Source: Seleniivibrio woodruffii
Lineage (GTDB): Bacteria > Chrysiogenota > Deferribacteres > Deferribacterales > Geovibrionaceae
DNA: 64,000 bases
Direction: 5' to 3'
Assembly (NCBI RefSeq): GCF_029267515.1
Contig: NZ_JAJUIS010000007.1
Coordinates: 1 to 64,000, forward strand
The position numbers and the translations under genes were made by a program. Positions 1-64,000 of the stretch are shown here, piece by piece. The notes beneath the pieces are model-generated. The model ran no database searches. It saw only the letters and a program-made list of their open reading frames with translations, and was not told the DNA's origin. The first letter of the stretch is position 1; every line of letters starts with the position of its first letter.

Positions 1-1
1 A

Positions 2-262
2 GCCACTATCGGTCAGGTAAGCAACACCGAGCATGAGAACATTCAAATCGGTAAAGCGGGTAGAACTCGTTGGAAAGGCGTCAGACCTACTGTTCGAGGC
101 GTTGCAATGAACCCTGTTGATCACCCCCATGGTGGTGGTGAAGGTAGAACTTCCGGTGGTCGTCACCCTGTGACACCCTGGGGCGTACCTACTAAGGGTT
201 ACAAAACAAGAGCCAAAAACAAGCCCTCTAACAAGTACATAGTTTCCCGCAGGAAGAAGTAG
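2..262 (+). CDS. rplB: 50S ribosomal protein L2, C-terminal part (truncated by window edge)
   Basis: An open frame enters from the left edge and ends at TAG 260-262. The 86 visible residues carry the conserved L2 C-terminal signature [18 protein letters not shown], followed by a basic tail ending RRKK. L2 binds 23S rRNA at the peptidyl-transferase region. The start lies outside the window. rpsS follows 12 bases downstream, the normal S10-cluster order. Confidence 0.97.
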
Positions 263-274
263 GAGGATTGACAA

Positions 275-556
275 GTGCCTAGGTCATTAAAAAAAGGTCC
301 TTTCCTTGACGATCACCTTGAAAAAAAGGTGATGACAGCCAAAGAGAGCGGCGATAAAAAAGTCATCAAGACTTGGTCTAGAAGAAGCACCGTGATTCCT
401 GAGATGGTCGGCCTGACATTTGCGGTCCACAACGGACAGAAGTTCATCCCTGTTTTCGTAACAGAGAACATGGTTGGCCATAAACTTGGTGAATTCGCAC
501 TCACCAGAACTTTCAGAAGTCACAAGAAAGACGACAAAAAGGTAAAGGGTAGGTAA
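275..556 (+). CDS. rpsS: 30S ribosomal protein S19
   Basis: 93 residues beginning [10 protein letters not shown], the S19 family N-terminus, with the usual basic C-terminus. It binds 16S rRNA in the head of the small subunit. The start is GTG, preceded by AGGAGG at 261-266. It lies between rplB and rplV as in most bacteria and must be co-transcribed with them. Confidence 0.98.
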
Positions 557-557
557 T

Positions 558-890
558 ATGGAAGCTAAAGCATTCGCAAGATTTCAAAGAGTTTCCACCA
601 GAAAAACCCGCCCTGTAGCTGACCTTATCAGAGGTAAAAAAGTTGAGGAGGCTCTTGCTATCCTCAAATTTACCCCCAACAAAGGCGCAGAAGTTCTGTA
701 CAAAGCCATCAAATCCGCTGCAAGCAACGCAGAGGAAAACCATGGTCACACAGACGCAAGCCGCATGATTGTTAAAGAGGTCAGAGTGGATGGAGGTCCC
801 GCTATGAAAAGGTTTACCCCCAGAGCATACGGCAGAGCTTCACTTATCCGCAAACCTACAAGCCACATTACTGTCGTGCTTTCAGACTAA
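558..890 (+). CDS. rplV: 50S ribosomal protein L22
   Basis: 110 residues. L22 lines the nascent-peptide exit tunnel and binds 23S rRNA. The N-terminal helix MEAKAFARFQRVSTRKTRPV and the C-terminal loop with MKRFTPRAYGRAS are family hallmarks. The ATG starts one base after the rpsS stop, so the two are probably translationally coupled. Confidence 0.98.
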   Translation: MEAKAFARFQRVSTRKTRPVADLIRGKKVEEALAILKFTPNKGAEVLYKAIKSAASNAEENHGHTDASRMIVKEVRVDGGPAMKRFTPRAYGRASLIRKPTSHITVVLSD

Positions 891-902
891 GGGAGGTATT
901 TG

Positions 903-1559
903 GTGGGACAAAAAGTTAATCCTAACGGATACAGAATTGGTATAAACAAGCCCTGGAAATCAACTTGGTATGCCAATAAAAAAGAATACAGACAGCAGCT
1001 TCTTGAGGACATCAAGATAAGAAAGTTCCTCAAAGAAAAGCTGAATCAGGCCGGTCTTGCCAGAATAGGCATCGAGCGTATGGGAAACAGAGTGCGCATC
1101 ACTCTTAACACTTCACGCCCCGGTATCGTAATCGGTAAAAAAGGCGCTGAGATAGACAAACTTAAAAAAGATCTGAAAAGATTCACAGATTCGGAAGTGC
1201 TTCTCGTTATCAGAGAAGTTAAGAAACCCGAAATCAACGCTCTGCTTGTCGGCGAGAACATCGCTATGCAGATACAGAGACGTGTGGCTTTCAGACGCGC
1301 AATGAAAAAAGCCGTTCTTCAGGCTATGAAGTCCGGCGCACTGGGTATCAGAGTTGCTTGCTCCGGTCGTCTTGCTGGCGCCGATATGGCGAGAACAGAG
1401 TGGTACATTAAAGGACGCGTTCCGCTTCAGACGCTTCGTGCGGACATCGACTACGGCACCACAGAAGCCCTTACAACTTACGGTATCATCGGTATCAAAG
1501 TTTGGGTCTTCACAGGTGAAGTTCTCGAAGACAGAGGCAGAACAGAGGCAGGTGAGTAA
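903..1559 (+). CDS. rpsC: 30S ribosomal protein S3
   Basis: 218 residues. It forms part of the mRNA entry channel of the 30S subunit. I chose GTG 903 over the in-frame TTG at 900: it gives the family start [11 protein letters not shown] and leaves six bases after the GGGAGG at 891-896. A KH domain ([14 protein letters not shown]) is in the middle and the conserved S3 C-terminal domain follows. The stop overlaps the rplP start. Confidence 0.97.
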
Positions 1560-1984
1560 TGCTTACACCCAATAGAATGAAATACAGAAAGCAGTTTAAA
1601 GGCCGCATCAGAGGTATCGCTTCTAAAGGTCACTATGTGGCTTTCGGCGACTTCGGTCTTGCTGCGGACGGCAAAGCTAAACTTACAAGCCGTCAGATAG
1701 AGTCCGCGAGGATCGCTATCAACAGATATCTGAAAAGAGGCGGAAACCTTATTATCCGCATCTTCCCCCACAAACCTATTACCGCAAAGCCCCTTGAAGT
1801 CAGACAGGGTAAAGGTAAGGGTGCTGTTGAATACTACGTTGCATGTGTCAAAGAAGGCACGATACTTTACGAAGTAGGCGGCGTAACGGAAGAACAGGCA
1901 AAAGAAGCGTTCAGAAGAGCTTCACATAAACTGCCCGTTAAGACTAAATTTGTCAGACGTGAGACAGTGGAGGCGGCACAATGA
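1559..1984 (+). CDS. rplP: 50S ribosomal protein L16
   Basis: 141 residues beginning [16 protein letters not shown], the L16 N-terminal signature. L16 contacts 23S rRNA near the A site. The ATG overlaps the last base of the rpsC stop (TAATG), and its own stop overlaps the rpmC start by four bases, both signs of coupled translation. Confidence 0.98.
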
Positions 1985-2178
1985 AAGCAGCAGAACTGAA
2001 AAACATGAGCGCCGCCGAGCTGAAAGCCAAAGAGCTTGAGCTGAGCGAAAACATCTTCAGAATGAAGTTTAAACTGGCAACAGGCGATATTGAGGATTCC
2101 TCACTTATCAAAAAGGCTAAAAAAGACATAGCTCGTATTCAGACCATCCTGAACGAGAAAAGCACCGAGGGCAAATAA
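1981..2178 (+). CDS. rpmC: 50S ribosomal protein L29
   Basis: 65 residues, two predicted helices. The N-terminal motif [20 protein letters not shown] and the NLRF-like stretch [13 protein letters not shown] are typical of L29, which sits near the exit tunnel. It overlaps rplP (ATGA) and its stop overlaps the rpsQ start codon by one base. Confidence 0.97.
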
Positions 2179-2453
2179 TGGAAGCCAGAAACGCGAGAAA
2201 AGTAAGGAAAGGAGTGGTAGTCAGCGACAAGATGGACAAGACAGTCGTTGTTAAAGTCCAGAGCCTGAAACTCCACCCCCGTTACCAGAAGTTCATCAAG
2301 AGCACAAAAAGTTTCAAAGCTCATGATGAGAACAACGAATGCAAAGTTGGCGATACTGTGGAAATCGTAGAAACAAGACCGATCAGCAAAGATAAACGCT
2401 GGAGAGTCTCCAAGGTTCTGCAACACTCCATCGAAGCCGCAAGCGAGGAGTAA
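2178..2453 (+). CDS. rpsQ: 30S ribosomal protein S17
   Basis: 91 residues with an OB fold; the motif [16 protein letters not shown] and [12 protein letters not shown] are S17 family signatures. It is a primary 16S rRNA binder. Start ATG overlaps the rpmC stop (TAATG). Confidence 0.98.
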
Positions 2454-2459
2454 GATAGT

Positions 2460-2831
2460 ATGATACAGGTAGAATCCAGACTCAGAGTTGCCGACAACTC
2501 CGGAGCCAAGGAAGTGCTTTGCATCAAAGTCCTCGGCGGATCAAAAATCCGCTACGGAAGAATAGGCGACATCATCGTGTGTACCGTTAAACAGGCAGCA
2601 GCAGACAGCAACATTAAAAAAGGTTCTGTCGTTAAAGCCGTTATCGTGCGCACAGCGAAAGAACAGCGCCGCCCCGACGGCACATACATCAAGTTTGACG
2701 ACAACGCGTGTGTGCTTCTGGGTAAAAACAACCTTGAACCTATCGCAACAAGGGTTTTCGGACCCGTTGCCAGAGAGCTGCGCGGAAAAGGCTATCTGAA
2801 AATAGTTTCAATGGCTCCCGAAGTACTCTAA
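2460..2831 (+). CDS. rplN: 50S ribosomal protein L14
   Basis: 123 residues beginning [18 protein letters not shown], the highly conserved L14 start. It forms the intersubunit bridge region with L19. Usual length and usual order between rpsQ and rplX. Confidence 0.98.
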
Positions 2832-2843
2832 GAGGGTTTGTCA

Positions 2844-3170
2844 ATGAGTGTTAAACTGAAAATTAAAAAGGACGACCCGGTTATCGTTACCACCGGTAAG
2901 GATAAAGGACAGAAGACAAAGGTCGTTAAAATGGACAGGGATAACGGTAAAGTGTTTTGCGAAGGCGTTAACGTCTCCAAAAAACACGTTAAACCTAACC
3001 AGTTCAACCCCGACGGCGGCATAGTGGACAAAACAATGCCTCTGGCGGTTTCCAACGTTATGTACTACTGCGAAAAATGCAGTAAAGGCGTAAAACTTGG
3101 AATCAAGGTTCTGGAATCCGGCAAAAAAGTGCGGTTTTGCAGAGCCTGTGGCGAAGTAATCGATAAGTAA
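2844..3170 (+). CDS. rplX: 50S ribosomal protein L24
   Basis: 108 residues, with a KOW motif near the N-terminus (DDPVIVTTGKDKGQ). It is an assembly-initiating 23S rRNA binder. I chose ATG 2844 rather than the in-frame TTG 2838 because GAGGG at 2832-2836 lies seven bases upstream of it. The C-terminal part carries two CxxC pairs (CEKC and CRAC), a zinc-ribbon tail seen in many L24 proteins. Confidence 0.96.
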   Translation: MSVKLKIKKDDPVIVTTGKDKGQKTKVVKMDRDNGKVFCEGVNVSKKHVKPNQFNPDGGIVDKTMPLAVSNVMYYCEKCSKGVKLGIKVLESGKKVRFCRACGEVIDK

Positions 3171-3186
3171 CGGAGACTAAAAAGAA

Positions 3187-3735
3187 ATGGCGGAACTTAA
3201 AAAGATCTATAAAGAAGAGGTTGTGCCGAAACTTATTCAAAAGTTCGGTTACAAGAACGTCATGCAGGTTCCGAAGATCGATAAGGTCACTCTGAACATG
3301 GGCGTCGGCGAGGCAGTGCAAAACTCCAAAGCCGTTGAAGGCGCTCTCAGAGACATGACCCTCATCGCGGGACAGAAACCTGTTGTCACCAAGGCTAAAA
3401 AGTCCATCGCCAGCTTCAAACTGAGAGAGGGGATGCCCATCGGCTGTAAAGTCACTCTCAGAGGCGACGCTGCATACGACTTCCTGTTCAGGCTGACAAG
3501 AATCGCTCTGGCAAGGGTTAGAGACTTTTCGGGTGTAAACCCCAAATCTTTCGACGGCAGAGGCAACTTTGCAATGGGTCTGAAAGAGCAGATCGTCTTC
3601 CCTGAGATCGATTACGATAAGATCGATAAGATCAGAGGCTTTGACATCATCGTCACAACAACAGCTAAAACAGACGCAGAGGCAAGAGAGCTTCTTAGAG
3701 AGCTCGGTATGCCTTTCGAAAACCCGGAGGCGTAA
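3187..3735 (+). CDS. rplE: 50S ribosomal protein L5
   Basis: 182 residues. L5 binds 5S rRNA and contacts P-site tRNA. Motifs [11 protein letters not shown] and [18 protein letters not shown] match the family. The rpsN start codon follows the stop without any gap. Confidence 0.98.
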
Positions 3736-3921
3736 GTGGCTACTAAAGCTAAATACCACAGCGGATTTCAGAAGAAGAAATTCAAAGTACAGGAATATAA
3801 CCGCTGCCCCATCTGCGGTAGACCTCGTTCTTTTATGCGCAGGTTCAACATGTGCAGACTTTGCTTCAGGAAGTTCGCCGCTGAGGGAGAAATCCCCGGC
3901 GTAAGAAAGTCCAGCTGGTAA
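3736..3921 (+). CDS. rpsN: 30S ribosomal protein S14, zinc-binding type
   Basis: 61 residues, the short (type Z) S14 with two CxxC knuckles, CPIC and CRLC, that hold a zinc ion. The start is GTG directly after the rplE TAA; the GGAGG at 3726-3730, inside the end of rplE, serves as the ribosome binding site. Confidence 0.97.
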
Positions 3922-3939
3922 TATAAGGAGACTATAGTC

Positions 3940-4338
3940 ATGGGAATGACAGATCCTATCGCTGATATGCTTACAAGAGTACGTAACGCTCTTATGGTCA
4001 AACATCAGGAGGTTGTAATGCCTCACTCAAAGATGAAAGAGGCAGTGGCTTCCCTTTTCAAAGACGAGGGTTACGTTAAGAATTTCCGTGTGGTAACAGA
4101 CGGAAATAAGAAAAATATAGTGATTCACCTTAAATATCATGATAACGGCGAGTCCGTTATCCGCGGGATAAAGAGAGTATCTAAACCCGGTCAGAGAGTG
4201 TATGTGAACACTAAGAACCTTAAACCTGTACTTGGCGGACTTGGAAACGGAGTAGTATCCACCTCAAGAGGCATCAAGACCGTTAAGCAGTGCATCGCTG
4301 AAAAAGTCGGCGGTGAGTACATTTGCCAGATATGGTAA
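3940..4338 (+). CDS. rpsH: 30S ribosomal protein S8
   Basis: 132 residues beginning MGMTDPIADMLTRVRNA, the S8 signature, and ending near the conserved STSRGI motif and EYICQIW. S8 binds the central domain of 16S rRNA and in many bacteria represses its own spc operon. Confidence 0.98.
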   Translation: MGMTDPIADMLTRVRNALMVKHQEVVMPHSKMKEAVASLFKDEGYVKNFRVVTDGNKKNIVIHLKYHDNGESVIRGIKRVSKPGQRVYVNTKNLKPVLGGLGNGVVSTSRGIKTVKQCIAEKVGGEYICQIW

Positions 4339-4350
4339 TGGAGAGCGTTA

Positions 4351-4890
4351 ATGTCCAGAATTGGTAAAAAACCTATAGATATTCCCGCAGGCGTAACAGT
4401 GACAATCGACAGAAACACTGTCAGCGTCACAGGACCCAAAGGCAAGCTGGAGCAGGAAATCCATTATAAGGCTGTTGTTACTGTTGACGGCAACGTTGTG
4501 AACGTGGACAGAAAAGATGAGACAAAAATCTCAAGATCCGTGCACGGTCTTACACGCACGCTGATCAGCAACATGGTGACAGGTGTTACGCAGGGTTATG
4601 TGAAAAAGCTCGACATCGTCGGTGTGGGTTACAGGGTTGCCCAGAAGGGTGCAGATCTCGATCTGTCCCTCGGCTTCTCTCACCCCGTTGTTTTCGCTCC
4701 CCCCGCAGGCATAGAGCTGAAAGCGGAGAGCCAGACAAAGATCGCCGTAAGCGGTATTGATAAGCAGCTTGTCGGTCAGGTTGCTGCAAACATCCGCAAG
4801 CTGAGAGCTCCCGAACCTTACAAAGGTAAGGGTATCAGATACGAAGGCGAGTACATACTCAGAAAAGCCGGCAAGACCGGTAAGAAATAA
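4351..4890 (+). CDS. rplF: 50S ribosomal protein L6
   Basis: 179 residues, two repeated L6 folds. The start [15 protein letters not shown] and the C-terminal motif [14 protein letters not shown] are diagnostic. It lies between rpsH and rplR as expected. Confidence 0.98.
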
Positions 4891-4901
4891 GGGGAGTTGA
4901 G

Positions 4902-5267
4902 ATGGCTGTATTTTCAAAAGCGACTGCCCGCGTAAGAAGGCACGTTCGTAACAGAAAAAAGGTACAGGGCTCTGAAATCAGACCTAGACTGGCTGTTTTC
5001 AAAAGCAACAAATATATCTACGCTCAGGTAATAGACGACTCTAAGGGTACAACTATTGTTTCTGCCAGCTCCCTTGAAAAAGAGCTTAAAGAGCAGTTCA
5101 AAGGCTGTGTAAACCTCACAGTTGCTAAAGCTATCGGCGCAGAGGTTGCTAAAAGAGCTTCCGAAAAGGGAATCAGCAAAGTTGTTTTCGACAGAGGCGG
5201 TTTCCTCTATCACGGCAAAATCAAGGCGCTTGCTGAAGGCGCCCGTGAAGCCGGACTTGAGTTCTAA
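4902..5267 (+). CDS. rplR: 50S ribosomal protein L18
   Basis: 121 residues; binds 5S rRNA together with L5. Conserved segments [20 protein letters not shown] and [20 protein letters not shown] identify it. Basic N-terminus as usual. Confidence 0.98.
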
Positions 5268-5278
5268 GGAGGTAACCT

Positions 5279-5785
5279 ATGAACAATGCTAACGTAAACG
5301 GCGAAAACCAACTTGTAGATAAAGTGGTAAACATTGGCAGAGTTACGAAAGTCGTTAAAGGCGGTCGTATATTCAAGTTCACTGCTCTTGTTGTTGTCGG
5401 CGACATGAACGGCAAGGTCGGCATCGGTCACGGCAAAGCAAGAGAGGTTCCGGACGCTATTAAAAAAGCGCTTGAGAACGCTAAAAAGAGTATGGTGGAA
5501 GTGCCCGTTGTAAACGGCACTATCCCCCACGACGTTATCGGACGTTTCGTTTCCAGCGAAATCGTTATGAGACCCGCCGCAGCCGGTACGGGTATCATCT
5601 CCGGTGGTGTAACCCGCTCGCTTTTCGAGCTGGCAGGCGTTCAGAACATCCTCTGCAAGTCAACCAGAAGCAGAAACCCCTATAACTCGCTTTATGCGGT
5701 TATGGACGGGTTTAAGAACATCAGAACCCTGGATAAAGTTGCCGAAATGAGAGGCAAAACCATTCAGGAAATCATTAAGTACTAA
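5279..5785 (+). CDS. rpsE: 30S ribosomal protein S5
   Basis: 168 residues, with the double-stranded RNA-binding-like motif VNIGRVTKVVKGGRIFKF and the helical segment AAAGTGIISGGVTRSLFELAG. S5 influences decoding accuracy. A clear AGGAGG precedes the ATG. The next gene is rplO at 5798; rpmD (L30), which usually lies between, is absent. Confidence 0.98.
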   Translation: MNNANVNGENQLVDKVVNIGRVTKVVKGGRIFKFTALVVVGDMNGKVGIGHGKAREVPDAIKKALENAKKSMVEVPVVNGTIPHDVIGRFVSSEIVMRPAAAGTGIISGGVTRSLFELAGVQNILCKSTRSRNPYNSLYAVMDGFKNIRTLDKVAEMRGKTIQEIIKY

Positions 5786-5797
5786 GAGGATACACAG

Positions 5798-6247
5798 ATG
5801 GAACTTCATGATCTGAGACCGGCTCCCGGTGCCAATAAAGACAGAAAAAGACTCGGAAGAGGCAGCGGAAGCGGACGCGGTACGACTGCCGGCAAGGGTA
5901 CGAAAGGTCAGAAAGCCAGAAGCGGCGGTAAAGTGAGACCCGGATTCGAGGGCGGTCAGATGCCTCTTAACAGAAGACTTCCCAAAAGAGGTTTCAACAA
6001 CGCACAGTTCGCGACTGTTTTTGAAACAGTTAACCTTGAAGCCATCAACAATGCCTTCTCTGAAGGCGAAGTGGTGAACTTCGTTTCTCTTAAAGAGAAA
6101 GGACTTGTTAAAGGCAACAAAGACGGTATTAAGGTTCTCGGCGACGGCGAGATCAGCAAAAAGCTGAAACTCGAAGTTGACAGAATCTCCGGCTCTGCCA
6201 AAGAGAAAGCAGAAAAAGCAGGCTGCGAAGTCGTTGTTCTGGGGTAA
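5798..6247 (+). CDS. rplO: 50S ribosomal protein L15
   Basis: 149 residues. The Gly/Arg-rich N-terminal arm (RLGRGSGSGRGTTAGKGTKGQ, about residues 18-38) threads into 23S rRNA. Late-assembly protein. It precedes secY by three bases. Confidence 0.98.
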   Translation: MELHDLRPAPGANKDRKRLGRGSGSGRGTTAGKGTKGQKARSGGKVRPGFEGGQMPLNRRLPKRGFNNAQFATVFETVNLEAINNAFSEGEVVNFVSLKEKGLVKGNKDGIKVLGDGEISKKLKLEVDRISGSAKEKAEKAGCEVVVLG

Positions 6248-6250
6248 TTA

Positions 6251-7561
6251 ATGTTTAGAAAAATAGAAGAAATCTTCTCAATAGCAGAACTTCGGAAGAG
6301 GATCCTTTGGACCCTCTTCTTCCTGTTTGTTTATCGGGTGGGAGCGCACGTTCCCACACCCGGCATCGACGGCGAGGCTCTCAGCCAGTTCTTTGCCCAG
6401 CAGTCCGGAAACCTTCTCGGTTTCTTCGACATGTTCACGGGCGGGGCGCTTTCAAAGCTGACGGTTTTCGGTCTCGGTGTAATGCCGTATATCTCCGCAT
6501 CAATCATTCTTGAACTGATGACGGTTGCGGTACCTCACCTTGCTGAACTCAAAAAGAGAGGTCAGGAGGGAAGGGACAAGATAACCAGATACACAAGGTA
6601 CGGTACCGTCCTTATCAGTATGATACAGGGTCTAGGTATCGCAATCGGTCTTGAGGGGATGACATCCCCCGGCGGAGCGCCTGTTGTCATGTTTCCCGGA
6701 ATGGGTTTCAGACTGCTGACAGCACTCACGCTGACAACCGGTACTATATTCCTTATGTGGCTGGGAGAGAAGATTACTGAAAAAGGTCTCGGTAACGGTA
6801 TGTCCGTTCTGATCTTCGCAGGTATCATCGCCGGTTTCCCCTCTGCGGTAAGCCGTTCGGTAACACTGCTTAAATCGGGCGAACTCCAGCTCATAATACT
6901 TATTATTGTGCTGGGTCTCATTTTCCTCGTTACCGCGGCAATCGTGTTTATGGAAACTTCGCATAGAAGAATACCCATACAATATGTAAGAAAAGGCGGA
7001 AGCGGCAGTTCGGCTGCAACAACATCCTATCTGCCGCTGAGGCTTAACCCCGCAGGGGTTATACCGATCATCTTTGCGATGTCAATACTTGCCTTCCCCA
7101 GCACAATGGCTACTTTCAGTCAGGATCCGCTGGTTCAGAAGATAAGCTACTGGTTCTCGCCCAGCCACGTTTTCTATTACGTGGTGACAGTGGGATTCAT
7201 CGTGTTTTTCACATACTTTTATACGTCCATTATCTTCAACCCCGATGACATCGCCGACAACATAAACAAGTCCGGCGGCGTTATTCCCGGAAAAAGACCC
7301 GGAGCTGAAACCGCGAAGTTCATTGACTTCACCCTTTCAAGACTCACGTTTGTGGGCGCAATATACCTCGGCGCGGTGGCTATCCTGCCCCAGCTGATAA
7401 TCCACAGTTTCAGCGTCCCTTTCTATTTCGGCGGAACGTCTGTGCTCATCGTTATCGGTGTCGGTATGGATATGATCTCCAAGATTGAGGCTTCTCTGGT
7501 TACAAACAACTATGACGGCTTCCTGAAAAAAGGAAGAATCAAAGGCAGAGGGGGTTATTAA
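6251..7561 (+). CDS. secY: Preprotein translocase channel subunit SecY
   Basis: 436 residues, the usual length, with about ten hydrophobic segments. It is the pore of the Sec translocon in the inner membrane. Recognisable motifs are the first helix region RILWTLFFLFVYRVGAHVPTPG and the cytoplasmic-loop stretch RKGGSGSSAATTSYLPLRLNPAGVIP. The last base of its stop overlaps the adk start (TAATG). Confidence 0.98.
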   Translation: MFRKIEEIFSIAELRKRILWTLFFLFVYRVGAHVPTPGIDGEALSQFFAQQSGNLLGFFDMFTGGALSKLTVFGLGVMPYISASIILELMTVAVPHLAELKKRGQEGRDKITRYTRYGTVLISMIQGLGIAIGLEGMTSPGGAPVVMFPGMGFRLLTALTLTTGTIFLMWLGEKITEKGLGNGMSVLIFAGIIAGFPSAVSRSVTLLKSGELQLIILIIVLGLIFLVTAAIVFMETSHRRIPIQYVRKGGSGSSAATTSYLPLRLNPAGVIPIIFAMSILAFPSTMATFSQDPLVQKISYWFSPSHVFYYVVTVGFIVFFTYFYTSIIFNPDDIADNINKSGGVIPGKRPGAETAKFIDFTLSRLTFVGAIYLGAVAILPQLIIHSFSVPFYFGGTSVLIVIGVGMDMISKIEASLVTNNYDGFLKKGRIKGRGGY

Positions 7562-8208
7562 TGATCAATCTTATTTTCCTGGGACCTCCAGGAGCAGGCA
7601 AGGGCACTCAGTCTGCTAAAATAATTGATGACTATAAGGTTGTGCAGATATCCACCGGCGACCTTCTCAGAGCGGCTGTTAAAGCCGGAACACCTCTGGG
7701 CAAGGAAGCGAAAGTATATATGGACGGCGGACAGCTTGTTCCAGACAGCCTTATTATCAATATGATGAAAGAGCGTTTTCAGGCGGATGACTGCAAAAAC
7801 GGTTTCATCCTCGACGGCTTCCCCAGAACAACAGCTCAGGCTGAGGCTCTGGACGCAATGCTTGTAAACGATCTTAAAACCGAGATAACTCACATCATCA
7901 GCCTTGAGGTTGACGATGAAGTGGTCGTGACCCGCAACACAGGCAGAAGAGTCTGCCAGAAATGCGGAGCCACTTACCATATAAAATTCAATCCTCCCAA
8001 ACACGGCGGTCAGTGTGACAACGACGGCGAAACTCTTGTCCACAGAGACGATGATCAGGAGGAAACAATCCGCAAAAGACTGGCGGTTTATCACGGCACC
8101 ACCGCTCTGCTTAAAGACTATTACGGCAAAAGCGGCAAGTTCCATGAACTGAACGGCGACGACACAACCGACAACGTTTTTTCGGCTATTAAGAAGATAC
8201 TGGGATAA
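7561..8208 (+). CDS. adk: Adenylate kinase, zinc-lid type
   Basis: 215 residues. It catalyses ATP + AMP = 2 ADP in the cytosol. The P-loop GPPGAGKGT lies at residues 7-15, and the AMP-binding stretch STGDLLRAAV and DGFPRT motif are present. The long LID carries C-x2-C and a C-x2-D pair (CQKC ... CDND), the three-Cys-plus-Asp zinc form. It sits in the secY-adk-map order common in bacteria; the stop touches the map start (TAAATG). Confidence 0.98.
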   Translation: MINLIFLGPPGAGKGTQSAKIIDDYKVVQISTGDLLRAAVKAGTPLGKEAKVYMDGGQLVPDSLIINMMKERFQADDCKNGFILDGFPRTTAQAEALDAMLVNDLKTEITHIISLEVDDEVVVTRNTGRRVCQKCGATYHIKFNPPKHGGQCDNDGETLVHRDDDQEETIRKRLAVYHGTTALLKDYYGKSGKFHELNGDDTTDNVFSAIKKILG

Positions 8209-8952
8209 ATGGTTGTAATTAAATCAAAGTCCGAACTCGACCTGATGAGAATTTCCGGTTCAGTCGTTAAAGAGGTTCTGGAAAAACTGGAAGAGTTCAT
8301 AAAGCCGGGACTTACAACATTAGATATTGACAAATTCGCAGAGAATATTATATCCTCACGGGATGCTCTGCCATCCTTCAAAGGATATAGAGGCTACCCG
8401 GCTTCTATCTGCGCGTCAATAAACGAAGTTGTGGTTCACGGCATCCCTTCTGACAGAAAAATTGTCGAGGGCGACATCATAAGCGTTGATGTCGGGGCAT
8501 ACAAAAACGGTTTTCACGGAGATGCAGCCCGCACCTATGCGGTGGGGAAAATCTCCAAAGAAGCGGAAGATCTTATGAGAGTGACTGAAGAGTCATTCTT
8601 TAAAGGTATAGAAAAAGCCGTAGACGGCGGCAGACTCACGGATATCTCGCACGCTGTGCAGGTACATTGTGAGTCCCACGGATACGGAGTTGTAAGAGAC
8701 TTTTTCGGTCACGGAATCGGAAGAGAAATGCACGAAGAGCCGGCGATTCCCAATTACGGGAAACCAAACCGCGGGCTGCGGCTGCGTGCAGGAATGGTCC
8801 TCGCTGTGGAACCTATGGTAACCGCAGGACATTACAGTGTTAGAACCCTCAAAGACGGCTGGACCGCTGTTACAGAAGACGGCAGTTTAGCGGCACATTA
8901 TGAAAACACTGTGGCCATTACCCCGAACGGACCGGAAATATTAACCATGTAA
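8209..8952 (+). CDS. map: Methionine aminopeptidase, type I
   Basis: 247 residues. It removes the initiator methionine from nascent proteins. Metal ligands of the pita-bread fold are visible: Asp in [18 protein letters not shown] (two Asp), His in [14 protein letters not shown], and Glu in AVEPMV and [16 protein letters not shown]. The start ATG follows the adk stop directly. Confidence 0.98.
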
Positions 8953-8959
8953 AAGGCAT

Positions 8960-9184
8960 ATGGGAAAAAAAGAAGACGTTATCGAAGCCAGCGGGACGGT
9001 GCTTGAAGCTCTTCCGAACGCGATGTTCAAAGTTGAGCTGGAAAACAAGCACGTAATCCTGTCGCACCTCTCAGGCAAGATGAGGATGCACTTTATCAGA
9101 ATTCTTCCCGGAGACAAGGTTACGGTGGAGCTTTCCCCTTATGACCTCTCCAGAGGACGAATTACTTACCGACATAAGAAATGA
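8960..9184 (+). CDS. infA: Translation initiation factor IF-1
   Basis: 74 residues, a single S1-type OB domain. The motifs [18 protein letters not shown] and [17 protein letters not shown] match IF-1, which blocks the A site during initiation. It lies between map and rpmJ, a frequent arrangement. Confidence 0.97.
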
Positions 9185-9195
9185 CGGGGTGAAAA

Positions 9196-9309
9196 ATGAA
9201 AGTTCGGGCTAGTGTAAAGCCTATATGCGCTAAGTGTAAAGTTATCAAACGTAAAGGGGTAATCCGTATAATCTGCGACAACCCCAGACATAAGCAGAGA
9301 CAAGGTTAA
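9196..9309 (+). CDS. rpmJ: 50S ribosomal protein L36
   Basis: A 37-residue gene. It starts [14 protein letters not shown] and contains the zinc set C-x2-C-x12-C-x4-H, so it is the zinc-binding form of L36. GGGGTG lies just upstream. It ends 12 bases before rpsM. Confidence 0.96.
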
Positions 9310-9321
9310 AGGAGGCTTTTT

Positions 9322-9690
9322 GTGGCACGTATTGCTGGTGTGGACATTCCCAACAACAAAAAAGTCGAGGTTGGCCTTACAGGAATTTACGGCGTAGGCC
9401 GTGAAACTGCTAAAACGATACTTGGCGTAATCGGCGTAGACCTGTCCAAAAGGATAGGCGACCTTTCTGAGCAGGATATATCTGCAATCAGAAAGTACAT
9501 CGAGGAAAATCTTACCGTTGAAGGTGATCTCCGTAAAGAGATATCGCTGAACGTTAAGAGACTTATGGAAATCAGCTGCTATCGCGGCCAGAGACACAAA
9601 ATGCACCTGCCTTGCAGAGGTCAGAAGACCAGAAGCAACGCAAGAACAAGAAAAGGTCTCGCCGGAAAGCGCGGCATTAAGAAAAAGTAA
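9322..9690 (+). CDS. rpsM: 30S ribosomal protein S13
   Basis: 122 residues, start GTG after GGAGG. MARIAGVDIPNNKKVEVGLTG and RGQRHKMHLPCRGQKTRSNA are S13 signatures. It contacts the subunit bridge and P-site tRNA through its basic tail. First gene of the alpha cluster. Confidence 0.98.
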   Translation: MARIAGVDIPNNKKVEVGLTGIYGVGRETAKTILGVIGVDLSKRIGDLSEQDISAIRKYIEENLTVEGDLRKEISLNVKRLMEISCYRGQRHKMHLPCRGQKTRSNARTRKGLAGKRGIKKK

Positions 9691-9703
9691 GGATTGAACG
9701 AAG

Positions 9704-10087
9704 ATGGCTAAAAGAGGCTCTAAAAAAAGAGAGAGAAAAAACGTCCCCAGAGGCGTTGCTCATATCAGGTCAACTTTTAACAACACTATCGTAACATTTA
9801 CCGATGCACAGGGCAACACTGTCTGCTGGGCAGCGGGCGGCGGCGTGGGTTTTAAAAACTCCCGTAAGTCCACCCCTTTCGCAGCACAGATAGCCGCCGA
9901 GCAGGCTGCTAAAAAAGCTGTGGATAACGGTATGCGCGAAGTGGAAGTTAACGTTAAGGGTCCCGGCGCAGGTCGTGAGAGCGCAATCCGTGCTATTGCC
10001 GCTGCCGGAATGAAAATCACCGTTATCAGGGACGTTACACCCGTACCCCACAACGGTTGCAGACCCAGAAAGAAGAGAAGAGTGTAA
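9704..10087 (+). CDS. rpsK: 30S ribosomal protein S11
   Basis: 127 residues. The motifs [16 protein letters not shown] and the C-terminal [17 protein letters not shown] are invariant in S11, which lies on the platform of the 30S subunit. Follows rpsM by 13 bases. Confidence 0.98.
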
Positions 10088-10099
10088 CGGAGGCTAAAG

Positions 10100-10726
10100 T
10101 TGGCTAGGTATACAGGTGCAGTATGCAAACTTTGCCGTAGAGAGGGCATGAAGCTCTTCCTCAAAGGCGAGCGTTGCTACAAAGATAAATGCGGTTTTGA
10201 GAAAAAACCTTACGCTCCCGGTCAGCATGGCCAGGCACGCAAGAAACTGAGCGACTACGGTACTCAGATGCGTGAGAAACAAAAAGTTAAAAGACTGTAC
10301 GGCGTTCTTGAAAAACAGTTCCGCCGCTACTTCGATAAAGCTACCAGGATGCAGGGCATCACCGGTGAAAACCTGCTTCAGCTTCTTGAAAGAAGACTGG
10401 ACAATATCGTTTACAGAGCAGGCTTTGCAGGCAGCCGTAAAGAAGCAAGACAAATGGTCGGACACGGTCATTTCCTTGTTGACGGTAAACCCGTAAACAT
10501 CCCCAGCTTCCTCGTTAAAGCTGGAAGCGTTGTTTCCGTGTGCGAAAAATCACGCGAAAACACAAGAATCAAGGAATGTGTCGATACTGCGGAAGGAAGA
10601 GGCGTTTCAGAGTGGATTACTCTGGATAAAGGCGCTTTCAAAGCATCTGTTCTCAGGATGCCCGCAAGAGACGACGTCGGTTATGAAATTCAGGAACACC
10701 TGATAGTGGAACTTTACTCCAAGTAA
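10100..10726 (+). CDS. rpsD: 30S ribosomal protein S4, zinc-binding type
   Basis: 208 residues, start TTG giving [16 protein letters not shown]. Four cysteines in the first 40 residues (CKLC ... C ... C) make the zinc form. An S4 RNA-binding domain ([29 protein letters not shown]) is in the middle. S4 nucleates 30S assembly and often represses the alpha operon. Confidence 0.97.
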
Positions 10727-10749
10727 CGTTTTACACGGAGGTTAAGATA

Positions 10750-11754
10750 ATGATCATCATGAATTTTCATGAAATCATAAAGCCCAGAAAGATTGAAGCT
10801 CTGGGTGAAGTCACTAACAGAAAAGGCGTTTATATTGCAGAACCCTATGAAAAGGGATTCGGTACAACAGTTGGTAACGCCCTGAGACGCGTTATGCTTT
10901 CCTCCATCGAGGGAACGGCGGTCACTGCTGTTAAGATTGACGGCGTAAGCAACGAGTTCGCCGCACTCGAAGGTGTTTATGAGGATGTTGTTGACATCCT
11001 TCTGAATATCAAAATGCTGGAACTGAAACTGCACACTCATGAAACCAGACGTGTGTACATCAGAAAAAGAGGAGAGGGTCCCGTTACCGCAGGTGACATT
11101 ACCGGCGACACAATGGTTGAAATCCTCGATCCTGCTCAGCATATTTGCACATTAACTGACCCGAACAAAGAGCTCTATATGGAGTTTGTTGTTAAACGCG
11201 GCATCGGATATGTGCCTGCCGAAGAGATTGAAAAAGAGAACGATGAAGTTGATATGCTTGCTGTTGATGCGGTTTTCACACCCATCAAAAAAGTAAATTA
11301 CTTCGTTGAGAACGCCCGTGTCGGTCAGAGTACGGATTACGATAAACTTACTCTTGAGATCGAAACTGACGGGTCTATCAATCCTGAGGACGCAATTGGA
11401 TTTGCGGCAAAGATCATCAAAGATCAGATGAATCTTTTCATCAACTTTGATGAACCCGTGGTTGACGATTCTGTTTCAGAGGACGCAAGCCAGAACGACC
11501 ATCTGCTCGACCTGCTTGACAAGAGCATCGAAGAGCTGGAACTTTCCGTTCGCGCTTATAACTGTCTGAAAAATGCCAACATAAAAACACTTGCTGAACT
11601 CTGCATGAAAACGGATGCGGAGATGCTGAAGACGAAGAACTTCGGACGCAAGTCACTGGAAGAGATCAAAAAAGTTCTTTGCGAACTCGGTCTTTCCCTC
11701 GGCATGGATCTTGAAGCCATCGGATATAACAGTACAGATTCGGAGGAAGAATAG
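10750..11754 (+). CDS. rpoA: DNA-directed RNA polymerase, alpha subunit
   Basis: 334 residues. The N-terminal assembly domain contains YEKGFGTTVGNALRRVMLSS; the C-terminal domain contains the helix-hairpin-helix region ELSVRAYNCLKNANIKTLAEL and KNFGRKSLEEIKK that contacts UP elements and activators. I kept ATG 10750, eight bases after GGAGG; an internal Met at residue 4 is possible. rplQ begins right after the stop. Confidence 0.98.
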   Translation: MIIMNFHEIIKPRKIEALGEVTNRKGVYIAEPYEKGFGTTVGNALRRVMLSSIEGTAVTAVKIDGVSNEFAALEGVYEDVVDILLNIKMLELKLHTHETRRVYIRKRGEGPVTAGDITGDTMVEILDPAQHICTLTDPNKELYMEFVVKRGIGYVPAEEIEKENDEVDMLAVDAVFTPIKKVNYFVENARVGQSTDYDKLTLEIETDGSINPEDAIGFAAKIIKDQMNLFINFDEPVVDDSVSEDASQNDHLLDLLDKSIEELELSVRAYNCLKNANIKTLAELCMKTDAEMLKTKNFGRKSLEEIKKVLCELGLSLGMDLEAIGYNSTDSEEE

Positions 11755-12108
11755 ATGCGTCACGGCGTAAGTGGAAACAGACTCGGCAGAAAACCTGCCC
11801 ACAGAAAGGCTATGGTTCGTAACCTTGCCACTTCTCTTGTGGACAACGGCCGTATCGAAACAACCGTTGCCAGAGCAAAACAGCTTCGTATGTTTATCGA
11901 ACCTCTGGTTACACTCGGCAAAAAAGGTGATCTTGCTGCACGCAGAACTGCACTGAGCAAGCTCCCCAACATTAAGGTTGTTCACAAAATTTTCGACGAG
12001 ATAGCTCCTAAGTTTCAAGAGCGTCCCGGCGGATACACCAGAATAATCAAAACAGGATTTCGTCAAGGCGATAACGCTTCAATGGCGATAATTGAATTCG
12101 TAGACTAA
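11755..12108 (+). CDS. rplQ: 50S ribosomal protein L17
   Basis: 117 residues beginning [20 protein letters not shown], the L17 signature. Last gene of the ribosomal cluster: it follows rpoA without a gap and is closed by a strong hairpin terminator. Confidence 0.98.
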
Positions 12109-12113
12109 TCAAA

Positions 12114-12138
12114 GGGGAGCTTCGGCTCCCTTTTTTTT
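12114..12138 (+). terminator. Rho-independent terminator of the ribosomal protein cluster
   Basis: GGGAGC (12115-12120), TTCG tetraloop, GCTCCC (12125-12130), then eight T. A textbook intrinsic terminator six bases after the rplQ stop. Confidence 0.95.
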
Positions 12139-12175
12139 ACGGTTATGTGCGCCGTCAACAAAGCATGGCGACGTG

Positions 12176-13300
12176 CTACATCAATTCCTTCATACATATC
12201 ATGTGTTCTTCCGCGGTTGTATCCCAACTGAATTTTTTGCATTGTTCAAGTCCGGCACGGGAAAGAGCCGCTGCATAAGTTGAATCAGTAAGGACTTTGA
12301 CCAGCCCTTCGCGGATACTTTCAATACTCTCAGCGTGAACGTAGTGAGCGGCATCACCGCAGACCTCAGGAAGAGATGAATTTGAGGAAACGAGCACCGG
12401 ACATCCGCACGCCATGGCTTCCAGAGGAGGAAGTCCGAAGCCTTCGTAGTGAGAAGGGAAGGCGAACACAGAGGCGGCTCTGTAAAGGTTAGCCAGTTCA
12501 TCGTAATTGATGTAACCCGCACGCAGAACGTTATCCTTATTTACATCTATTAGCTCATGTATTTCGTTGTTGTTCCAGCCATCCCCGCCGACAAGCAAGA
12601 GTTTGTAATTATTCTTGATTGAATTGGGCAGCGAGAGATACGCTTTGATAAGACCTGAGAGATTTTTGCGAGGCTCAAGGCTGCCGGAGAAAAGAATAAA
12701 ATCTCTGCCGCCAGTATACTTTATTTTAAGGTTCTCTGCTGCCGCGGAATTTTTAATGTTGTGGAAAAGCATGGTATCGTATCCGAGATGGATAGCTTTA
12801 ACAGCACATTCAGGCAGATTGAAATAATCCAAAATCTCATTTTTGGAGAACATAGAATCCGTGATTATCATATCTGCTCTTTTAACGCTGTTCATCAGAC
12901 GTTTTTTGAAGAGTTCAACCCGTTGGGCAGGGTGCCATTGGGGATGTCTGATGACAGAAATGTCGTGGAGCGTGAAGAGGACAGACTTTGATTTAAAGTA
13001 GTTTTCAAGGATATTGTTTGGTTCCCAGTAGAGGTCGTACCTGTCAGGGGAAAAAGCTGAAACTGCAGTTAAGACTTTTTTTAAAGACTTCCTGAGCAGT
13101 CGGGTGAAAAATGAATTGGAATTTTTACCAAAAGCATTATCACCAGGACTCAGCACCCTGCCGGACTTGTATCCGTAAAAAAAAGTAATGTCTGCGCCAA
13201 GTGATTCGCGATCAAGCCGTTTACATATTTCATAAGTGTATCTGCCCACGCCGCTTAACGGCGAGAGCAGGGGTATAGAGTTGACTGCAATTTTTTTCAT
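12176..13300 (-). CDS. GT4-family glycosyltransferase
   Basis: 374 residues from the Met giving MKKIAVNSIPLLSPLSGVGRY; a longer frame starts 15 codons upstream but this Met fits the family N-terminus (glycine loop SGVGRYTYE). The C-terminal Rossmann half has FSGSLEPRKNLSGLIKA and the E-x7-E nucleotide-sugar motif in HYEGFGLPPLEAMACG. It would transfer a sugar from a nucleotide donor in the cytoplasm. No membrane segment is visible. It is divergent from the RTX gene and near an O-antigen exporter, so a role in surface polysaccharide is likely; the exact linkage cannot be told. Confidence 0.9.
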   Translation of the reverse strand: MKKIAVNSIPLLSPLSGVGRYTYEICKRLDRESLGADITFFYGYKSGRVLSPGDNAFGKNSNSFFTRLLRKSLKKVLTAVSAFSPDRYDLYWEPNNILENYFKSKSVLFTLHDISVIRHPQWHPAQRVELFKKRLMNSVKRADMIITDSMFSKNEILDYFNLPECAVKAIHLGYDTMLFHNIKNSAAAENLKIKYTGGRDFILFSGSLEPRKNLSGLIKAYLSLPNSIKNNYKLLLVGGDGWNNNEIHELIDVNKDNVLRAGYINYDELANLYRAASVFAFPSHYEGFGLPPLEAMACGCPVLVSSNSSLPEVCGDAAHYVHAESIESIREGLVKVLTDSTYAAALSRAGLEQCKKFSWDTTAEEHMICMKELM

Positions 13301-13803
13301 AAGTCCAGAGATTCTGCCTAAGTCCTGTGAGCATGTCAAGAGCATGTGTCTAAATTAACCCTCCATTGCCTGAAAAGAGACACACGATTATCAGATATAT
13401 AGCTTCAGATAGACAGAAATAGCTAATCACAGATATTGCTGTTTATAATAGCGAGGCGGTGCAAAATAAGAAAAAAATATGGAGATGCGCACAAAAAAGG
13501 GATGAAAAAGAAAGGTTATAAAATGTATTTTTTGGTTTTATCAAGTGTGAATATTTGGATGATTTGATATCGGGATTCATTCGGTGTTTTTTGTTTTAAA
13601 TATCATTCAGACAAATTGTGCTGATTATATAGATGATTACAGCATGTTTTAGCTACCTGTGTGTAAAATTATTTTACATGTTTTGTGTAAAAATGTGTTA
13701 AAAACAACGTCAACTACCAGAGTTGATAGAGATTTTATTATGAAAATAATGTAGAATAATTTTGATATCATAGAATTTGAAAATATTATGTCTGGAGTCG
13801 TAT
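13301..13803. other. AT-rich divergent intergenic region
   Basis: About 500 bases between the glycosyltransferase (minus) and the RTX gene (plus). No credible gene. It is strikingly A+T rich, and contains a 17-bp palindrome at 13662-13678 and related TGTAAA-type half sites just downstream (for example 13686-13691). It must hold promoters for both flanking genes, but I could not fix -35/-10 boxes with confidence. Confidence 0.6.
13662..13678. promoter_or_regulatory. 17-bp palindromic operator candidate upstream of the RTX gene
   Basis: TGTAAAATTATTTTACA is a perfect inverted repeat (8-bp arms around one base), 126 bases before the RTX start codon. The same layout, TGTAAA-N5-TTTACA, recurs upstream of two nif-adjacent genes. 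Likely a binding site for a dimeric regulator; which one is unknown. Confidence 0.55.
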
Positions 13804-16800
13804 ATGAGCAATGTTACTTTATGGACAACAAATATCCATCCTACAGTGGTTCCTGGTGAATGGTCAGAGTGGTACTATGCTATAGAAGGATATTTTTACG
13901 GTGTTGCTGAATTTTACGAGAATCTGGGTGCAACAGTGGATACTTTGCCTGTGGGGCACCTTACAGAAACAACTCTGGACTCGACTAACTTATTGATTGT
14001 CATGTGTCCGACGGAAGACTTCACGGCAAGCGATATAACATATATGAAGGATTATCTGGCGACCGGAGGACGTATTGTTTTCTGGGCTGAAAACGACGCG
14101 TGGATTCCGCAAATCAACGGATACATCACCAATGCCATTGCAGCACTCGGCGGAAGTTTTTCTATAATGTCGGAAGATCACAACGATATAGACGGCGATT
14201 ATGTATTAAGCAGCAGCAATATATCATCTACATCCGAATTGGCAGAGGGAGTCGACGCTCTGTATTATAATGCTGCATCAAAGATTACGTATACGGGTGC
14301 TGTTGATGTAGTTGCAACAGGAGATGACGGTTCCGGATTTATAGTAGATCAGGCTGTAGACAAAGGAAGAATATTTCTTTTTACAGATGTGAATTTACTG
14401 TCCACTGTAGTCTCATCATACACTGACCTCGGGGCTTATCAGATTGCGGTTGAAGAGAACTGGGGCTTGCAGGCAACAATAGACAGTTATGCTGTTTATA
14501 ATGCTGATATGGACGTTCTTCTCGAGAACCTGCTGACAACATCCGAAGCTAATCAGGCTATAGTGACGGCAGGCGGAAACCCCAACGGGGGATTTGGCGG
14601 CAGCCCTTCCGCTGAAATATCAGCACCTGATTTTACCTTTATAAACGGAGAGAACTCATACTTCACATTCACGGTAAATTATAAGGTTGCAAGCGACAGC
14701 ACTGCGACTTTTACAAACGGACAGTTCGATTCCGGAGACTTAACCGTAAAGGATTCAGCAGATAACAGTTATACGGTTGCCCTTGATACAAGTGTTGGCG
14801 GGGGAACAGGAATAATCAGCGGTGCAGGAACCGGAGATGTGGTTGTTCAGTATAAAGTGACCGCACCGGACAGTACATGGGACACTGCTGACGCAGGCGC
14901 ATACACTATAGGAATCGTCAACGCTGCGGTTGAGGATACAGACGGCAAGCAGTTAGCGGGCGATTCGGCTGCGGCTGTTTTCGATATCGACATACTGGCA
15001 TCGCCCGTAATAACAGAATTTTCTTTTAACGTTACAAATACAAATACATACGCCCGCCCGTGGACACCAGGTGATCATACAAGCTCGGATGTGGACTGGT
15101 CCGCAACATGGTTCACTGACGACATCATCACAGCGAACAGTGCTCCGAACACACCTCAGTCGGATGATTCTTTCAACTATGTCACAGTTACTCTTGTCCC
15201 TGCTCTGTCGGGTAATTTTACAGCAACGGTGACAGGTGCCACAGGGCTGTATACAAATGATGGAACACAGAATGTCAGTGATACGCAGATTTGGATATAT
15301 AAAAATTCATTCGACCCTCTCAATCCCCTTGTCAATGTTCTCGCGGTGAATGAAGACATTGATTATCAGGATGCGGATGGAGTCACTGTCAACTGGCTTT
15401 CAGAGATAAAAAATGTAACTTTTGAAGCAGGTGAAACATATATTCTTGTTGTCACAACCTATACGGCAGGGACAACAGGTACCGTTGATTTTCAGATATC
15501 CGGTCCCTCTGTCGTTTCAGTCAGCGGTGACACAGTAACCGGTACCTCAATCGCCTCTGCGTCATATGATGCTTCAACAGGTACCCTCGTTGTCACTGGA
15601 ACAGGAATGAACATAGGCGACCCCATAGATGCCAGTGTTCTCACCATTACCGGAGAGGACGGAAACACATACACTCTTGCCGGTTCATATACAGTAACGG
15701 CATCAAGTGCAACTTCTTTCACTGTAGTTCTTGACGCCACCGACAAACTGAATGTCAACGGAATACTGAATAAGAACGGGACAGCCTCCGCGGATTCGAC
15801 AACTTTCAATCTTGCTGCGGGAGCAAACTGGGTGAGCGGTGCCGATGCCGATTCAACAGGTAACGGTATAACTGTTTCAAACGTTACTGCACCGACAATA
15901 ACTGAAACATCATATAACGCCTCCACAGGAGTCCTTACGGTTACGGCGACAAATCTGGTGCATCTGCCCGGAGCTGCAAATGATATTGACGCATCCGCTT
16001 TCACTTTTACAGGAGAGGGCGGGGCAACATACACTCTTACGAATACTTCTGATGTGGAGATCACCTCTTCAACATCTTTTACAATTACACTCAGCTCAAC
16101 TGACAAGGACGGCGTGGCTGACCTTATCACGGCAAACGGTACGTCTTCCGACGACAGTACGACCTACAATATCAGCGCATCGGATGACTGGAACGGTACG
16201 ATAACAGGCGGAAGCATTGCGGATGCAACGAGTTCTGTGACAGTCTCCGGTTTTTCCACTAACGATGCTGCTGTTTTGGACCTTAACGGCGCAACAGCCG
16301 GAACGGACAACACTGTTGCTCTTGCCGATGCGGCAGACGGACTTGCTCCCGATGTTGTCATAAGCGATACGGAGAACGATTCTGCCGGCTGGGACGGTTG
16401 CACTCTTACAATCCACAGAGTGGATTCAAACGGCGATGCCGACGGCAACGTTCATGACGTTTTCGGATTTGCATCCGGCAGCGGACTGACAGTTACAGGA
16501 AGCATAGCGGAAGGTGCGGATTCCAACGGAACACTTGCTTCCGGTGGAACAACTTTCGCAACATGGAGTTATTATTCATCCTCAGGCGAGCTTGTGCTCA
16601 GCTTCAATTCAGACGCAACAAGCGCACTGGTTCAGGCTGCCGCTGCGGCAGTAACATATACAAACGGCACTCCATACGGAGATGCAAAGATAGAATTTGC
16701 GCTTAACGACGGTGTTGCTGTCACAACTGCGGAAGTAACGGTAACAAGCACAGTCATACACGTTACCCAGACGGATTACGATACAGACGGCGACACTGCT

Positions 16801-19800
16801 GATGGAATGAGCCTTTACGAAGCGCTCGCCATTGCGAAGGATGGCGACACAATCCTTCTGGACGACGGAGTGTACAGAGGGCAGTTCAATATCACCAAGA
16901 ACGTGACCATTGACGCGGTGAACGGTGCAGACGGCAACGTTACCATCGAGTCGCCCGATTCAACTGATCTTGTTCAGGTTCTTCCCGACATGCTTACAAA
17001 CAACGGGCACTGGCGTATGCCCGTGCTTAACGTTGATACCGACGATCTCAGCGGAACAGTAACTATAAAGAACATAACCGTAGACGGTCGTGATCAGGGG
17101 CTTGCGGACGGTTTTGCCAACAATAAGGATCTGCTGGGAATAGGTATTGTTGACAGTAACGTTGTAATAGACGGTGTTACACTCACGAATTTCCGGTGTA
17201 CGGACAGCGGAGAATGGGGATGGGGCGAAAACTTCCCGATTATGGCGGAAGGAAGTGCAGGAGCGGGCGGAACAGTGAGCGTCAGCATCCTTAACTCTGA
17301 CATATCCAACTATCAGAAAACCGGTATAATCGGATGGGGACCGACTCTTGACATAACCATTGACGGAACCACCATCACAGGTTCCGGCGTCGCAGGCATC
17401 GCAGGTCAGAACGGTATCCAGATAGGTTCCGGCGGCGACCGCACAGGCACAACAGCCACAATAACAGACAACATCATACAAAATCTGGGATTCGACAGCG
17501 CTGACTACTCATCAAGCGGAGTTGTGCTTGTTTATGCAGACGATACCACAATAACAGGCAACTCAATCTCAGGTGTTACAGGCGGCGAAGGCAACCTTAA
17601 CGGTGTGGACATCATGAACGCCTATGACGGTGACACGGAAATAAATATTTCCGGCAACACCTTCACCGATGTTGACACTGCCATTGTCAACGAACCTGAC
17701 AACGCATATTCGCTCATAGTCGGTTCTAACGATTTCAGCGGAGCCACTGTTGCTTTCTATGACGCATACGACATATCTGATCCGGCTACCGAAACTCCCG
17801 TTGAAACCCCCACTGTGATAAATATAACAAGCTCTGAGGCTCCCGCATCCGGCGTCCTTTCATATTATATGTTCGGAGGCAACGATTCGTTCACGGATAA
17901 CGGAAGCGTGGATTCGACAGTTTACGGGGGAGCAGGCGATGATACTGTCACCACAGGCAGCGGTGACGACATAATTGCCGGCGGAACCGGTGACGACACC
18001 CTCACAGGCGGCGACGGCGAAGATGTGTTTATGTACCTGTCTCAGGAAATGAACTCCGACGGCGATCGTGTGATGTACAATGTGACAGATTTCGGTGCGG
18101 ATACCATTACGGATTTCACAACATCAGATGTGATCCGTGTTGCCGGTGCCGATTTCGATGACTATACTGCGGTTTCCGGAGACGGACTCAACGTTGCGGC
18201 AAACACTGTGGAGGTTGTTCAGACAGGCGGAAACACCACACTGTATATAGATACTGACGGTGTTGCCGGTGCCGATCTTCAGGTAGTTCTTGAGGGAACG
18301 TATACCTCCGAATCTTTTACATTCGACGGCACGGATATCGGGCTCGCTCCGAGCATCGGCATATCATCCGCTGCCTATAACGCTGCCACAGGCGTTCTTA
18401 CTGTGACAGGCTTCGGTCTGACGGTCGGGGATGTTATAGACGCATCAAAACTTTCCGTCACGGGAGAGGGAGGAAACAGCTACACCCTTGCCGGGACATA
18501 CACTGTGACGGCAACAGCGGACGGTTTCGCACTTACCCTTAACGAGGCGGATCAGCTTAACGTGGAGGGTATTCTCAACTCGAACGGAACATCCGCTGCC
18601 GGCGGCGCAACGTTCAACATAGCTGCTTCGGCGGGCTGGAACACAACGGCGTCAGCGGCTGCCGACACGACAGGCAATCCGGTGACAGTGAGCAGCCTTG
18701 CGGCTCCCGCTATAAGCGGCGTAACATATAATGCCGAAACAGGCGTTATAACCGTCACAGGATCCAACTTTGTTAAACAGTCCGGAGCGGCAAACGATAT
18801 CGACGTATCAAAATTCACGTTCACAGGTCAGGGCGGAAACGTGACCCTTTCAACAACATCCGACGTTGAAATATCTTCCGCAACGACCTTCACGATAACA
18901 CTGAGCAGTACTGACAAATCACTTGTCAACGCTGCTTTGGACAAGAACGGCACTGAGTCTTCGGGCGGAACTGTATATCACCTTTCCGCTGCCGACGATT
19001 GGAACGGACCTGTTACAGGTTCAAACACCGCTGACACCGCTAATGCCGTAACCGTCAGCAACGTTAAGGTTGTTGATACTGTGGACGGAGTTCCTGTGAC
19101 ATCGGAAACAGTCACGCAGACTCAGACATATACCGATCTGGACGGCAACACTGTCACCCGCGAGGTTGAAACTGAGACCATGACGGTTGCTCCTGTAACC
19201 GACACCAGAGTAAACGATACAGGCGCTACAAATACTGCTGAGATACCTCTTTTCTGGGGTGAAAGCTCAAGAACAGAGTGGGCGACGACAGCCAGTCTTC
19301 CTGTGGGTGTAGGCATAACGACAACAGGCACGCGTTCCCCTGTGGATGAAAGAACGCTGAACGACGCCATTGGCGACCTGCTGTTTTACATTGATTCCAC
19401 GGCATCATCAACGGATGCCGGCAGAACAGCGATGCTTTCAGGCGGTTCAGGCTTCCTTGAGTCAATAAGCGACTCTTCAAATACATTGGTTGTGAATAAA
19501 GTGACCCTGACAGTATCCGGAACAGATGTTCCGGCTGCACCGATAGTCATAAACGGAACTCCGAATACCGTTACATCGAGCGAAGGTGCAGCAACTCCGA
19601 AAGAGGCGATAGTTATTGATGCTTCCGCTCTTCCCGCCGGAACAGAGCTTGACCTTCAGAACATCGAATTTGCGGTCATAATCGGCAGCGGGGTCATAGT
19701 AAGGGGCGGTGACGGCGCTAACATCGTTTTTGCCGGAGAAGGTTCACAGAATATCCTTCTCGGTGCAGATGACGACGAATTGCACGCAGGCGCAGGAGAC

Positions 19801-20442
19801 GACGTTGTCGGCTCCCTTGCCGGCGACGACCTTATATACGGAGAGAGCGGCAACGACCGCATGTCCGGTGGTGCAGGCAAAGACTTCATGCACGGAGGCA
19901 GCGGAACGGATACCGTTGTTTATACAGGCAGCATGAGCGATTACATCATAACCCGCGACCACGGTCTGACCTATATCAGCCACGTTTCCGACCCGTCGGA
20001 TGTGGATACTCTGGTCAACGCGGAACAGGTTGAGTTCTCCGACGGCACTTACGAAGTTCAGAACAGTGAGGAACTGACGTTCATAGCCTCTCTCTATGAG
20101 CAGATCCTCGACAGACAGCCTGAGATAAACGGATTCCAGTACTGGTCGGATGCAGTGTTCGAGAAAGACCTTTCCGTGGGCGATATGACCGTATGGTTCA
20201 TGAAGTCAGCGGAATACCACGATGCTACAGGAGTGGACTTTGCGTCACTCACCGTTGAGGATCAGGTTGAACAGCTTTATGTCGCTCTGCTGGGCAGACC
20301 TTCCGATGCGGAGGGAAAAGCGTACTGGGTTGACTGTATCGAACAGGGACATACCATTGCAGAGGTTGCCGAAAGTTTCGTTACCTCCGTTGAGATGCAG
20401 GGAATTTACAATCTGCCCAACGAATGGGATTTTACAGCCTGA
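13804..20442 (+). CDS. Giant secreted RTX/DUF4214 protein, putative surface-layer-like protein
   Basis: 2212 residues from ATG 13804, seven bases after GGAG; an upstream TTG (13777) has no better site. There is no N-terminal signal peptide. Regions in order: a ThuA/GATase-like N-terminal domain (1-255); two diverged copies of a ~115-residue module with YDASTGTLVVTG-type motifs (about 580-815); a cadherin-like stretch (820-980); a right-handed beta-helix region (about 985-1330); RTX calcium repeats GGxGxDxxx (about 1370-1410); two more copies of the module (1515-1755); a second RTX block (about 1965-2035); and a DUF4214 domain (about 2090-2209). The acidic/hydrophobic C-terminus ends WDFTA, compatible with a type I secretion signal. 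A TolC/ATPase/HlyD set lies 5 kb downstream. It is probably exported and calcium-folded at the cell surface. S-layer, adhesin or enzyme are all possible. Confidence 0.85.
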   Translation: MSNVTLWTTNIHPTVVPGEWSEWYYAIEGYFYGVAEFYENLGATVDTLPVGHLTETTLDSTNLLIVMCPTEDFTASDITYMKDYLATGGRIVFWAENDAWIPQINGYITNAIAALGGSFSIMSEDHNDIDGDYVLSSSNISSTSELAEGVDALYYNAASKITYTGAVDVVATGDDGSGFIVDQAVDKGRIFLFTDVNLLSTVVSSYTDLGAYQIAVEENWGLQATIDSYAVYNADMDVLLENLLTTSEANQAIVTAGGNPNGGFGGSPSAEISAPDFTFINGENSYFTFTVNYKVASDSTATFTNGQFDSGDLTVKDSADNSYTVALDTSVGGGTGIISGAGTGDVVVQYKVTAPDSTWDTADAGAYTIGIVNAAVEDTDGKQLAGDSAAAVFDIDILASPVITEFSFNVTNTNTYARPWTPGDHTSSDVDWSATWFTDDIITANSAPNTPQSDDSFNYVTVTLVPALSGNFTATVTGATGLYTNDGTQNVSDTQIWIYKNSFDPLNPLVNVLAVNEDIDYQDADGVTVNWLSEIKNVTFEAGETYILVVTTYTAGTTGTVDFQISGPSVVSVSGDTVTGTSIASASYDASTGTLVVTGTGMNIGDPIDASVLTITGEDGNTYTLAGSYTVTASSATSFTVVLDATDKLNVNGILNKNGTASADSTTFNLAAGANWVSGADADSTGNGITVSNVTAPTITETSYNASTGVLTVTATNLVHLPGAANDIDASAFTFTGEGGATYTLTNTSDVEITSSTSFTITLSSTDKDGVADLITANGTSSDDSTTYNISASDDWNGTITGGSIADATSSVTVSGFSTNDAAVLDLNGATAGTDNTVALADAADGLAPDVVISDTENDSAGWDGCTLTIHRVDSNGDADGNVHDVFGFASGSGLTVTGSIAEGADSNGTLASGGTTFATWSYYSSSGELVLSFNSDATSALVQAAAAAVTYTNGTPYGDAKIEFALNDGVAVTTAEVTVTSTVIHVTQTDYDTDGDTADGMSLYEALAIAKDGDTILLDDGVYRGQFNITKNVTIDAVNGADGNVTIESPDSTDLVQVLPDMLTNNGHWRMPVLNVDTDDLSGTVTIKNITVDGRDQGLADGFANNKDLLGIGIVDSNVVIDGVTLTNFRCTDSGEWGWGENFPIMAEGSAGAGGTVSVSILNSDISNYQKTGIIGWGPTLDITIDGTTITGSGVAGIAGQNGIQIGSGGDRTGTTATITDNIIQNLGFDSADYSSSGVVLVYADDTTITGNSISGVTGGEGNLNGVDIMNAYDGDTEINISGNTFTDVDTAIVNEPDNAYSLIVGSNDFSGATVAFYDAYDISDPATETPVETPTVINITSSEAPASGVLSYYMFGGNDSFTDNGSVDSTVYGGAGDDTVTTGSGDDIIAGGTGDDTLTGGDGEDVFMYLSQEMNSDGDRVMYNVTDFGADTITDFTTSDVIRVAGADFDDYTAVSGDGLNVAANTVEVVQTGGNTTLYIDTDGVAGADLQVVLEGTYTSESFTFDGTDIGLAPSIGISSAAYNAATGVLTVTGFGLTVGDVIDASKLSVTGEGGNSYTLAGTYTVTATADGFALTLNEADQLNVEGILNSNGTSAAGGATFNIAASAGWNTTASAAADTTGNPVTVSSLAAPAISGVTYNAETGVITVTGSNFVKQSGAANDIDVSKFTFTGQGGNVTLSTTSDVEISSATTFTITLSSTDKSLVNAALDKNGTESSGGTVYHLSAADDWNGPVTGSNTADTANAVTVSNVKVVDTVDGVPVTSETVTQTQTYTDLDGNTVTREVETETMTVAPVTDTRVNDTGATNTAEIPLFWGESSRTEWATTASLPVGVGITTTGTRSPVDERTLNDAIGDLLFYIDSTASSTDAGRTAMLSGGSGFLESISDSSNTLVVNKVTLTVSGTDVPAAPIVINGTPNTVTSSEGAATPKEAIVIDASALPAGTELDLQNIEFAVIIGSGVIVRGGDGANIVFAGEGSQNILLGADDDELHAGAGDDVVGSLAGDDLIYGESGNDRMSGGAGKDFMHGGSGTDTVVYTGSMSDYIITRDHGLTYISHVSDPSDVDTLVNAEQVEFSDGTYEVQNSEELTFIASLYEQILDRQPEINGFQYWSDAVFEKDLSVGDMTVWFMKSAEYHDATGVDFASLTVEDQVEQLYVALLGRPSDAEGKAYWVDCIEQGHTIAEVAESFVTSVEMQGIYNLPNEWDFTA

Positions 20443-20466
20443 TAAAACAGTTTATAACATTTCTGA

Positions 20467-20502
20467 AACTCCGGGGCGTTTCAGACGCTCCGGAGTTTTT
20501 TT
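20467..20502 (+). terminator. Terminator after the RTX gene
   Basis: AACTCCGGGGCG (20467-20478), seven-base loop, CGCTCCGGAGTT (20486-20497) with one G-T pair, then a T run. Partial read-through would feed the exporter operon that starts 75 bases later. Confidence 0.88.
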
Positions 20503-20576
20503 GCCTTTTGCCGTTGCTATGAATATGGCGATATGTAATTATTGAACATGGTAATTCTTTGCCTCAGCGGGAACAG

Positions 20577-21365
20577 ATGAAAGATATTTTCATTCAGATA
20601 TGGCGTTTCAGGGCTTTTATCGCAGGCTCTGTTCTGACCGGCTTTCGTGTTAAGTTTGCGCGCAGCAGACTCGGCGGTCTCTGGGGAGTGATATCCCCAC
20701 TATGCCAGTCCGCTGTATATGCGCTTGTCCTCTCTTCCGTTCTCTCCCCGCGCACCTCTTCGGCAGAAGTTTCATATGCGGCATATCTGCTCGCCGGAAC
20801 TCTGGGGTGGGCTTTCTTTGCGGATGTCACCCTTGGCTGCGTAAACGTCTTTACGGACAATGCAAATATCATAAAAAAGGTATCTTTCCCGTCCGCTGTG
20901 CTTCCTTTTGCAGCGGCCGGTACTGCCGTGATAAACGCAGCCCTGCTTCTGGTTTCTGTGGCAGTCGTATTTATTTTTACGGGGCAAAGAGTTACGGCAT
21001 ATGCTCTCTGGCTTCCGGCACTTTACGGCTGTGCGCTGTTATTAGGTCTGGGGCTTGGTTTTCTGCTGGGGATATTGAATGTGTTCATGCGGGATATAAA
21101 GCATATGATGCAGGTTGTTATGCAATTCTGGTTCTGGCTGACTCCTGTTGTTTATATGGCTGATATAATTCCAGCCGGATACGGGCATCTTCTGAAACTG
21201 AACCCTCTCTATCCAGTTGTCACAGGGTTTCAGGACGCGCTTGTTTTCGGCAGACAGCCTGCGATTCTGCCGCTTGTTTTAGTGTCGGCGGTCGGCGCGG
21301 GACTTGTCTTCCTTTCACTTGTCCTTTACAGAAGGGCGGAGGGAGAAATGGCGGACGTGCTGTGA
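20577..21365 (+). CDS. wzm: ABC-2 type polysaccharide exporter, permease (Wzm-like)
   Basis: 262 residues from ATG 20577; a TTG 18 bases upstream is also in frame. About six hydrophobic segments, with the N-terminal motif LTGFRVKFARSRLGGLWGVISPL and the C-terminal FWFWLTPVVYMADIIP characteristic of O-antigen/teichoic-acid exporters. It forms the inner-membrane channel for lipid-linked polysaccharide. It overlaps the ATPase gene by four bases. Confidence 0.92.
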   Translation: MKDIFIQIWRFRAFIAGSVLTGFRVKFARSRLGGLWGVISPLCQSAVYALVLSSVLSPRTSSAEVSYAAYLLAGTLGWAFFADVTLGCVNVFTDNANIIKKVSFPSAVLPFAAAGTAVINAALLLVSVAVVFIFTGQRVTAYALWLPALYGCALLLGLGLGFLLGILNVFMRDIKHMMQVVMQFWFWLTPVVYMADIIPAGYGHLLKLNPLYPVVTGFQDALVFGRQPAILPLVLVSAVGAGLVFLSLVLYRRAEGEMADVL

Positions 21366-22579
21366 GTGCGCTCAGGGTTGAGAACGCCGGAAAGGTGTAC
21401 CGCATGTACGGTTCCGGTTTAAGACGCGTGCTGTCATGGTTCGGCATCGGCAGAGGTGGTTATACCGACGTGCGCGTTTTGGAGGGGGTAAACTTCTCAA
21501 TGGATGCGGGCGAAGCTGTCGGCATAGCCGGGCACAACGGCGCAGGAAAAAGCACGCTGCTGAAAATGATAGCCGGAATGACGCGCCCAACGGAGGGCAC
21601 AGTTATTTACAGCGGAACCGTTTCCGCCATCATAGAGCTTGGGCTTGGGTTTCAGCCGGAGCTGACCGGCAGGCAGAACGCGGTGCAATATCTCGGCATG
21701 AGCGGTTTTCAGCCGGAAAGCATAAAAGAGGGCGTTGGCTTTGTTGAGGAATTTTCAGAGCTTGGCGGATATTTCGACAAGCCTGTTCGTATATATTCAA
21801 GCGGGATGCAGGCGCGGCTTGCCTTTGCGGCGGCAACAGCTTTCAGACCGGATATACTGATAGTTGATGAGGCTCTCTCCGTGGGCGATGCGTATTTTCA
21901 GCACAAGAGTTTCGGCAGGATAAGGGAGTTTCTCAGCAGCGGCACCGCGGTTCTGCTGGTGTCTCATGACAGGCAGGCTATGCAGAGCATATGCGACAGG
22001 GTACTTCTTCTGGACGGCGGCAGGCAGGTGATGGACGGCAACCCTTCGGAGGTGCTGGACTATTACAACGGACTGATGGCAAAACGCAGCGGCACAGCCG
22101 TAAGCCGGACAGAGGTGACCGGAGGACGGATGCAGACGGTTTCCGGCACGGGTGAGGCGAAATGCGTTTCAACAGGGATGTACGACGCGGACGGAAATCA
22201 GGTTGCCATTCTGCATGTCGGCAGAGAATACGAACTGCGCGTCTGGGTGGAAGTTGTTGCTGATATCAGTGATCTGGTTTTCGGCTATATGCTGAAAGAC
22301 AGACTTGGGCAGACGGTTTACGGCACAAACACATGGTTTACCGGACAGGTTATTAAAGCGGAGGCGGGTACAAAACTCACTTTCAGGGTTCGTTTCAGGG
22401 CTGATCTGGGAGTCGGCAGCTATTCGGTGTCCACAGCGCTTTCAGGCGGCATGACCCATCTTGAGTACAATTACGAATGGCGCGATTTCGCTATGATGTT
22501 CGAAACGGTGAATACGGAGAAAACTCATTTTGAAGGGCACAGCTATGTGCCTTCGGTGATAGAGATAGAATATGAATAA
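21362..22579 (+). CDS. wzt: ABC polysaccharide exporter, ATPase with C-terminal substrate-binding domain (Wzt-like)
   Basis: 405 residues, start GTG overlapping the permease stop. The nucleotide-binding domain spans about 1-240: Walker A GHNGAGKST, signature region RIYSSGMQARLAFA, Walker B ILIVDEALSVGD, and the SH..Q loop LVSHDRQAM. The extra C-terminal ~155 residues look like the beta-sandwich that in Wzt proteins recognises the end of the O-polysaccharide chain. Energises export with the upstream permease. Confidence 0.92.
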   Translation: MSALRVENAGKVYRMYGSGLRRVLSWFGIGRGGYTDVRVLEGVNFSMDAGEAVGIAGHNGAGKSTLLKMIAGMTRPTEGTVIYSGTVSAIIELGLGFQPELTGRQNAVQYLGMSGFQPESIKEGVGFVEEFSELGGYFDKPVRIYSSGMQARLAFAAATAFRPDILIVDEALSVGDAYFQHKSFGRIREFLSSGTAVLLVSHDRQAMQSICDRVLLLDGGRQVMDGNPSEVLDYYNGLMAKRSGTAVSRTEVTGGRMQTVSGTGEAKCVSTGMYDADGNQVAILHVGREYELRVWVEVVADISDLVFGYMLKDRLGQTVYGTNTWFTGQVIKAEAGTKLTFRVRFRADLGVGSYSVSTALSGGMTHLEYNYEWRDFAMMFETVNTEKTHFEGHSYVPSVIEIEYE

Positions 22580-22787
22580 GCAGAATATAAAGGCGGCGGT
22601 GCGGCGCATATGTGCTGTATTTTTCAGGATACCCTATGCTAAACGGGCGTTTTTTGTGGTCATGCCGGAGATTTTCGCGGAAAAGATGTTTCTGAGGCTG
22701 GGCATCCCCTCGGTCAAACCAGCCCTCAGCCGGGAAGGAAGGGGCGTTCTGAAACGTCTGAAAGATATAAGAAACGGGCGCATATGA
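22572..22787 (+). CDS. Small basic protein of unknown function, coupled within the export operon
   Basis: 71 residues. I do not recognise it. It is rich in Arg/Lys with two short amphipathic or hydrophobic stretches (ICAVFFRIPYAKRAFFVVM) but no convincing membrane helix or signal peptide. Its ATG lies inside the last codons of the ATPase gene (ATGAATAA) and its stop overlaps the next start (ATGA), so it is very likely translated. It may be a partner of the exporter or of the glycosyltransferase. Confidence 0.7.
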   Translation: MNKQNIKAAVRRICAVFFRIPYAKRAFFVVMPEIFAEKMFLRLGIPSVKPALSREGRGVLKRLKDIRNGRI

Positions 22788-25357
22788 AGGATTTAACACG
22801 GCTGACCGACGAAACAGGATTGCATGTGCCTGATGGCGTTTCAAGGGAGCTTGCTTACTATTCGGAGTCTCTGATAAACCCGCCAAGGGTGCAGCCGGAC
22901 GGCGTTAAGCGTCTTCTGGCGGTGGTTTCACCCCTGCCGCCTCTGAAAACGGGAATCGCGAAGTACACGACGGAGCTTGCAGAGGGGCTGAAAGAGCATT
23001 ACATGGTTGAGCTTGTGACAGACCAGCCGGAGGTTACTGGCGTTCCCCAAGGGTGTACAGTCAGAACCGTTTCGTATTTCAGGAAGAATTACAGGCGATA
23101 TGACCGCGTGCTGTATCAGATGGGAAATTCAGGTTTCCATGCGCACATGCCGCAGCTTTTGCGTAGCTGTCCTGGGGCGGTCGTCCTGCATGATTTTTAT
23201 CTGGGGCATTTTGCCGCATGGATGCAGTATATGGGGCACGCGTCGGACTTCCAGACTGAGGCTGTTCTCTTTTCCCACGGGCTTGGCGGGCTGAAACTTC
23301 TCACCCGCGAAGGACACGAAGCCGCCATGGAGAAGCTGCCCTCAAACAGGGAGTTTTTCGCCGGAAGCGTCGGGGTTTTCGTACATTCGGTCTATGCGCG
23401 GGAGCTTTCCCGCAGATTTTACGGGTATGAGTATTCTGAGAGAACCCGTGTTGTTCCGCAGGTGCACGCACTGCCGGAAACAGTTGACAGAAAAGGCGCG
23501 CGCGAACGGCTGGGGATACCCCATGATGCTTTTCTGGTGTGCTCGTTCGGGCATATAACGGAGACGAAATGCTGCGGCAGGCTTGCTTCTGTTCTGAAAG
23601 AAGTACCGGACGTGACAAGCGTTTTCGTCGGTGGATGCTCCGATGGGGAATATGAAAAGAGGATGGGTGATTCTGTTGTGACAGGCAGTGTTGATGACGA
23701 AACCTACGCACTCTATCTTCAGGCGGCGGATGCTGCCGTACAGCTCAGAAAGGCTGGCAGGGGCGAGACCTCGCGGGCGGTTCTGGACTGCATGGCATAC
23801 GGAGTTCCGGTTATTGTTAACGACGACGGAGCCATGGCGGAGATTCCAGAAGACAGCGTTGTCATGCTGAAAGGCGGTTTTACCGACGATGAGCTTTCTG
23901 CTGCTGTTGCGAAACTGAAGGACAACGGGGAACTGCGCAGACTGCTCTCAAAGAGAGGCAGGGAATATGCACAAGGGCTTGTGCCATCCGCAGTCGGAAG
24001 GATTTTTTACGATGAGCTTGAGTCTCTGTACACTCAGGATGCGGATACGCACTTTGAAGAGTTTCTTAAAAGGGCGGAGCCGCAGATAAAGGCTATGGAC
24101 GACGAAGCTCTGGAACAGCTTGCTGAGGCGGTGATGCACTGTCGCAGTGCCGTCGGGCGCAGAAATATATATTTCGATATCTCAGTCATATGGCATACGG
24201 ATCACAGAACGGGGATACAACGGGTTGTGCGCTCACTTCTGCGCTCATTCGCGGAAGATTTTGTCACGGGTTACAGGATCATGCCGGTCTATATTTCATC
24301 TGCCGGCGGGCGGGTCTGCTATCGTAAGGCACCGGAATATTTTCTGAATTCTGTGTCTGAATTTGCTGAAAAACCCTGTCTGAAAGACCTTACGGATCTG
24401 GACGAATCTGGGGACATTATAGAACCGAACCGGAACGATATATTTCTTGGTGCGGATTTCGATCCGGTGAAAATTTACGGTGCATACCGTGACGGACTTT
24501 TCTCAAAATGGCGCGGGCGGGGTGCGAGGCTTCATTTTATAGTATACGACCTTCTGCCGCTGAAATTTCCTCAGTTTTTCCCTCATTACGCAATGGGGGG
24601 ACATGCCGACTGGCTTTATGCAGCTGGTGTTTCCGCCAGCAGTCTTATCTGCATATCAAAGGCGGTGGCGGATGAGCTTGAAGAGTGGCTCATTGAGAAC
24701 GTATCGGACAGAAGTGCAAAGGTGGACTGGTTTCACCTCGGCGCGGATATAATCTCTTCGGTTCCGACAGCTGGGCTGCCGGAGGGAGCTGATGCTTTCC
24801 TGTCTGATTGCCGCGAATCGGATACCTTTCTGATGGTTGGAACAATAGAACCGCGCAAAGGGCACTGGCAGGTGATCAAGGCATTTGAAACGCTTCTGGA
24901 CGAAGGTGCGGACATTCGGCTGGTTATCGTCGGGCGGTTCGGCTGGATGGCTGACGAGGCTGTGTGCGCAATAGAGAACAGCAGGCACAGGGGTAAGGGC
25001 ATCTTCTGGATAAAAGATGCGAGCGACGAATATCTGGACAGACTTTACGACGCTTCGGTGTGTCTGATTTCGGCGAGTTACGGCGAGGGGTTCGGGCTGC
25101 CGCTCATAGAGGCGGCACAGAAGGGTATACCGCTGATGGTCAGGGACATTCCCGTTTTCCGCGAGGTTGCGGGGGGGAACGCCTTCTATTTTTCGGATAT
25201 AACGGCGCAGGGACTTGCAGACAGAATATCGCAGTGGTGCAGGCTGTGGGACGAGGGGAAACATCCGGACAGCGGCGGGCTGAGATATCTTACATGGTTT
25301 GAAAGTGCAGAGATGCTTATGGATAAACTGAATATATCAGGGGGATTACGGTTATGA
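22784..25357 (+). CDS. Large two-domain GT4 glycosyltransferase
   Basis: 857 residues made of two complete GT-B units. Unit 1 (about 45-420) starts LLAVVSPLPPLKTGIAKYTTELAEGL and has AVLDCMAYGVPVIVNDDGAMAEIPE. Unit 2 (about 460-855) starts IYFDISVIWHTDHRTGIQRV and has MVGTIEPRKGHWQVIKAFE and the E-x7-E motif in YGEGFGLPLIEAAQKG. Unit 1 lacks a clean E-x7-E, so it may be degenerate or use a different donor. Such double enzymes build repeating O-polysaccharides. It overlaps genes on both sides by four bases. Confidence 0.9.
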   Translation: MKDLTRLTDETGLHVPDGVSRELAYYSESLINPPRVQPDGVKRLLAVVSPLPPLKTGIAKYTTELAEGLKEHYMVELVTDQPEVTGVPQGCTVRTVSYFRKNYRRYDRVLYQMGNSGFHAHMPQLLRSCPGAVVLHDFYLGHFAAWMQYMGHASDFQTEAVLFSHGLGGLKLLTREGHEAAMEKLPSNREFFAGSVGVFVHSVYARELSRRFYGYEYSERTRVVPQVHALPETVDRKGARERLGIPHDAFLVCSFGHITETKCCGRLASVLKEVPDVTSVFVGGCSDGEYEKRMGDSVVTGSVDDETYALYLQAADAAVQLRKAGRGETSRAVLDCMAYGVPVIVNDDGAMAEIPEDSVVMLKGGFTDDELSAAVAKLKDNGELRRLLSKRGREYAQGLVPSAVGRIFYDELESLYTQDADTHFEEFLKRAEPQIKAMDDEALEQLAEAVMHCRSAVGRRNIYFDISVIWHTDHRTGIQRVVRSLLRSFAEDFVTGYRIMPVYISSAGGRVCYRKAPEYFLNSVSEFAEKPCLKDLTDLDESGDIIEPNRNDIFLGADFDPVKIYGAYRDGLFSKWRGRGARLHFIVYDLLPLKFPQFFPHYAMGGHADWLYAAGVSASSLICISKAVADELEEWLIENVSDRSAKVDWFHLGADIISSVPTAGLPEGADAFLSDCRESDTFLMVGTIEPRKGHWQVIKAFETLLDEGADIRLVIVGRFGWMADEAVCAIENSRHRGKGIFWIKDASDEYLDRLYDASVCLISASYGEGFGLPLIEAAQKGIPLMVRDIPVFREVAGGNAFYFSDITAQGLADRISQWCRLWDEGKHPDSGGLRYLTWFESAEMLMDKLNISGGLRL

Positions 25358-26658
25358 AAAGGTTGATTGCAGGTCTGGTTCTGCTGCCTGCTCTTTCCGC
25401 GGGGTTCGCTTTGGCGGACACGGGGATAAGGGAGGCGTATGACCGTGCCATTGAAAACGACAGCATACTTCAATCCGCAAGACACTATCAGAAGTCTGCG
25501 GAGGCGGTGCGTAAACAGACCAGAGCGGGGCTTCTGCCGAACGTTTCCGGTCAGTATACCGCCCTTAAATACGATACTGACAGATACGGGGATTACGACA
25601 CCAGAGAGCTTACTGTCAATCTTGTTCAGCCTGTTTTCGACCTTAACAGATACCGGCAGCACGAGCAGAGCAGATATACTCTGCAGTCCTCGGATGCGAA
25701 GCTGAAATCAGCCGAATCGAACCTGATTGTGAGGGTGGTCACGGCATACATGAACGTTCTGTATGCGAAGGATAACGTTGAGCTGATGAAGGCAAAGAAA
25801 CAGGGCGCCCAGGAACAGCTTGTTCAGGCGGAGAAGATGTTCAGATCAGGTCTTGTCGCAGTTACCAACGTGCACGAGGCACAGGCAAATCTGGATACCG
25901 CCGAATATGAGATCGTGAATGCGCAGAACGCTTATCTGAACAACATGGTGGAGCTTGAATCCATAACGGGAAAGATAGACGGTGTGCGCTGTCTTGGTTC
26001 GGGATTCGGTTATGCCTCCCACGAACTGGGCACACTCGACCACTGGATTGAAACCGCAGCACAGAACAGCAGCGAGGTTAAATATTACAAGGCTCAGAGC
26101 AAATATGCGGACGAAAACGTTAAAATCGCCAAAACGCAGTATATTCCTACACTTAACCTGATAGCCGCATACAGAAAATCGGATCAGGTGAGCAACATAA
26201 AAAGTACGGAAACGGTCTATAAAAGCCTCGGAGCGCAGGTTTCAGTACCGATATTCAGCGGCGGATACACAGCCGCAAAGGTAATGGAGAGCAAAGAACG
26301 GTTCTATCAGTCCGTAAGCGACATGAACACCGCCGTGAACGAGATGAAAAAGAACGTTTCCGAAAAATATACGGCTCTTCTGGGCAGCAAAGCAAAGATT
26401 ACAGCACTGGAAAGAACTTCCGCGTCCAACACACTGGCCTATGAGTCTAACAAAAAGAGTATGTCGGCTGGTGTCGTAACCCTTGTGGACGTTATAAACG
26501 CGCAAAACAACATGTTCGACAGTCTTTCACGGCTTTTGCAGGCGAAATATGAATATTTCACCGGATACATTGACCTTAAATACTATGCGGGGGTACTCAC
26601 CGCCGCAGACGTTGATTTTCTTGAAACTCTCGTAAATTCTGAATGTAAGGTGAACTGA
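25354..26658 (+). CDS. TolC-family outer-membrane export channel
   Basis: 434 residues. A signal peptide (MKRLIAGLVLLPALSAGFALA) is followed by two OEP repeats with coiled-coil helices; motifs such as NLVQPVFDLNRYRQHEQ and VSVPIFSGGYTAAKVMES are typical of TolC. It would form the trimeric tunnel of a type I secretion system with the next two genes. Start overlaps the glycosyltransferase stop (ATGA). Confidence 0.93.
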   Translation: MKRLIAGLVLLPALSAGFALADTGIREAYDRAIENDSILQSARHYQKSAEAVRKQTRAGLLPNVSGQYTALKYDTDRYGDYDTRELTVNLVQPVFDLNRYRQHEQSRYTLQSSDAKLKSAESNLIVRVVTAYMNVLYAKDNVELMKAKKQGAQEQLVQAEKMFRSGLVAVTNVHEAQANLDTAEYEIVNAQNAYLNNMVELESITGKIDGVRCLGSGFGYASHELGTLDHWIETAAQNSSEVKYYKAQSKYADENVKIAKTQYIPTLNLIAAYRKSDQVSNIKSTETVYKSLGAQVSVPIFSGGYTAAKVMESKERFYQSVSDMNTAVNEMKKNVSEKYTALLGSKAKITALERTSASNTLAYESNKKSMSAGVVTLVDVINAQNNMFDSLSRLLQAKYEYFTGYIDLKYYAGVLTAADVDFLETLVNSECKVN

Positions 26659-28394
26659 TGGACAATCAAAGGCGTATGCCGGGCGGGTTTTCCGCAGGCG
26701 AACTTAAAAAGATACTGATGAAATTCAAGCGGACGTTTATTGCGCTGGCAGGTTTCAGCTTTGTAATAAACATGCTGATGCTGGTGCCGTCAATCTATAT
26801 GCTCCAGATTTACGACCGCGTTCTCACCAGCCGCAATAAGGAGACCCTGCTTGTGATAACCCTTATCACGCTGTTCATGTTCGTTGTGCTGGCGGCGATG
26901 GAATGGGTGCGCTCCCAGATAATGATTGTCGCTGGAAACCGCATGGACGAGATGCTTTCGGGCAGAGCGTTTGCGGTAGCATTCGAAAATGCACTGAAAA
27001 GCGGGGCGGGTACGGCTTCGCAGGTGTTTCAGGACGTTACGGCAGTCCGCCAGTTCCTTACGGGACACGGACTTTTTGCGTTTCTGGATGCGCCCTGGTC
27101 GCCAATATATCTGATAGTTATTTATCTGCTGCATCCCGCGCTCGGTATCCTTGCTACGTGTGCGGCTATAGTGCTTATAATCTTTACTTTTATCACGGAA
27201 TACGTGAGCAGGAAACCAATTGAGGAGGCGAACGTCAACTTCCGCAAGGCTACCATGTTCGCCACTACGAACTTCCGCAACGCGGAGGTGATAGAGTCCA
27301 TGGGGATGCTTGAAAACGTGCGGAAACAATGGCTTCCCAAGCACCTTGCCTTTATGAAGCTGCAAAGTGTGGCGAGCGAACGTGCTTCCGGCATAAGCGC
27401 CATGACCCGTTTCGTCCGTATATCCGCACAGTCCATGGTATATGCCGTGGGTGCCTACTACGTTATAAATATGGATCTCACCGCAGGTTCCATGATAGCG
27501 GGTTCAATCCTTATGGGCAGGGCGCTTGCTCCCGTTGAGATGATTACCTCATCATGGAAGGGCTTTGTGTCAGCAAGAAACTCATACCGCAAGCTGGGAG
27601 AGCTTTTTGACGCTTTTCCTGAGGCGGAGGAGAAGATGAAGCTGCCCAGACCTGATGGAACCGTCGTTGCAAAAGGTGTTGTGGCGTCACCTCCCGGAGC
27701 GAATATCCAGATACTTAAAAACATCGGTTTCGAAACGAAGGCGGGGGAACTTGTGGCGGTGCTGGGACCCAGCGCATCGGGCAAATCCTCGCTGGCGCGG
27801 GTGCTTGTCGGCATATGGCGTCCGGTCATAGGCGATGTGCGGCTAGGCGGTGCAGATGTTTCAAAATGGGATAAGGGCGAGATGGGCAAATATATAGGGT
27901 ATCTGCCTCAGGATATTGAACTGCTTGAAGGGACTGTTGCGCAGAACATCGCCCGTTTCGGCGAGCTTGACCCCGATAAAATTGTTGCCGCTGCGAAGAT
28001 GGCCGGTGTGCACGATATGATTCTGGCACTGCCTGACGGCTATGAAACGTACATAGGCGAGGGCGGAACCGTGCTTTCCGGCGGACAGCGCCAGAGAATA
28101 GCTCTTGCCAGAGCGGTTTATGACGATCCGGTGCTTCTGGTTCTGGACGAGCCGAACTCAAACCTTGACGAACCAGGGGAACAGGCTCTTGTAGAGACTC
28201 TTAACAGACTGAAAGCACTTAAAAAGACCATCTTCGTCATTACCCACAGAACGCCTGTTCTGTCTGTTGCGGATAAAATAATGGTACTGAATAACGGCAC
28301 CATACAGATGTACGGACCCAAACAGGAGATTATGGATACCGTGCGCAACGGTATGCAGGCGAGATTACAGCAGACAAAACCAACAGCGGTTTAA
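26658..28394 (+). CDS. Type I secretion system permease/ATPase (PrtD-like)
   Basis: 578 residues: six-helix membrane domain (about 20-300), then an ABC domain with Walker A GPSASGKSS (about 370), signature LSGGQRQRIALARA and Walker B LLVLDEPNSNLD. There is no N-terminal C39-like domain, the usual form for exporters of RTX proteases and lipases. Its one-base overlap with the TolC gene indicates coupling. The likely substrate is the RTX protein at 13804-20442. Confidence 0.94.
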   Translation: MDNQRRMPGGFSAGELKKILMKFKRTFIALAGFSFVINMLMLVPSIYMLQIYDRVLTSRNKETLLVITLITLFMFVVLAAMEWVRSQIMIVAGNRMDEMLSGRAFAVAFENALKSGAGTASQVFQDVTAVRQFLTGHGLFAFLDAPWSPIYLIVIYLLHPALGILATCAAIVLIIFTFITEYVSRKPIEEANVNFRKATMFATTNFRNAEVIESMGMLENVRKQWLPKHLAFMKLQSVASERASGISAMTRFVRISAQSMVYAVGAYYVINMDLTAGSMIAGSILMGRALAPVEMITSSWKGFVSARNSYRKLGELFDAFPEAEEKMKLPRPDGTVVAKGVVASPPGANIQILKNIGFETKAGELVAVLGPSASGKSSLARVLVGIWRPVIGDVRLGGADVSKWDKGEMGKYIGYLPQDIELLEGTVAQNIARFGELDPDKIVAAAKMAGVHDMILALPDGYETYIGEGGTVLSGGQRQRIALARAVYDDPVLLVLDEPNSNLDEPGEQALVETLNRLKALKKTIFVITHRTPVLSVADKIMVLNNGTIQMYGPKQEIMDTVRNGMQARLQQTKPTAV

Positions 28395-28406
28395 GGCGGT
28401 TGAAAC

Positions 28407-29714
28407 ATGAATACAGATACGTCAATCAGAAAAGATTCGAAAAAATATATTTATATCGGACTTGCGGTACTTATTCTCGGACTCGGCTTTTTCGGTATAT
28501 GGGCCTTCACAGCTCCGCTGAGTCAGGGCGTTGTGGCACCCGGAACGCTGACATTCGTTGACAAGCGCAAGACAGTTCAGCATCTTTACGGCGGAACGGT
28601 TCAGGAAATCTCAGTTAAAGAGGGCAGCAGCGTTAAGGCTGGGCAGGTTCTAATTAAACTGGATGATTCCTCCACAAACGCGAAACTGAGCAGTGTCCGC
28701 TCGGAGTATTACACAAATCTCGCCCTTGAAGCCAGACTCAACGCGGAAAGGCTTGGGCGCGTATCGGTGGAATATCCGGAAATACTCAGAGACGCGGCAT
28801 CCGATCCCGAAGTCGCCGATATCTTGAGAACCCAGAACGACCTGTTCAGAAAACGCAGAGATTCCGTTATGAACGAGAAACGGATACTCATGAATCAGAA
28901 ACATGGCGTTATAGACTACGTCGCGCAGATGGAACAGCTCGCTGCATCCAGAAGAAAGCAGGTTGACCTGCTTGAAAAAGAGATCGATTCCGTAAAAACA
29001 ATTGCGGATGAGGGATATTACCCCAGAAACAAAATGATAGAGCTGCAGCAGAACCTGCAGGGCATAGAGGCGACAAGGAGCGAGGAACTGGCGACCATCG
29101 AGCGCACAAGACGAAACCTTTCAGAGCTTGACCTCAAAATTTTGCAGGTTGACAGCGAATTCAGCAAGGACGTTGAGTCCACCCTCACGGACGTTCAGAA
29201 ACGTATTGCCGGACTCAAAGAGGAGTACAACGCGGCGCTTGTCACCCATGAATCGATGATAATAAAAGCGCCTGAAGACGGCGTGGTCCTTGGACTTTCC
29301 GTGCATAATGCAGGGAGCGTAATCACTCCAGGTCAGAAGATTCTGGATATCGCGCCCATGCACGAGGCGCTTATAGTTCAGGCGGAGATTTCACCGCGCG
29401 ATATAGACTCAGTGAGGGCGGGGCTTCAGTCGGAAGTCCGCATATCCGCTCTGGACGTGCATAAGACGCCATCTCTTTTCGGCGAGGTTGTCATGGTCTC
29501 TCCCGACGTGTTCCTTGAGCAGAACTCAGGGCGCTCATACTATATCTGTCAGATACGCATCCCTGAAAAAGAGCTTGTTAAGATAGGCTCCGCAGACAGG
29601 CTGCAGGCTGGTATGCCAGCGGAAGTTATTATAGAGACAGGAGAAAGAACGTTCATGGAATATCTGCTGCGCCCGTTCTTCAACAGGTTTGCATTGTCCA
29701 TGAAAGAGCAGTAA
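28407..29714 (+). CDS. HlyD-family membrane fusion protein (PrtE-like)
   Basis: 435 residues. One N-terminal transmembrane helix (about 16-36, IYIGLAVLILGLGFFGIW) is followed by a lipoyl half-motif (TVQEISVKEGSSVKAGQVLIKLD), long coiled coils, and the second half-motif (IIKAPEDGVVLGLSVHNAGSVITPG). It bridges the inner-membrane ATPase to TolC in the periplasm. It ends 23 bases from the convergent nifA gene with no obvious terminator. Confidence 0.94.
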   Translation: MNTDTSIRKDSKKYIYIGLAVLILGLGFFGIWAFTAPLSQGVVAPGTLTFVDKRKTVQHLYGGTVQEISVKEGSSVKAGQVLIKLDDSSTNAKLSSVRSEYYTNLALEARLNAERLGRVSVEYPEILRDAASDPEVADILRTQNDLFRKRRDSVMNEKRILMNQKHGVIDYVAQMEQLAASRRKQVDLLEKEIDSVKTIADEGYYPRNKMIELQQNLQGIEATRSEELATIERTRRNLSELDLKILQVDSEFSKDVESTLTDVQKRIAGLKEEYNAALVTHESMIIKAPEDGVVLGLSVHNAGSVITPGQKILDIAPMHEALIVQAEISPRDIDSVRAGLQSEVRISALDVHKTPSLFGEVVMVSPDVFLEQNSGRSYYICQIRIPEKELVKIGSADRLQAGMPAEVIIETGERTFMEYLLRPFFNRFALSMKEQ

Positions 29715-29737
29715 AAGGAGATTCAGCGGCAATCCGG

Positions 29738-31294
29738 TTAGATCTTTTTGACTTCGATGCCGTATTTGGCGATGCGGTAGTTGACCTGACGGACAGTCAT
29801 ATTCAGCATCCTTGCCGCTTTTGCCTGAACCCATCCTGTCTTCTGCAATGCCAGCAGAAGCTGGGTTTTGTCAGAGTTGCTGTCGTCGGAGGGGAGTTCC
29901 TCCTCCGGCTTTTTGCCGTCGATAATGTGCGAAAGACAGAAATCACCACCGCTGCAGGAAATGTGTTCCGGTTTGATCCGCCCGTCTCCTGCTGTAAGGG
30001 CGGCGCGTTCGAGGCAGTTTTCAAGCTCGCGGATGTTTCCCGGCCAGTTGCAGTGGGAAAGAGCGGCGATTGTATCCGCCTCTATGCCGAAATTTTTACC
30101 ATATGAATTGTTAAGCCTGCCGATGATGACTTCACAGATTGCCGGGATGTCCTCTTTGCGCTTGCGAAGGGGCGGCAGGTCGATTGTGAATACATTCAGT
30201 CTGTAGTAAAGGTCCAGACGGAATTTACCCGCCTGAACAGCCTCTTCCAGATTTTTATTGGTTGCGGCGAGTATCCTCACGTCAACCTTTGTGCTTTCAA
30301 CTGTTCCCAGTTTTTCTATTGTTTTGTCCTGCAATACGCGTAGCAGTTTACTTTGCGCCTCCATTGGCATGTCGCCAACTTCGTCCAGAAAAACAGTGCC
30401 CCCCTCAGCCAGCTCAAATTTACCTTTCTTTTCGGCGGAAGCTCCGGCGAAAGCGCCCTTGGCATAACCGAAAAGCTCGCTTTCTATGAGGTCGGCAGGG
30501 ATAGCGGCGCAGTTGACAGCGACGAAGGGTTTCGAACTTCTGTCGCTGTTATAATGGATGGTTTTGGCGACCACCTCTTTACCGGTGCCGCTTTCTCCAC
30601 GGATGAGGACTGATGCGGAAGTATTAGTAACCATCGTGATTTTATCGAACACTTTTTCCATGAGCTTGCTGTTTCCTGCAAGCCCCTTAAAGGTGTATTT
30701 GGATTTTATCTCATTTATCAGACTCAGGTTTTCTGCTTCAATACGTATTTTCTCGTTTTTTACCAGAGAGAGCTCGTTCTCGAAAAACTCTGTTTTATGC
30801 AGGAAAGATGCTATAAGGTTCGCTATCATTTTCAGAATCTCAACCTCTGTGGTAACGCTGTTCATGCGGGAGCTGAATTTGTCCACAGCGAGAACGCCGA
30901 GGGTTTTTGCCTGAAATTTCAGCGGAACCGCTATGAATGAGGTTTGCTCAGTTGCCTTTGGGCGGTTGAGCTTGTTCAGAAACTGCGGCTCCCGCTCTAT
31001 GTCAGGTATAAGAATTGGTACACCGAGACGAAATACCTTCCCTACCATGCCCTCGTCGCTCTGAAAATAAACGTTTGCCGCTGTTGTCTCGTCAACTCCC
31101 GCCGATGCCTCAAGCACAAGCCTATGTGTCTGGGGGTCGTGCAGAAGGATAAGGGCGCGTTCCACGGAAAGGGTGTTCTGCATCTGCTTAACAACTCCGT
31201 AAAGAGCGTGCCTCATGTTTGTGGAACTGTTTAAAATAACACTTATCTCATAGATGCTGTTAAGGGCTGTCTTAAAATAGTTGAGATATTTCAT
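29738..31294 (-). CDS. nifA: Nif-specific sigma54-dependent transcription activator NifA
   Basis: 518 residues. GAF domain (about 12-160); AAA+ domain with Walker A GESGTGKE (233-240), a variant GAFAGA loop at 280-285 (normally GAFTGA) and Walker B VFLDEV; and a C-terminal Fis-type helix-turn-helix (about 475-518, VQAKAARMLNMTVRQVNYRIAKYG) that is highly NifA-like. Cysteines 415, 427, 447 and 453 form C-x11-C-x19-C-x5-C, one residue off the classic oxygen-sensitive NifA pattern (last spacing x4). It opens sigma54 promoters after binding TGT-N10-ACA sites. It is divergent from fdxB and has its own -24/-12 promoter. Confidence 0.95.
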   Translation of the reverse strand: MKYLNYFKTALNSIYEISVILNSSTNMRHALYGVVKQMQNTLSVERALILLHDPQTHRLVLEASAGVDETTAANVYFQSDEGMVGKVFRLGVPILIPDIEREPQFLNKLNRPKATEQTSFIAVPLKFQAKTLGVLAVDKFSSRMNSVTTEVEILKMIANLIASFLHKTEFFENELSLVKNEKIRIEAENLSLINEIKSKYTFKGLAGNSKLMEKVFDKITMVTNTSASVLIRGESGTGKEVVAKTIHYNSDRSSKPFVAVNCAAIPADLIESELFGYAKGAFAGASAEKKGKFELAEGGTVFLDEVGDMPMEAQSKLLRVLQDKTIEKLGTVESTKVDVRILAATNKNLEEAVQAGKFRLDLYYRLNVFTIDLPPLRKRKEDIPAICEVIIGRLNNSYGKNFGIEADTIAALSHCNWPGNIRELENCLERAALTAGDGRIKPEHISCSGGDFCLSHIIDGKKPEEELPSDDSNSDKTQLLLALQKTGWVQAKAARMLNMTVRQVNYRIAKYGIEVKKI

Positions 31295-31305
31295 GCGTAA
31301 TTGCG

Positions 31306-31321
31306 AGCAATATATGTGCCA
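31306..31321 (-). promoter_or_regulatory. Sigma54 (-24/-12) promoter of nifA
   Basis: On the minus strand TGGCACATATATTGCT, a perfect match to TGGCAC-N5-TTGCW with GG-N10-GC. The expected transcription start, about 12 bases past the GC, falls within a base or two of the nifA ATG at 31294, so the mRNA would have essentially no leader. Confidence 0.8.
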
Positions 31322-31472
31322 CGCAACGCCTGCCTAACGGTAAGGGTTACAGCGATTGATTCTGAAAAACTGATTAAAAAATAGGCGGATATAGCGTAAA
31401 AAGTATTCAGGAAAAAGTCATACAGGGTGTTCTATTCTGTTCTGCCGTTGGTCAGGAGAGAGTTTTGTCAAA

Positions 31473-31488
31473 CGGCACGGAGATTGCT
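31473..31488 (+). promoter_or_regulatory. Sigma54 (-24/-12) promoter of fdxB
   Basis: CGGCACGGAGATTGCT: GG at 31474-31475, ten bases, GC at 31486-31487. One mismatch to consensus. It lies 46 bases upstream of the fdxB ATG. I found no TGT-N10-ACA site between the nifA and fdxB promoters. Confidence 0.78.
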
Positions 31489-31533
31489 TGCATAACCCGT
31501 GTCACAACGAATAACCGCAAAGGAGGGTTTTAA

Positions 31534-31797
31534 ATGGCATTTATTACTGGAACCAGAAAAAACGGTAAGGAATGGACTCCCAAGTTCATCATGGAACTCA
31601 GCAAAGAGTCCTGCATAGCCTGCGGACGCTGTTTCAAAGCATGTGCATACGCCTGCCTCGCACTTGAAGAATACGAAGACGAAGACTGCGAAAAAACCTA
31701 TATGACAATAGTGGATGACGGCGCGTGCATAGGCTGCGAAGCCTGCTCAAAAGCCTGCCCCAAAGGCTGTTTTACACACGCTCCTGTAGAAGCGTAA
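31534..31797 (+). CDS. fdxB: Nif-associated ferredoxin III (two 4Fe-4S clusters)
   Basis: 87 residues. Two cluster motifs: C-x2-C-x2-C (CIACGRCFKAC) and CIGCEACSKACPKGCF, with the start MAFITGTRKNGKEWTPKF typical of the nif-specific ferredoxin III family. It probably supplies electrons for nitrogenase or cofactor assembly. AGGAGGG lies just before the ATG and a sigma54 promoter upstream. nifZ follows across a hairpin. Confidence 0.92.
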   Translation: MAFITGTRKNGKEWTPKFIMELSKESCIACGRCFKACAYACLALEEYEDEDCEKTYMTIVDDGACIGCEACSKACPKGCFTHAPVEA

Positions 31798-31806
31798 CAA
31801 CAATAT

Positions 31807-31838
31807 GCCCCCTCCCTTTCGCGGGAGGGGCTTTTTTT
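31807..31838 (+). terminator. Hairpin terminator or attenuator between fdxB and nifZ
   Basis: A GC-rich inverted repeat, GCCCCCTCCC and GGGAGGGGC, with loop TTTCGC, then seven T. It ends only 13 bases before the nifZ start, so nifZ must rely on read-through or be expressed at a lower level than fdxB. Confidence 0.82.
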
Positions 31839-31851
31839 CACGAGGTGCGGA

Positions 31852-32124
31852 ATGGAACTTAAAGTAAATCAGAAGGTGCTTGTAACAAAAATGATAAGAA
31901 ACGACGGAACCTGTGCGGGATGCAAAAGGGGAACCCCTGTTGCGTATGAAGGCATGGAAGGGTTTATCTGCGAAATTACGGAGTTCCACTTCGAACCTGT
32001 CTACGTCGTTCACTTCCTTGACATAAACAAGAAACTCGGTTTCCGCGCGCAGGAGCTTGAGGTTATCGAGGATTTCGACGAGGAAGAGGGCAAGTGGACA
32101 GTTCTGGAGAGAAAGACCGCGTAA
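31852..32124 (+). CDS. nifZ: NifZ-domain protein
   Basis: 90 residues. The pattern RNDGTCAGCKRGTPVAYEGMEGFI, then PVYVVHFLD and LGFRAQELEVIED, matches the NifZ domain, which helps mature the P-clusters of the MoFe protein. It is shorter than NifZ of Azotobacter, like many anaerobe homologues. GAGGTG precedes the ATG. Located after fdxB. Confidence 0.82.
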   Translation: MELKVNQKVLVTKMIRNDGTCAGCKRGTPVAYEGMEGFICEITEFHFEPVYVVHFLDINKKLGFRAQELEVIEDFDEEEGKWTVLERKTA

Positions 32125-32157
32125 GGCTCTTCTCCATCCTTCTGTTGGGATGAGAAA

Positions 32158-32242
32158 TGGAGATTGAGATCGCGTCGTCGCTGTAGCTCCTCGCGAAGAC
32201 AAACATCTGTCTCTGCGAGCCTAAGGCGCGGCAGTCTCATAA
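32158..32242. repeat. Dispersed palindromic repeat, family A, copy 1
   Basis: Contains TCGCGAAGACA and TCTCTGCGA facing each other, with flanks rich in CGTCG/GCGCGGCAGTCT. A related copy with the same core order lies at 55445-55517 on the opposite strand. The pattern resembles the widespread GAGGAGC-A-GCGACG-CGGCA-TCT intergenic repeat seen in many bacterial genomes. Confidence 0.6.
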
Positions 32243-32245
32243 CAC

Positions 32246-32421
32246 AGGATGGAGCAATTCTGTATCAGTAATAGGTCAGGGTTTCAGGATGAAACCCGTT
32301 CAGGAGGATTTCGGAGCTTTGCTTTGAAATCAGACGGAACGTGAGAGAGGCTTGGCTTTGCCAAGACGAACGTTGACAAAATTGTCCAAGGATGGAGCAA
32401 TTTTGTATCAGTAATAGGTCA
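32246..32421. repeat. 33-bp direct repeat pair flanking a stem-loop element (family B)
   Basis: 32246-32278 and 32389-32421 are identical but for one base (both contain AGGATGGAGCAATT and GTATCAGTAATAGGTCA). The second copy includes the last codons and stop of draT. Between them is a stem-loop stretch with GGGTTTC AGGAT GAAACCC (32279-32297), ACGTGAG, GGCTTTGCC and an ACAAAATTG/CAATTTTGT hairpin, an order also found at 53631-53712. Confidence 0.65.
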
Positions 32422-33232
32422 CATTTGTATCGTACCGCCCGCCGAGGACAAGATATTCTTTCTCCCCGACGAAGCTGAGGTTCGGCAGAACCTCTGAAAA
32501 GAAAACTATCTTTGTATAAGGTATTTCAGACGTCAGGATGTAATCGCCGAACTGAGACGCAATGTCCCTGTCGGATGTGAATGAAACGAGGGAGTTTTGT
32601 TCAATACAGAGTCTCGTCCTGTCATATTCCTTCACCACAAGGTGCTCCGACAGGTCGTTGACGCCTCTGTAAAGCGTGATTTTCGGCAGTTTATCTTTAT
32701 AGAAAGTCTCAAGTATACACTGGGTATAGGTGTAGAGGAGATCGAGCTGATGGAAGATAAGGTTTTTGTTATGTTTACTGTCCATCTTCTCAACCATGTA
32801 TCCGTAGTATTCCTCGCTGTTGACATCGGGGATAATTTCCTTGTGAAAGAAAGGCATTATGCCGAACCGGCTTTCCACCCATCCTTTCATAACGGCGCCT
32901 TCTATGCTGTTGGAATCGAAGAGCCATCCTTTCAGAAGTCTGGTATAGCTGCCCATCTTCTTTCCGTTGTATTTTTCGGAAAGCGAGAAGAGGGTGTCCA
33001 TGGCGTTTGCAAAAACTTTGGCGGCATTTTCAATTGTATCAGCCTGTTTGATGGAATTAAAAATGTCGGCATAATATTCCCATACGCCGCTGATGGTGAT
33101 GGGAAGCACTTTCAGGTTATATTCGCTGCTTACGAACATATATGTCGGGATATTGATGAGGTTGGAGTAATGGTAAAACCTCTTCAGATCCTTCAGACGG
33201 GATATGCTGCTTTTCTGTTTTTCTACACCCAT
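32408..33232 (-). CDS. draT: NAD+-dinitrogen-reductase ADP-D-ribosyltransferase
   Basis: 274 residues. DraT transfers ADP-ribose from NAD+ to one arginine of NifH, switching nitrogenase off under ammonium or energy stress. An R-S-E type active site is visible: TLYRGVNDL (Arg), LVSFTSDRDIA (STS-like) and EKEYLVLGG (Glu). Its target Arg101 is conserved in NifH at 36121. It is divergent from draG with only 35 bases between start codons. The stop lies inside a repeat. Confidence 0.93.
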   Translation of the reverse strand: MGVEKQKSSISRLKDLKRFYHYSNLINIPTYMFVSSEYNLKVLPITISGVWEYYADIFNSIKQADTIENAAKVFANAMDTLFSLSEKYNGKKMGSYTRLLKGWLFDSNSIEGAVMKGWVESRFGIMPFFHKEIIPDVNSEEYYGYMVEKMDSKHNKNLIFHQLDLLYTYTQCILETFYKDKLPKITLYRGVNDLSEHLVVKEYDRTRLCIEQNSLVSFTSDRDIASQFGDYILTSEIPYTKIVFFSEVLPNLSFVGEKEYLVLGGRYDTNVTYY

Positions 33233-33267
33233 GATAATGAAATAGATGAAATCCTCAGAGTTTGCAA

Positions 33268-34161
33268 ATGAAAAATGAACTCCTCAGAAGAGCGCTCGGA
33301 AGTTATCTGGGATTTGCCGTAGGCGATGCGCTGGGTGCCACGACGGAGTTCATGAACCCGCGGGAGATAAAGGAGCAGTACGGTGTTCATAACAGGATAA
33401 TAGGGGGCGGATGGCTGAAACTGCGCGCTGGAAGGGTTACGGATGACACGGAAATGGCGCTGGCGCTTGGCAGCAGTATTATAGAGCAGAAGGGGTTTCT
33501 GCTGAAAGCGGCTGCCGACAATTTTGTGAACTGGATGAAGTCCAAACCTGTGGATATCGGTTCGACTGTGCGCCGCGGACTGAGGGATTATGTTACGCTG
33601 GGCAGAACCGAATCGCCATATTCAGAGCAGTCCGCCGGAAACGGCGCCGCAATGCGCAATCTGCCTGTGGTGCTGTACTGTCTCAAGGACTGGTCAAAAT
33701 TTGAATATATGTCCCTCGCACAGGGGCGGCTGACTCATAACAACGAACATTCCGACCGGATAACCCTTGTTTTCGGGGAGATGGTGCGTGAGATATTCTC
33801 CAGCGGAGATAAGCTGAAAGTGCTTGAGATCGGCAACAGGCTTATCAGGGAATACCCGAAATATTCATATTCCAACTATAAGGGCGAGTGTTCCGGTTAC
33901 GTTATAGATACTTTCAAAACGGTGATGCACTTTTTTGCAGAGGGCGAATATTTTGAAGATACTATGGTGAACACCGTTAATCAGGGCGGGGACGCAGACA
34001 CCAACGGCGCGATAGTCGGTATGCTTGCCGGAGCGATGTATGGTGTTAATAATATTCCTTCGAAATGGCTTAGAAAACTGGATACAAAGGTTGTTGATGC
34101 TGTTTCCGAACAGACGGGCAGGCTTTTGAATCTGGAAGTGAGGGTGCACGATGAGATTTGA
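33268..34161 (+). CDS. draG: ADP-ribosyl-dinitrogen reductase hydrolase
   Basis: 297 residues from ATG 33268 (a TTG six bases upstream is in frame). DraG removes ADP-ribose from NifH and restores activity. Two-metal (usually Mn) binding motifs are present: GDALGATTEF, TDDTEMALAL and QGGDADTNGAIVG. It overlaps the macro-domain gene by 11 bases. Confidence 0.94.
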   Translation: MKNELLRRALGSYLGFAVGDALGATTEFMNPREIKEQYGVHNRIIGGGWLKLRAGRVTDDTEMALALGSSIIEQKGFLLKAAADNFVNWMKSKPVDIGSTVRRGLRDYVTLGRTESPYSEQSAGNGAAMRNLPVVLYCLKDWSKFEYMSLAQGRLTHNNEHSDRITLVFGEMVREIFSSGDKLKVLEIGNRLIREYPKYSYSNYKGECSGYVIDTFKTVMHFFAEGEYFEDTMVNTVNQGGDADTNGAIVGMLAGAMYGVNNIPSKWLRKLDTKVVDAVSEQTGRLLNLEVRVHDEI

Positions 34162-34579
34162 AACGGGCGATCTCCTTGATCATGTGGGTAAGGATCCTGT
34201 GGTTATAACCACAAACGGTACTGTCAGAAAGAACGGAAAGGCGAATCTGGGTTCCGGCAATGCGAAACAGGTCGGAGAGGTTCTGCCGTGGCTGGATGAA
34301 AAGCTGGGGTATCTCGTAGACCAGTTCGGCAACCATGTGCATCATCTGGATAATATGATAGTCAGCTTTCCTGTGGAGCATAGCTGGCAGGAAAGGGCGG
34401 ATCTGGGTCTGGTGAAGCGTTCTGCGATTGAGCTTGTGATGCTTGTTGATCAGATTGGATGGGACAATGTATATATGCCGCTGCCGGGCTGCGGCAAAGG
34501 TGGCTTGCGTCCTTCGGATGTGATATCCATTCTGGCTCCGATACTTGATACAAGGTTCATTGTTCTGAATAAAGAATAG
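34151..34579 (+). CDS. Macro-domain (ADP-ribose-binding) protein coupled to draG
   Basis: 142 residues, a single domain. It matches the macro-domain pattern: VVITTNGTVRKNGKANLGSGNAKQV near the N-terminus, MIVSFPVEHSWQERADLGLVKRSA in the middle and PLPGCGKGGL near the end, the ligand-binding glycine loop. Macro domains bind or hydrolyse ADP-ribose and its derivatives. The gene starts inside draG, so its product likely acts on ADP-ribose released by, or on proteins modified by, DraT/DraG. The exact reaction is unknown. Confidence 0.82.
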   Translation: MRFETGDLLDHVGKDPVVITTNGTVRKNGKANLGSGNAKQVGEVLPWLDEKLGYLVDQFGNHVHHLDNMIVSFPVEHSWQERADLGLVKRSAIELVMLVDQIGWDNVYMPLPGCGKGGLRPSDVISILAPILDTRFIVLNKE

Positions 34580-34582
34580 AGT

Positions 34583-34602
34583 GGGGCGGTTGAAGCCGCC
34601 CC
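34583..34602. terminator. Hairpin between convergent genes
   Basis: GGGGCGG, six-base loop, CCGCCCC: a perfect 7-bp GC stem between the macro-domain gene and the convergent secreted-protein gene. No strong T run on either side, so efficiency is uncertain. Confidence 0.5.
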
Positions 34603-34607
34603 TGAAA

Positions 34608-35054
34608 TCATTTAAGACTGCTCACCGCTATTGTGTTATTTGATTCGATTGATGTGAAGCGGTGCATGTCCGGTATCATAAGATTTGTTACATTCCCTTC
34701 TTTGTGCTCAACGGCGATAGCTGCGCTGACGTTTACTCCGCCGGTGATGGTCTTTCCGTCTCTTGTGACAATTTTCACAACTTTCATGGGTGTTCCGTTT
34801 GCCGCTGTAAAAAACTCACCTTCAACATTCTGAATGGATCTGATGTCTGAAACGGGAACTTTGAACTGCGCGCCGTCACTTTTTATAAGCAGGACGCTTT
34901 TGTTGAGAGCCACTGAAGCTATTTTCGCCTCATAAACCTTGCCGGATTTCCCGACCGCCTTGATATTGTCCCCGACATCAAAGGCATCCGCTGTCTGAAC
35001 TGCCATTGCGACAGCGAAAATCATGATAAGGCAGTGTGTCTTCTTGTGTATCAT
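34608..35054 (-). CDS. Secreted protein of unknown function, paralogue 1
   Basis: 148 residues; I do not recognise the family. It has a signal peptide (hydrophobic stretch to about residue 24, cleavage near ADA-FD), then a mature part with VGDNIKAVGKSGKVYEAKI, a DIRSIQNVEGEFF segment and the ending HRFTSIESNNTIAVSSLK. No cysteine in the mature part and no membrane anchor, so probably periplasmic. The next gene upstream (35247-35696) is a clear paralogue. GGAGGT is six bases before the ATG. Confidence 0.85.
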   Translation of the reverse strand: MIHKKTHCLIMIFAVAMAVQTADAFDVGDNIKAVGKSGKVYEAKIASVALNKSVLLIKSDGAQFKVPVSDIRSIQNVEGEFFTAANGTPMKVVKIVTRDGKTITGGVNVSAAIAVEHKEGNVTNLMIPDMHRFTSIESNNTIAVSSLK

Positions 35055-35102
35055 TGCACACCTCCATGACAGTTATATAAACAAACTAATATTTAGTTCA
35101 AG

Positions 35103-35119
35103 AGTAAAACTGATTTACA
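35103..35119. promoter_or_regulatory. 17-bp operator candidate upstream of secreted paralogue 1
   Basis: AGTAAAACTGATTTACA: the TGTAAA-N5-TTTACA layout with one mismatch, 48 bases upstream of the start codon. Followed on the plus strand by TATA, exactly as at 35749-35765. Confidence 0.5.
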
Positions 35120-35197
35120 TATAAGCCTCTGCTGGAAGTTATTACAGCGGTTAGAAATAAAAAATGTAAAGAGTGAAAAAAGAGTGTTTTAAACTGA

Positions 35198-35223
35198 AAA
35201 AGGCGGTCGCAGTGACCGCCTTC
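35198..35223 (-). terminator. Terminator after secreted paralogue 2
   Basis: On the minus strand GGCGGTC, ACTGC loop region, GACCGCC, then TTTTT. It lies 24 bases after the stop of the 35247-35696 gene and separates the two paralogous genes into independent transcription units. Confidence 0.85.
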
Positions 35224-35246
35224 AGAAAACAGGTTGTAGTGTGGAT

Positions 35247-35696
35247 TTATTTAAGGCTGCTTACAGCCATAGGTTCCTCTTCGATTTTGATTGATGAGAA
35301 ACGGTGTACGTCGGGTATCATAAGGTTAGTAACGCTGCCTCTTGTATTTTCAACAGCCAGCGCCGCGCTGACAGCTATGCCGCCTAAAACTGCCTGACCG
35401 TCTCTTGTCGTAATTTTGACCACTTTGAGCTTTGTGCCGTTCTCCGCGGTGAAATATTCGCCCTCAACATTCTCCACAGAACGTACTTTTGCAAGGGGCA
35501 TCTGGAATCTACACCCCTCTTTGCTGATGAAAAGAATGGTCTTGTTCTTTGCCATTCCGGATATTCTTCCCTCATAATCTTTTCCTGATTTTCCCACCGC
35601 TTTAACTTTTATTCCCATCTCAAAGGCCTTTGCATAGGGGATTACAGCGGTAATAAAGAATAAAACCAGAGAAGTGGACAGTAAAACATTAATCAT
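35247..35696 (-). CDS. Secreted protein of unknown function, paralogue 2
   Basis: 149 residues; signal peptide to about residue 24 (cleavage near AKA-FE). It aligns along its whole length with the 34608-35054 product: VKAVGKSGKDYEGRI, KVRSVENVEGEYFTAENGT, NLMIPDVHRFSSI and the identical tail AVSSLK. Strong AGGAGGT before the ATG. It is divergent from nifH, and its leader contains an inverted repeat (CTACCAA ... TTGGTAG, 35713-35748). Function unknown; the position next to nifH suggests a link to diazotrophy. Confidence 0.85.
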   Translation of the reverse strand: MINVLLSTSLVLFFITAVIPYAKAFEMGIKVKAVGKSGKDYEGRISGMAKNKTILFISKEGCRFQMPLAKVRSVENVEGEYFTAENGTKLKVVKITTRDGQAVLGGIAVSAALAVENTRGSVTNLMIPDVHRFSSIKIEEEPMAVSSLK

Positions 35697-35748
35697 GATG
35701 CACCTCCTGTTGCTACCAATAATGAGAGTAAAAAGACCTTTTTGGTAG

Positions 35749-35765
35749 TGTAAAAGAAATTTACA
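35749..35765. promoter_or_regulatory. 17-bp operator candidate upstream of secreted paralogue 2
   Basis: TGTAAAAGAAATTTACA: 6-bp inverted arms with five bases between, the same size and arms as the palindrome upstream of the RTX gene. It lies 52 bases upstream of the start codon. Confidence 0.55.
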
Positions 35766-35828
35766 TATAGCAGAACAAAAAATGAGCAGGTGACGCTTTT
35801 TTAATCAGTAAATGTTTATATTTGAATG

Positions 35829-35844
35829 TGTAATGAATATTACA
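35829..35844. promoter_or_regulatory. NifA upstream activator site 1 (nifH)
   Basis: TGTAATGAATATTACA fits TGT-N10-ACA and is itself palindromic. It is about 220 bases upstream of the -24 element, a little far but workable with DNA looping. Confidence 0.7.
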
Positions 35845-35951
35845 ATTTACCCTTTTCGCATATGGCAAAACTTACGAAAACAGGCGGACGAAAATGTGCA
35901 AAATATTATTCTATGTTTTAAAACCTTGGAAATAATAAGTTTTATTGCAAA

Positions 35952-35967
35952 TGTAAGGTTTGTTACA
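35952..35967. promoter_or_regulatory. NifA upstream activator site 2 (nifH)
   Basis: TGTAAGGTTTGTTACA fits TGT-N10-ACA. About 100 bases upstream of the -24 element, the typical distance for a NifA site. Confidence 0.78.
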
Positions 35968-36065
35968 ATCACTGCTGTACAAGCAGTGGACAAAGAACGG
36001 TCGGAAAACGGCATATAAAATGCCTTGGTCTGAATAGTTGCGTTTTATCAATATATTACAAGAAC

Positions 36066-36081
36066 TGGCATGACTGATGCT
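36066..36081 (+). promoter_or_regulatory. Sigma54 (-24/-12) promoter of the nifHDK operon
   Basis: TGGCATGACTGATGCT: GG at 36067-36068, ten bases, GC at 36079-36080. Two departures from consensus. Leader of roughly 30 bases to the nifH ATG, with ACAGGAGG in it. Confidence 0.8.
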
Positions 36082-36090
36082 ACATAATAG

Positions 36091-36990
<900 letters not shown>

Positions 36991-37017
36991 CCCCATAGGA
37001 ATTAAAAAGAGTGGGAA

Positions 37018-37077
37018 GTCTCAAAGTGTCTTTCCTATTCGGCTCCTGCTGCCGGATTCTTCAGGCATTTTCGAGAC
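37018..37077 (+). promoter_or_regulatory. Stem-loop in the nifH-nifD gap
   Basis: GTCTC at the left and GAGAC at the right end enclose about 50 bases with further complementarity, in a 132-base gap inside the operon. There is no T run, so it is more likely an mRNA-processing or stability element than a terminator. Confidence 0.4.
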
Positions 37078-37122
37078 ACCACGTTTAATTGAAGACTGTA
37101 CTGAAAATTAAGAGGTCAATCT

Positions 37123-38565
37123 ATGTCTGGTAAAAATGTGCATGAACACGGTGTTGAGGTCATGGAGGAAATCCTTGACGGATACAACGACGCAACCGCG
37201 AAAGACAGGAAGAAAAAAATAGAGGTCGTTAAAGCCGAAGACGTTAAATGCGGCATTAACTCTAACAGAAAGATACGCCCCGGCGTTATGTCCATGAGAG
37301 GCTGCGCATATGCGGGAGCGAAAGGCGTGGTTTTCGGACCCATCAAAGATATGATACACATCAGCCACGGTCCCGTTGGCTGCGGTCAGTATTCATGGTC
37401 TGCAAGACGTAACTTTGCAAACGGCATACCCGGTATCAGCAACTTTGTTACAATGCAGATTACATCTGACTTTCAGGAAAAAGATATCGTATTCGGCGGC
37501 GACAAAATGCTTACAAACCTCATCAGAGAGGCAGACCAGCTTTTCCCGCTGAACAAAGGAGTTTCCGTTCTTTCCGAATGTCCCATCGGTCTCATCGGTG
37601 ACGACATCGAAGCTGTTTCCAGAGCAACATCCGCAGAGATCGGAAAACCCGTTGTCCCCTGCCGCTGTGAAGGTTTCCGCGGTGTTTCCCAGTCACTGGG
37701 TCACCACATCGCAAACGATTCACTGCGTGACTGGATATATGAAAAAGACGTTAAAGGCGTTGAGATTGAAGACAGCCCTTATAACGTGGCGCTGCTTGCA
37801 GACTACAACATCGGCGGCGACGCATGGAGCTCCAGAAAGATACTTGAGGAGATGGGACTTAACGTTATATCCCAGTCCACAGGCGACTCCACTGTAAGCG
37901 AAATCGCGAACCTTACAAAAGCGAAAGTTATTCTTCTGCACTGCTACCGTTCAATGAACTACATATCAAGATATGTGGAAGAAAAATTCGGTATTCCGTG
38001 GGTTGAATTCAACTTCTTCGGTCCCACACAGATTATAAAAAGCATGAGAAAGATAGCTTCTCATTTCGATGAGAAGATCCAGCAGCAGACAGAAAAGATA
38101 ATCGCTGAGAAATATCAGCCTCAGTTCGATGAGATAGTAAGCAAGTTCAAACCGAGACTGGACGGCAAAAACTGTATGCTGTTTGTCGGCGGTCTGCGCC
38201 CCAGACACATCATCCCCGCTTTCCGCGACCTCGGCGTTCAGGTTGTGATAACAGGTTATGAGTTCGCACACAACGACGACTACGCGAGAACACTTGAATA
38301 TGTGGAAAACACAACCTTCATCGTGGACGACATGAACGAATATGAAATGGAAAAGCTCCTTGAAAACTTCAAACCCGACCTCGTGGGTTCCGGTATCAAG
38401 GAAAAATATTCAACACAGAAACAGGGTATCCCCTTCCGCCAGATGCACTCATGGGATTACTCAGGTCCCTACCACGGGGTAGACGGCTTTAAAGTATTCG
38501 CAAGAGATATGGATATGGCTGTTAACGGAGCCATCTGGAAAAAGATCACTCCCCCGTGGAAATGA
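37123..38565 (+). CDS. nifD: Nitrogenase MoFe protein, alpha chain
   Basis: 480 residues. P-cluster ligands Cys61, Cys87 and Cys153 are in [18 protein letters not shown] and [11 protein letters not shown]. FeMo-cofactor ligands are Cys274 ([10 protein letters not shown]) and His442 ([14 protein letters not shown]). GGLRPRH supplies conserved arginines near the cofactor. The complete ligand set marks the molybdenum enzyme rather than a NifD-like protein. No nifI genes lie between nifH and nifD. Confidence 0.99.
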
Positions 38566-38596
38566 TCCGACCGGAAATTAAGGAAAGGAGATTAAA

Positions 38597-40105
38597 ATGA
38601 GTGAAAGAATAAAAGACCACGTTTCCCTGTTTAACGGCTGTGAATATCAGGATATGTTTGCTGAAAAAGCAAAATATGAAAACGCTGAAACGGATGCCAA
38701 AGTACAGGAAACACTTGAGTGGACAAAAACCAAAGAATACAGAGACCTGAACTTTGCAAGACAGGATCTGGTTGTTAACCCCCTGAAAGCGTGCCAGCCC
38801 TCCGGCGGTCTGTTCGCTGCAATCGGCTTCGAAGGCACTATGCCTTTCGTTCACGGTTCACAGGGATGTGCTTCATACTTCCGTTCGCACTTTATGCGCC
38901 ACTTCCGCGAACCCTTCCCCACATCATGCGACGCCATGACTGAGGATGCTGCGGTTTTCGGCGGACACAATGCGCTTTATCTGGGTCTGCAGAACACATA
39001 CGAGCTTTACAGCCCCAAAATGATAACAATGGTTACATCATGTATGTCCGAGGTTATCGGCGACGACATGAACTCTTTCGTTAAAAACGCGAAAGAACAG
39101 GGATTTATACCCGCCGATTTTCCTGTGACATTTGCCCACACCCCCTCTTTCGTGGGTTCGCACATTGTCGGCTACGACAACACCATGATGGCTATCCTTG
39201 GTCAGATGGGCGTTAAGAAAGAGACCAAAAATGACAAGATAAACGTCATTATGGGCTTTGACACTTACCTTGCGAACTATGAAGAGATCAAACGTATCTT
39301 CAAACTGTTCGGTGCTGAGATAAACCTGCTTTCAGATCCTTCTGAAACACTTAACTCACCCACCGACGGTGAATATAAAATGTACAGAGGCGGCACTTCC
39401 CTTGACGACCTCAGAGACGCTCCCAACTCCAAAGCAACACTGCTGCTTCAGAAATGGTCTCTGCTGAAAACCGCAGAGTTCATCGAGAAAGAATGGCAGC
39501 ACCCTGTTAAAGTGGTCAATCCCTATGGTATCGAAGGTACAGACGAACTTGTCATGGCTATTGCCGAACTGACAGGCAAGCCCGTTCCTGCTGAACTTGA
39601 GTATGAAAGAGGTCAGCTTGTTGATGCTATCGCGGATTCCTACTACTGGATCCACGGCAAAACATTCGGTATAAACGGCGACCCCGACCTTGCATACGGT
39701 CTTTGCAGAGTCGTTATGGAAATGGGCGGCGAACCTATCCACGTTCTCGTATCCAACGGTTCAAAGGACTGGGAAGCTGAGACAAAAGCTAACCTCTCCA
39801 AATATGAGTTCGCTAAAGGCGCTCAGATATGGGCAGGAAAAGACATGTGGCACTTCCGTTCACTGCTCTTCACAGAGCCTGTGGATATGATAATAGGCAA
39901 CTCATATGCAAAATATCTTGAAAGAGACACCGGCATAGCACTTTGCAGAATAGGCTTCCCGCTTCAGGACAGACACCACCTGCACAGATATCCCACCATC
40001 GGATACAAAGGCGGACTTCAGATGATGACATGGATAGTAAACCGTATGCTTGAAGACATAGACAAAAAGACTATGTACACAACAAGCTACGACATACTCA
40101 GATAA
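38597..40105 (+). CDS. nifK: Nitrogenase MoFe protein, beta chain
   Basis: 502 residues. P-cluster cysteines lie in KACQPSGGLFA, HGSQGCASYF and VTSCMSEVIGDD. It pairs with NifD as an alpha2-beta2 tetramer. AGGAGA lies just before the ATG. nifT follows after four bases. Confidence 0.99.
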   Translation: MSERIKDHVSLFNGCEYQDMFAEKAKYENAETDAKVQETLEWTKTKEYRDLNFARQDLVVNPLKACQPSGGLFAAIGFEGTMPFVHGSQGCASYFRSHFMRHFREPFPTSCDAMTEDAAVFGGHNALYLGLQNTYELYSPKMITMVTSCMSEVIGDDMNSFVKNAKEQGFIPADFPVTFAHTPSFVGSHIVGYDNTMMAILGQMGVKKETKNDKINVIMGFDTYLANYEEIKRIFKLFGAEINLLSDPSETLNSPTDGEYKMYRGGTSLDDLRDAPNSKATLLLQKWSLLKTAEFIEKEWQHPVKVVNPYGIEGTDELVMAIAELTGKPVPAELEYERGQLVDAIADSYYWIHGKTFGINGDPDLAYGLCRVVMEMGGEPIHVLVSNGSKDWEAETKANLSKYEFAKGAQIWAGKDMWHFRSLLFTEPVDMIIGNSYAKYLERDTGIALCRIGFPLQDRHHLHRYPTIGYKGGLQMMTWIVNRMLEDIDKKTMYTTSYDILR

Positions 40106-40109
40106 GCCT

Positions 40110-40322
40110 ATGAAGGTAACGCTTAATAAAAAAGGGGACGTATACTCAGTATACGTCCCTAAAAAAGACATGGAACAGATAGTAGTCTCCATTGAACAGA
40201 ATGGTGCATGGGGCGGTGAATTTACTCTGGCAAACGGCTGGGTGCTGGAGTTTGAAACATTGGATGCAGAACCGACTCTGCCGAGAACTATGGAGGCTAA
40301 ACTGCTCACCAGAGGAGACTGA
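40110..40322 (+). CDS. nifT: NifT/FixU protein
   Basis: 70 residues matching NifT: MKVTLNKKGDVYSVYVPKKDMEQIV and WGGEFTLANGWVLEF. The role is not established, but it is nearly always behind nifK, as here. Confidence 0.93.
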   Translation: MKVTLNKKGDVYSVYVPKKDMEQIVVSIEQNGAWGGEFTLANGWVLEFETLDAEPTLPRTMEAKLLTRGD

Positions 40323-40340
40323 TGTCTCCAGGGAGAAGCT

Positions 40341-41711
40341 ATGAGACTGGCAATTCAGCAGCTTACGGAAGAGCCGGGCTGTGATCATAACCAAAAGAAG
40401 ACGGCAGAGCAGAAGAAAGAAGCATGTAAAAAGCCCACTCCCGGTGCAACGGCAGGCGGATGCGCTTTCGACGGCGCACAGATAGTCCTGCTCCCCGTTG
40501 CGGATGCGGCGCACATCATACATGGTCCGATAACATGCTGCGGACAGAGCTATAACAACAGAGGTACCCGCACCCATGTGGGCAACCTTCACCAATACGG
40601 CATGACCACCGATATGAACGAACTGGACATAGTGTTCGGCGGCGAAAAAAAGCTGAAAGAATCGGTGCGGTACGTTGCCGGTAAATTCAAACCGAAAGCG
40701 ATTTTTATCTATTCAACCTGTGTCACTGCTATGACAGGCGAGGATATCCACACAGTAGCAAAGGAGATGACCGAGGAACTTGGTATGCAGATTATCCCTG
40801 TGGATTCTCCGGGATTTTCAGGCAGCAAAAACCTCGGCAATAAGTTTGCGGGTCACGCGCTTTTTAACCACGTTATAGGCACGAGAGAACCGGAAAACGT
40901 CCCTATGTTTCCAATAAATCTTATAGGGGAATACAACATCGCCGGAGAGCTTTTTCAGGTTGAGCCGCTTTTTGAAGAGCTTGGCATAACTCTTTTCAGC
41001 AAAATGACAGGTAACGCGACATATGAGGAGCTGTGCTATGCCCACCGCTCAAAACTCAGCGTGGTGATATGCAGCCGCGCCCTTATCTCGCTTGCGCGTC
41101 AGCTTGATGAAAAATACGGAATACCTTATTTCGAAGGTTCGTTTTACGGAATGGGCGAAACGAAAAAAACGCTCATGAAGATTGCGGAAATGATGGGCAG
41201 CGACCTCCTGAAAAAGAAGGTGGAGGAGCTTACCGCACGCAAGGAGAAGGAGACTTTTGAGAAACTGGCACCCTATCTGCCGATAATGAAAGGCAAAAAG
41301 GTACTCGTTTACACTGGCGGCGTCAAAAGCTGGTCGATTCTGAAACAGCTTGAGGAAATGGGCATGGAGGTCATTAAATCCAGCACCAGAAAATCCACAG
41401 AAGAGGATATCGCCAGAATACTTGAATATTTCGAAGGAAACGAAGACGGTCTGATGCCCAAAGGGGACGGAAAGACCCTGCTTAAATATATGAAAGAGTA
41501 CGATGCCGACCTGTTCCTTGCGGGCGGTCGGAATATGTACAACGCCATGAAGGGGCAGGTTCCCTTTGTGGACGTGAATCAGGAGAGACATTTTGCATTC
41601 GCGGGATACGAAGGCTCGCTGGTGCTTGCACAGAAAATATGCGGCACGCTGACGTCCCCCGTATTTTCCATTGTTAAGAAGCCTGCTCCGTGGGAGGTCA
41701 GCTTTGGTTAA
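40341..41711 (+). CDS. nifE: FeMo-cofactor scaffold protein NifE
   Basis: 456 residues, related to NifD. With NifN it forms the platform where the NifB cofactor is converted to FeMo-co. Motifs ATAGGCAFDGAQIVLLPVADAAHIIHGPITCCGQSY and YSTCVTAMTGEDI carry the cluster cysteines. The N-terminal extension EEPGCDHNQKK is typical of NifE. It overlaps nifN by eight bases. Confidence 0.97.
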   Translation: MRLAIQQLTEEPGCDHNQKKTAEQKKEACKKPTPGATAGGCAFDGAQIVLLPVADAAHIIHGPITCCGQSYNNRGTRTHVGNLHQYGMTTDMNELDIVFGGEKKLKESVRYVAGKFKPKAIFIYSTCVTAMTGEDIHTVAKEMTEELGMQIIPVDSPGFSGSKNLGNKFAGHALFNHVIGTREPENVPMFPINLIGEYNIAGELFQVEPLFEELGITLFSKMTGNATYEELCYAHRSKLSVVICSRALISLARQLDEKYGIPYFEGSFYGMGETKKTLMKIAEMMGSDLLKKKVEELTARKEKETFEKLAPYLPIMKGKKVLVYTGGVKSWSILKQLEEMGMEVIKSSTRKSTEEDIARILEYFEGNEDGLMPKGDGKTLLKYMKEYDADLFLAGGRNMYNAMKGQVPFVDVNQERHFAFAGYEGSLVLAQKICGTLTSPVFSIVKKPAPWEVSFG

Positions 41712-43014
41712 GATAATAGAAAAACCGCTGTCCGTTAACCCTCTGAAAAAAGGCTCCATAATGGGCGCGATAACCGCATTTCTCGGTATGCACAGGGTTA
41801 TGCCTCTTGTGCACGGCGCGCAGGGATGTATGGCATTCACAAAGAATTTTCTGACACAGCATTATCGGGAGGTTACTCCTATGCAGTCTACCGCTGTGTT
41901 CGACATAGCCACCATAATAGGCGACGACAGCAATCTTCACGAAGGGATTGCAAACGTCATCGACAAGCAGAAACCTGATTTCATAGGGCTTGTGACAACT
42001 GGTATGACAGAGGTGCGCGGGGACGATATTAAAGGAAGCCTCATCCGCTTCCGAGAGAAATACCCGCAATATGACTCTACTCCTGTTGTGCCCGTCGCCT
42101 GCCCCGACTTCAAAGGGGACGCGGAAACCGGATACGGCGCCGCCTGTGCCGCCACCCTTTCGCTTCTGATAGAGCCTGCGGTGCGCACCGACTACAGAAC
42201 CAGAAGAATGGTGAACATTCTTGCGGGGATGCACCTCACTGCCGGAGACATAGACTGGATGAAACGAGTTTTCGAGGGTTTCGGGCTGGATGTGATAGTC
42301 TACCCCGACCTGTCCGCAAGTATGGGCGGTCAGGTGAACCACTTTTACGGTCTGCCGGAGGAGGGAACCTCCATCGACACCATAAAGAAGATGGGACACG
42401 CCGATTTCTCCATAGTTGTGGGCGGCTGTATGGAAGCGTCAGCGGATATACTGCTAGAGCGCTGCACGGTTCCCTATAAAAAATTCGATTCGCTCACAGG
42501 CATCGAAGCGTCAGATGAACTTGTTTCGTGGCTGATGGACTATACCGGCAAACAGGCTCCAGGCTGGCTGAGGATTCAGCGTCAGAGGGCTGTTGATGCA
42601 CTGCTTGACGCGCATTTCAGTTTCAGCGGTAAGTCATTCTCCATCGCCGGAGAACCGGATCTGCTTTACGGTCTCGGCAACTATCTCACAAAGGAGATGG
42701 GGATAAGACTGGAAACCGCAGTTACCACCGCGCGCCACGGCATGTTTGAAAACCTTCCTGCGGATAACATAATAATGGGCGATCTGGAAGACCTTGAAGA
42801 TTACTCCAAGGTTTCCGACTTTATAATAGCCAGCTCAAACGCAATACCCATGTGTCACAGGGCGCATAAGCCGCTCTATCGCGTCGGGTATCCTGTAAAG
42901 GACTATCTGGGGCATTTTCACAGAACCTTTATCGGCTACTACGGAGCAATGATGCTCGCATTTGACATAGGAAACATATGTATGACACTCGACATCGAAA
43001 GGTCGGGTCACTAG
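41704..43014 (+). CDS. nifN: FeMo-cofactor scaffold protein NifN
   Basis: 436 residues. I chose TTG 41704: it lies six bases after GGAGG and gives MVKIIEKPLSVNPLKKGSIMG, the family N-terminus; the frame is open to 41671 but without support. Conserved HGAQGCMAFTK and VTTGMTEVRGDDI. Partner of NifE. Confidence 0.95.
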   Translation: MVKIIEKPLSVNPLKKGSIMGAITAFLGMHRVMPLVHGAQGCMAFTKNFLTQHYREVTPMQSTAVFDIATIIGDDSNLHEGIANVIDKQKPDFIGLVTTGMTEVRGDDIKGSLIRFREKYPQYDSTPVVPVACPDFKGDAETGYGAACAATLSLLIEPAVRTDYRTRRMVNILAGMHLTAGDIDWMKRVFEGFGLDVIVYPDLSASMGGQVNHFYGLPEEGTSIDTIKKMGHADFSIVVGGCMEASADILLERCTVPYKKFDSLTGIEASDELVSWLMDYTGKQAPGWLRIQRQRAVDALLDAHFSFSGKSFSIAGEPDLLYGLGNYLTKEMGIRLETAVTTARHGMFENLPADNIIMGDLEDLEDYSKVSDFIIASSNAIPMCHRAHKPLYRVGYPVKDYLGHFHRTFIGYYGAMMLAFDIGNICMTLDIERSGH

Positions 43015-43024
43015 GGGGATTTTT

Positions 43025-43405
43025 ATGAAAATTGGCTTCTGCACAAACGATCTTAAAACCGTGGACGAACACTACGGCAGAGCGACAAAGGTCGCCATCT
43101 ATGAAATAGATGAAAAATCCTATACCCTGAGCGAAGTGCGCGAGTTCGCAGAACAGGACGAAGGCACAGAGCATAAACTGGACACAGGCTCAAAGGCTGA
43201 AAAACTTGCAGACTGCGCAATACTTTATGTCGCACAGATAGGCGGTCCCGCCGCTGCCCACGTCATAAAAAATAAAATACATCCGGTTAAGGTGAACGAT
43301 CCGGTTCCTATTGCTGAGATTCTGGAAAATCTGAAGACCACTCTGGCTGGGAACCCTGCTCCCTGGCTGAAAAAAGCTCTCTACAGAGACAGACAGCCGG
43401 AATAA
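43025..43405 (+). CDS. nifX: NifX, FeMo-cofactor precursor carrier
   Basis: 126 residues of the dinitrogenase iron-molybdenum cofactor-binding fold (MKIGFCTNDLKTVDEHYGRATKVAIYEI). NifX binds NifB-co/VK-cluster intermediates between NifB, NifEN and the apo-enzyme. Follows nifN by 10 bases. Confidence 0.93.
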   Translation: MKIGFCTNDLKTVDEHYGRATKVAIYEIDEKSYTLSEVREFAEQDEGTEHKLDTGSKAEKLADCAILYVAQIGGPAAAHVIKNKIHPVKVNDPVPIAEILENLKTTLAGNPAPWLKKALYRDRQPE

Positions 43406-43414
43406 GGGGATTTT

Positions 43415-43843
43415 ATGGCAAATACTTTCAGGGATGTCCTGATAACTAAGATTCGTTCCCACGATCCGCATAATATATGGAAAAACGTTGCGGACGATAC
43501 GCTTATGACCAGATACTACGTCCTTACCAAAGATGACAAGAAGAAAATAGACGCTTTTTCTGCTATATCACCGGAGACTGTAGCAAAAATACGGCTTTAT
43601 TATGAAGCGGTTGCCCTGTATGTTGAGCAGCAGTGCGGAAAGATGGTTGTCACCGTGCTGGATATCAACACCGAGGGATTCGGCAGGGCGCTTCTGGTCT
43701 ATGAGGATTATATTTTCCTGCAAAAATTCCACCGCAATGCCCATAAATTCGGGTTCGCGACACTCGAAGAGGTTCTGGAAGAGGGCGAAACTCTCGCCGC
43801 CAAAGCCATTGCAAAAGCGGAAAGTTTCAATTTACCTGAATAG
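43415..43843 (+). CDS. NifX-associated protein (DUF269)
   Basis: 142 residues of the DUF269 nitrogen-fixation family: DPHNIWKNVADDTLMTRYYVLTKDDKK and VLDINTEGFGRALLVYEDY. Almost always next to nifX; biochemical role not settled. Last gene of the operon. Confidence 0.92.
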   Translation: MANTFRDVLITKIRSHDPHNIWKNVADDTLMTRYYVLTKDDKKKIDAFSAISPETVAKIRLYYEAVALYVEQQCGKMVVTVLDINTEGFGRALLVYEDYIFLQKFHRNAHKFGFATLEEVLEEGETLAAKAIAKAESFNLPE

Positions 43844-43847
43844 AAAG

Positions 43848-43866
43848 CGGGTCATGCCGTGACCCG
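43848..43866. terminator. Hairpin between convergent nif operon and ferredoxin gene
   Basis: CGGGTCA, TGCCG loop, TGACCCG: a perfect 7-bp stem between two convergent genes; only a short T-rich tail (TGTTCT). Plausible bidirectional terminator. Confidence 0.55.
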
Positions 43867-43874
43867 TGTTCTAT

Positions 43875-44156
43875 TCACAGTCTGCCTGCAAGTCTTGACA
43901 GGTAACTCCCTTTTTTGTATCTGCCACCGTGTCCGATGCAGTTTTTATGTACTTTTTTTCTGCCCTCCGCTGATACGGCGGGCTCACCTGTCCTCACTAT
44001 AGCTCCAGAAGGGCAAGCAATGATACATGCTCCACATTCGTTACAGATGTTCTGCGACAGTTCACAGCCGTCTTCTGAAAAGGCTATAGCTCCCAAAGGG
44101 CAGACTGTTGCGCATATGCCGCATTTTGTACAGTCGGTGTTAATTTCCACAGCCAT
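43875..44156 (-). CDS. 4Fe-4S dicluster ferredoxin-like protein
   Basis: 93 residues with two regular cluster motifs, CTKCGICATVCPLGAI and CNECGACIIACPSGAI, then a basic His/Gly-containing tail. Likely a soluble electron carrier. The start overlaps the end of the MarR gene region (one base gap), so the two form an operon under MarR control. Whether it serves nitrogenase is unknown. Confidence 0.9.
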   Translation of the reverse strand: MAVEINTDCTKCGICATVCPLGAIAFSEDGCELSQNICNECGACIIACPSGAIVRTGEPAVSAEGRKKVHKNCIGHGGRYKKGSYLSRLAGRL

Positions 44157-44157
44157 A

Positions 44158-44721
44158 TCATCTCTCCCTGCACATCCCGTGTCCGCCGCCGCAGTTTTTG
44201 TCTCTGCGGTGTCCGCGTCCAGCTTGCCGTCCGTGTTCCGAACAGCCGTGACCGTGCATATGTCCGCCGTGGAAGAGTTCTCCTCCCCTCTCTTCGAGGT
44301 TGGCAGTGAGTTTCTCCATTATGGCGAGAAACTGGTTCTGTTCCTCTTCAGTAAGAGAATCGAAAAGCGCTCCGGACATTTCAAGTATTGCTGCCTTAGA
44401 CGCCTTGAGTGCTTTTTCTCCCTTTTCTGTCAGATGGATACGCATGACGCGCTGATCGCTTTCGTCCTGCCTGCGCTCTATAAGACCTGATTGTTCAAGT
44501 TTGACAAGCATCTCTGTCATGGATGAAGGGCGTATGTCAAGTATCTCCGCAAGTTCGGACTGTTTTGCCCCTGCGTTTTCAGCTATTAGTGAAAGAAGAT
44601 GCCCCTGTCCCCGGTGGACTCTGTGGTCGTGCATATCGTGTGCGTGTTTGTGGCTCTCTCTGTGAACCAGCCTTGAAAGGCGGATGAAAGCCGAAAGAAT
44701 TTTTGGTGAAACTTTATCCAT
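44158..44721 (-). CDS. MarR-family regulator with His/Cys-rich tail
   Basis: 187 residues. The winged helix (about 45-130) has SELAEILDIRPSSMTEMLVKLEQSGLIERR and the DxR wing DESDQRVMRI. Unusual features are a His-rich N-terminal stretch (HRESHKHAHDMHDHRVHRGQGH) and a C-terminal tail of Gly, His and three Cys (about 148-187), which could bind metal. Two AGGTACCT palindromes upstream are likely its operators, giving autoregulation. Confidence 0.9.
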   Translation of the reverse strand: MDKVSPKILSAFIRLSRLVHRESHKHAHDMHDHRVHRGQGHLLSLIAENAGAKQSELAEILDIRPSSMTEMLVKLEQSGLIERRQDESDQRVMRIHLTEKGEKALKASKAAILEMSGALFDSLTEEEQNQFLAIMEKLTANLEERGGELFHGGHMHGHGCSEHGRQAGRGHRRDKNCGGGHGMCRER

Positions 44722-44745
44722 CAGAATACTCCCTGATATTTATTT

Positions 44746-44811
44746 AGGTACCTTATAAAAAGAAAGATAGTCGATGGATCAGCAAAAGTCAACAGATATA
44801 TTCAGGTACCT
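44746..44811. promoter_or_regulatory. Paired AGGTACCT operators of the MarR operon
   Basis: AGGTACCT at 44746-44753 (in TTTAGGTACCTTA) and 44804-44811 (in TTCAGGTACCTAA), 58 bases apart, directly upstream of the MarR gene. This palindrome core fits MarR-family sites. Confidence 0.65.
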
Positions 44812-44828
44812 AAGTAAAATGACAGGTG

Positions 44829-44854
44829 AAAAAAGGCTCCGAGGGGAGCCTTTT
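44829..44854 (-). terminator. Terminator of the two-component operon
   Basis: On the minus strand GGCTCC, CCTC loop, GGAGCC, TTTTTT, ten bases after the response-regulator stop. It also has four T on the plus strand. Confidence 0.88.
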
Positions 44855-44863
44855 AAAAGCGTA

Positions 44864-45544
44864 TTATGCAGCTTCGAATTTATATCCGACCCCGTATACG
44901 GTTTGTATCACGTCTTTATTATTGAGAACCGCCGCTATTTTTTTGCGCAGGTTTTTTACATGGCTGTCGATGGTTCTTTCGTATCCTTCAAACTCATATC
45001 CGTGGACGTTAGCTATCAGGTCTGTTCTGGAAAAAACTCTGCCGGGCTGTTTCGCCATGATGTAAAGCAGCTCGAACTCACTTCTGGTGAGCGAAAGGTC
45101 ATTCCCGTTTACAGTCACCTGATATTTCGAAGGCTGAATGACGATTGGTCCCGCAGTGAGCACGTCCTCCGTAGCTTCCGGAGCCAGTCTGCGCAGAACC
45201 GCCTTGACCCTTGCCACAACTTCCCGCGGGCTGTACGGTTTGCAGATATAGTCGTCCGCACCAAGTTCGAGTCCGATAAGCCTGTCCACCTCTTCAACCT
45301 TTGCAGTGGCCATGAGCATAGGCACGTTTGAGAACTTGCGGACCTGTCTGCATATCTCAAGCCCGTCCGTGTCCGGAAGCATAAGGTCGAGAATAACGGC
45401 ATCAGGTACAAGTTTTTTAATGGATTCGACCGCTTTTGCGCCTGAGTCCAGGGTGTGCACTTCAAACCCGGACTGTTGAAAGTAGTCTTTCAGAATGGAA
45501 GCTATTTGTGTTTCATCTTCAATTATAAGAACCTTTTTATTCAT
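44864..45544 (-). CDS. OmpR-family response regulator (BaeR-like)
   Basis: 226 residues from the Met giving MNKKVLIIEDE, six bases after GAGG; two in-frame starts lie just upstream. Receiver domain with phospho-acceptor Asp in AVILDLMLPDTDG, Thr/Lys switch residues (ATAKVEE, CKPYS), then a winged-helix DNA-binding domain with LSLTRSEFELLYIMAKQPGRVFSR, very close to BaeR. Its start overlaps the kinase gene by eight bases. Confidence 0.93.
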   Translation of the reverse strand: MNKKVLIIEDETQIASILKDYFQQSGFEVHTLDSGAKAVESIKKLVPDAVILDLMLPDTDGLEICRQVRKFSNVPMLMATAKVEEVDRLIGLELGADDYICKPYSPREVVARVKAVLRRLAPEATEDVLTAGPIVIQPSKYQVTVNGNDLSLTRSEFELLYIMAKQPGRVFSRTDLIANVHGYEFEGYERTIDSHVKNLRKKIAAVLNNKDVIQTVYGVGYKFEAA

Positions 45545-47003
45545 GTTCATCCTCACCCGGAAGAATTATTTCTATCTTTAGACCACCCATACCGCCGCTG
45601 ACGGCCTTAATGGTGCCTCCGTGTTTTTCAACTATGTATTTGCATATGGCAAGCCCAAGTCCGCTTCCGCCTGTTTCGCGGTTTCTTGATGTGTCGGAGC
45701 GGTAGAGTCTGTCAAATAACATGCCGAGCTGATCATCTGAAACGCCTGGACCTGTGTCCTCTATGGTTGTTGTCACACCGAGCCGGTTGTCCATGCAGGA
45801 AATGAAGATAACACCCGGACTTTTGCTGTGTTTCAGCGAGTTTTCAATTATATTTATGAACACCTGGCGCAGTCTGGAAACGTCGCCTCTGACAAGTGTG
45901 CCGCCGCCGCGTATCATTGTCCGTATTTCAAAGCCGAACTCCTCTGCGCGGCTCTTATAAAGCTCTACGACGTCCTCGGCAATCTGCTGCAGTTTTACGG
46001 GTGCGAACTGAAAGTGCATGTTGTCCGATTCCGCCATTGTTATCTCATGAAGCTCGTTCACCAGCTTTATAAGTCTTGACACCTCACCGTGCAGAATGTT
46101 CATTGTTTCAGCATCCGTCTTTCTCACGCCGTCCTGCATAGCCTCAATATTGCCAAGAAGAACAGACAAAGGGGTGCGCAGTTCGTGTGAGATATCTGAA
46201 ATCCAGCGGTTCTGTTTCTGCTCATACATTCTCAGATCCTGCGCCATTTTGCGGAAATCCAGCGCGAGATCTCCCAGCTCGTCGTTGGACATCTGCTTAA
46301 TATCTATATCAAAATCTCTTGATGCGAGCTTTTTTGTGGCGTTTATCAGAACAGGGACGGGTGCGAGCAGTTTTTTTGTGAAAAACCATGAAAGAACACC
46401 AGTAAGCACTATTATTATAAGGGCGCTGAAAAGCATCATGCTCAACTGTTGACGAAGAAATCCGATGGCAAGGGGATGCGTTACCTGCGGCGGTTTGCGT
46501 ATACCCAGATAACCAACTGTCTTTTCATATGCTTTAATGGGCATCAGAACAAATTCGTCTCTGTTTCTGTTAAAATTCTTTCCGACTATGATGTTCTTGT
46601 TGACATCCAGCATGGTCAGAAACGGTCTGAAATGGATAAAAGATGCTACGTTCAGTTTATTGTCTTTGGTAAGAAAGACTTTTTTGAGCATCTCTATCTC
46701 TCTTTCCGGTTCGGTTTTGCGTCCTTTATCATCCATAAAAGGAGGCGGAGGAGGCAGAAAAGATGACATGGCTCTGTCAGGGTTGTCCATTATGTCCCTG
46801 ATCTCATCAAAGCTGCCGTGTGTCTGGTAATATTCGCCCAGCTTGTCCGCAAGCCACGTCATTTCCTGCATTTTTGACTTTATCAGGTATTCTCTGAAAT
46901 TAAAGTAGCCGAAATAGCCCACCATGAGTATCATGATGGACATGCTCACAACGACTGCGAAAAGTGAAAGAGCGTATATCTTATAAAAGAGTCTGATTTT
47001 CAT
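45537..47003 (-). CDS. Sensor histidine kinase (BaeS-like)
   Basis: 488 residues: TM1 (about 8-33), a periplasmic domain with a poly-Pro stretch (LPPPPPF), TM2 (about 187-208), HAMP, the H-box ISDISHELRTPLSVLLGN, and a HATPase with N box FINIIENSLKHS and G boxes EDTGPGVS and GGSGLGLAICK. Paired with the response regulator downstream; BaeSR systems usually sense envelope damage. The signal here is unknown. Confidence 0.93.
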   Translation of the reverse strand: MKIRLFYKIYALSLFAVVVSMSIMILMVGYFGYFNFREYLIKSKMQEMTWLADKLGEYYQTHGSFDEIRDIMDNPDRAMSSFLPPPPPFMDDKGRKTEPEREIEMLKKVFLTKDNKLNVASFIHFRPFLTMLDVNKNIIVGKNFNRNRDEFVLMPIKAYEKTVGYLGIRKPPQVTHPLAIGFLRQQLSMMLFSALIIIVLTGVLSWFFTKKLLAPVPVLINATKKLASRDFDIDIKQMSNDELGDLALDFRKMAQDLRMYEQKQNRWISDISHELRTPLSVLLGNIEAMQDGVRKTDAETMNILHGEVSRLIKLVNELHEITMAESDNMHFQFAPVKLQQIAEDVVELYKSRAEEFGFEIRTMIRGGGTLVRGDVSRLRQVFINIIENSLKHSKSPGVIFISCMDNRLGVTTTIEDTGPGVSDDQLGMLFDRLYRSDTSRNRETGGSGLGLAICKYIVEKHGGTIKAVSGGMGGLKIEIILPGEDEHE

Positions 47004-47183
47004 ACGTCACCTGACATAAAATAATGCTTAAAGTTTGCAAATTCCAATAAAAAAATATAAACAATCGTTCAAATACACAATTTCTCCATATTTTCCACAC
47101 AATCTCGTGCTATCTTTTATTAAAGGAAAAAGGTAACGAACCTTTTATAACCTCCTTTAAAAAGTACTCCTTGCACGCCTTAG

Positions 47184-47211
47184 AAAAAGCGGCCTTACAG
47201 CCGCTTTTTCA
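47184..47211. terminator. Bidirectional terminator downstream of the EF-hand gene
   Basis: AAAAAGCGGC, CTTACA loop region, GCCGCTTTTT: a strong stem with T runs on both strands, 43 bases beyond the EF-hand stop. A weaker hairpin, AAAAGGT/ACCTTTT, lies at about 47130-47149. Confidence 0.8.
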
Positions 47212-47253
47212 TTTGTTCGTTGCCGCAGACCATATCCCGCCTTTACTCAGTTA

Positions 47254-47862
47254 TTACGCCTCGTAGGAATTTTGTGAATAGAATCCCTGAAGGAGCTTGT
47301 CGATTGTGCTTTGGTATGCCGCTTCTGTTGTTTCGTCCGAACCGTCGGACTGTAACGACTGGAGCATACTCAGGTAATCTGTTGTGCCGGAGTCACTGCT
47401 GCCGAAGTATGAATCAGACGAACTGTCGGTGTCATCCGCTGAAAACAGGGAATCCAGACTGTTCTGAATGGAAGTGAGTAGACTTATGATGCTTGAACTG
47501 GAGCTGTATTCGCTGCTCTCGTCCTCATCTTCCTTAGCCGGAGGAGGTCCCATAGGTGCACCTTTCGGTTTGATATCTTCCGACTGCATGAGACTTTGCA
47601 GCTCTTCGTCGCTGAAACTTCCGTCCCCGTCTGTGTCATATTCGCTGAAAAGGGATTCTCCATCCACTTCCTGTCCTGTTTTGGACGTAATGTCGTCTAC
47701 CAGTGCAAGGAGTTCACTCTTGTCTACTGTCCCGTCCTGGCTTGTGTCAACCTTACTGAAAAAAGATTCCGCACCCTGTGACTGCTGTTTTGCAGCAGCG
47801 AGCTTGTCTTGCGCATAGCTGTAGAGAGCGGAACTCTGGTTGCTTATACTGCTGATACTCAT
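47254..47862 (-). CDS. EF-hand calcium-binding protein
   Basis: 202 residues. Two canonical EF loops, DTSQDGTVDKSE (about 39-50) and DTDGDGSFSDEE (about 75-86), each with ligands at positions 1, 3, 5 and 12. The rest is Ser/Asp-rich and low complexity. No signal peptide or membrane helix. It lies upstream of the baeSR-like pair on the same strand but behind a terminator. A calcium sensor or buffer role is inferred. Confidence 0.88.
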   Translation of the reverse strand: MSISSISNQSSALYSYAQDKLAAAKQQSQGAESFFSKVDTSQDGTVDKSELLALVDDITSKTGQEVDGESLFSEYDTDGDGSFSDEELQSLMQSEDIKPKGAPMGPPPAKEDEDESSEYSSSSSIISLLTSIQNSLDSLFSADDTDSSSDSYFGSSDSGTTDYLSMLQSLQSDGSDETTEAAYQSTIDKLLQGFYSQNSYEA

Positions 47863-48087
47863 TGTTTCCCTCCATTGTCTAGATAGGAGCAGCGGGAGAA
47901 CAGGTCTGTGACATTATACTTTAAACCACATGTGTGAAGACAGTTTGCAATGATTGTGTTAAAACGATGGACGAGGGCTGTGCTTCCCAAAATGCGTGTT
48001 GCTTTAGGTGTGAAATTCTAATATTATAATAAAAATCAGCAATGGGGCGTGAGCGTCCCGTTTTAAAGGGAAGCGGAACCATCGCAG

Positions 48088-49629
48088 ATGAACAAATATC
48101 CTTTTATACGTATCACTTTGATCTTTTTTGCGATTCTTTCCTGCTATGAACTCTATCAGGGCTATTCTAATTTTCGCACCAATGTTTTAAATAAGGCAAG
48201 GGATATCTCCGATGTGAACCGTGCGTTCGGTTATTGGGGTGCGAAAGTGGGCACGATATATGCGCCGTCCGGCAATGTCGCGGTACGCGAAAACTATGAC
48301 GGGAATTCGCATCAGACAACAAAAGACGGGCAGAGCCTCACAAGGATAAATCCCGCATATATGATGCGCATGTCCTCGCAAGAACTTCACTCCTCCACGG
48401 GTATAAATTTCCGTCTGGTGAGCAACAATCCCATAAATCCCGCAAACCTTCCGGTGGGATGGGAAAAGAACGGACTTTCCCAAATCTCTTCTGGCAAAAA
48501 TGAATTTGCCAGACTCGACTACGTTCACTTACTTAAAGATATCCGGTTCGAATATATGATTCCTCTGTATATTAACGAAAGCTGTCTGCGCTGCCACGAA
48601 TACGTCAATTACAAAAAAGGGGATATGCGCGGAGCTATCAGCCTCAGCTTTCCTGTTGCGGATGAGCACAACAGACAGTTTTTCTTTACGCTTCTCACGA
48701 TACTTGCATATGCGATGGTAACCGCACTGGTTATCCGTCTTATAGTCCTTTCCCGTCGCGAGCTTGAGCACGCATGGCGGGAAAAACTGAAGAATATCAG
48801 CGACCTTGAGTCTGAGATGGAGCGAAGGGAGATGAGTGAAGCCGCTCTTATCCACAAAACACGAAGCTCCTCCATAAACGAGATACTGCGCATGGTGGCA
48901 CATCACTGGCGTCAGCCGCTGAACAATATAGGACTGCTGATACAGACCATTCAGGTTGCAAACACCAGACAGGAAGAGGAAGAAGCGGCACAGCACGCAA
49001 TTAAGATAGTTAAAGAGATGAGCGAGACGATAGACCTTTTCACGTCTGCCGTTAAGGTTGAAAATAATGTCCTGATGGACGTCAAAGCTATGACTTTTGA
49101 CGCTCTGAAACTCCTCCGTCCTGAATTTGAGGCAGTTGGGATTGAAGTATACGTTGTCTGCACCATGGGCGGAGAGAATCGCGAAATTCAGATGACAGAA
49201 GAGGACAACCTCTTCCACTCCTGCGGACGCGGACGATTCACCTGTGACAATGTATGCGGATTCAGCCATGTCTATCTTGAAGGCGAAGAATCCATGTTTA
49301 AACAGGTAATGCTGATAATCCTGAAAAACTCATACGACTGTCTTATAGAAAAACCCGCCGGAGAGGAACGTCTAATAACCGTCCGCTTTATAAGGGTCGG
49401 TGACTATGCTCAGATAGAGATATGCGATAACGGTGCTCCTGTTGAAGAGGAATCTAAATCCAGACTTTTTGAACCCTATTTCTCCACAAAAGGCTGCGGC
49501 GCCGGAAAAGGCATTGGGCTTTTTACCGCCCAGAACCTTGCTTCAAATTTTGACGGCGGGGATCTGTTCTTTGACGATACCTACGGCAAATGCTTCATAT
49601 TCCGCTTCCGCCCCTGCGGTCACGACTGA
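48088..49629 (+). CDS. Haem-type (DUF3365) sensor histidine kinase
   Basis: 513 residues. TM1 (about 7-21), a periplasmic DUF3365/Tll0287-like domain with a CxxCH haem-attachment motif (CLRCHEY, about 168-174) and FRLVSNNPINPANLP, TM2 (about 197-216), a coiled coil, then the kinase core with the AHHWRQPLNNIGLLIQ H-box and DNGAPVEEESKSRLFEPYFSTK. Likely a redox or gas sensor via covalent c-type haem. No response regulator gene is adjacent. The start is ATG with a weak ribosome site. Confidence 0.9.
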   Translation: MNKYPFIRITLIFFAILSCYELYQGYSNFRTNVLNKARDISDVNRAFGYWGAKVGTIYAPSGNVAVRENYDGNSHQTTKDGQSLTRINPAYMMRMSSQELHSSTGINFRLVSNNPINPANLPVGWEKNGLSQISSGKNEFARLDYVHLLKDIRFEYMIPLYINESCLRCHEYVNYKKGDMRGAISLSFPVADEHNRQFFFTLLTILAYAMVTALVIRLIVLSRRELEHAWREKLKNISDLESEMERREMSEAALIHKTRSSSINEILRMVAHHWRQPLNNIGLLIQTIQVANTRQEEEEAAQHAIKIVKEMSETIDLFTSAVKVENNVLMDVKAMTFDALKLLRPEFEAVGIEVYVVCTMGGENREIQMTEEDNLFHSCGRGRFTCDNVCGFSHVYLEGEESMFKQVMLIILKNSYDCLIEKPAGEERLITVRFIRVGDYAQIEICDNGAPVEEESKSRLFEPYFSTKGCGAGKGIGLFTAQNLASNFDGGDLFFDDTYGKCFIFRFRPCGHD

Positions 49630-49680
49630 CGATTCTTTTCAGTTAAAATTCATCTTAACAGTTATTATTTGAATACCGAT

Positions 49681-49706
49681 AAAAAACAGGCGGTCTTTCG
49701 ACCGCC
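49681..49706 (-). terminator. Terminator of typA
   Basis: On the minus strand GGCGGTC, GAAA, GACCGCC, TG, TTTTTT; eight bases after the typA stop. Confidence 0.88.
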
Positions 49707-49714
49707 GTTATGTG

Positions 49715-51544
49715 TTATTTACCCAGTGCTTTGCCTCTGGCTGTGTGTCTTTCCTGCTGCGACAGTATCTTTTTGCGGAGTCTGATGGATTTGGGCGTTA
49801 CCTCCACCATCTCGTCGTCGGCAAGAAAATGTATGGCTCTTTCAAGGGTCATAGGCGGAACGGGCGTAAGTATGATCGCCTCGTCTTTACCGGATGCCCT
49901 CATGTTGGTGAGTTTCTTCTCTTTGCATGGGTTGGCGTTCAGGTCGTTGTCCTTGTTATATTCGCCGATGATCATGCCTTCGTATACCACGTCACCGGGA
50001 ACGATGAACAGCGTTCCTCTGGGTTCGAGGTGGAAGAGACCGTATGCGACGCCTTTTCCGGCGCGGTCAGCAACTATGGAGCCTGTGAATCTGCTTGGTA
50101 TGTCGCCCCTGTGGGGTTCATAGCCGAGCAGAAGTGAGTTCATTATGCCTGTTCCCTTGGTGTCTGAAAGGAATTCATCGCGGTAACCGATAAGTCCGCG
50201 GCTGGGTATTGAAAATTCAACCCTCGCCCTTCCTGTGCCGTTGTTTATAAGGTTAATCATCCTGCCTTTGCGGATGGAGAGCTTTTCAGTGATAACGCCG
50301 ACGAAGACCTCTTCGCAGTCGATGAAAAGGTGTTCGATGGGTTCGCAGAGCTCGCCGTCTATGGTTTTGCAGATAACTTCGGGTCTGCCCACGCATACCT
50401 CGAACCCTTCGCGGCGCATGGTCTCAAGAAGTATCGCCATCTGAAACTCGCCGCGCCCTTTAACAATGTAGCTCTCCTTGTCGGAGCTTTCCTCAACTTT
50501 GATGGCAACGTTTTTAAGCGTTTCTTTCAGAAGTCTTTCTTTTATCCTGTTGGACTGAACCAGCTTGCCTTCGCGTCCGGCAAGGGGACCTGTGTTGGGG
50601 CTGAATTTCATTGAAACGGTGGGTTCGTCCACTGTGATTCTGGGCAGTGCCTTGGGTGATTCTTTCGTACAGATTGTATCGCCGATGGAGATGTCTTCCA
50701 GACCGGAAAGAACGATTATCTCGCCGGGTTCTGCAAGGTCAACCTCTTTTGTACCGAGACCTTCATATATCTGAAGTTTGCTGACGCGCAGTGTCGCTGT
50801 GTTGTCTGCACCGATGCGCACAAGTGTTTCGTTTGCCTTTGCGGAACCGTTGATAACCTTTCCCACAGCCAGCCTGCCGAGATAGTCGGAATATCCGAGG
50901 TCGCTCACAAGCATCTGGAAGGGTTCCTCGTCGTCATATCCGGGGGCGGGGATTTCGTTTACGATAGCTTCGAAGAGGGGTTTCATATCTGTTCCGCGCT
51001 CTTCCAGAGTTTTCTGACAGATGCCTTCACGTCCGATGGCGTAGTATACGGGGAACTCAATCTGTTCGTCATCCGCGCCGAGATCGATGAAAAGGTCATA
51101 TACCTCGTTGAGCACTTCGTTGGGTCTTGCATCCTGACGATCTATTTTGTTTATTACTACTATAATTTTAAGTCCTGCTTCAAATGCCTTGCCAAGAACG
51201 AATCTTGTCTGAGGCAGGGGACCTTCGGACGCGTCCACAAGGAGTATTGCGCCGTCAACCATGGAGAGTGCACGCTCAACCTCGCCGCCGAAATCGGCGT
51301 GACCTGGAGTATCAAGGATGTTTATCTTAACATCGCCCCAGCGTACCGCGCAGTTTTTAGCGGAGATAGTGATGCCGCGCTCACGTTCCAGATCCATACT
51401 GTCCATAAGTCTGTCTTCGACCTGCTGTTCCTCACGGAAGAGACCGCTCTGTTTGAAGAGTGTGTCAACCAGAGTGGTTTTTCCGTGGTCAACGTGAGCT
51501 ATGATAGCTATATTCCTGAGTTTCTCGTTTTTTTGTTTTGCCAT
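49715..51544 (-). CDS. typA: Ribosome-associated GTPase TypA/BipA
   Basis: 609 residues, full length. G1 AHVDHGKTT, G3 DTPGHADFGGEVER, G4 NKIDR, then EF-G-like domains and the BipA-specific C-terminal domain (SIPSRGLIGYRDEFLSDTKGTGIMN). It helps 50S assembly and stress adaptation. Single gene with its own terminator. Confidence 0.98.
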   Translation of the reverse strand: MAKQKNEKLRNIAIIAHVDHGKTTLVDTLFKQSGLFREEQQVEDRLMDSMDLERERGITISAKNCAVRWGDVKINILDTPGHADFGGEVERALSMVDGAILLVDASEGPLPQTRFVLGKAFEAGLKIIVVINKIDRQDARPNEVLNEVYDLFIDLGADDEQIEFPVYYAIGREGICQKTLEERGTDMKPLFEAIVNEIPAPGYDDEEPFQMLVSDLGYSDYLGRLAVGKVINGSAKANETLVRIGADNTATLRVSKLQIYEGLGTKEVDLAEPGEIIVLSGLEDISIGDTICTKESPKALPRITVDEPTVSMKFSPNTGPLAGREGKLVQSNRIKERLLKETLKNVAIKVEESSDKESYIVKGRGEFQMAILLETMRREGFEVCVGRPEVICKTIDGELCEPIEHLFIDCEEVFVGVITEKLSIRKGRMINLINNGTGRARVEFSIPSRGLIGYRDEFLSDTKGTGIMNSLLLGYEPHRGDIPSRFTGSIVADRAGKGVAYGLFHLEPRGTLFIVPGDVVYEGMIIGEYNKDNDLNANPCKEKKLTNMRASGKDEAIILTPVPPMTLERAIHFLADDEMVEVTPKSIRLRKKILSQQERHTARGKALGK

Positions 51545-51628
51545 TTTACACCTGAAAAAATTTGAACCCGACAGTATTCAACAGATTTTAAAATAAAGAA
51601 AGGCTTTTCTGACTGTTTGACCGAAAAA

Positions 51629-53473
51629 TTACACACATGGGGCGTTTTTGTTGAGAGTTATCTCCATTGTCACACCCTGTCCGTTGTTTTTCGCAGTGAT
51701 TGTGCCGCACATATATTTTTCAATAACCGTTTTAGCCATATAAAGTCCGATGCCTGTTCCTTGCCCCGCCTCTTTCGTTGTGAAGAACGGATTGAACACC
51801 TTGTCAATTATGTCTTCGGAGATACCTGTTCCGTTGTCGGTGACTGTTATTTTTATGATGTCTCCGTCAACAGTGATGATTACGGTGATAAGTCCGTCCT
51901 TCTCTCCGTTCTCTTCCGCATATCTTGTGCGGATGGCATCCACGGAGTTATAGATGAGGTTGAGCAGTGTCTGTTTAAACTCGTTAAGAAAGCCTGTTAT
52001 ACGGGTGTTTCCGTATTCGCACGCCGGCATACGCTCAAGAAATACGCATTCGAACTCTTTTTGCGGACATTTGCAGCTTACCATAAGCCTGATATGCTGG
52101 GTGGAGAGGGTCGCGCTTAAAATGTCCCCGATTTCGCGCAGAATATCGATTATTTCAAAGCTCTCCTTCTCAACGCTGGGTTCGAAGAATGTTCTGTATT
52201 TATCAATGGATTCAGAGAGTTTATTTAGCAGACTCATGTTTTTCTTTTCAAACTCTTCTATATACTGGATATTCAGCTCTCCGCTTTTGTATGCCTCGGA
52301 AAGATCCTGCACATACAGCCCTACGGCGTTGATGGGCTGGCGCCAGTGATGGGCAAGGGCTGAGAGCATTAGTCCCATGTCCGCAACCTTCTGCTGCTGA
52401 TTGATTATCTGGTCTTTCATGCGGCAGTTTTCCACCTCTCTGCGCACACGTTCCTCAAGTCCGGCATTTGCCTGTTTCAGCTCATTCAGAACCTTTTCGT
52501 GTTCTGTTTCAAGCTCTGCAATGGAATCTATAAACCCTTTCCGCGCTACATAAATTATGAGCAGAAGCCCGGCAGTGCAGATTATAAGTACATTTATGAA
52601 ATGGCTCTGCATCCACTCCTGCATTCCGCCGGATTTTGCAAGGAAAATGAAATTTCCGATGTTTTTACCCGAATAGTCATACAACCTGAAGCCTTTGATT
52701 ATTTCATAGCGCCCGTCCGGTGTTTCGGCGGTAAGATTCAGTTTATCAGAGTTCAGTATGGTTTTCAGAGTCGCTTTGCTGTTGTTGAAATAGGTTGTCT
52801 GTTCATTGTCTGCCGTTTTCATTTTAAGCAGTCCGGCAACTTCGCTGTTAACGGTTATCACGCTTTTGATGTTGGAAATACCGGCTATGCGGTTTGCAAT
52901 GAAATTAAGGTCTGCGCCAACTTCAACAACGCCTATTATTTTGCCGCCCCGCTTTACAGGCACCATAAAGCGCTGTCCAACTACTTTGGAGCATACTTCA
53001 AGCCCGGAGAGAGGTTCTCCGGTTTTAAGAACCTTGCGAAGCATCGGGCGGTAAGCTGCACTGCTGTCGCCGTATACATCCGGCAAAAGCGTTCTGAGAA
53101 AAACTTTTCCGTCCGCTGTGTGAAATGTAAGAACAACCGTTGAACCGGGAAATGACTTTTCCAGCAGAGACACGTAAGGTTTAAGCTGTCTGTTCAGCGC
53201 CTCCCTGTTTCCCGAAGAATACACGTCGGTGACATGGTGGTCGTTGACAATAAGGCTGGCGTATGCCTTCAGAATTGCGGTTGTGCGTTTGGGGATGTTT
53301 TCATAAAATTTTGTTACAACAGAGATATGCTCCTGACGGAGAATTTCGAGATGCTTGTTATAACGATACCATTCATCAAACAGGTAGCAACCTGTAATGA
53401 TAACCATGATAGCCACAAGCATATAGATGGTTCTGGTTTTAACCTTCAAAGCATACTCCGTTGATTTCGGCAT
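51629..53473 (-). CDS. Cache-type sensor histidine kinase
   Basis: 614 residues: TM1 (about 14-31), a ~250-residue periplasmic region with a Cache-like core (SFPGSTVVLTFHTADGKVFLR and GGKIIGVVEVGADLNFIANRI), TM2 (about 285-307), coiled coil, AHHWRQPINAVGLYVQD H-box (about 372) and a HATPase with NLIYNSVDAIR, DNGTGISEDI and GQGTGIGLYMAK. Same HWRQP kinase class as the 48088 gene. No adjacent response regulator. Ligand unknown. Confidence 0.9.
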   Translation of the reverse strand: MPKSTEYALKVKTRTIYMLVAIMVIITGCYLFDEWYRYNKHLEILRQEHISVVTKFYENIPKRTTAILKAYASLIVNDHHVTDVYSSGNREALNRQLKPYVSLLEKSFPGSTVVLTFHTADGKVFLRTLLPDVYGDSSAAYRPMLRKVLKTGEPLSGLEVCSKVVGQRFMVPVKRGGKIIGVVEVGADLNFIANRIAGISNIKSVITVNSEVAGLLKMKTADNEQTTYFNNSKATLKTILNSDKLNLTAETPDGRYEIIKGFRLYDYSGKNIGNFIFLAKSGGMQEWMQSHFINVLIICTAGLLLIIYVARKGFIDSIAELETEHEKVLNELKQANAGLEERVRREVENCRMKDQIINQQQKVADMGLMLSALAHHWRQPINAVGLYVQDLSEAYKSGELNIQYIEEFEKKNMSLLNKLSESIDKYRTFFEPSVEKESFEIIDILREIGDILSATLSTQHIRLMVSCKCPQKEFECVFLERMPACEYGNTRITGFLNEFKQTLLNLIYNSVDAIRTRYAEENGEKDGLITVIITVDGDIIKITVTDNGTGISEDIIDKVFNPFFTTKEAGQGTGIGLYMAKTVIEKYMCGTITAKNNGQGVTMEITLNKNAPCV

Positions 53474-53522
53474 ATGCTCAAGTATACTACATAATGACTA
53501 TATAAACCACTAATTAATACAC

Positions 53523-53615
53523 AAAAAAAAGCGGGGCGGAGGACAGAACACTCCTCCGAGGTACAAAGAAGATTAATCTTTTGTGGGGGTGACAGATCTT
53601 CTTTGTACGCCCCGC
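53523..53615 (-). ncRNA. Candidate structured RNA with intrinsic terminator (three-way junction)
   Basis: On the minus strand the 93 bases fold without a mismatch into three helices: P1 GCGGGG/CCCCGC (53531-53536 with 53610-53615), P2 CGGAGGA/TCCTCCG (53537-53543 with 53552-53558) and P3 of 13 bp (53561-53573 with 53596-53608, GTACAAAGAAGAT), closed by eight U at 53530-53523. It lies after the nifB operon and 50 bases before the kinase gene. It could be an elaborate terminator, a 3'-UTR-derived small RNA, a leader element of the kinase, or a mobile repeat. Confidence 0.5.
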
Positions 53616-53630
53616 AAACCTTACAACCTG

Positions 53631-53712
53631 CAACATTTTTCCGTCGTGGAAAAATGTTGTGAACGCTCCAGTCGGCAAAGCCTTCCTGCGCTCACGTTTC
53701 ATCCTGAAACTT
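53631..53712. repeat. Stem-loop repeat, family B, copy near nifB
   Basis: A perfect 12-bp hairpin CAACATTTTTCC-GTCGT-GGAAAAATGTTG (53631-53659) and GTTTC-ATCCT-GAAAC (53696-53710), with GGCAAAGCC and CTCACGT between. The reverse complement repeats the order of motifs at 32279-32410. Confidence 0.55.
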
Positions 53713-53723
53713 CAGTAGCTTCT

Positions 53724-54005
53724 TTATTTATTCAGTATCTTCCGCATCATGTAGTTTATGTCGCGGAAAACGAGAACGTCTTTTCCGTTCATCAGACAGT
53801 AGATGGGTCTGCCAACCTCAGCGCCTGAAAGTTTTGCATCCTTCACAGGCAGAAGAAGAGAGACAAGTCTCTGACCGGAGCGTATCACCATGCTGGCGGT
53901 GACATGTCCGATGTCGAGGTCTTCCACATATCCTTTTATAAGTTTGTATCCGTCTTTTTTAAGCAGCGCGGATACGTCTGCTCTGCTGGTGAGTTCTGAC
54001 TGCAT
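53724..54005 (-). CDS. TOBE/molbindin-like small protein
   Basis: 93 residues. The stretch from about 22 to 80 (GYVEDLDIGHVTASMVIRSG, VSLLLPVKDAKLSG, VGRPIYCLMNGKDVLV) follows the TOBE-domain pattern of molybdate-binding proteins, though not strongly enough for certainty. It is in line with nifB, 20 bases downstream, so it may bind molybdate or an oxyanion for FeMo-cofactor synthesis. Alternative: an unrelated beta-barrel protein. Confidence 0.7.
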   Translation of the reverse strand: MQSELTSRADVSALLKKDGYKLIKGYVEDLDIGHVTASMVIRSGQRLVSLLLPVKDAKLSGAEVGRPIYCLMNGKDVLVFRDINYMMRKILNK

Positions 54006-54025
54006 AATAATAGTACCCCCTGCCG

Positions 54026-55378
54026 TTAAGCGGTTTTAGAGCCGGACATTTCGGCGAGAAGTCTGCTTCCCGCTTCCCAAGCCGCTTCTTCGATACCCTT
54101 GTATGCCTGCCGTGTGTCCACAAGGATGCCTTTGCGTTTCATATCGTCATAGGCGTTTTTGCCTGCCACTGTGCATATCATGACGCTGCAGTCTTTGATC
54201 AGATTTGCAACGTTTTTAAGGTGTCCTGAGAGCTTGATGCACGCCTGGGAGTTGTCATAGTCCAGAGTTCGTATCTCCCTAAGGTGCGCTCCCCATCCAG
54301 AAACCTCGTAAACGTAGAAGTTTCTTGCATTTTTAAAGGAGATGTCCGCCATGCGGTGATTGTCCGTTGCGACGGCAACGAGAACCATTCTGCTGCGGTC
54401 GTATGTCCTCACCTTCCATTCACTGTGGAACTGTTCGAGGTAGTTGTGTCTTCTGTTGCTTATTACCTGCGCTTTCAGCATGGAAGCTGCGGCTTTAACA
54501 TCTTCTGTGACATTGTTGAAATCCCAGTCCTGACCCAGTTTTCCGATTGCATCGGCACGGCACTGGCGGCAGTGCTGCATAACGGAATCAAATCCGCCCA
54601 TAATTTCGGCGCATTGGAAGCGTACTTTGCCTATTAGTTCCGGAGTTGGTTCCGGCACGCCGTCGCTGGCGAATTTCGTACCGTATTCCGGTTTGCTCAT
54701 AAGTGGGATTATGTTGTGGATGAACACGCCGAGTTCTTTAATCTTTCTGGAAACCTCGCTTATATGGGCGTCGTTTATGCCGGGGATAAGGACTGTGTTA
54801 ATTTTTACGAGTATGCCCCGCTCAACCAGACCTCTGATTCCCTCTATCTGACGCTCCATAAGAATGCGGGCGGCCTCGACACCGTGATACGTCTTATCGT
54901 TGTAGTGTATCCAACTGTAGATTTTCTGACCGATTTCGGGGTCAACTGCATTCATGGTTACGGTAACGTGTCCTATTTTAAGCTCTGCAATGTCGTCCAG
55001 ATGGTCGGGCAGTGCCAGACCGTTTGTGCTTATGCAGGGGATAAGTTCTTTGTCATATGTTTTGAGAAGTCTCAGCGTTTCGAAAGTCGCTTCGGGGTTC
55101 GCAAGTGCATCGCCGGGACCCGCTATGCCAACCACGGAGAGATTTTCGATTGAGTGTTTCACCATAATAACCTTTTCAAGCGCGTGTTCGGGGGTAAGTA
55201 TACTGCTGGTAACGCCGGGTCTGGACTCGTTTGAACAGTCGTACTTCCTGTTGCAGTAGTTGCACTGGATGTTGCAGGCGGGCGCAACGGGAAGGTGTAT
55301 CCTTGCGAATTTATTGTGGGCGTCCTTGCAGTAGCATGGGTGCTTGTCAATTTTAGCCTTAACAGCGTCTCTGTCCAT
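54026..55378 (-). CDS. nifB: FeMo-cofactor biosynthesis radical SAM protein NifB
   Basis: 450 residues. The radical SAM motif CNIQCNYC near residue 35 binds the catalytic 4Fe-4S cluster; GIAGPGDALANPEATFE and the C-terminal cysteines HCRQCRADAIGKLGQD are NifB-specific. A C-terminal NifX-like domain (about 330-440) is fused. NifB makes the 8Fe-9S-C core (NifB-co). Behind a perfect sigma54 promoter with an apparently 13-base leader that holds the ribosome site GAGGTG. Confidence 0.98.
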   Translation of the reverse strand: MDRDAVKAKIDKHPCYCKDAHNKFARIHLPVAPACNIQCNYCNRKYDCSNESRPGVTSSILTPEHALEKVIMVKHSIENLSVVGIAGPGDALANPEATFETLRLLKTYDKELIPCISTNGLALPDHLDDIAELKIGHVTVTMNAVDPEIGQKIYSWIHYNDKTYHGVEAARILMERQIEGIRGLVERGILVKINTVLIPGINDAHISEVSRKIKELGVFIHNIIPLMSKPEYGTKFASDGVPEPTPELIGKVRFQCAEIMGGFDSVMQHCRQCRADAIGKLGQDWDFNNVTEDVKAAASMLKAQVISNRRHNYLEQFHSEWKVRTYDRSRMVLVAVATDNHRMADISFKNARNFYVYEVSGWGAHLREIRTLDYDNSQACIKLSGHLKNVANLIKDCSVMICTVAGKNAYDDMKRKGILVDTRQAYKGIEEAAWEAGSRLLAEMSGSKTA

Positions 55379-55401
55379 TTGTCACCTCACACTCTGGTGA
55401 A

Positions 55402-55417
55402 AGCAACGGACGTGCCA
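55402..55417 (-). promoter_or_regulatory. Sigma54 (-24/-12) promoter of nifB
   Basis: Minus-strand TGGCACGTCCGTTGCT, a perfect consensus match. Predicted start about 55391, leaving a very short leader before the ATG at 55378. Confidence 0.85.
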
Positions 55418-55444
55418 AGAAATACATTTTACAAAATAAACCGG

Positions 55445-55517
55445 ATAGCTTCGGGCTAAAGCCCTCGCAAAGACACACAATCGTCTCTGCGAGGAGCATA
55501 GCGACGCGGCAGTCTAT
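55445..55517. repeat. Dispersed palindromic repeat, family A, copy 2
   Basis: CCTCGCAAAGACA and TGTCTCTGCGAGG-type arms (here TCGTCTCTGCGAGG) followed by AGCATAGCGACGCGGCAGTCT-like sequence. Opposite orientation to the copy at 32158-32242. It sits between the nifB promoter and the NifA site. Confidence 0.65.
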
Positions 55518-55524
55518 TGTCTTA

Positions 55525-55540
55525 TGTCAGATAGACTACA
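55525..55540. promoter_or_regulatory. NifA upstream activator site shared by nifB and nifV
   Basis: TGTCAGATAGACTACA fits TGT-N10-ACA. It is 48 bases from the nifV -24 element and 108 from that of nifB, so it could serve both. Confidence 0.68.
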
Positions 55541-55587
55541 GATTTTCATCTGGTCATTTCTTGTGCAATCGACTGTTTTTTAATCAT

Positions 55588-55603
55588 TGGCACACCTTTT
55601 GCA
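55588..55603 (+). promoter_or_regulatory. Sigma54 (-24/-12) promoter of nifV
   Basis: TGGCACACCTTTTGCA: GG at 55589-55590, ten bases, GC at 55601-55602; consensus match. AAGGGAGG precedes the nifV ATG 25 bases on. Confidence 0.85.
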
Positions 55604-55627
55604 AGATAAACCGCAAGGGAGGCAACC

Positions 55628-56749
55628 ATGATAATAGATGACACAACACTAAGAGACGGCGAGCAGACGCCCGGTGTGGCGTTCACCCGCAAAGAGAGGC
55701 TGGAGATAGCCCGCAGGCTGGATGCTATCGGTGTTCAGGAGATAGAGGCGGGCATACCTGTAATGGGTACTGACGAATCCGCAATGTTCGCATCCATCAT
55801 GGACTTAGGGCTTAGCGCCCGCATCATAGCATGGAACCGCGCACTGGTGAAAGACGTCCAGGCATCGGTGGCAGCCGGTGCCAACGCAATAGAGATTTCG
55901 CTGCCCCTTTCGGATATACAGATTGAGACCAAGCTGGGCAAAACACGCAAATGGGTGCTTAAACAGATAGCAGAGGTGCTTGATTATTGCGCAAAATATA
56001 ACCTCTATATCTCTGTTGGCGGCGAGGATGCTTCAAGGGCGCATCCCGACTTCATAGAGCAGTACGTTCAGACCATAGAGGCGCACGGAGCATCCCGTTT
56101 CCGCTTCTGCGATACGGTAGGGATACTTGACCCTTTCCGCACATATAATATGACAAAGAGAATACGCGAGGCTACCAAGCTCGACCTTGAGGTGCACACA
56201 CATAACGATTTCGGTATGGCTACGGCAAATGCTCTGGCGGCCGTTCAGGCAGGTGCGACACATGTAAACACCACTGTTATCGGTCTTGGCGAGCGTGCGG
56301 GCAATGCACCTCTGGAAGAGATAATAATGGCGGCGCGCCACGTTTACGGAAATCAGGATGTGTTCAACACCAAACATCTGCGTCCGCTTTCCGAATATGT
56401 GGCGCAGGCAGCGGGCAGACACGTCGATCCGCAGCGTCCTGTAATCGGTGAGTACATGTTCACCCACGAATCGGGGATACACACCGACGGAGTGCTGAAA
56501 AACCCGAAAAACTATGAGCCGTTCGATCCTGAGGAACTGGATATGAAGCGCCATCTTGTGTTCGGAAACCAGTCGGGTCTGCACGTTCTGGAGCATATGC
56601 TTGCGCAGGAGGGGATACATCTCAGCCAGTGGCAGCTCACGGGACTTCTGCACGAGGCGAAGAAACTTGCCAGAAAAAACAAGGCTGTGCTGAGAAATAA
56701 GGACGTTTCCGGTCTCTGCGAAAAAATGGGACTCTGCGTCGGCGCATAA
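55628..56749 (+). CDS. nifV: Homocitrate synthase NifV
   Basis: 373 residues. It condenses acetyl-CoA with 2-oxoglutarate to homocitrate, the organic ligand of FeMo-co. DmpG/HMGL-like barrel: the N-terminal DDTTLRDGEQTPGVAF metal/active-site motif, RFCDTVGILDP, and the metal-binding pair in LEVHTHNDFGMATANALAA. Preceded by a sigma54 promoter and a NifA site. The closely related isopropylmalate synthases have longer C-termini; length and context favour NifV. Confidence 0.96.
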   Translation: MIIDDTTLRDGEQTPGVAFTRKERLEIARRLDAIGVQEIEAGIPVMGTDESAMFASIMDLGLSARIIAWNRALVKDVQASVAAGANAIEISLPLSDIQIETKLGKTRKWVLKQIAEVLDYCAKYNLYISVGGEDASRAHPDFIEQYVQTIEAHGASRFRFCDTVGILDPFRTYNMTKRIREATKLDLEVHTHNDFGMATANALAAVQAGATHVNTTVIGLGERAGNAPLEEIIMAARHVYGNQDVFNTKHLRPLSEYVAQAAGRHVDPQRPVIGEYMFTHESGIHTDGVLKNPKNYEPFDPEELDMKRHLVFGNQSGLHVLEHMLAQEGIHLSQWQLTGLLHEAKKLARKNKAVLRNKDVSGLCEKMGLCVGA

Positions 56750-56750
56750 G

Positions 56751-56782
56751 TTAATGGGGCGGAAATCATCCCCCATTACATC
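56751..56782 (+). terminator. Hairpin after nifV
   Basis: AATGGGG and CCCCATT arms around about ten bases, followed by a pyrimidine-rich TCTTTCTT stretch rather than a pure T run. Probable nifV terminator. Confidence 0.6.
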
Positions 56783-56880
56783 TTTCTTGCATATAATTTT
56801 CCGCTTTCTGGCAAAAGAACGACATTTTCATTTCATTTTGCACTTATGTTGAACCGTTGGATATTCTGACGGAGGTCAAA

Positions 56881-57891
56881 ATGAAAAAATTACTTCTGAT
56901 GTTTATTGCGATGCTCACTTTCGCCATGTCGGCATTTGCCGGAGAGATAACGGTTTACACCGCCCTTGAGGACGACCAGTACCCCGTTTATCTCGAATCG
57001 TTCAAAAAACAGTATCCCGATATCAAGGTCAATATTGTAAGGGATTCCACCGGTATAATCACAGCCCGTCTTCTGGCGGAGAAAGCTAAACCTCAGGCTG
57101 ATGTCGTTTGGGGACTTGCCGCTACAAGCCTTCTTGTGCTGGACAGCCAGAAGATGCTTGCTCCATATGCCCCCAAAGGTGTTGAAAAGGTTCTTCCCCA
57201 GTTCAAAGATAACAAAAAAGTTCCCGCATGGGTCGGTATCGACGCATGGATGACAGCTTTCACAGTGAACAAGCCTGAGCTTGCAAAACGTAACCTGCCC
57301 ATCCCCGCCAGCTATTCCGACCTGCTTAAACCAGCATACAAAGGGCTTATCACAATGCCTAACCCCGCTTCATCCGGTACCGGCTATCTGACAGTAAACG
57401 CTTGGATGCAGATATATAAAGAGAAAAAAGCATGGGACTACATGGACAAACTTCACCAGAACATCGCCATGTACACTCACTCCGGCTCAAAACCTTCTAA
57501 AATGGCTGCGACAGGCGAATATCCCATCGGAATTTCCTTCGGCTACAGAGGCATAACAGAGATGAAAAAAGGTGCGCCCGTGGCGGTTGTTTTCCCCAAA
57601 GAGGGGTCCGGCTGGGATCTTGAGGCGAATGCACTCATGAAGAAAAAATCCATCAGCCCCGACGCGAAAAAATTCCTCGACTGGGCGATATCATCCGAAG
57701 CCATGAGCGAATACAACAAAAACTTTGCTATCATCACCGTTAAAAACAGCAATCCCGTTCCCGCAGGATACGTTGCGGAACCCCTCAGACAGATTATCAA
57801 AAACGACCTGCACTGGGCGGCACAGAACAGGGAGAGAATCCTTAAAGAATGGTCTGAAAGATACGACGCCAAGAGCGAACCCAAGAAATAA
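56881..57891 (+). CDS. 2-aminoethylphosphonate ABC transporter, periplasmic binding protein
   Basis: 336 residues from ATG 56881 after CGGAGG (the frame extends to a TTG 24 bases upstream, unlikely). Signal peptide to about residue 20 (SAFA-GE). Iron(III)/phosphonate-type binding fold: [46 protein letters not shown]. The family includes iron and phosphonate binders; the PhnX/PhnW genes downstream decide for 2-aminoethylphosphonate. Confidence 0.85.
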
Positions 57892-57900
57892 CACTCCTAC

Positions 57901-57930
57901 CGCGGGGAGGGTCTGAACGCCCTCTCCGCA
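57901..57930 (+). promoter_or_regulatory. Intra-operon hairpin after the binding protein gene
   Basis: GCGGGGAGGG and GCCCTCTCCGC form a strong imperfect stem with no T run. Such hairpins commonly protect the upstream mRNA and lower expression of the transporter genes relative to the binding protein. Confidence 0.55.
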
Positions 57931-57955
57931 ACCCCCAAAAAACCGACGGAAAAAA

Positions 57956-58936
57956 ATGGAAAACGAATATCTTAAAACCTGTAACATAACAAAATCGTTC
58001 GGCGGAAAAAGAGTGCTGAACGATGTTTCATTTACCGCAAAACGCGGTGAGTTTATCTGTCTGCTCGGTCCTTCAGGCTGCGGAAAGACAACCCTTCTGC
58101 GCATCATAGCGGGGCTTGAAAAATCCGACAGCGGCACTGTGTTCTTCCGCGGTGATGATTTCACTCCGGTTCCCGCATCCCGCAGAAACTTCGGCATTGT
58201 TTTTCAGTCATATGCGCTGTTCCCGAACCTGACAGTTACCCAGAACATAGCATACGGGCTTAAAACAAGGGACATAGGCAAAAAAGCGGCGGATGGAGTC
58301 GTTAACGAGATGCTTGAGATAACAGGACTCCACGGCGAAAAGGATAAATATCCCTTTCAGCTTTCCGGCGGTCAGCAGCAGCGGGTGGCTCTGGCACGGG
58401 CTTTGGCTCTTAAACCCGGTATACTCCTGCTGGATGAACCCCTCTCGGCACTTGACGCCAAGGTGCGCGAAAAGCTCCGCAAGGAGATACGCGCCATCCA
58501 CGACAAAATGAATATAACCACTGTGATGGTCACACACGATCAGGAGGAGGCTATCACGGTTTCAGATAAGATAGCTGTCATGAACGGCGGAATAATCGAG
58601 CAGTTCGGCACGCCGGACGAGCTGTATTTCACCCCGAAAACCGAGTTCATAGCGGGATTTGTAGGTATGATGAACTTTCTGCATCTTGACGGCAGAAAGG
58701 TGGGCATCCGTCCCGAACAGATAAATGTGAGCACGTTCAGCGACGATGGCATAAACGCCGTCGTAAAGGATATTGAATTTCGCGGGTCATTTTTAAGACT
58801 TTTTCTGAAACTGGAGAACATAAAAACCGATTCACCGCTGGTGGTGGATGTCAGTTCGTGCGACCCCGCCATGAAGAGACTCAGGGCGGAGAGCCTTATA
58901 AAGGTGCAGATACCGGAATCTGCCATCAGTTTCTAG
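57956..58936 (+). CDS. 2-aminoethylphosphonate ABC transporter, ATPase
   Basis: 326 residues: Walker A GPSGCGKTT, signature LSGGQQQRVALARALALKPG, Walker B ILLLDEPLSALD, switch VTHDQEEA, and a C-terminal TOBE-like regulatory part. Drives the permease encoded next. Ten bases separate the two genes. Confidence 0.9.
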   Translation: MENEYLKTCNITKSFGGKRVLNDVSFTAKRGEFICLLGPSGCGKTTLLRIIAGLEKSDSGTVFFRGDDFTPVPASRRNFGIVFQSYALFPNLTVTQNIAYGLKTRDIGKKAADGVVNEMLEITGLHGEKDKYPFQLSGGQQQRVALARALALKPGILLLDEPLSALDAKVREKLRKEIRAIHDKMNITTVMVTHDQEEAITVSDKIAVMNGGIIEQFGTPDELYFTPKTEFIAGFVGMMNFLHLDGRKVGIRPEQINVSTFSDDGINAVVKDIEFRGSFLRLFLKLENIKTDSPLVVDVSSCDPAMKRLRAESLIKVQIPESAISF

Positions 58937-58945
58937 GGCGCTCCG

Positions 58946-60640
58946 ATGAAGGCAAAAACCGTTACGTCGGTTCTAATAGGGCTGATAATACTCTATTTTC
59001 TGCTGTTCTTCTTCCTGCCGCTGGTAAGCATCGGCAGGCTTGCGTTCTATAACACGGACGGGGTTTTCATCGGGTTTAAAAACTTTGCTGAATATTTCAC
59101 GTCACCCAACATGATATCGTCTTTTAAGAACTCTTTCGCTGTTTCAGGTATAGTTACTGTTGTCACTTTTCTGCTGGCGTTCTTTTATGCGTTCAGCATT
59201 TCCCGCATCCATATGCGGGGCAAGTACGTTCTGCGTTACATATCAATGATTTCACTGTTCACGCCGACCATGCTCCACGGTATCGCTCTGGTGTATCTTT
59301 TCGGGCGGCAGGGACTGGTTTCAAACCTGTTCATGTCGTGGCTTAACGCCAAGATGAATACGAATCACGTTTTCCCGTTCGAGATTTACGGCGCGGCAGG
59401 CATAATTATTTCCGAGGTGATATACACCTTTCCTCATGCGTATCTGATACTCTCCGTCTCTTTTGCCATGAGCGATTACAGGCTTTACGAAGCGGCGGAG
59501 ACGATGGGCGCTGGCAAACTGCGTAAATTTTTCACTGTGACACTGCCGTCCGTCAAATACGGAACCATATCGGCGCTTACGACTATCTTTATACTGAGTT
59601 TCACCGATATGGGCGCGCCAAAGATTGTTGGCGGTCAGTACAACGTTATGGCGGTGGATATCTATAAACAGGTGATAGGTCAGCAGAATTTTTCCATGGG
59701 AGCGACTGTTGCCGTGCTTCTGCTGGTTCCGGCACTGATAGCGTTTTTCATCGACAGGCTCATCCAGCAACGGCAGGGGGCGACCTTTTCGTCAAAGTCA
59801 GTGCCCTATGTCATAAAGCGCAGTCTCTTCTCGGAACTGCTGGCGGCGGCTTACTGCTGGGGCATTGCGCTTCTGATACTGTTCGTTATCGGTACTTCGG
59901 TGTTTGTGTCGTTCATGAAGTTCTTTCCGTATGATATGACACTGACACTGAAACACTATATGTTTAAGTATGTTGCGGGTGACTTCTCGTCATATCTGAA
60001 CAGTCTGAAGGTGGCTCTTGGAACGGCTGCGGTCGGAACGGCGGTGGCGTTTGCGGCGGCATACACAGCGGAGAAGACAAAAGCGAAGGACGTTTTCCGC
60101 AAGGTTCCCTATGCGCTGGCGATAACTACTCTGGCGGTGCCGGGGCTTGTTATAGGTCTGGCATACATACTCTTTTTCAACAGCCCTTCGAATCCGTTCT
60201 CGTTCATTTACGGCACCCTGACTATACTGGTGCTGGCAAACATAATCCACTTCATCGCGGTTCCTGTTATGTCCATAACAAGCTCGCTGAAAAAGCAGGA
60301 CAGGGAGTATGACAACGTGGCGGAATCCATGGGCGTTGCGCCCGTTAAGACGCTTTTTCGCGTTACTCTGCCCCTGTCGCTGAACGCAGTGATGGAGACT
60401 TTTTTCTATTTCTTCGTGAACTCAATGGTGACGATATCGGCAGTGATATTCCTTTACGGGCAGGACACTAAACTTGCCACCATAGCCATCGTGAGCATGG
60501 ACGATGCGGGGGACACAGCCGCCGCAGCCGCAATGGCGAGTCTGATACTCTTCACCAATATGGGTGTGAAAATAATCTATGACATAGCCGCGGGGATGAT
60601 ACGGAGAAAAACCGCCCGCTGGCAGACAATACAGAGGTAG
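58946..60640 (+). CDS. 2-aminoethylphosphonate ABC transporter, fused double permease
   Basis: 564 residues with two homologous permease halves, each with about six helices and its own EAA loop (EAAETMGAGKLRKFFTVTLP and VAESMGVAPVKTLFRVTLPLS). Equivalent to PhnU and PhnV joined in one chain, as in FbpB-type transporters. The next gene starts two bases after its stop. Confidence 0.9.
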   Translation: MKAKTVTSVLIGLIILYFLLFFFLPLVSIGRLAFYNTDGVFIGFKNFAEYFTSPNMISSFKNSFAVSGIVTVVTFLLAFFYAFSISRIHMRGKYVLRYISMISLFTPTMLHGIALVYLFGRQGLVSNLFMSWLNAKMNTNHVFPFEIYGAAGIIISEVIYTFPHAYLILSVSFAMSDYRLYEAAETMGAGKLRKFFTVTLPSVKYGTISALTTIFILSFTDMGAPKIVGGQYNVMAVDIYKQVIGQQNFSMGATVAVLLLVPALIAFFIDRLIQQRQGATFSSKSVPYVIKRSLFSELLAAAYCWGIALLILFVIGTSVFVSFMKFFPYDMTLTLKHYMFKYVAGDFSSYLNSLKVALGTAAVGTAVAFAAAYTAEKTKAKDVFRKVPYALAITTLAVPGLVIGLAYILFFNSPSNPFSFIYGTLTILVLANIIHFIAVPVMSITSSLKKQDREYDNVAESMGVAPVKTLFRVTLPLSLNAVMETFFYFFVNSMVTISAVIFLYGQDTKLATIAIVSMDDAGDTAAAAAMASLILFTNMGVKIIYDIAAGMIRRKTARWQTIQR

Positions 60641-60642
60641 AT

Positions 60643-62778
60643 ATGGATCTGAAAGCAGTTATCTTCGACTGGGCCGGAACCGCAGTGGACTACGGATGCT
60701 TCGCACCCGTTGCCGCCATGATGTCCGTTCTGGGGGAAGAGGGAATAACCGTTACGCCCGATCAGGTACGCCTGCACATGGGTATGAAAAAACGCGACCA
60801 CATAGGTGAGCTGTTCCGTATGGAGGAGGTCGCCGCGCAGTTTGAAAAGGTACACGGGCACAGAGCTTCGGAAACGGAGATAGATGTTATTTACGAAAAG
60901 ATAGACAGACGGCTCACCGACAGTCTGCCTGAATTTTCATCACCCATAGAAGGTTTCCTGAACGTCGTTTCGCAGATACGGGCGATGGGGCTTAAAATAG
61001 GTTCCACCACCGGATACACAAAGAGCATGATGGAGGTTGTGGCGGCGAACGCAGCGCGTCAGGGTTATGCGCCCGACCATATCGTCGCCTCCGATGAGGT
61101 GCCCGCGGGCAGACCCGCGCCGTGGATGTGCCATGAGAATATGCGGGTACTGAATGCCTTTCCAGCGTCCTTCTGCGTTAAGGTGGGGGATACTGTGGCG
61201 GACATCAAAGAGGGACTGAACGCCGGAATGTGGTCTGTGGGGCTTGTCATGGGCGGAAGCGAAATGGGGTTTTCTGAGGAAGAAGTACAATCCGCCGACC
61301 GCTATCTGCTGATGAAAAAAGCGTATGAAACAGCCGAAAGGCTTTATGAGGCGGGAGCGCATTACGTCGCTGTATTCAACAGTGAACTGCCCGCTGTATT
61401 TAAAAAGATAGACGCGCGGATCACCCGCGGCGAGACCCCTTCGGCTGCCGGCAGAAGTCTTGTCACCGAGGGCGAATCAAATACATCCGTTCTGCGCTCG
61501 TTCCGCAATGCGGAGCTTTCCGCTGAATCGGCGGAACTGGTGAAGAGGGACGACGCGGTATTCTTAGGTCAGGCGCTTTCGTCTCCCTGTCTGGATCTGG
61601 CAACTGAATGCAAAGGTTCCGGATTTACCCTGACAGGCGGCAGAAAAGTTCTGGATTTCCACGGAAACGGCGTACATCAGATAGGGTTCGGCAATGAACA
61701 CGTTATCGAAGCGGTGGCAGAGCAGATGGATACCCTTTCCTTCTGTCCCAGAAGATACACCAATGAAAAGGCTGTTCTGCTGGCTGAAAAACTTACGGAG
61801 CTGACGGGGATGGAAAGGGTTCTTTTCGCTCCAGCCGCAACCCTTGCTGTCAGCAGTGCCATAAAACTTGCCATGAAGATCACGGGGAAAACGAAGATAC
61901 TCTCAACATACGGCTCCTTTCACGGGGCGAGCCTCGACGCTCTCTCTGCGGCGGGTGATTCAGGATTTCTGAGCGGTATCAGAGGTTTTGACATAGGTGA
62001 AAATTTCCTTCCATACGACAGCTACAGGTGCATATTCGGCGACTGCTCCGCCTGCGGGCATAAGTGCCTTGAGCTGCTGGAAAAACGCATAAAAGAGAAT
62101 AACAACGTTGCCGCCGTTATGCTTGAGGCGGTACGCTGTACCACCGTCCACGTTCCCGACAGGGCATATTTCGAAAAGCTGGACAATATCTGCCATAGAT
62201 ACGGCGTGCTGAAAATATTCGATGAGACCGCAGCCGGACTGGGAAGGTCGGGTAAATGGTTTTCATATCAGCATTTCGGCATAGAACCGGATATGGTTGT
62301 CGCCGGAAAAGGGCTTGGCGGCGGGGTTATGCCCCTTGCCTGTCTGATGGCACGAAAAGGTCTGGACGGTGCTCAGGATATCTCTATCGGTCATTACACC
62401 CATGAGAAAAATCCCGTTGCGTGTGTTGCCGGACTTGCGGCAATAGATTTTATGGAGAAAGAGGGTCTGCCGGAAGAGGCGGGCGCGAAAGGTGATAATT
62501 TCGGCACTGTGCTGAACGCACTGCACAAAAAATACTCACATGTGATAGGCGACGTGCGTCACCTTGGACTGATGGCGGCGGTTGAGATGGATAAAAACGT
62601 GAAAGAGCGGAATTTCATCGCGGAATATGTGATGTACGAATCGCTGAAAGCGGGACTGAGCTTCAAAGTGTCAGCAGGAAGTGTACTGACACTTTCACCG
62701 GCACTCACAATCACGGAAGGCGAACTGGGGCGGGCGGCTGAAATACTCGATTCCGCTCTGGCTCAGGTAAGGATATAG
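60643..62778 (+). CDS. phnX: Fusion of phosphonoacetaldehyde hydrolase (PhnX) and a class III aminotransferase-like enzyme
   Basis: 711 residues. Residues 1-270 are PhnX: the HAD nucleophile in IFDWAGTAVDYGCFAP, the Schiff-base lysine in HMGMKKRDH, and GRPAPWMC and VGDTVADIKEG; it splits phosphonoacetaldehyde to acetaldehyde and phosphate. Residues about 290-711 are a fold-type I PLP enzyme with the Asp in IFDETAAGLGRSG (about 525) and the PLP lysine in VVAGKGLGGGVMPL (about 556). The usual DEVQ is DETA, and the context suggests a PbfA-like (R)-1-hydroxy-2-aminoethylphosphonate ammonia-lyase, which also yields phosphonoacetaldehyde. The frame is continuous with no sign of a shift. A true aminotransferase is the alternative. 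Confidence 0.88.
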   Translation: MDLKAVIFDWAGTAVDYGCFAPVAAMMSVLGEEGITVTPDQVRLHMGMKKRDHIGELFRMEEVAAQFEKVHGHRASETEIDVIYEKIDRRLTDSLPEFSSPIEGFLNVVSQIRAMGLKIGSTTGYTKSMMEVVAANAARQGYAPDHIVASDEVPAGRPAPWMCHENMRVLNAFPASFCVKVGDTVADIKEGLNAGMWSVGLVMGGSEMGFSEEEVQSADRYLLMKKAYETAERLYEAGAHYVAVFNSELPAVFKKIDARITRGETPSAAGRSLVTEGESNTSVLRSFRNAELSAESAELVKRDDAVFLGQALSSPCLDLATECKGSGFTLTGGRKVLDFHGNGVHQIGFGNEHVIEAVAEQMDTLSFCPRRYTNEKAVLLAEKLTELTGMERVLFAPAATLAVSSAIKLAMKITGKTKILSTYGSFHGASLDALSAAGDSGFLSGIRGFDIGENFLPYDSYRCIFGDCSACGHKCLELLEKRIKENNNVAAVMLEAVRCTTVHVPDRAYFEKLDNICHRYGVLKIFDETAAGLGRSGKWFSYQHFGIEPDMVVAGKGLGGGVMPLACLMARKGLDGAQDISIGHYTHEKNPVACVAGLAAIDFMEKEGLPEEAGAKGDNFGTVLNALHKKYSHVIGDVRHLGLMAAVEMDKNVKERNFIAEYVMYESLKAGLSFKVSAGSVLTLSPALTITEGELGRAAEILDSALAQVRI

Positions 62779-62787
62779 GAGAGGCAT

Positions 62788-63885
62788 ATGCACGGATTTG
62801 ATAATAACTATCTTCTTTTAACCCCCGGTCCGCTCTCAACAACGCAGAGCGTCCGCGCAGCTATGATGTATGATGTCCCAACCAGAGACAAAGAGTATTT
62901 TGCAATGATTCAGGATATCCGCAGGGAGCTTGTTCAGCTTGCGGCGGGCGGCGATGAAAAATATACGGCGGTGCTTGTTCAGGGGTCAGGTACCTATGCG
63001 GTTGAGTCCATGCTGTGCAGCGCGGTGAGCGTCAACGACAGACTGCTCATAGCCGTAAATGGTGCATACGGGCAGCGCATGGCTGAGATAGCGAAAAAAG
63101 CCGGACTGACTTTTGAGACAGTAACCTTTGAAGAGGATGAACCCGTTGACGTTAAGGCGGTTTCGGATATGCTCTGGAAGGGTGATTTCACACATCTGGC
63201 GGTGATACATCTTGAGACCACAACGGGGATACTTAACCCCGTTAAGGAGCTTGGCAGGATATGTGCGGAATCGGGCACGGTTTTTATGGCAGACTGCATG
63301 AGCAGTTTCGGTTCGGTGGAATTTGATATGAGAGAATGCGGGATGTCCTTTATGGCGGCATCTTCAAATAAATGTCTTCAGGGCGTTCCGGGTATAGGGC
63401 TTGTGGTATGCCGAAGGGACGCAGTTGAAAAGTGCAGGGGAAACAGCAGGTCGGTTTCACTCGATCTTTACGACCAGTATGCGTTCATGGAATCGTCAAA
63501 AGGCGGGTTCCGGTTCACCAGCCCCACACATGTCATACTGGGACTTAAACAGGCATTGGCGGAACTTTCAGAGGAGGGCGGCATAGCTGCCCGCAGCGCC
63601 AGGTACAGGGAGAATCAGCGTATTCTCTCGGAAGGTGTTAAGGAACTCGGTTTTAAACTGTTTCTGTTGGAGGAAGTTCAGTCACCCGTGATAACGACAA
63701 TAGAGTACCCGTCAGGCGGTTTCGATTTCGAGAGAATGTACGGGTATCTCAAGGACAACGGTTTTTATATCTATCCCGGCAAGCTGACGAAGAAAGAGAC
63801 GTTCAGAATCGGCACTATAGGCAACGTTTTTCCCGACGATATCAGAAGACTTCTGGGGCTGATAGAGCATTGGCTTGAGGCATAA
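62788..63885 (+). CDS. phnW: 2-aminoethylphosphonate-pyruvate transaminase
   Basis: 365 residues, class V aminotransferase fold. NNYLLLTPGPLSTTQSVRAAMMYDVPTRD is the PhnW signature; the PLP lysine is in FMAASSNKCLQGVPGIG. It converts 2-aminoethylphosphonate and pyruvate to phosphonoacetaldehyde and alanine, feeding the PhnX domain of the preceding gene. Last gene of the operon; AGGAGAGG before the ATG. Confidence 0.95.
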   Translation: MHGFDNNYLLLTPGPLSTTQSVRAAMMYDVPTRDKEYFAMIQDIRRELVQLAAGGDEKYTAVLVQGSGTYAVESMLCSAVSVNDRLLIAVNGAYGQRMAEIAKKAGLTFETVTFEEDEPVDVKAVSDMLWKGDFTHLAVIHLETTTGILNPVKELGRICAESGTVFMADCMSSFGSVEFDMRECGMSFMAASSNKCLQGVPGIGLVVCRRDAVEKCRGNSRSVSLDLYDQYAFMESSKGGFRFTSPTHVILGLKQALAELSEEGGIAARSARYRENQRILSEGVKELGFKLFLLEEVQSPVITTIEYPSGGFDFERMYGYLKDNGFYIYPGKLTKKETFRIGTIGNVFPDDIRRLLGLIEHWLEA

Positions 63886-63914
63886 AAAAAGGCGGTCGCA
63901 ATGACCGCCTTTAT
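63884..63914. terminator. Bidirectional terminator after phnW
   Basis: AAGGCGGTC, GCAAT, GACCGCCTT with seven A on the left and TTT on the right; it serves phnW and, more strongly, the convergent gene at the window edge. The stem sequence is nearly the same as at 35198-35223. Confidence 0.85.
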
Positions 63915-63922
63915 TGTTTTGT

Positions 63923-64000
63923 TTACGCTTCTGAGGGTGCAATATCTCTCAGGAGAATCTCGATTATCTCGGCGGCAGTGATGCCGTCTCTGCCGTCTTT
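63923..64000 (-). CDS. C-terminal end of an unidentified gene (partial)
   Basis: An open frame enters from the right edge on the minus strand and ends in TAA at 63925-63923. The 25 visible residues, ending IEILLRDIAPSEA, are too few to name a family. Support is the terminator directly downstream and the lack of stop codons. Confidence 0.5.
   Translation of the reverse strand, partial: KDGRDGITAAEIIEILLRDIAPSEA

Follow-up and report, generated by a model that had tools for sequence, protein, structure and literature searches.

The window, meaning the whole 64,000-nucleotide stretch of DNA analyzed here, contains a divergent draT and draG pair and, upstream of nifH, a small open reading frame (ORF) that we refer to as the macro gene. 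The macro gene begins with an ATG at 34151, before draG has ended (TGA at 34161). The features on which the analysis turns are the following:

32408–33232, − strand: draT, 274 aa, encoding dinitrogenase reductase ADP-ribosyltransferase and oriented away from draG (PF07357, 306 bits)
33233–33267, no strand: 35-bp gap from the draT start codon to the draG start codon
33268–34161, + strand: draG, ADP-ribosyl-[dinitrogen reductase] hydrolase, 297 aa (TIGR02662, 377 bits; motifs)
34151–34161, + strand: 11-bp overlap between the ends of draG (3′) and macro (5′), on one strand in two frames
34151–34579, + strand: gene for a 142-aa macrodomain of the ALC1/DarG-like class (ORF, AlphaFold2 model, Foldseek and profile matches)
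34376–34378, + strand: Glu76 codon, aligned with the catalytic lysine of DarG (K80) and TARG1 (K84) (alignments)
34487–34507, + strand: GCGKGGL phosphate-binding loop, residues 113–119, with Gly117 at the position of TARG1 Asp125 (invariant columns and TARG1 alignment)
36121–36990, + strand: nifH, presumed DraT/DraG substrate, with the target Arg101 present (similarity)

The draG product is a genuine DraG, scoring above the TIGR02662 cut-off (377 versus 337 bits), matching the solved A. brasilense DraG in the Protein Data Bank (PDB) at 2e-88 and conserving the TDDTE and NQGGDADT motifs. DraT and DraG are encoded together with a nifH that carries the target arginine, as befits a DraT/DraG switch. 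Family searches identified ferredoxin, NifZ, NifE, NifN, NifB and NifV, along with a NifA-like sigma-54 activator containing GAF, AAA+ and Fis domains; judged by its gene content, the region around the macro gene is a nif cluster. Because the macro ORF shows strong purifying selection (dN/dS of 0.03–0.14 at dS of ~1 among five same-genus copies) and has matches in 16 of 51 genomes of a phylum-level set of Deferribacterota and relatives (14 full-length and two partial K-type), we regard it as a real gene.

DraT/DraG is the textbook example of reversible bacterial ADP-ribosylation and has been viewed as a pair of enzymes with PII/AmtB signalling. The window shares the writer and eraser families and the NifH arginine with the Rhodospirillum and Azospirillum systems (draTG, draTGB) but differs from them in the divergence of draT from draG. 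The extra gene of the Azospirillum draTG operon is draB/nifO, encoding a NifO/ArsC-like protein (PMC5249018). This agrees with the earlier note made on this DNA, and DraB is unrelated to the macrodomain: the 142-residue protein is modelled with a macro fold instead of the ArsC/thioredoxin-like fold of the DraB/NifO type.

Fold and family of the 142-residue protein

Domain search alone did not settle the fold. The Pfam Macro model (PF01661) scores 12.5 bits, under its gathering cut-off of 22, and reaches an E value of 0.01 for only 20 of 60 family members. The DarG models of NCBIfam and PADLOC cover part of the protein at ~4e-6, and DarG is matched at 0.01 or better by all 60 members; the full-length NCBIfam DarG equivalog gives 26.3 bits against a cut-off of 250. 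PHROG_335 matches the protein at 3e-16. The decision came from profile, model and fold searches. Compared with the PDB, the family profile matches DarTG (7omu, 4e-9), DarG (5m3i, 1e-8) and TARG1 (6e-7). An AlphaFold2 model built from a 60-sequence alignment has a pLDDT of 95.1 and a pTM of 0.90, and its best Foldseek match in the PDB is the Thermus aquaticus DarG macrodomain with ADP-ribose (5m3e, TM score of 0.81), followed by M. tuberculosis DarG and TARG1.

On the strength of these profile matches, the model and the fold matches, we assign the protein to the ALC1-like class of macrodomains. The PF01661 shortfall is a limit of that model's reach, as fold and profile both support membership in the superfamily. 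The earlier note had described a 142-residue gene starting inside draG with an 11-base overlap and had read ITTNGTVRKNG, SFPVEHSW and PLPGCGKGGL as macrodomain marks; the coordinates are as it gave them, the motifs are present in the ORF, and the macro identity is borne out by profile, structural model and fold match. The pocket loops are conserved in the family, with invariant GCGKGGL columns in the 60-row alignment (A2), and the pocket is predicted to be kept and to bind ADP-ribose. Because the family does not reach the Pfam and NCBIfam cut-offs, its members in Geobacter-like diazotrophs probably carry a hypothetical-protein annotation.

The DarG antitoxin macrodomain (T. aquaticus 5m3e, M. 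tuberculosis 5m3i) is the closest known counterpart, with the best fold match, the best family-model match, conserved pocket loops and a genetic pairing with an ADP-ribosyltransferase locus. The window protein differs in having glutamate at the Lys80 position, in having draT, draG and nif genes as neighbors and no DarT, and in missing the DarG C-terminal region (142 aa versus 338 model positions). An identity as part of a DarTG toxin–antitoxin system was rejected, given that DarT, the catalytic lysine and the C-terminal region are all missing.

Association with DraT and DraG across genomes

Within the phylum-level set, an E-type macro gene occurs in 14 of 51 genomes, and DraG scores over its cut-off in all 14; among the remaining 37, 33 also have no DraG over the cut-off. 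The draG–macro tandem is found in all eight genomes of the two nearest genera, with DraG 61–95% identical. The same association holds in the Desulfuromonadia, in which 117 of 244 sampled genomes carry the macro gene, always as a single copy. DraG is present in 110 of the 117 macro-positive and 74 of the 127 macro-negative genomes (Fisher p ~1e-11, uncorrected for phylogeny), and the DraT counts are nearly equal to those of DraG (Fisher ~1e-11, likewise uncorrected for phylogeny). The macro gene is nonetheless optional, because 74 of 184 DraG-positive Desulfuromonadia do not have it.

DraG or DraT is found in 114 of the 117 Desulfuromonadia carriers. The other three have neither over threshold, although in one of them (G222, L088) the contig ends within a DraG that lies next to the macro gene. 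DraG matches were also obtained in seven of the seven genomes with outlying macro members that were tested, one match being split and below the cut-off. Beyond Deferribacterota, Chrysiogenota, Desulfuromonadia and a few Myxococcota-labelled genomes, the view of the distribution comes from the best 80 of 114 scan loci, none of which has a record named as alphaproteobacterial. The case for a role of the macro gene in the DraT/DraG pathway is strong. In the Anaeromyxobacter genome G295 (L046), which carries the macro gene, the DraG match at C55:5286–6144 falls into two parts that lie in different open frames, and this may be a split gene, a pseudogene or a sequencing error.

The spacing of the two genes varies. 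Among the matches listed, 60 draG–macro pairs share a contig: 26 are separated by no more than 1.6 kb (16 tandem, eight divergent and two fused), 14 by 3.6–6.4 kb and 12 by 7–23 kb, and eight are far apart. The macro gene is also next to draG in Trichlorobacter thiogenes (L037). Arrangements vary from clade to clade and include the overlapping tandem of the window, the order draT–draG–two small genes–macro, a divergent draG/macro pair with ~58 bp between the genes and a nifV-containing block. The two small genes immediately precede the macro gene in many Desulfuromonadia (L061, 5474–5707 and 5723–6013; also L093 and L069). The first encodes ~78 aa with an HTH-like start and a Cys/Gly-rich tail, and the second ~96 aa; searches of Pfam and NCBIfam at 1e-4 gave no match for either, and no clear relative of the two (c9, c6) was found in the window. 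They may belong to the same regulatory unit as the macro gene.

In three genomes, Desulfuromusa BB21 (L082/L121), G275 (L117) and G140 (L118), DraG and the macrodomain form a single ORF of 443–445 aa, directly 3′ of draT, in the order DraG, a linker of roughly ten residues and macrodomain. Because the fused proteins form one clade (support 100/99), the fusion probably arose once and persisted. We modelled the fused protein with AlphaFold2 to ask whether the macro pocket faces DraG; the model has two well-formed domains (pLDDT of 90), with a pTM of 0.77 that leaves their mutual arrangement unfixed.

These arrangements bear on whether the macro gene is just a passenger of nif clusters, acquired from mobile DNA and acting on a target unrelated to nitrogenase. 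Its nearest outgroup proteins do occur in phages and plasmids, and some macro copies lie far from draG. Set against the near-constant company of DraG or DraT in carriers, the several separate draG–macro arrangements, the fusion and the strong purifying selection on the macro gene, we consider a passenger role very improbable. The equal co-occurrence with writer and eraser would also suit a brake, in which the macrodomain binds ADP-ribosylated NifH or DraG and shields the tag, so that nitrogenase stays off until released by a nitrogen or energy signal, as a local alternative to sequestration of DraG at the membrane. Sequestration of DraG is an established form of regulation in R. rubrum (PMC6067124). 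Fusion to DraG better fits promotion or tuning, although an autoinhibited form like that of ALC1 is possible, and we regard a brake as improbable.

The core idea of the earlier note, that nitrogenase control includes a third ADP-ribose protein, is supported by the fold, by a pairing with draG that recurs across phyla and by the fusions. We found no earlier report of a macrodomain in draTG or nif loci in the open-access literature, and no nitrogenase-linked macrodomain appears in those parts of a survey of virus ADP-ribose systems that mention DraT/DraG and many phage macro domains. The macro gene accompanies the switch in more than 100 bacterial species and is sometimes fused to draG, which suggests that this classic two-enzyme system has a third part not described before.

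The lysine-to-glutamate change and candidate functions

In our alignments, the column of the catalytic lysine of DarG (K80) and TARG1 (K84) is occupied by Glu76 in the window protein. Glutamate is found in this column in 59 of the 60 rows of A2, the exception being an alanine (L095), and lysine in all nine phage and plasmid relatives. Because the pattern used in the first genome scan contained FPVE and could bias this count, we recounted on loci obtained by profile or protein search. All 65 nif-lineage sequences found without patterns have Glu76; the only two lysine sequences, a plasmid protein (L015) and L016, are weak matches from genomes of other families. The TARG1-type Lys/Asp dyad is absent altogether, with Lys84 and Asp125 replaced by Glu76 and Gly117, although human TARG1 (OARD1), an ALC1-like hydrolase, shares the fold and class (TM score of 0.77) and the GCG phosphate loop.

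A phylogenetic tree separates the glutamate group (74 rows) from the lysine group (nine rows) with support of 100/96; the nif-lineage family is one tree group with a diagnostic Lys-to-Glu change. The phage and plasmid proteins of PHROG_335 are the closest full-length relatives outside the nif lineage (35–43% identity) but fall in the separate group, and most of them do not have Gly118. A phage origin of the glutamate group is not supported, given this separate placement and a scan of viral contigs, with patterns favoring the E-type, that found no relative; transfer may have run in either direction. The large-phage relatives (L129–L136, phage and plasmid records) are labelled ‘phosphatase’, and all of those examined retain the DarG-type lysine; such lysine-bearing proteins may be active ADP-ribosyl hydrolases.

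The mutation K80A abolishes the hydrolase activity of DarG (PMC9967889), and the Lys-to-Glu change argues against an eraser of the TARG1/DarG type and in favor of a reader or adaptor. Loss of the lysine is not proof of lost catalysis, because SCO6735 of Streptomyces (5e3b), likewise a stand-alone bacterial ALC1-like macrodomain without the Lys/Asp dyad, cleaves Glu-linked ADP-ribose and requires Gln85 at the same position (PMC5087735). SCO6735 differs in having Gln and Ala at the dyad sites rather than Glu and Gly, its profile match is weak (E value of 0.03), and no link to nitrogen fixation has been reported for it. By analogy, the window protein might be an eraser with an altered mechanism, with Glu76 or a bound water acting, that backs up DraG on the NifH arginine or clears by-products of DraT, for example adducts on acidic residues. 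Glu76 is nearly invariant, as a catalytic residue would be, and the nearest solved folds are hydrolases. The replaced residue is, however, the one whose mutation kills DarG; arginine-linked ADP-ribose is removed by ARH/DraG enzymes and not by the characterized human macrodomains (PMC10789625); and DraG is intact, adjacent and even fused. On balance, we find an altered eraser unlikely.

A sink for free ADP-ribose, or for a derivative such as ADP-ribose-1′′-phosphate, released by DraG would limit product inhibition or glycation damage. Co-location or fusion with DraG would place the macrodomain at the source of free ADP-ribose, the pocket loops are conserved, and among the phage relatives the annotations read phosphatase or ADP-ribose-binding protein. 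Conversely, a stoichiometric binder would suit a catalytic product poorly, the recurrent neighbors identified include no Nudix-type partner, and a sink by itself leaves the Lys-to-Glu change unexplained. We hold a sink to be doubtful, more so than an altered eraser.

The reading we prefer is that a stand-alone macrodomain of the ALC1/DarG class was recruited to DraT/DraG, where it works with DraG and recognizes modified NifH as its reader or adaptor, and we consider this reading evenly balanced between right and wrong. The macrodomain would keep its ADP-ribose pocket without the lysine chemistry of DarG and TARG1, would bind ADP-ribosyl-Arg101 of NifH and would bring DraG to the modified Fe protein or tune the timing of reactivation; speculatively, Glu76 may face the distal ribose side and pair with the arginine guanidinium. 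We prefer a reader because an intact DraG is at hand, sometimes in the same chain, so that no substitute eraser is needed here, because the characterized human macrodomains spare arginine-linked ADP-ribose and because macrodomains without catalysis can serve as readers (PMC10789625). Several points speak against a reader: the gene is optional and sometimes far from draG, SCO6735 is catalytic with a residue other than lysine, the model of the fused protein leaves the domain arrangement unfixed, and L095 has alanine in the E76 column. Of the three functions that the earlier note had offered without ranking, the reader is thus favored by the Lys-to-Glu change, back-up erasure of the TARG1/DarG type is disfavored, and altered erasure and disposal of free ADP-ribose stand as rivals.

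More specifically, and somewhat more tentatively, we propose that in Deferribacterota and Desulfuromonadia the macrodomain is a dedicated third component that traded its catalytic lysine for glutamate, reads ADP-ribosyl-arginine on NifH and steers or gates DraG, a version that we rate a little short of an even chance. If true, this would be a prokaryotic writer–reader–eraser triad in which reader and eraser are one protein in some species. A lysine-less protein of the ADP-ribose type would add a reader layer to DraT/DraG and offer a handle on how DraG finds the modified Fe protein.

Other features of the window

Sigma-54 type sites at 31306–31321 (−), 31473–31488 (+), 36066–36081 (+), 55402–55417 (−) and 55588–55603 (+) precede the nifA-like gene, the ferredoxin gene, nifH, nifB and nifV, with the total of such matches across the window not above chance; none was found between draT and draG. 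A 33-nt direct repeat (32246–32278 and 32389–32421, 97% identical) has no third copy in the genome. The copy at 32389–32421 covers the last codons of draT, so that the one at 32246–32278 resembles a duplication of the 3′ end of this gene.

Between the macro gene and nifH lie two tandem paralogues, at 34608–35054 (−) and 35247–35696 (−), of 148 and 149 aa and ~54% identity. Both have a hydrophobic N terminus suggesting export and are present in several same-genus genomes; the one tested had no NCBIfam match at 1e-20. Farther upstream, a 2,221-aa ORF (13777–20442) lies a few genes before a PrtD-type ABC exporter and an HlyD-type adaptor (26658–28394 and 28407–29714), and its product is likely a giant protein secreted by a type I system beside the nif cluster.
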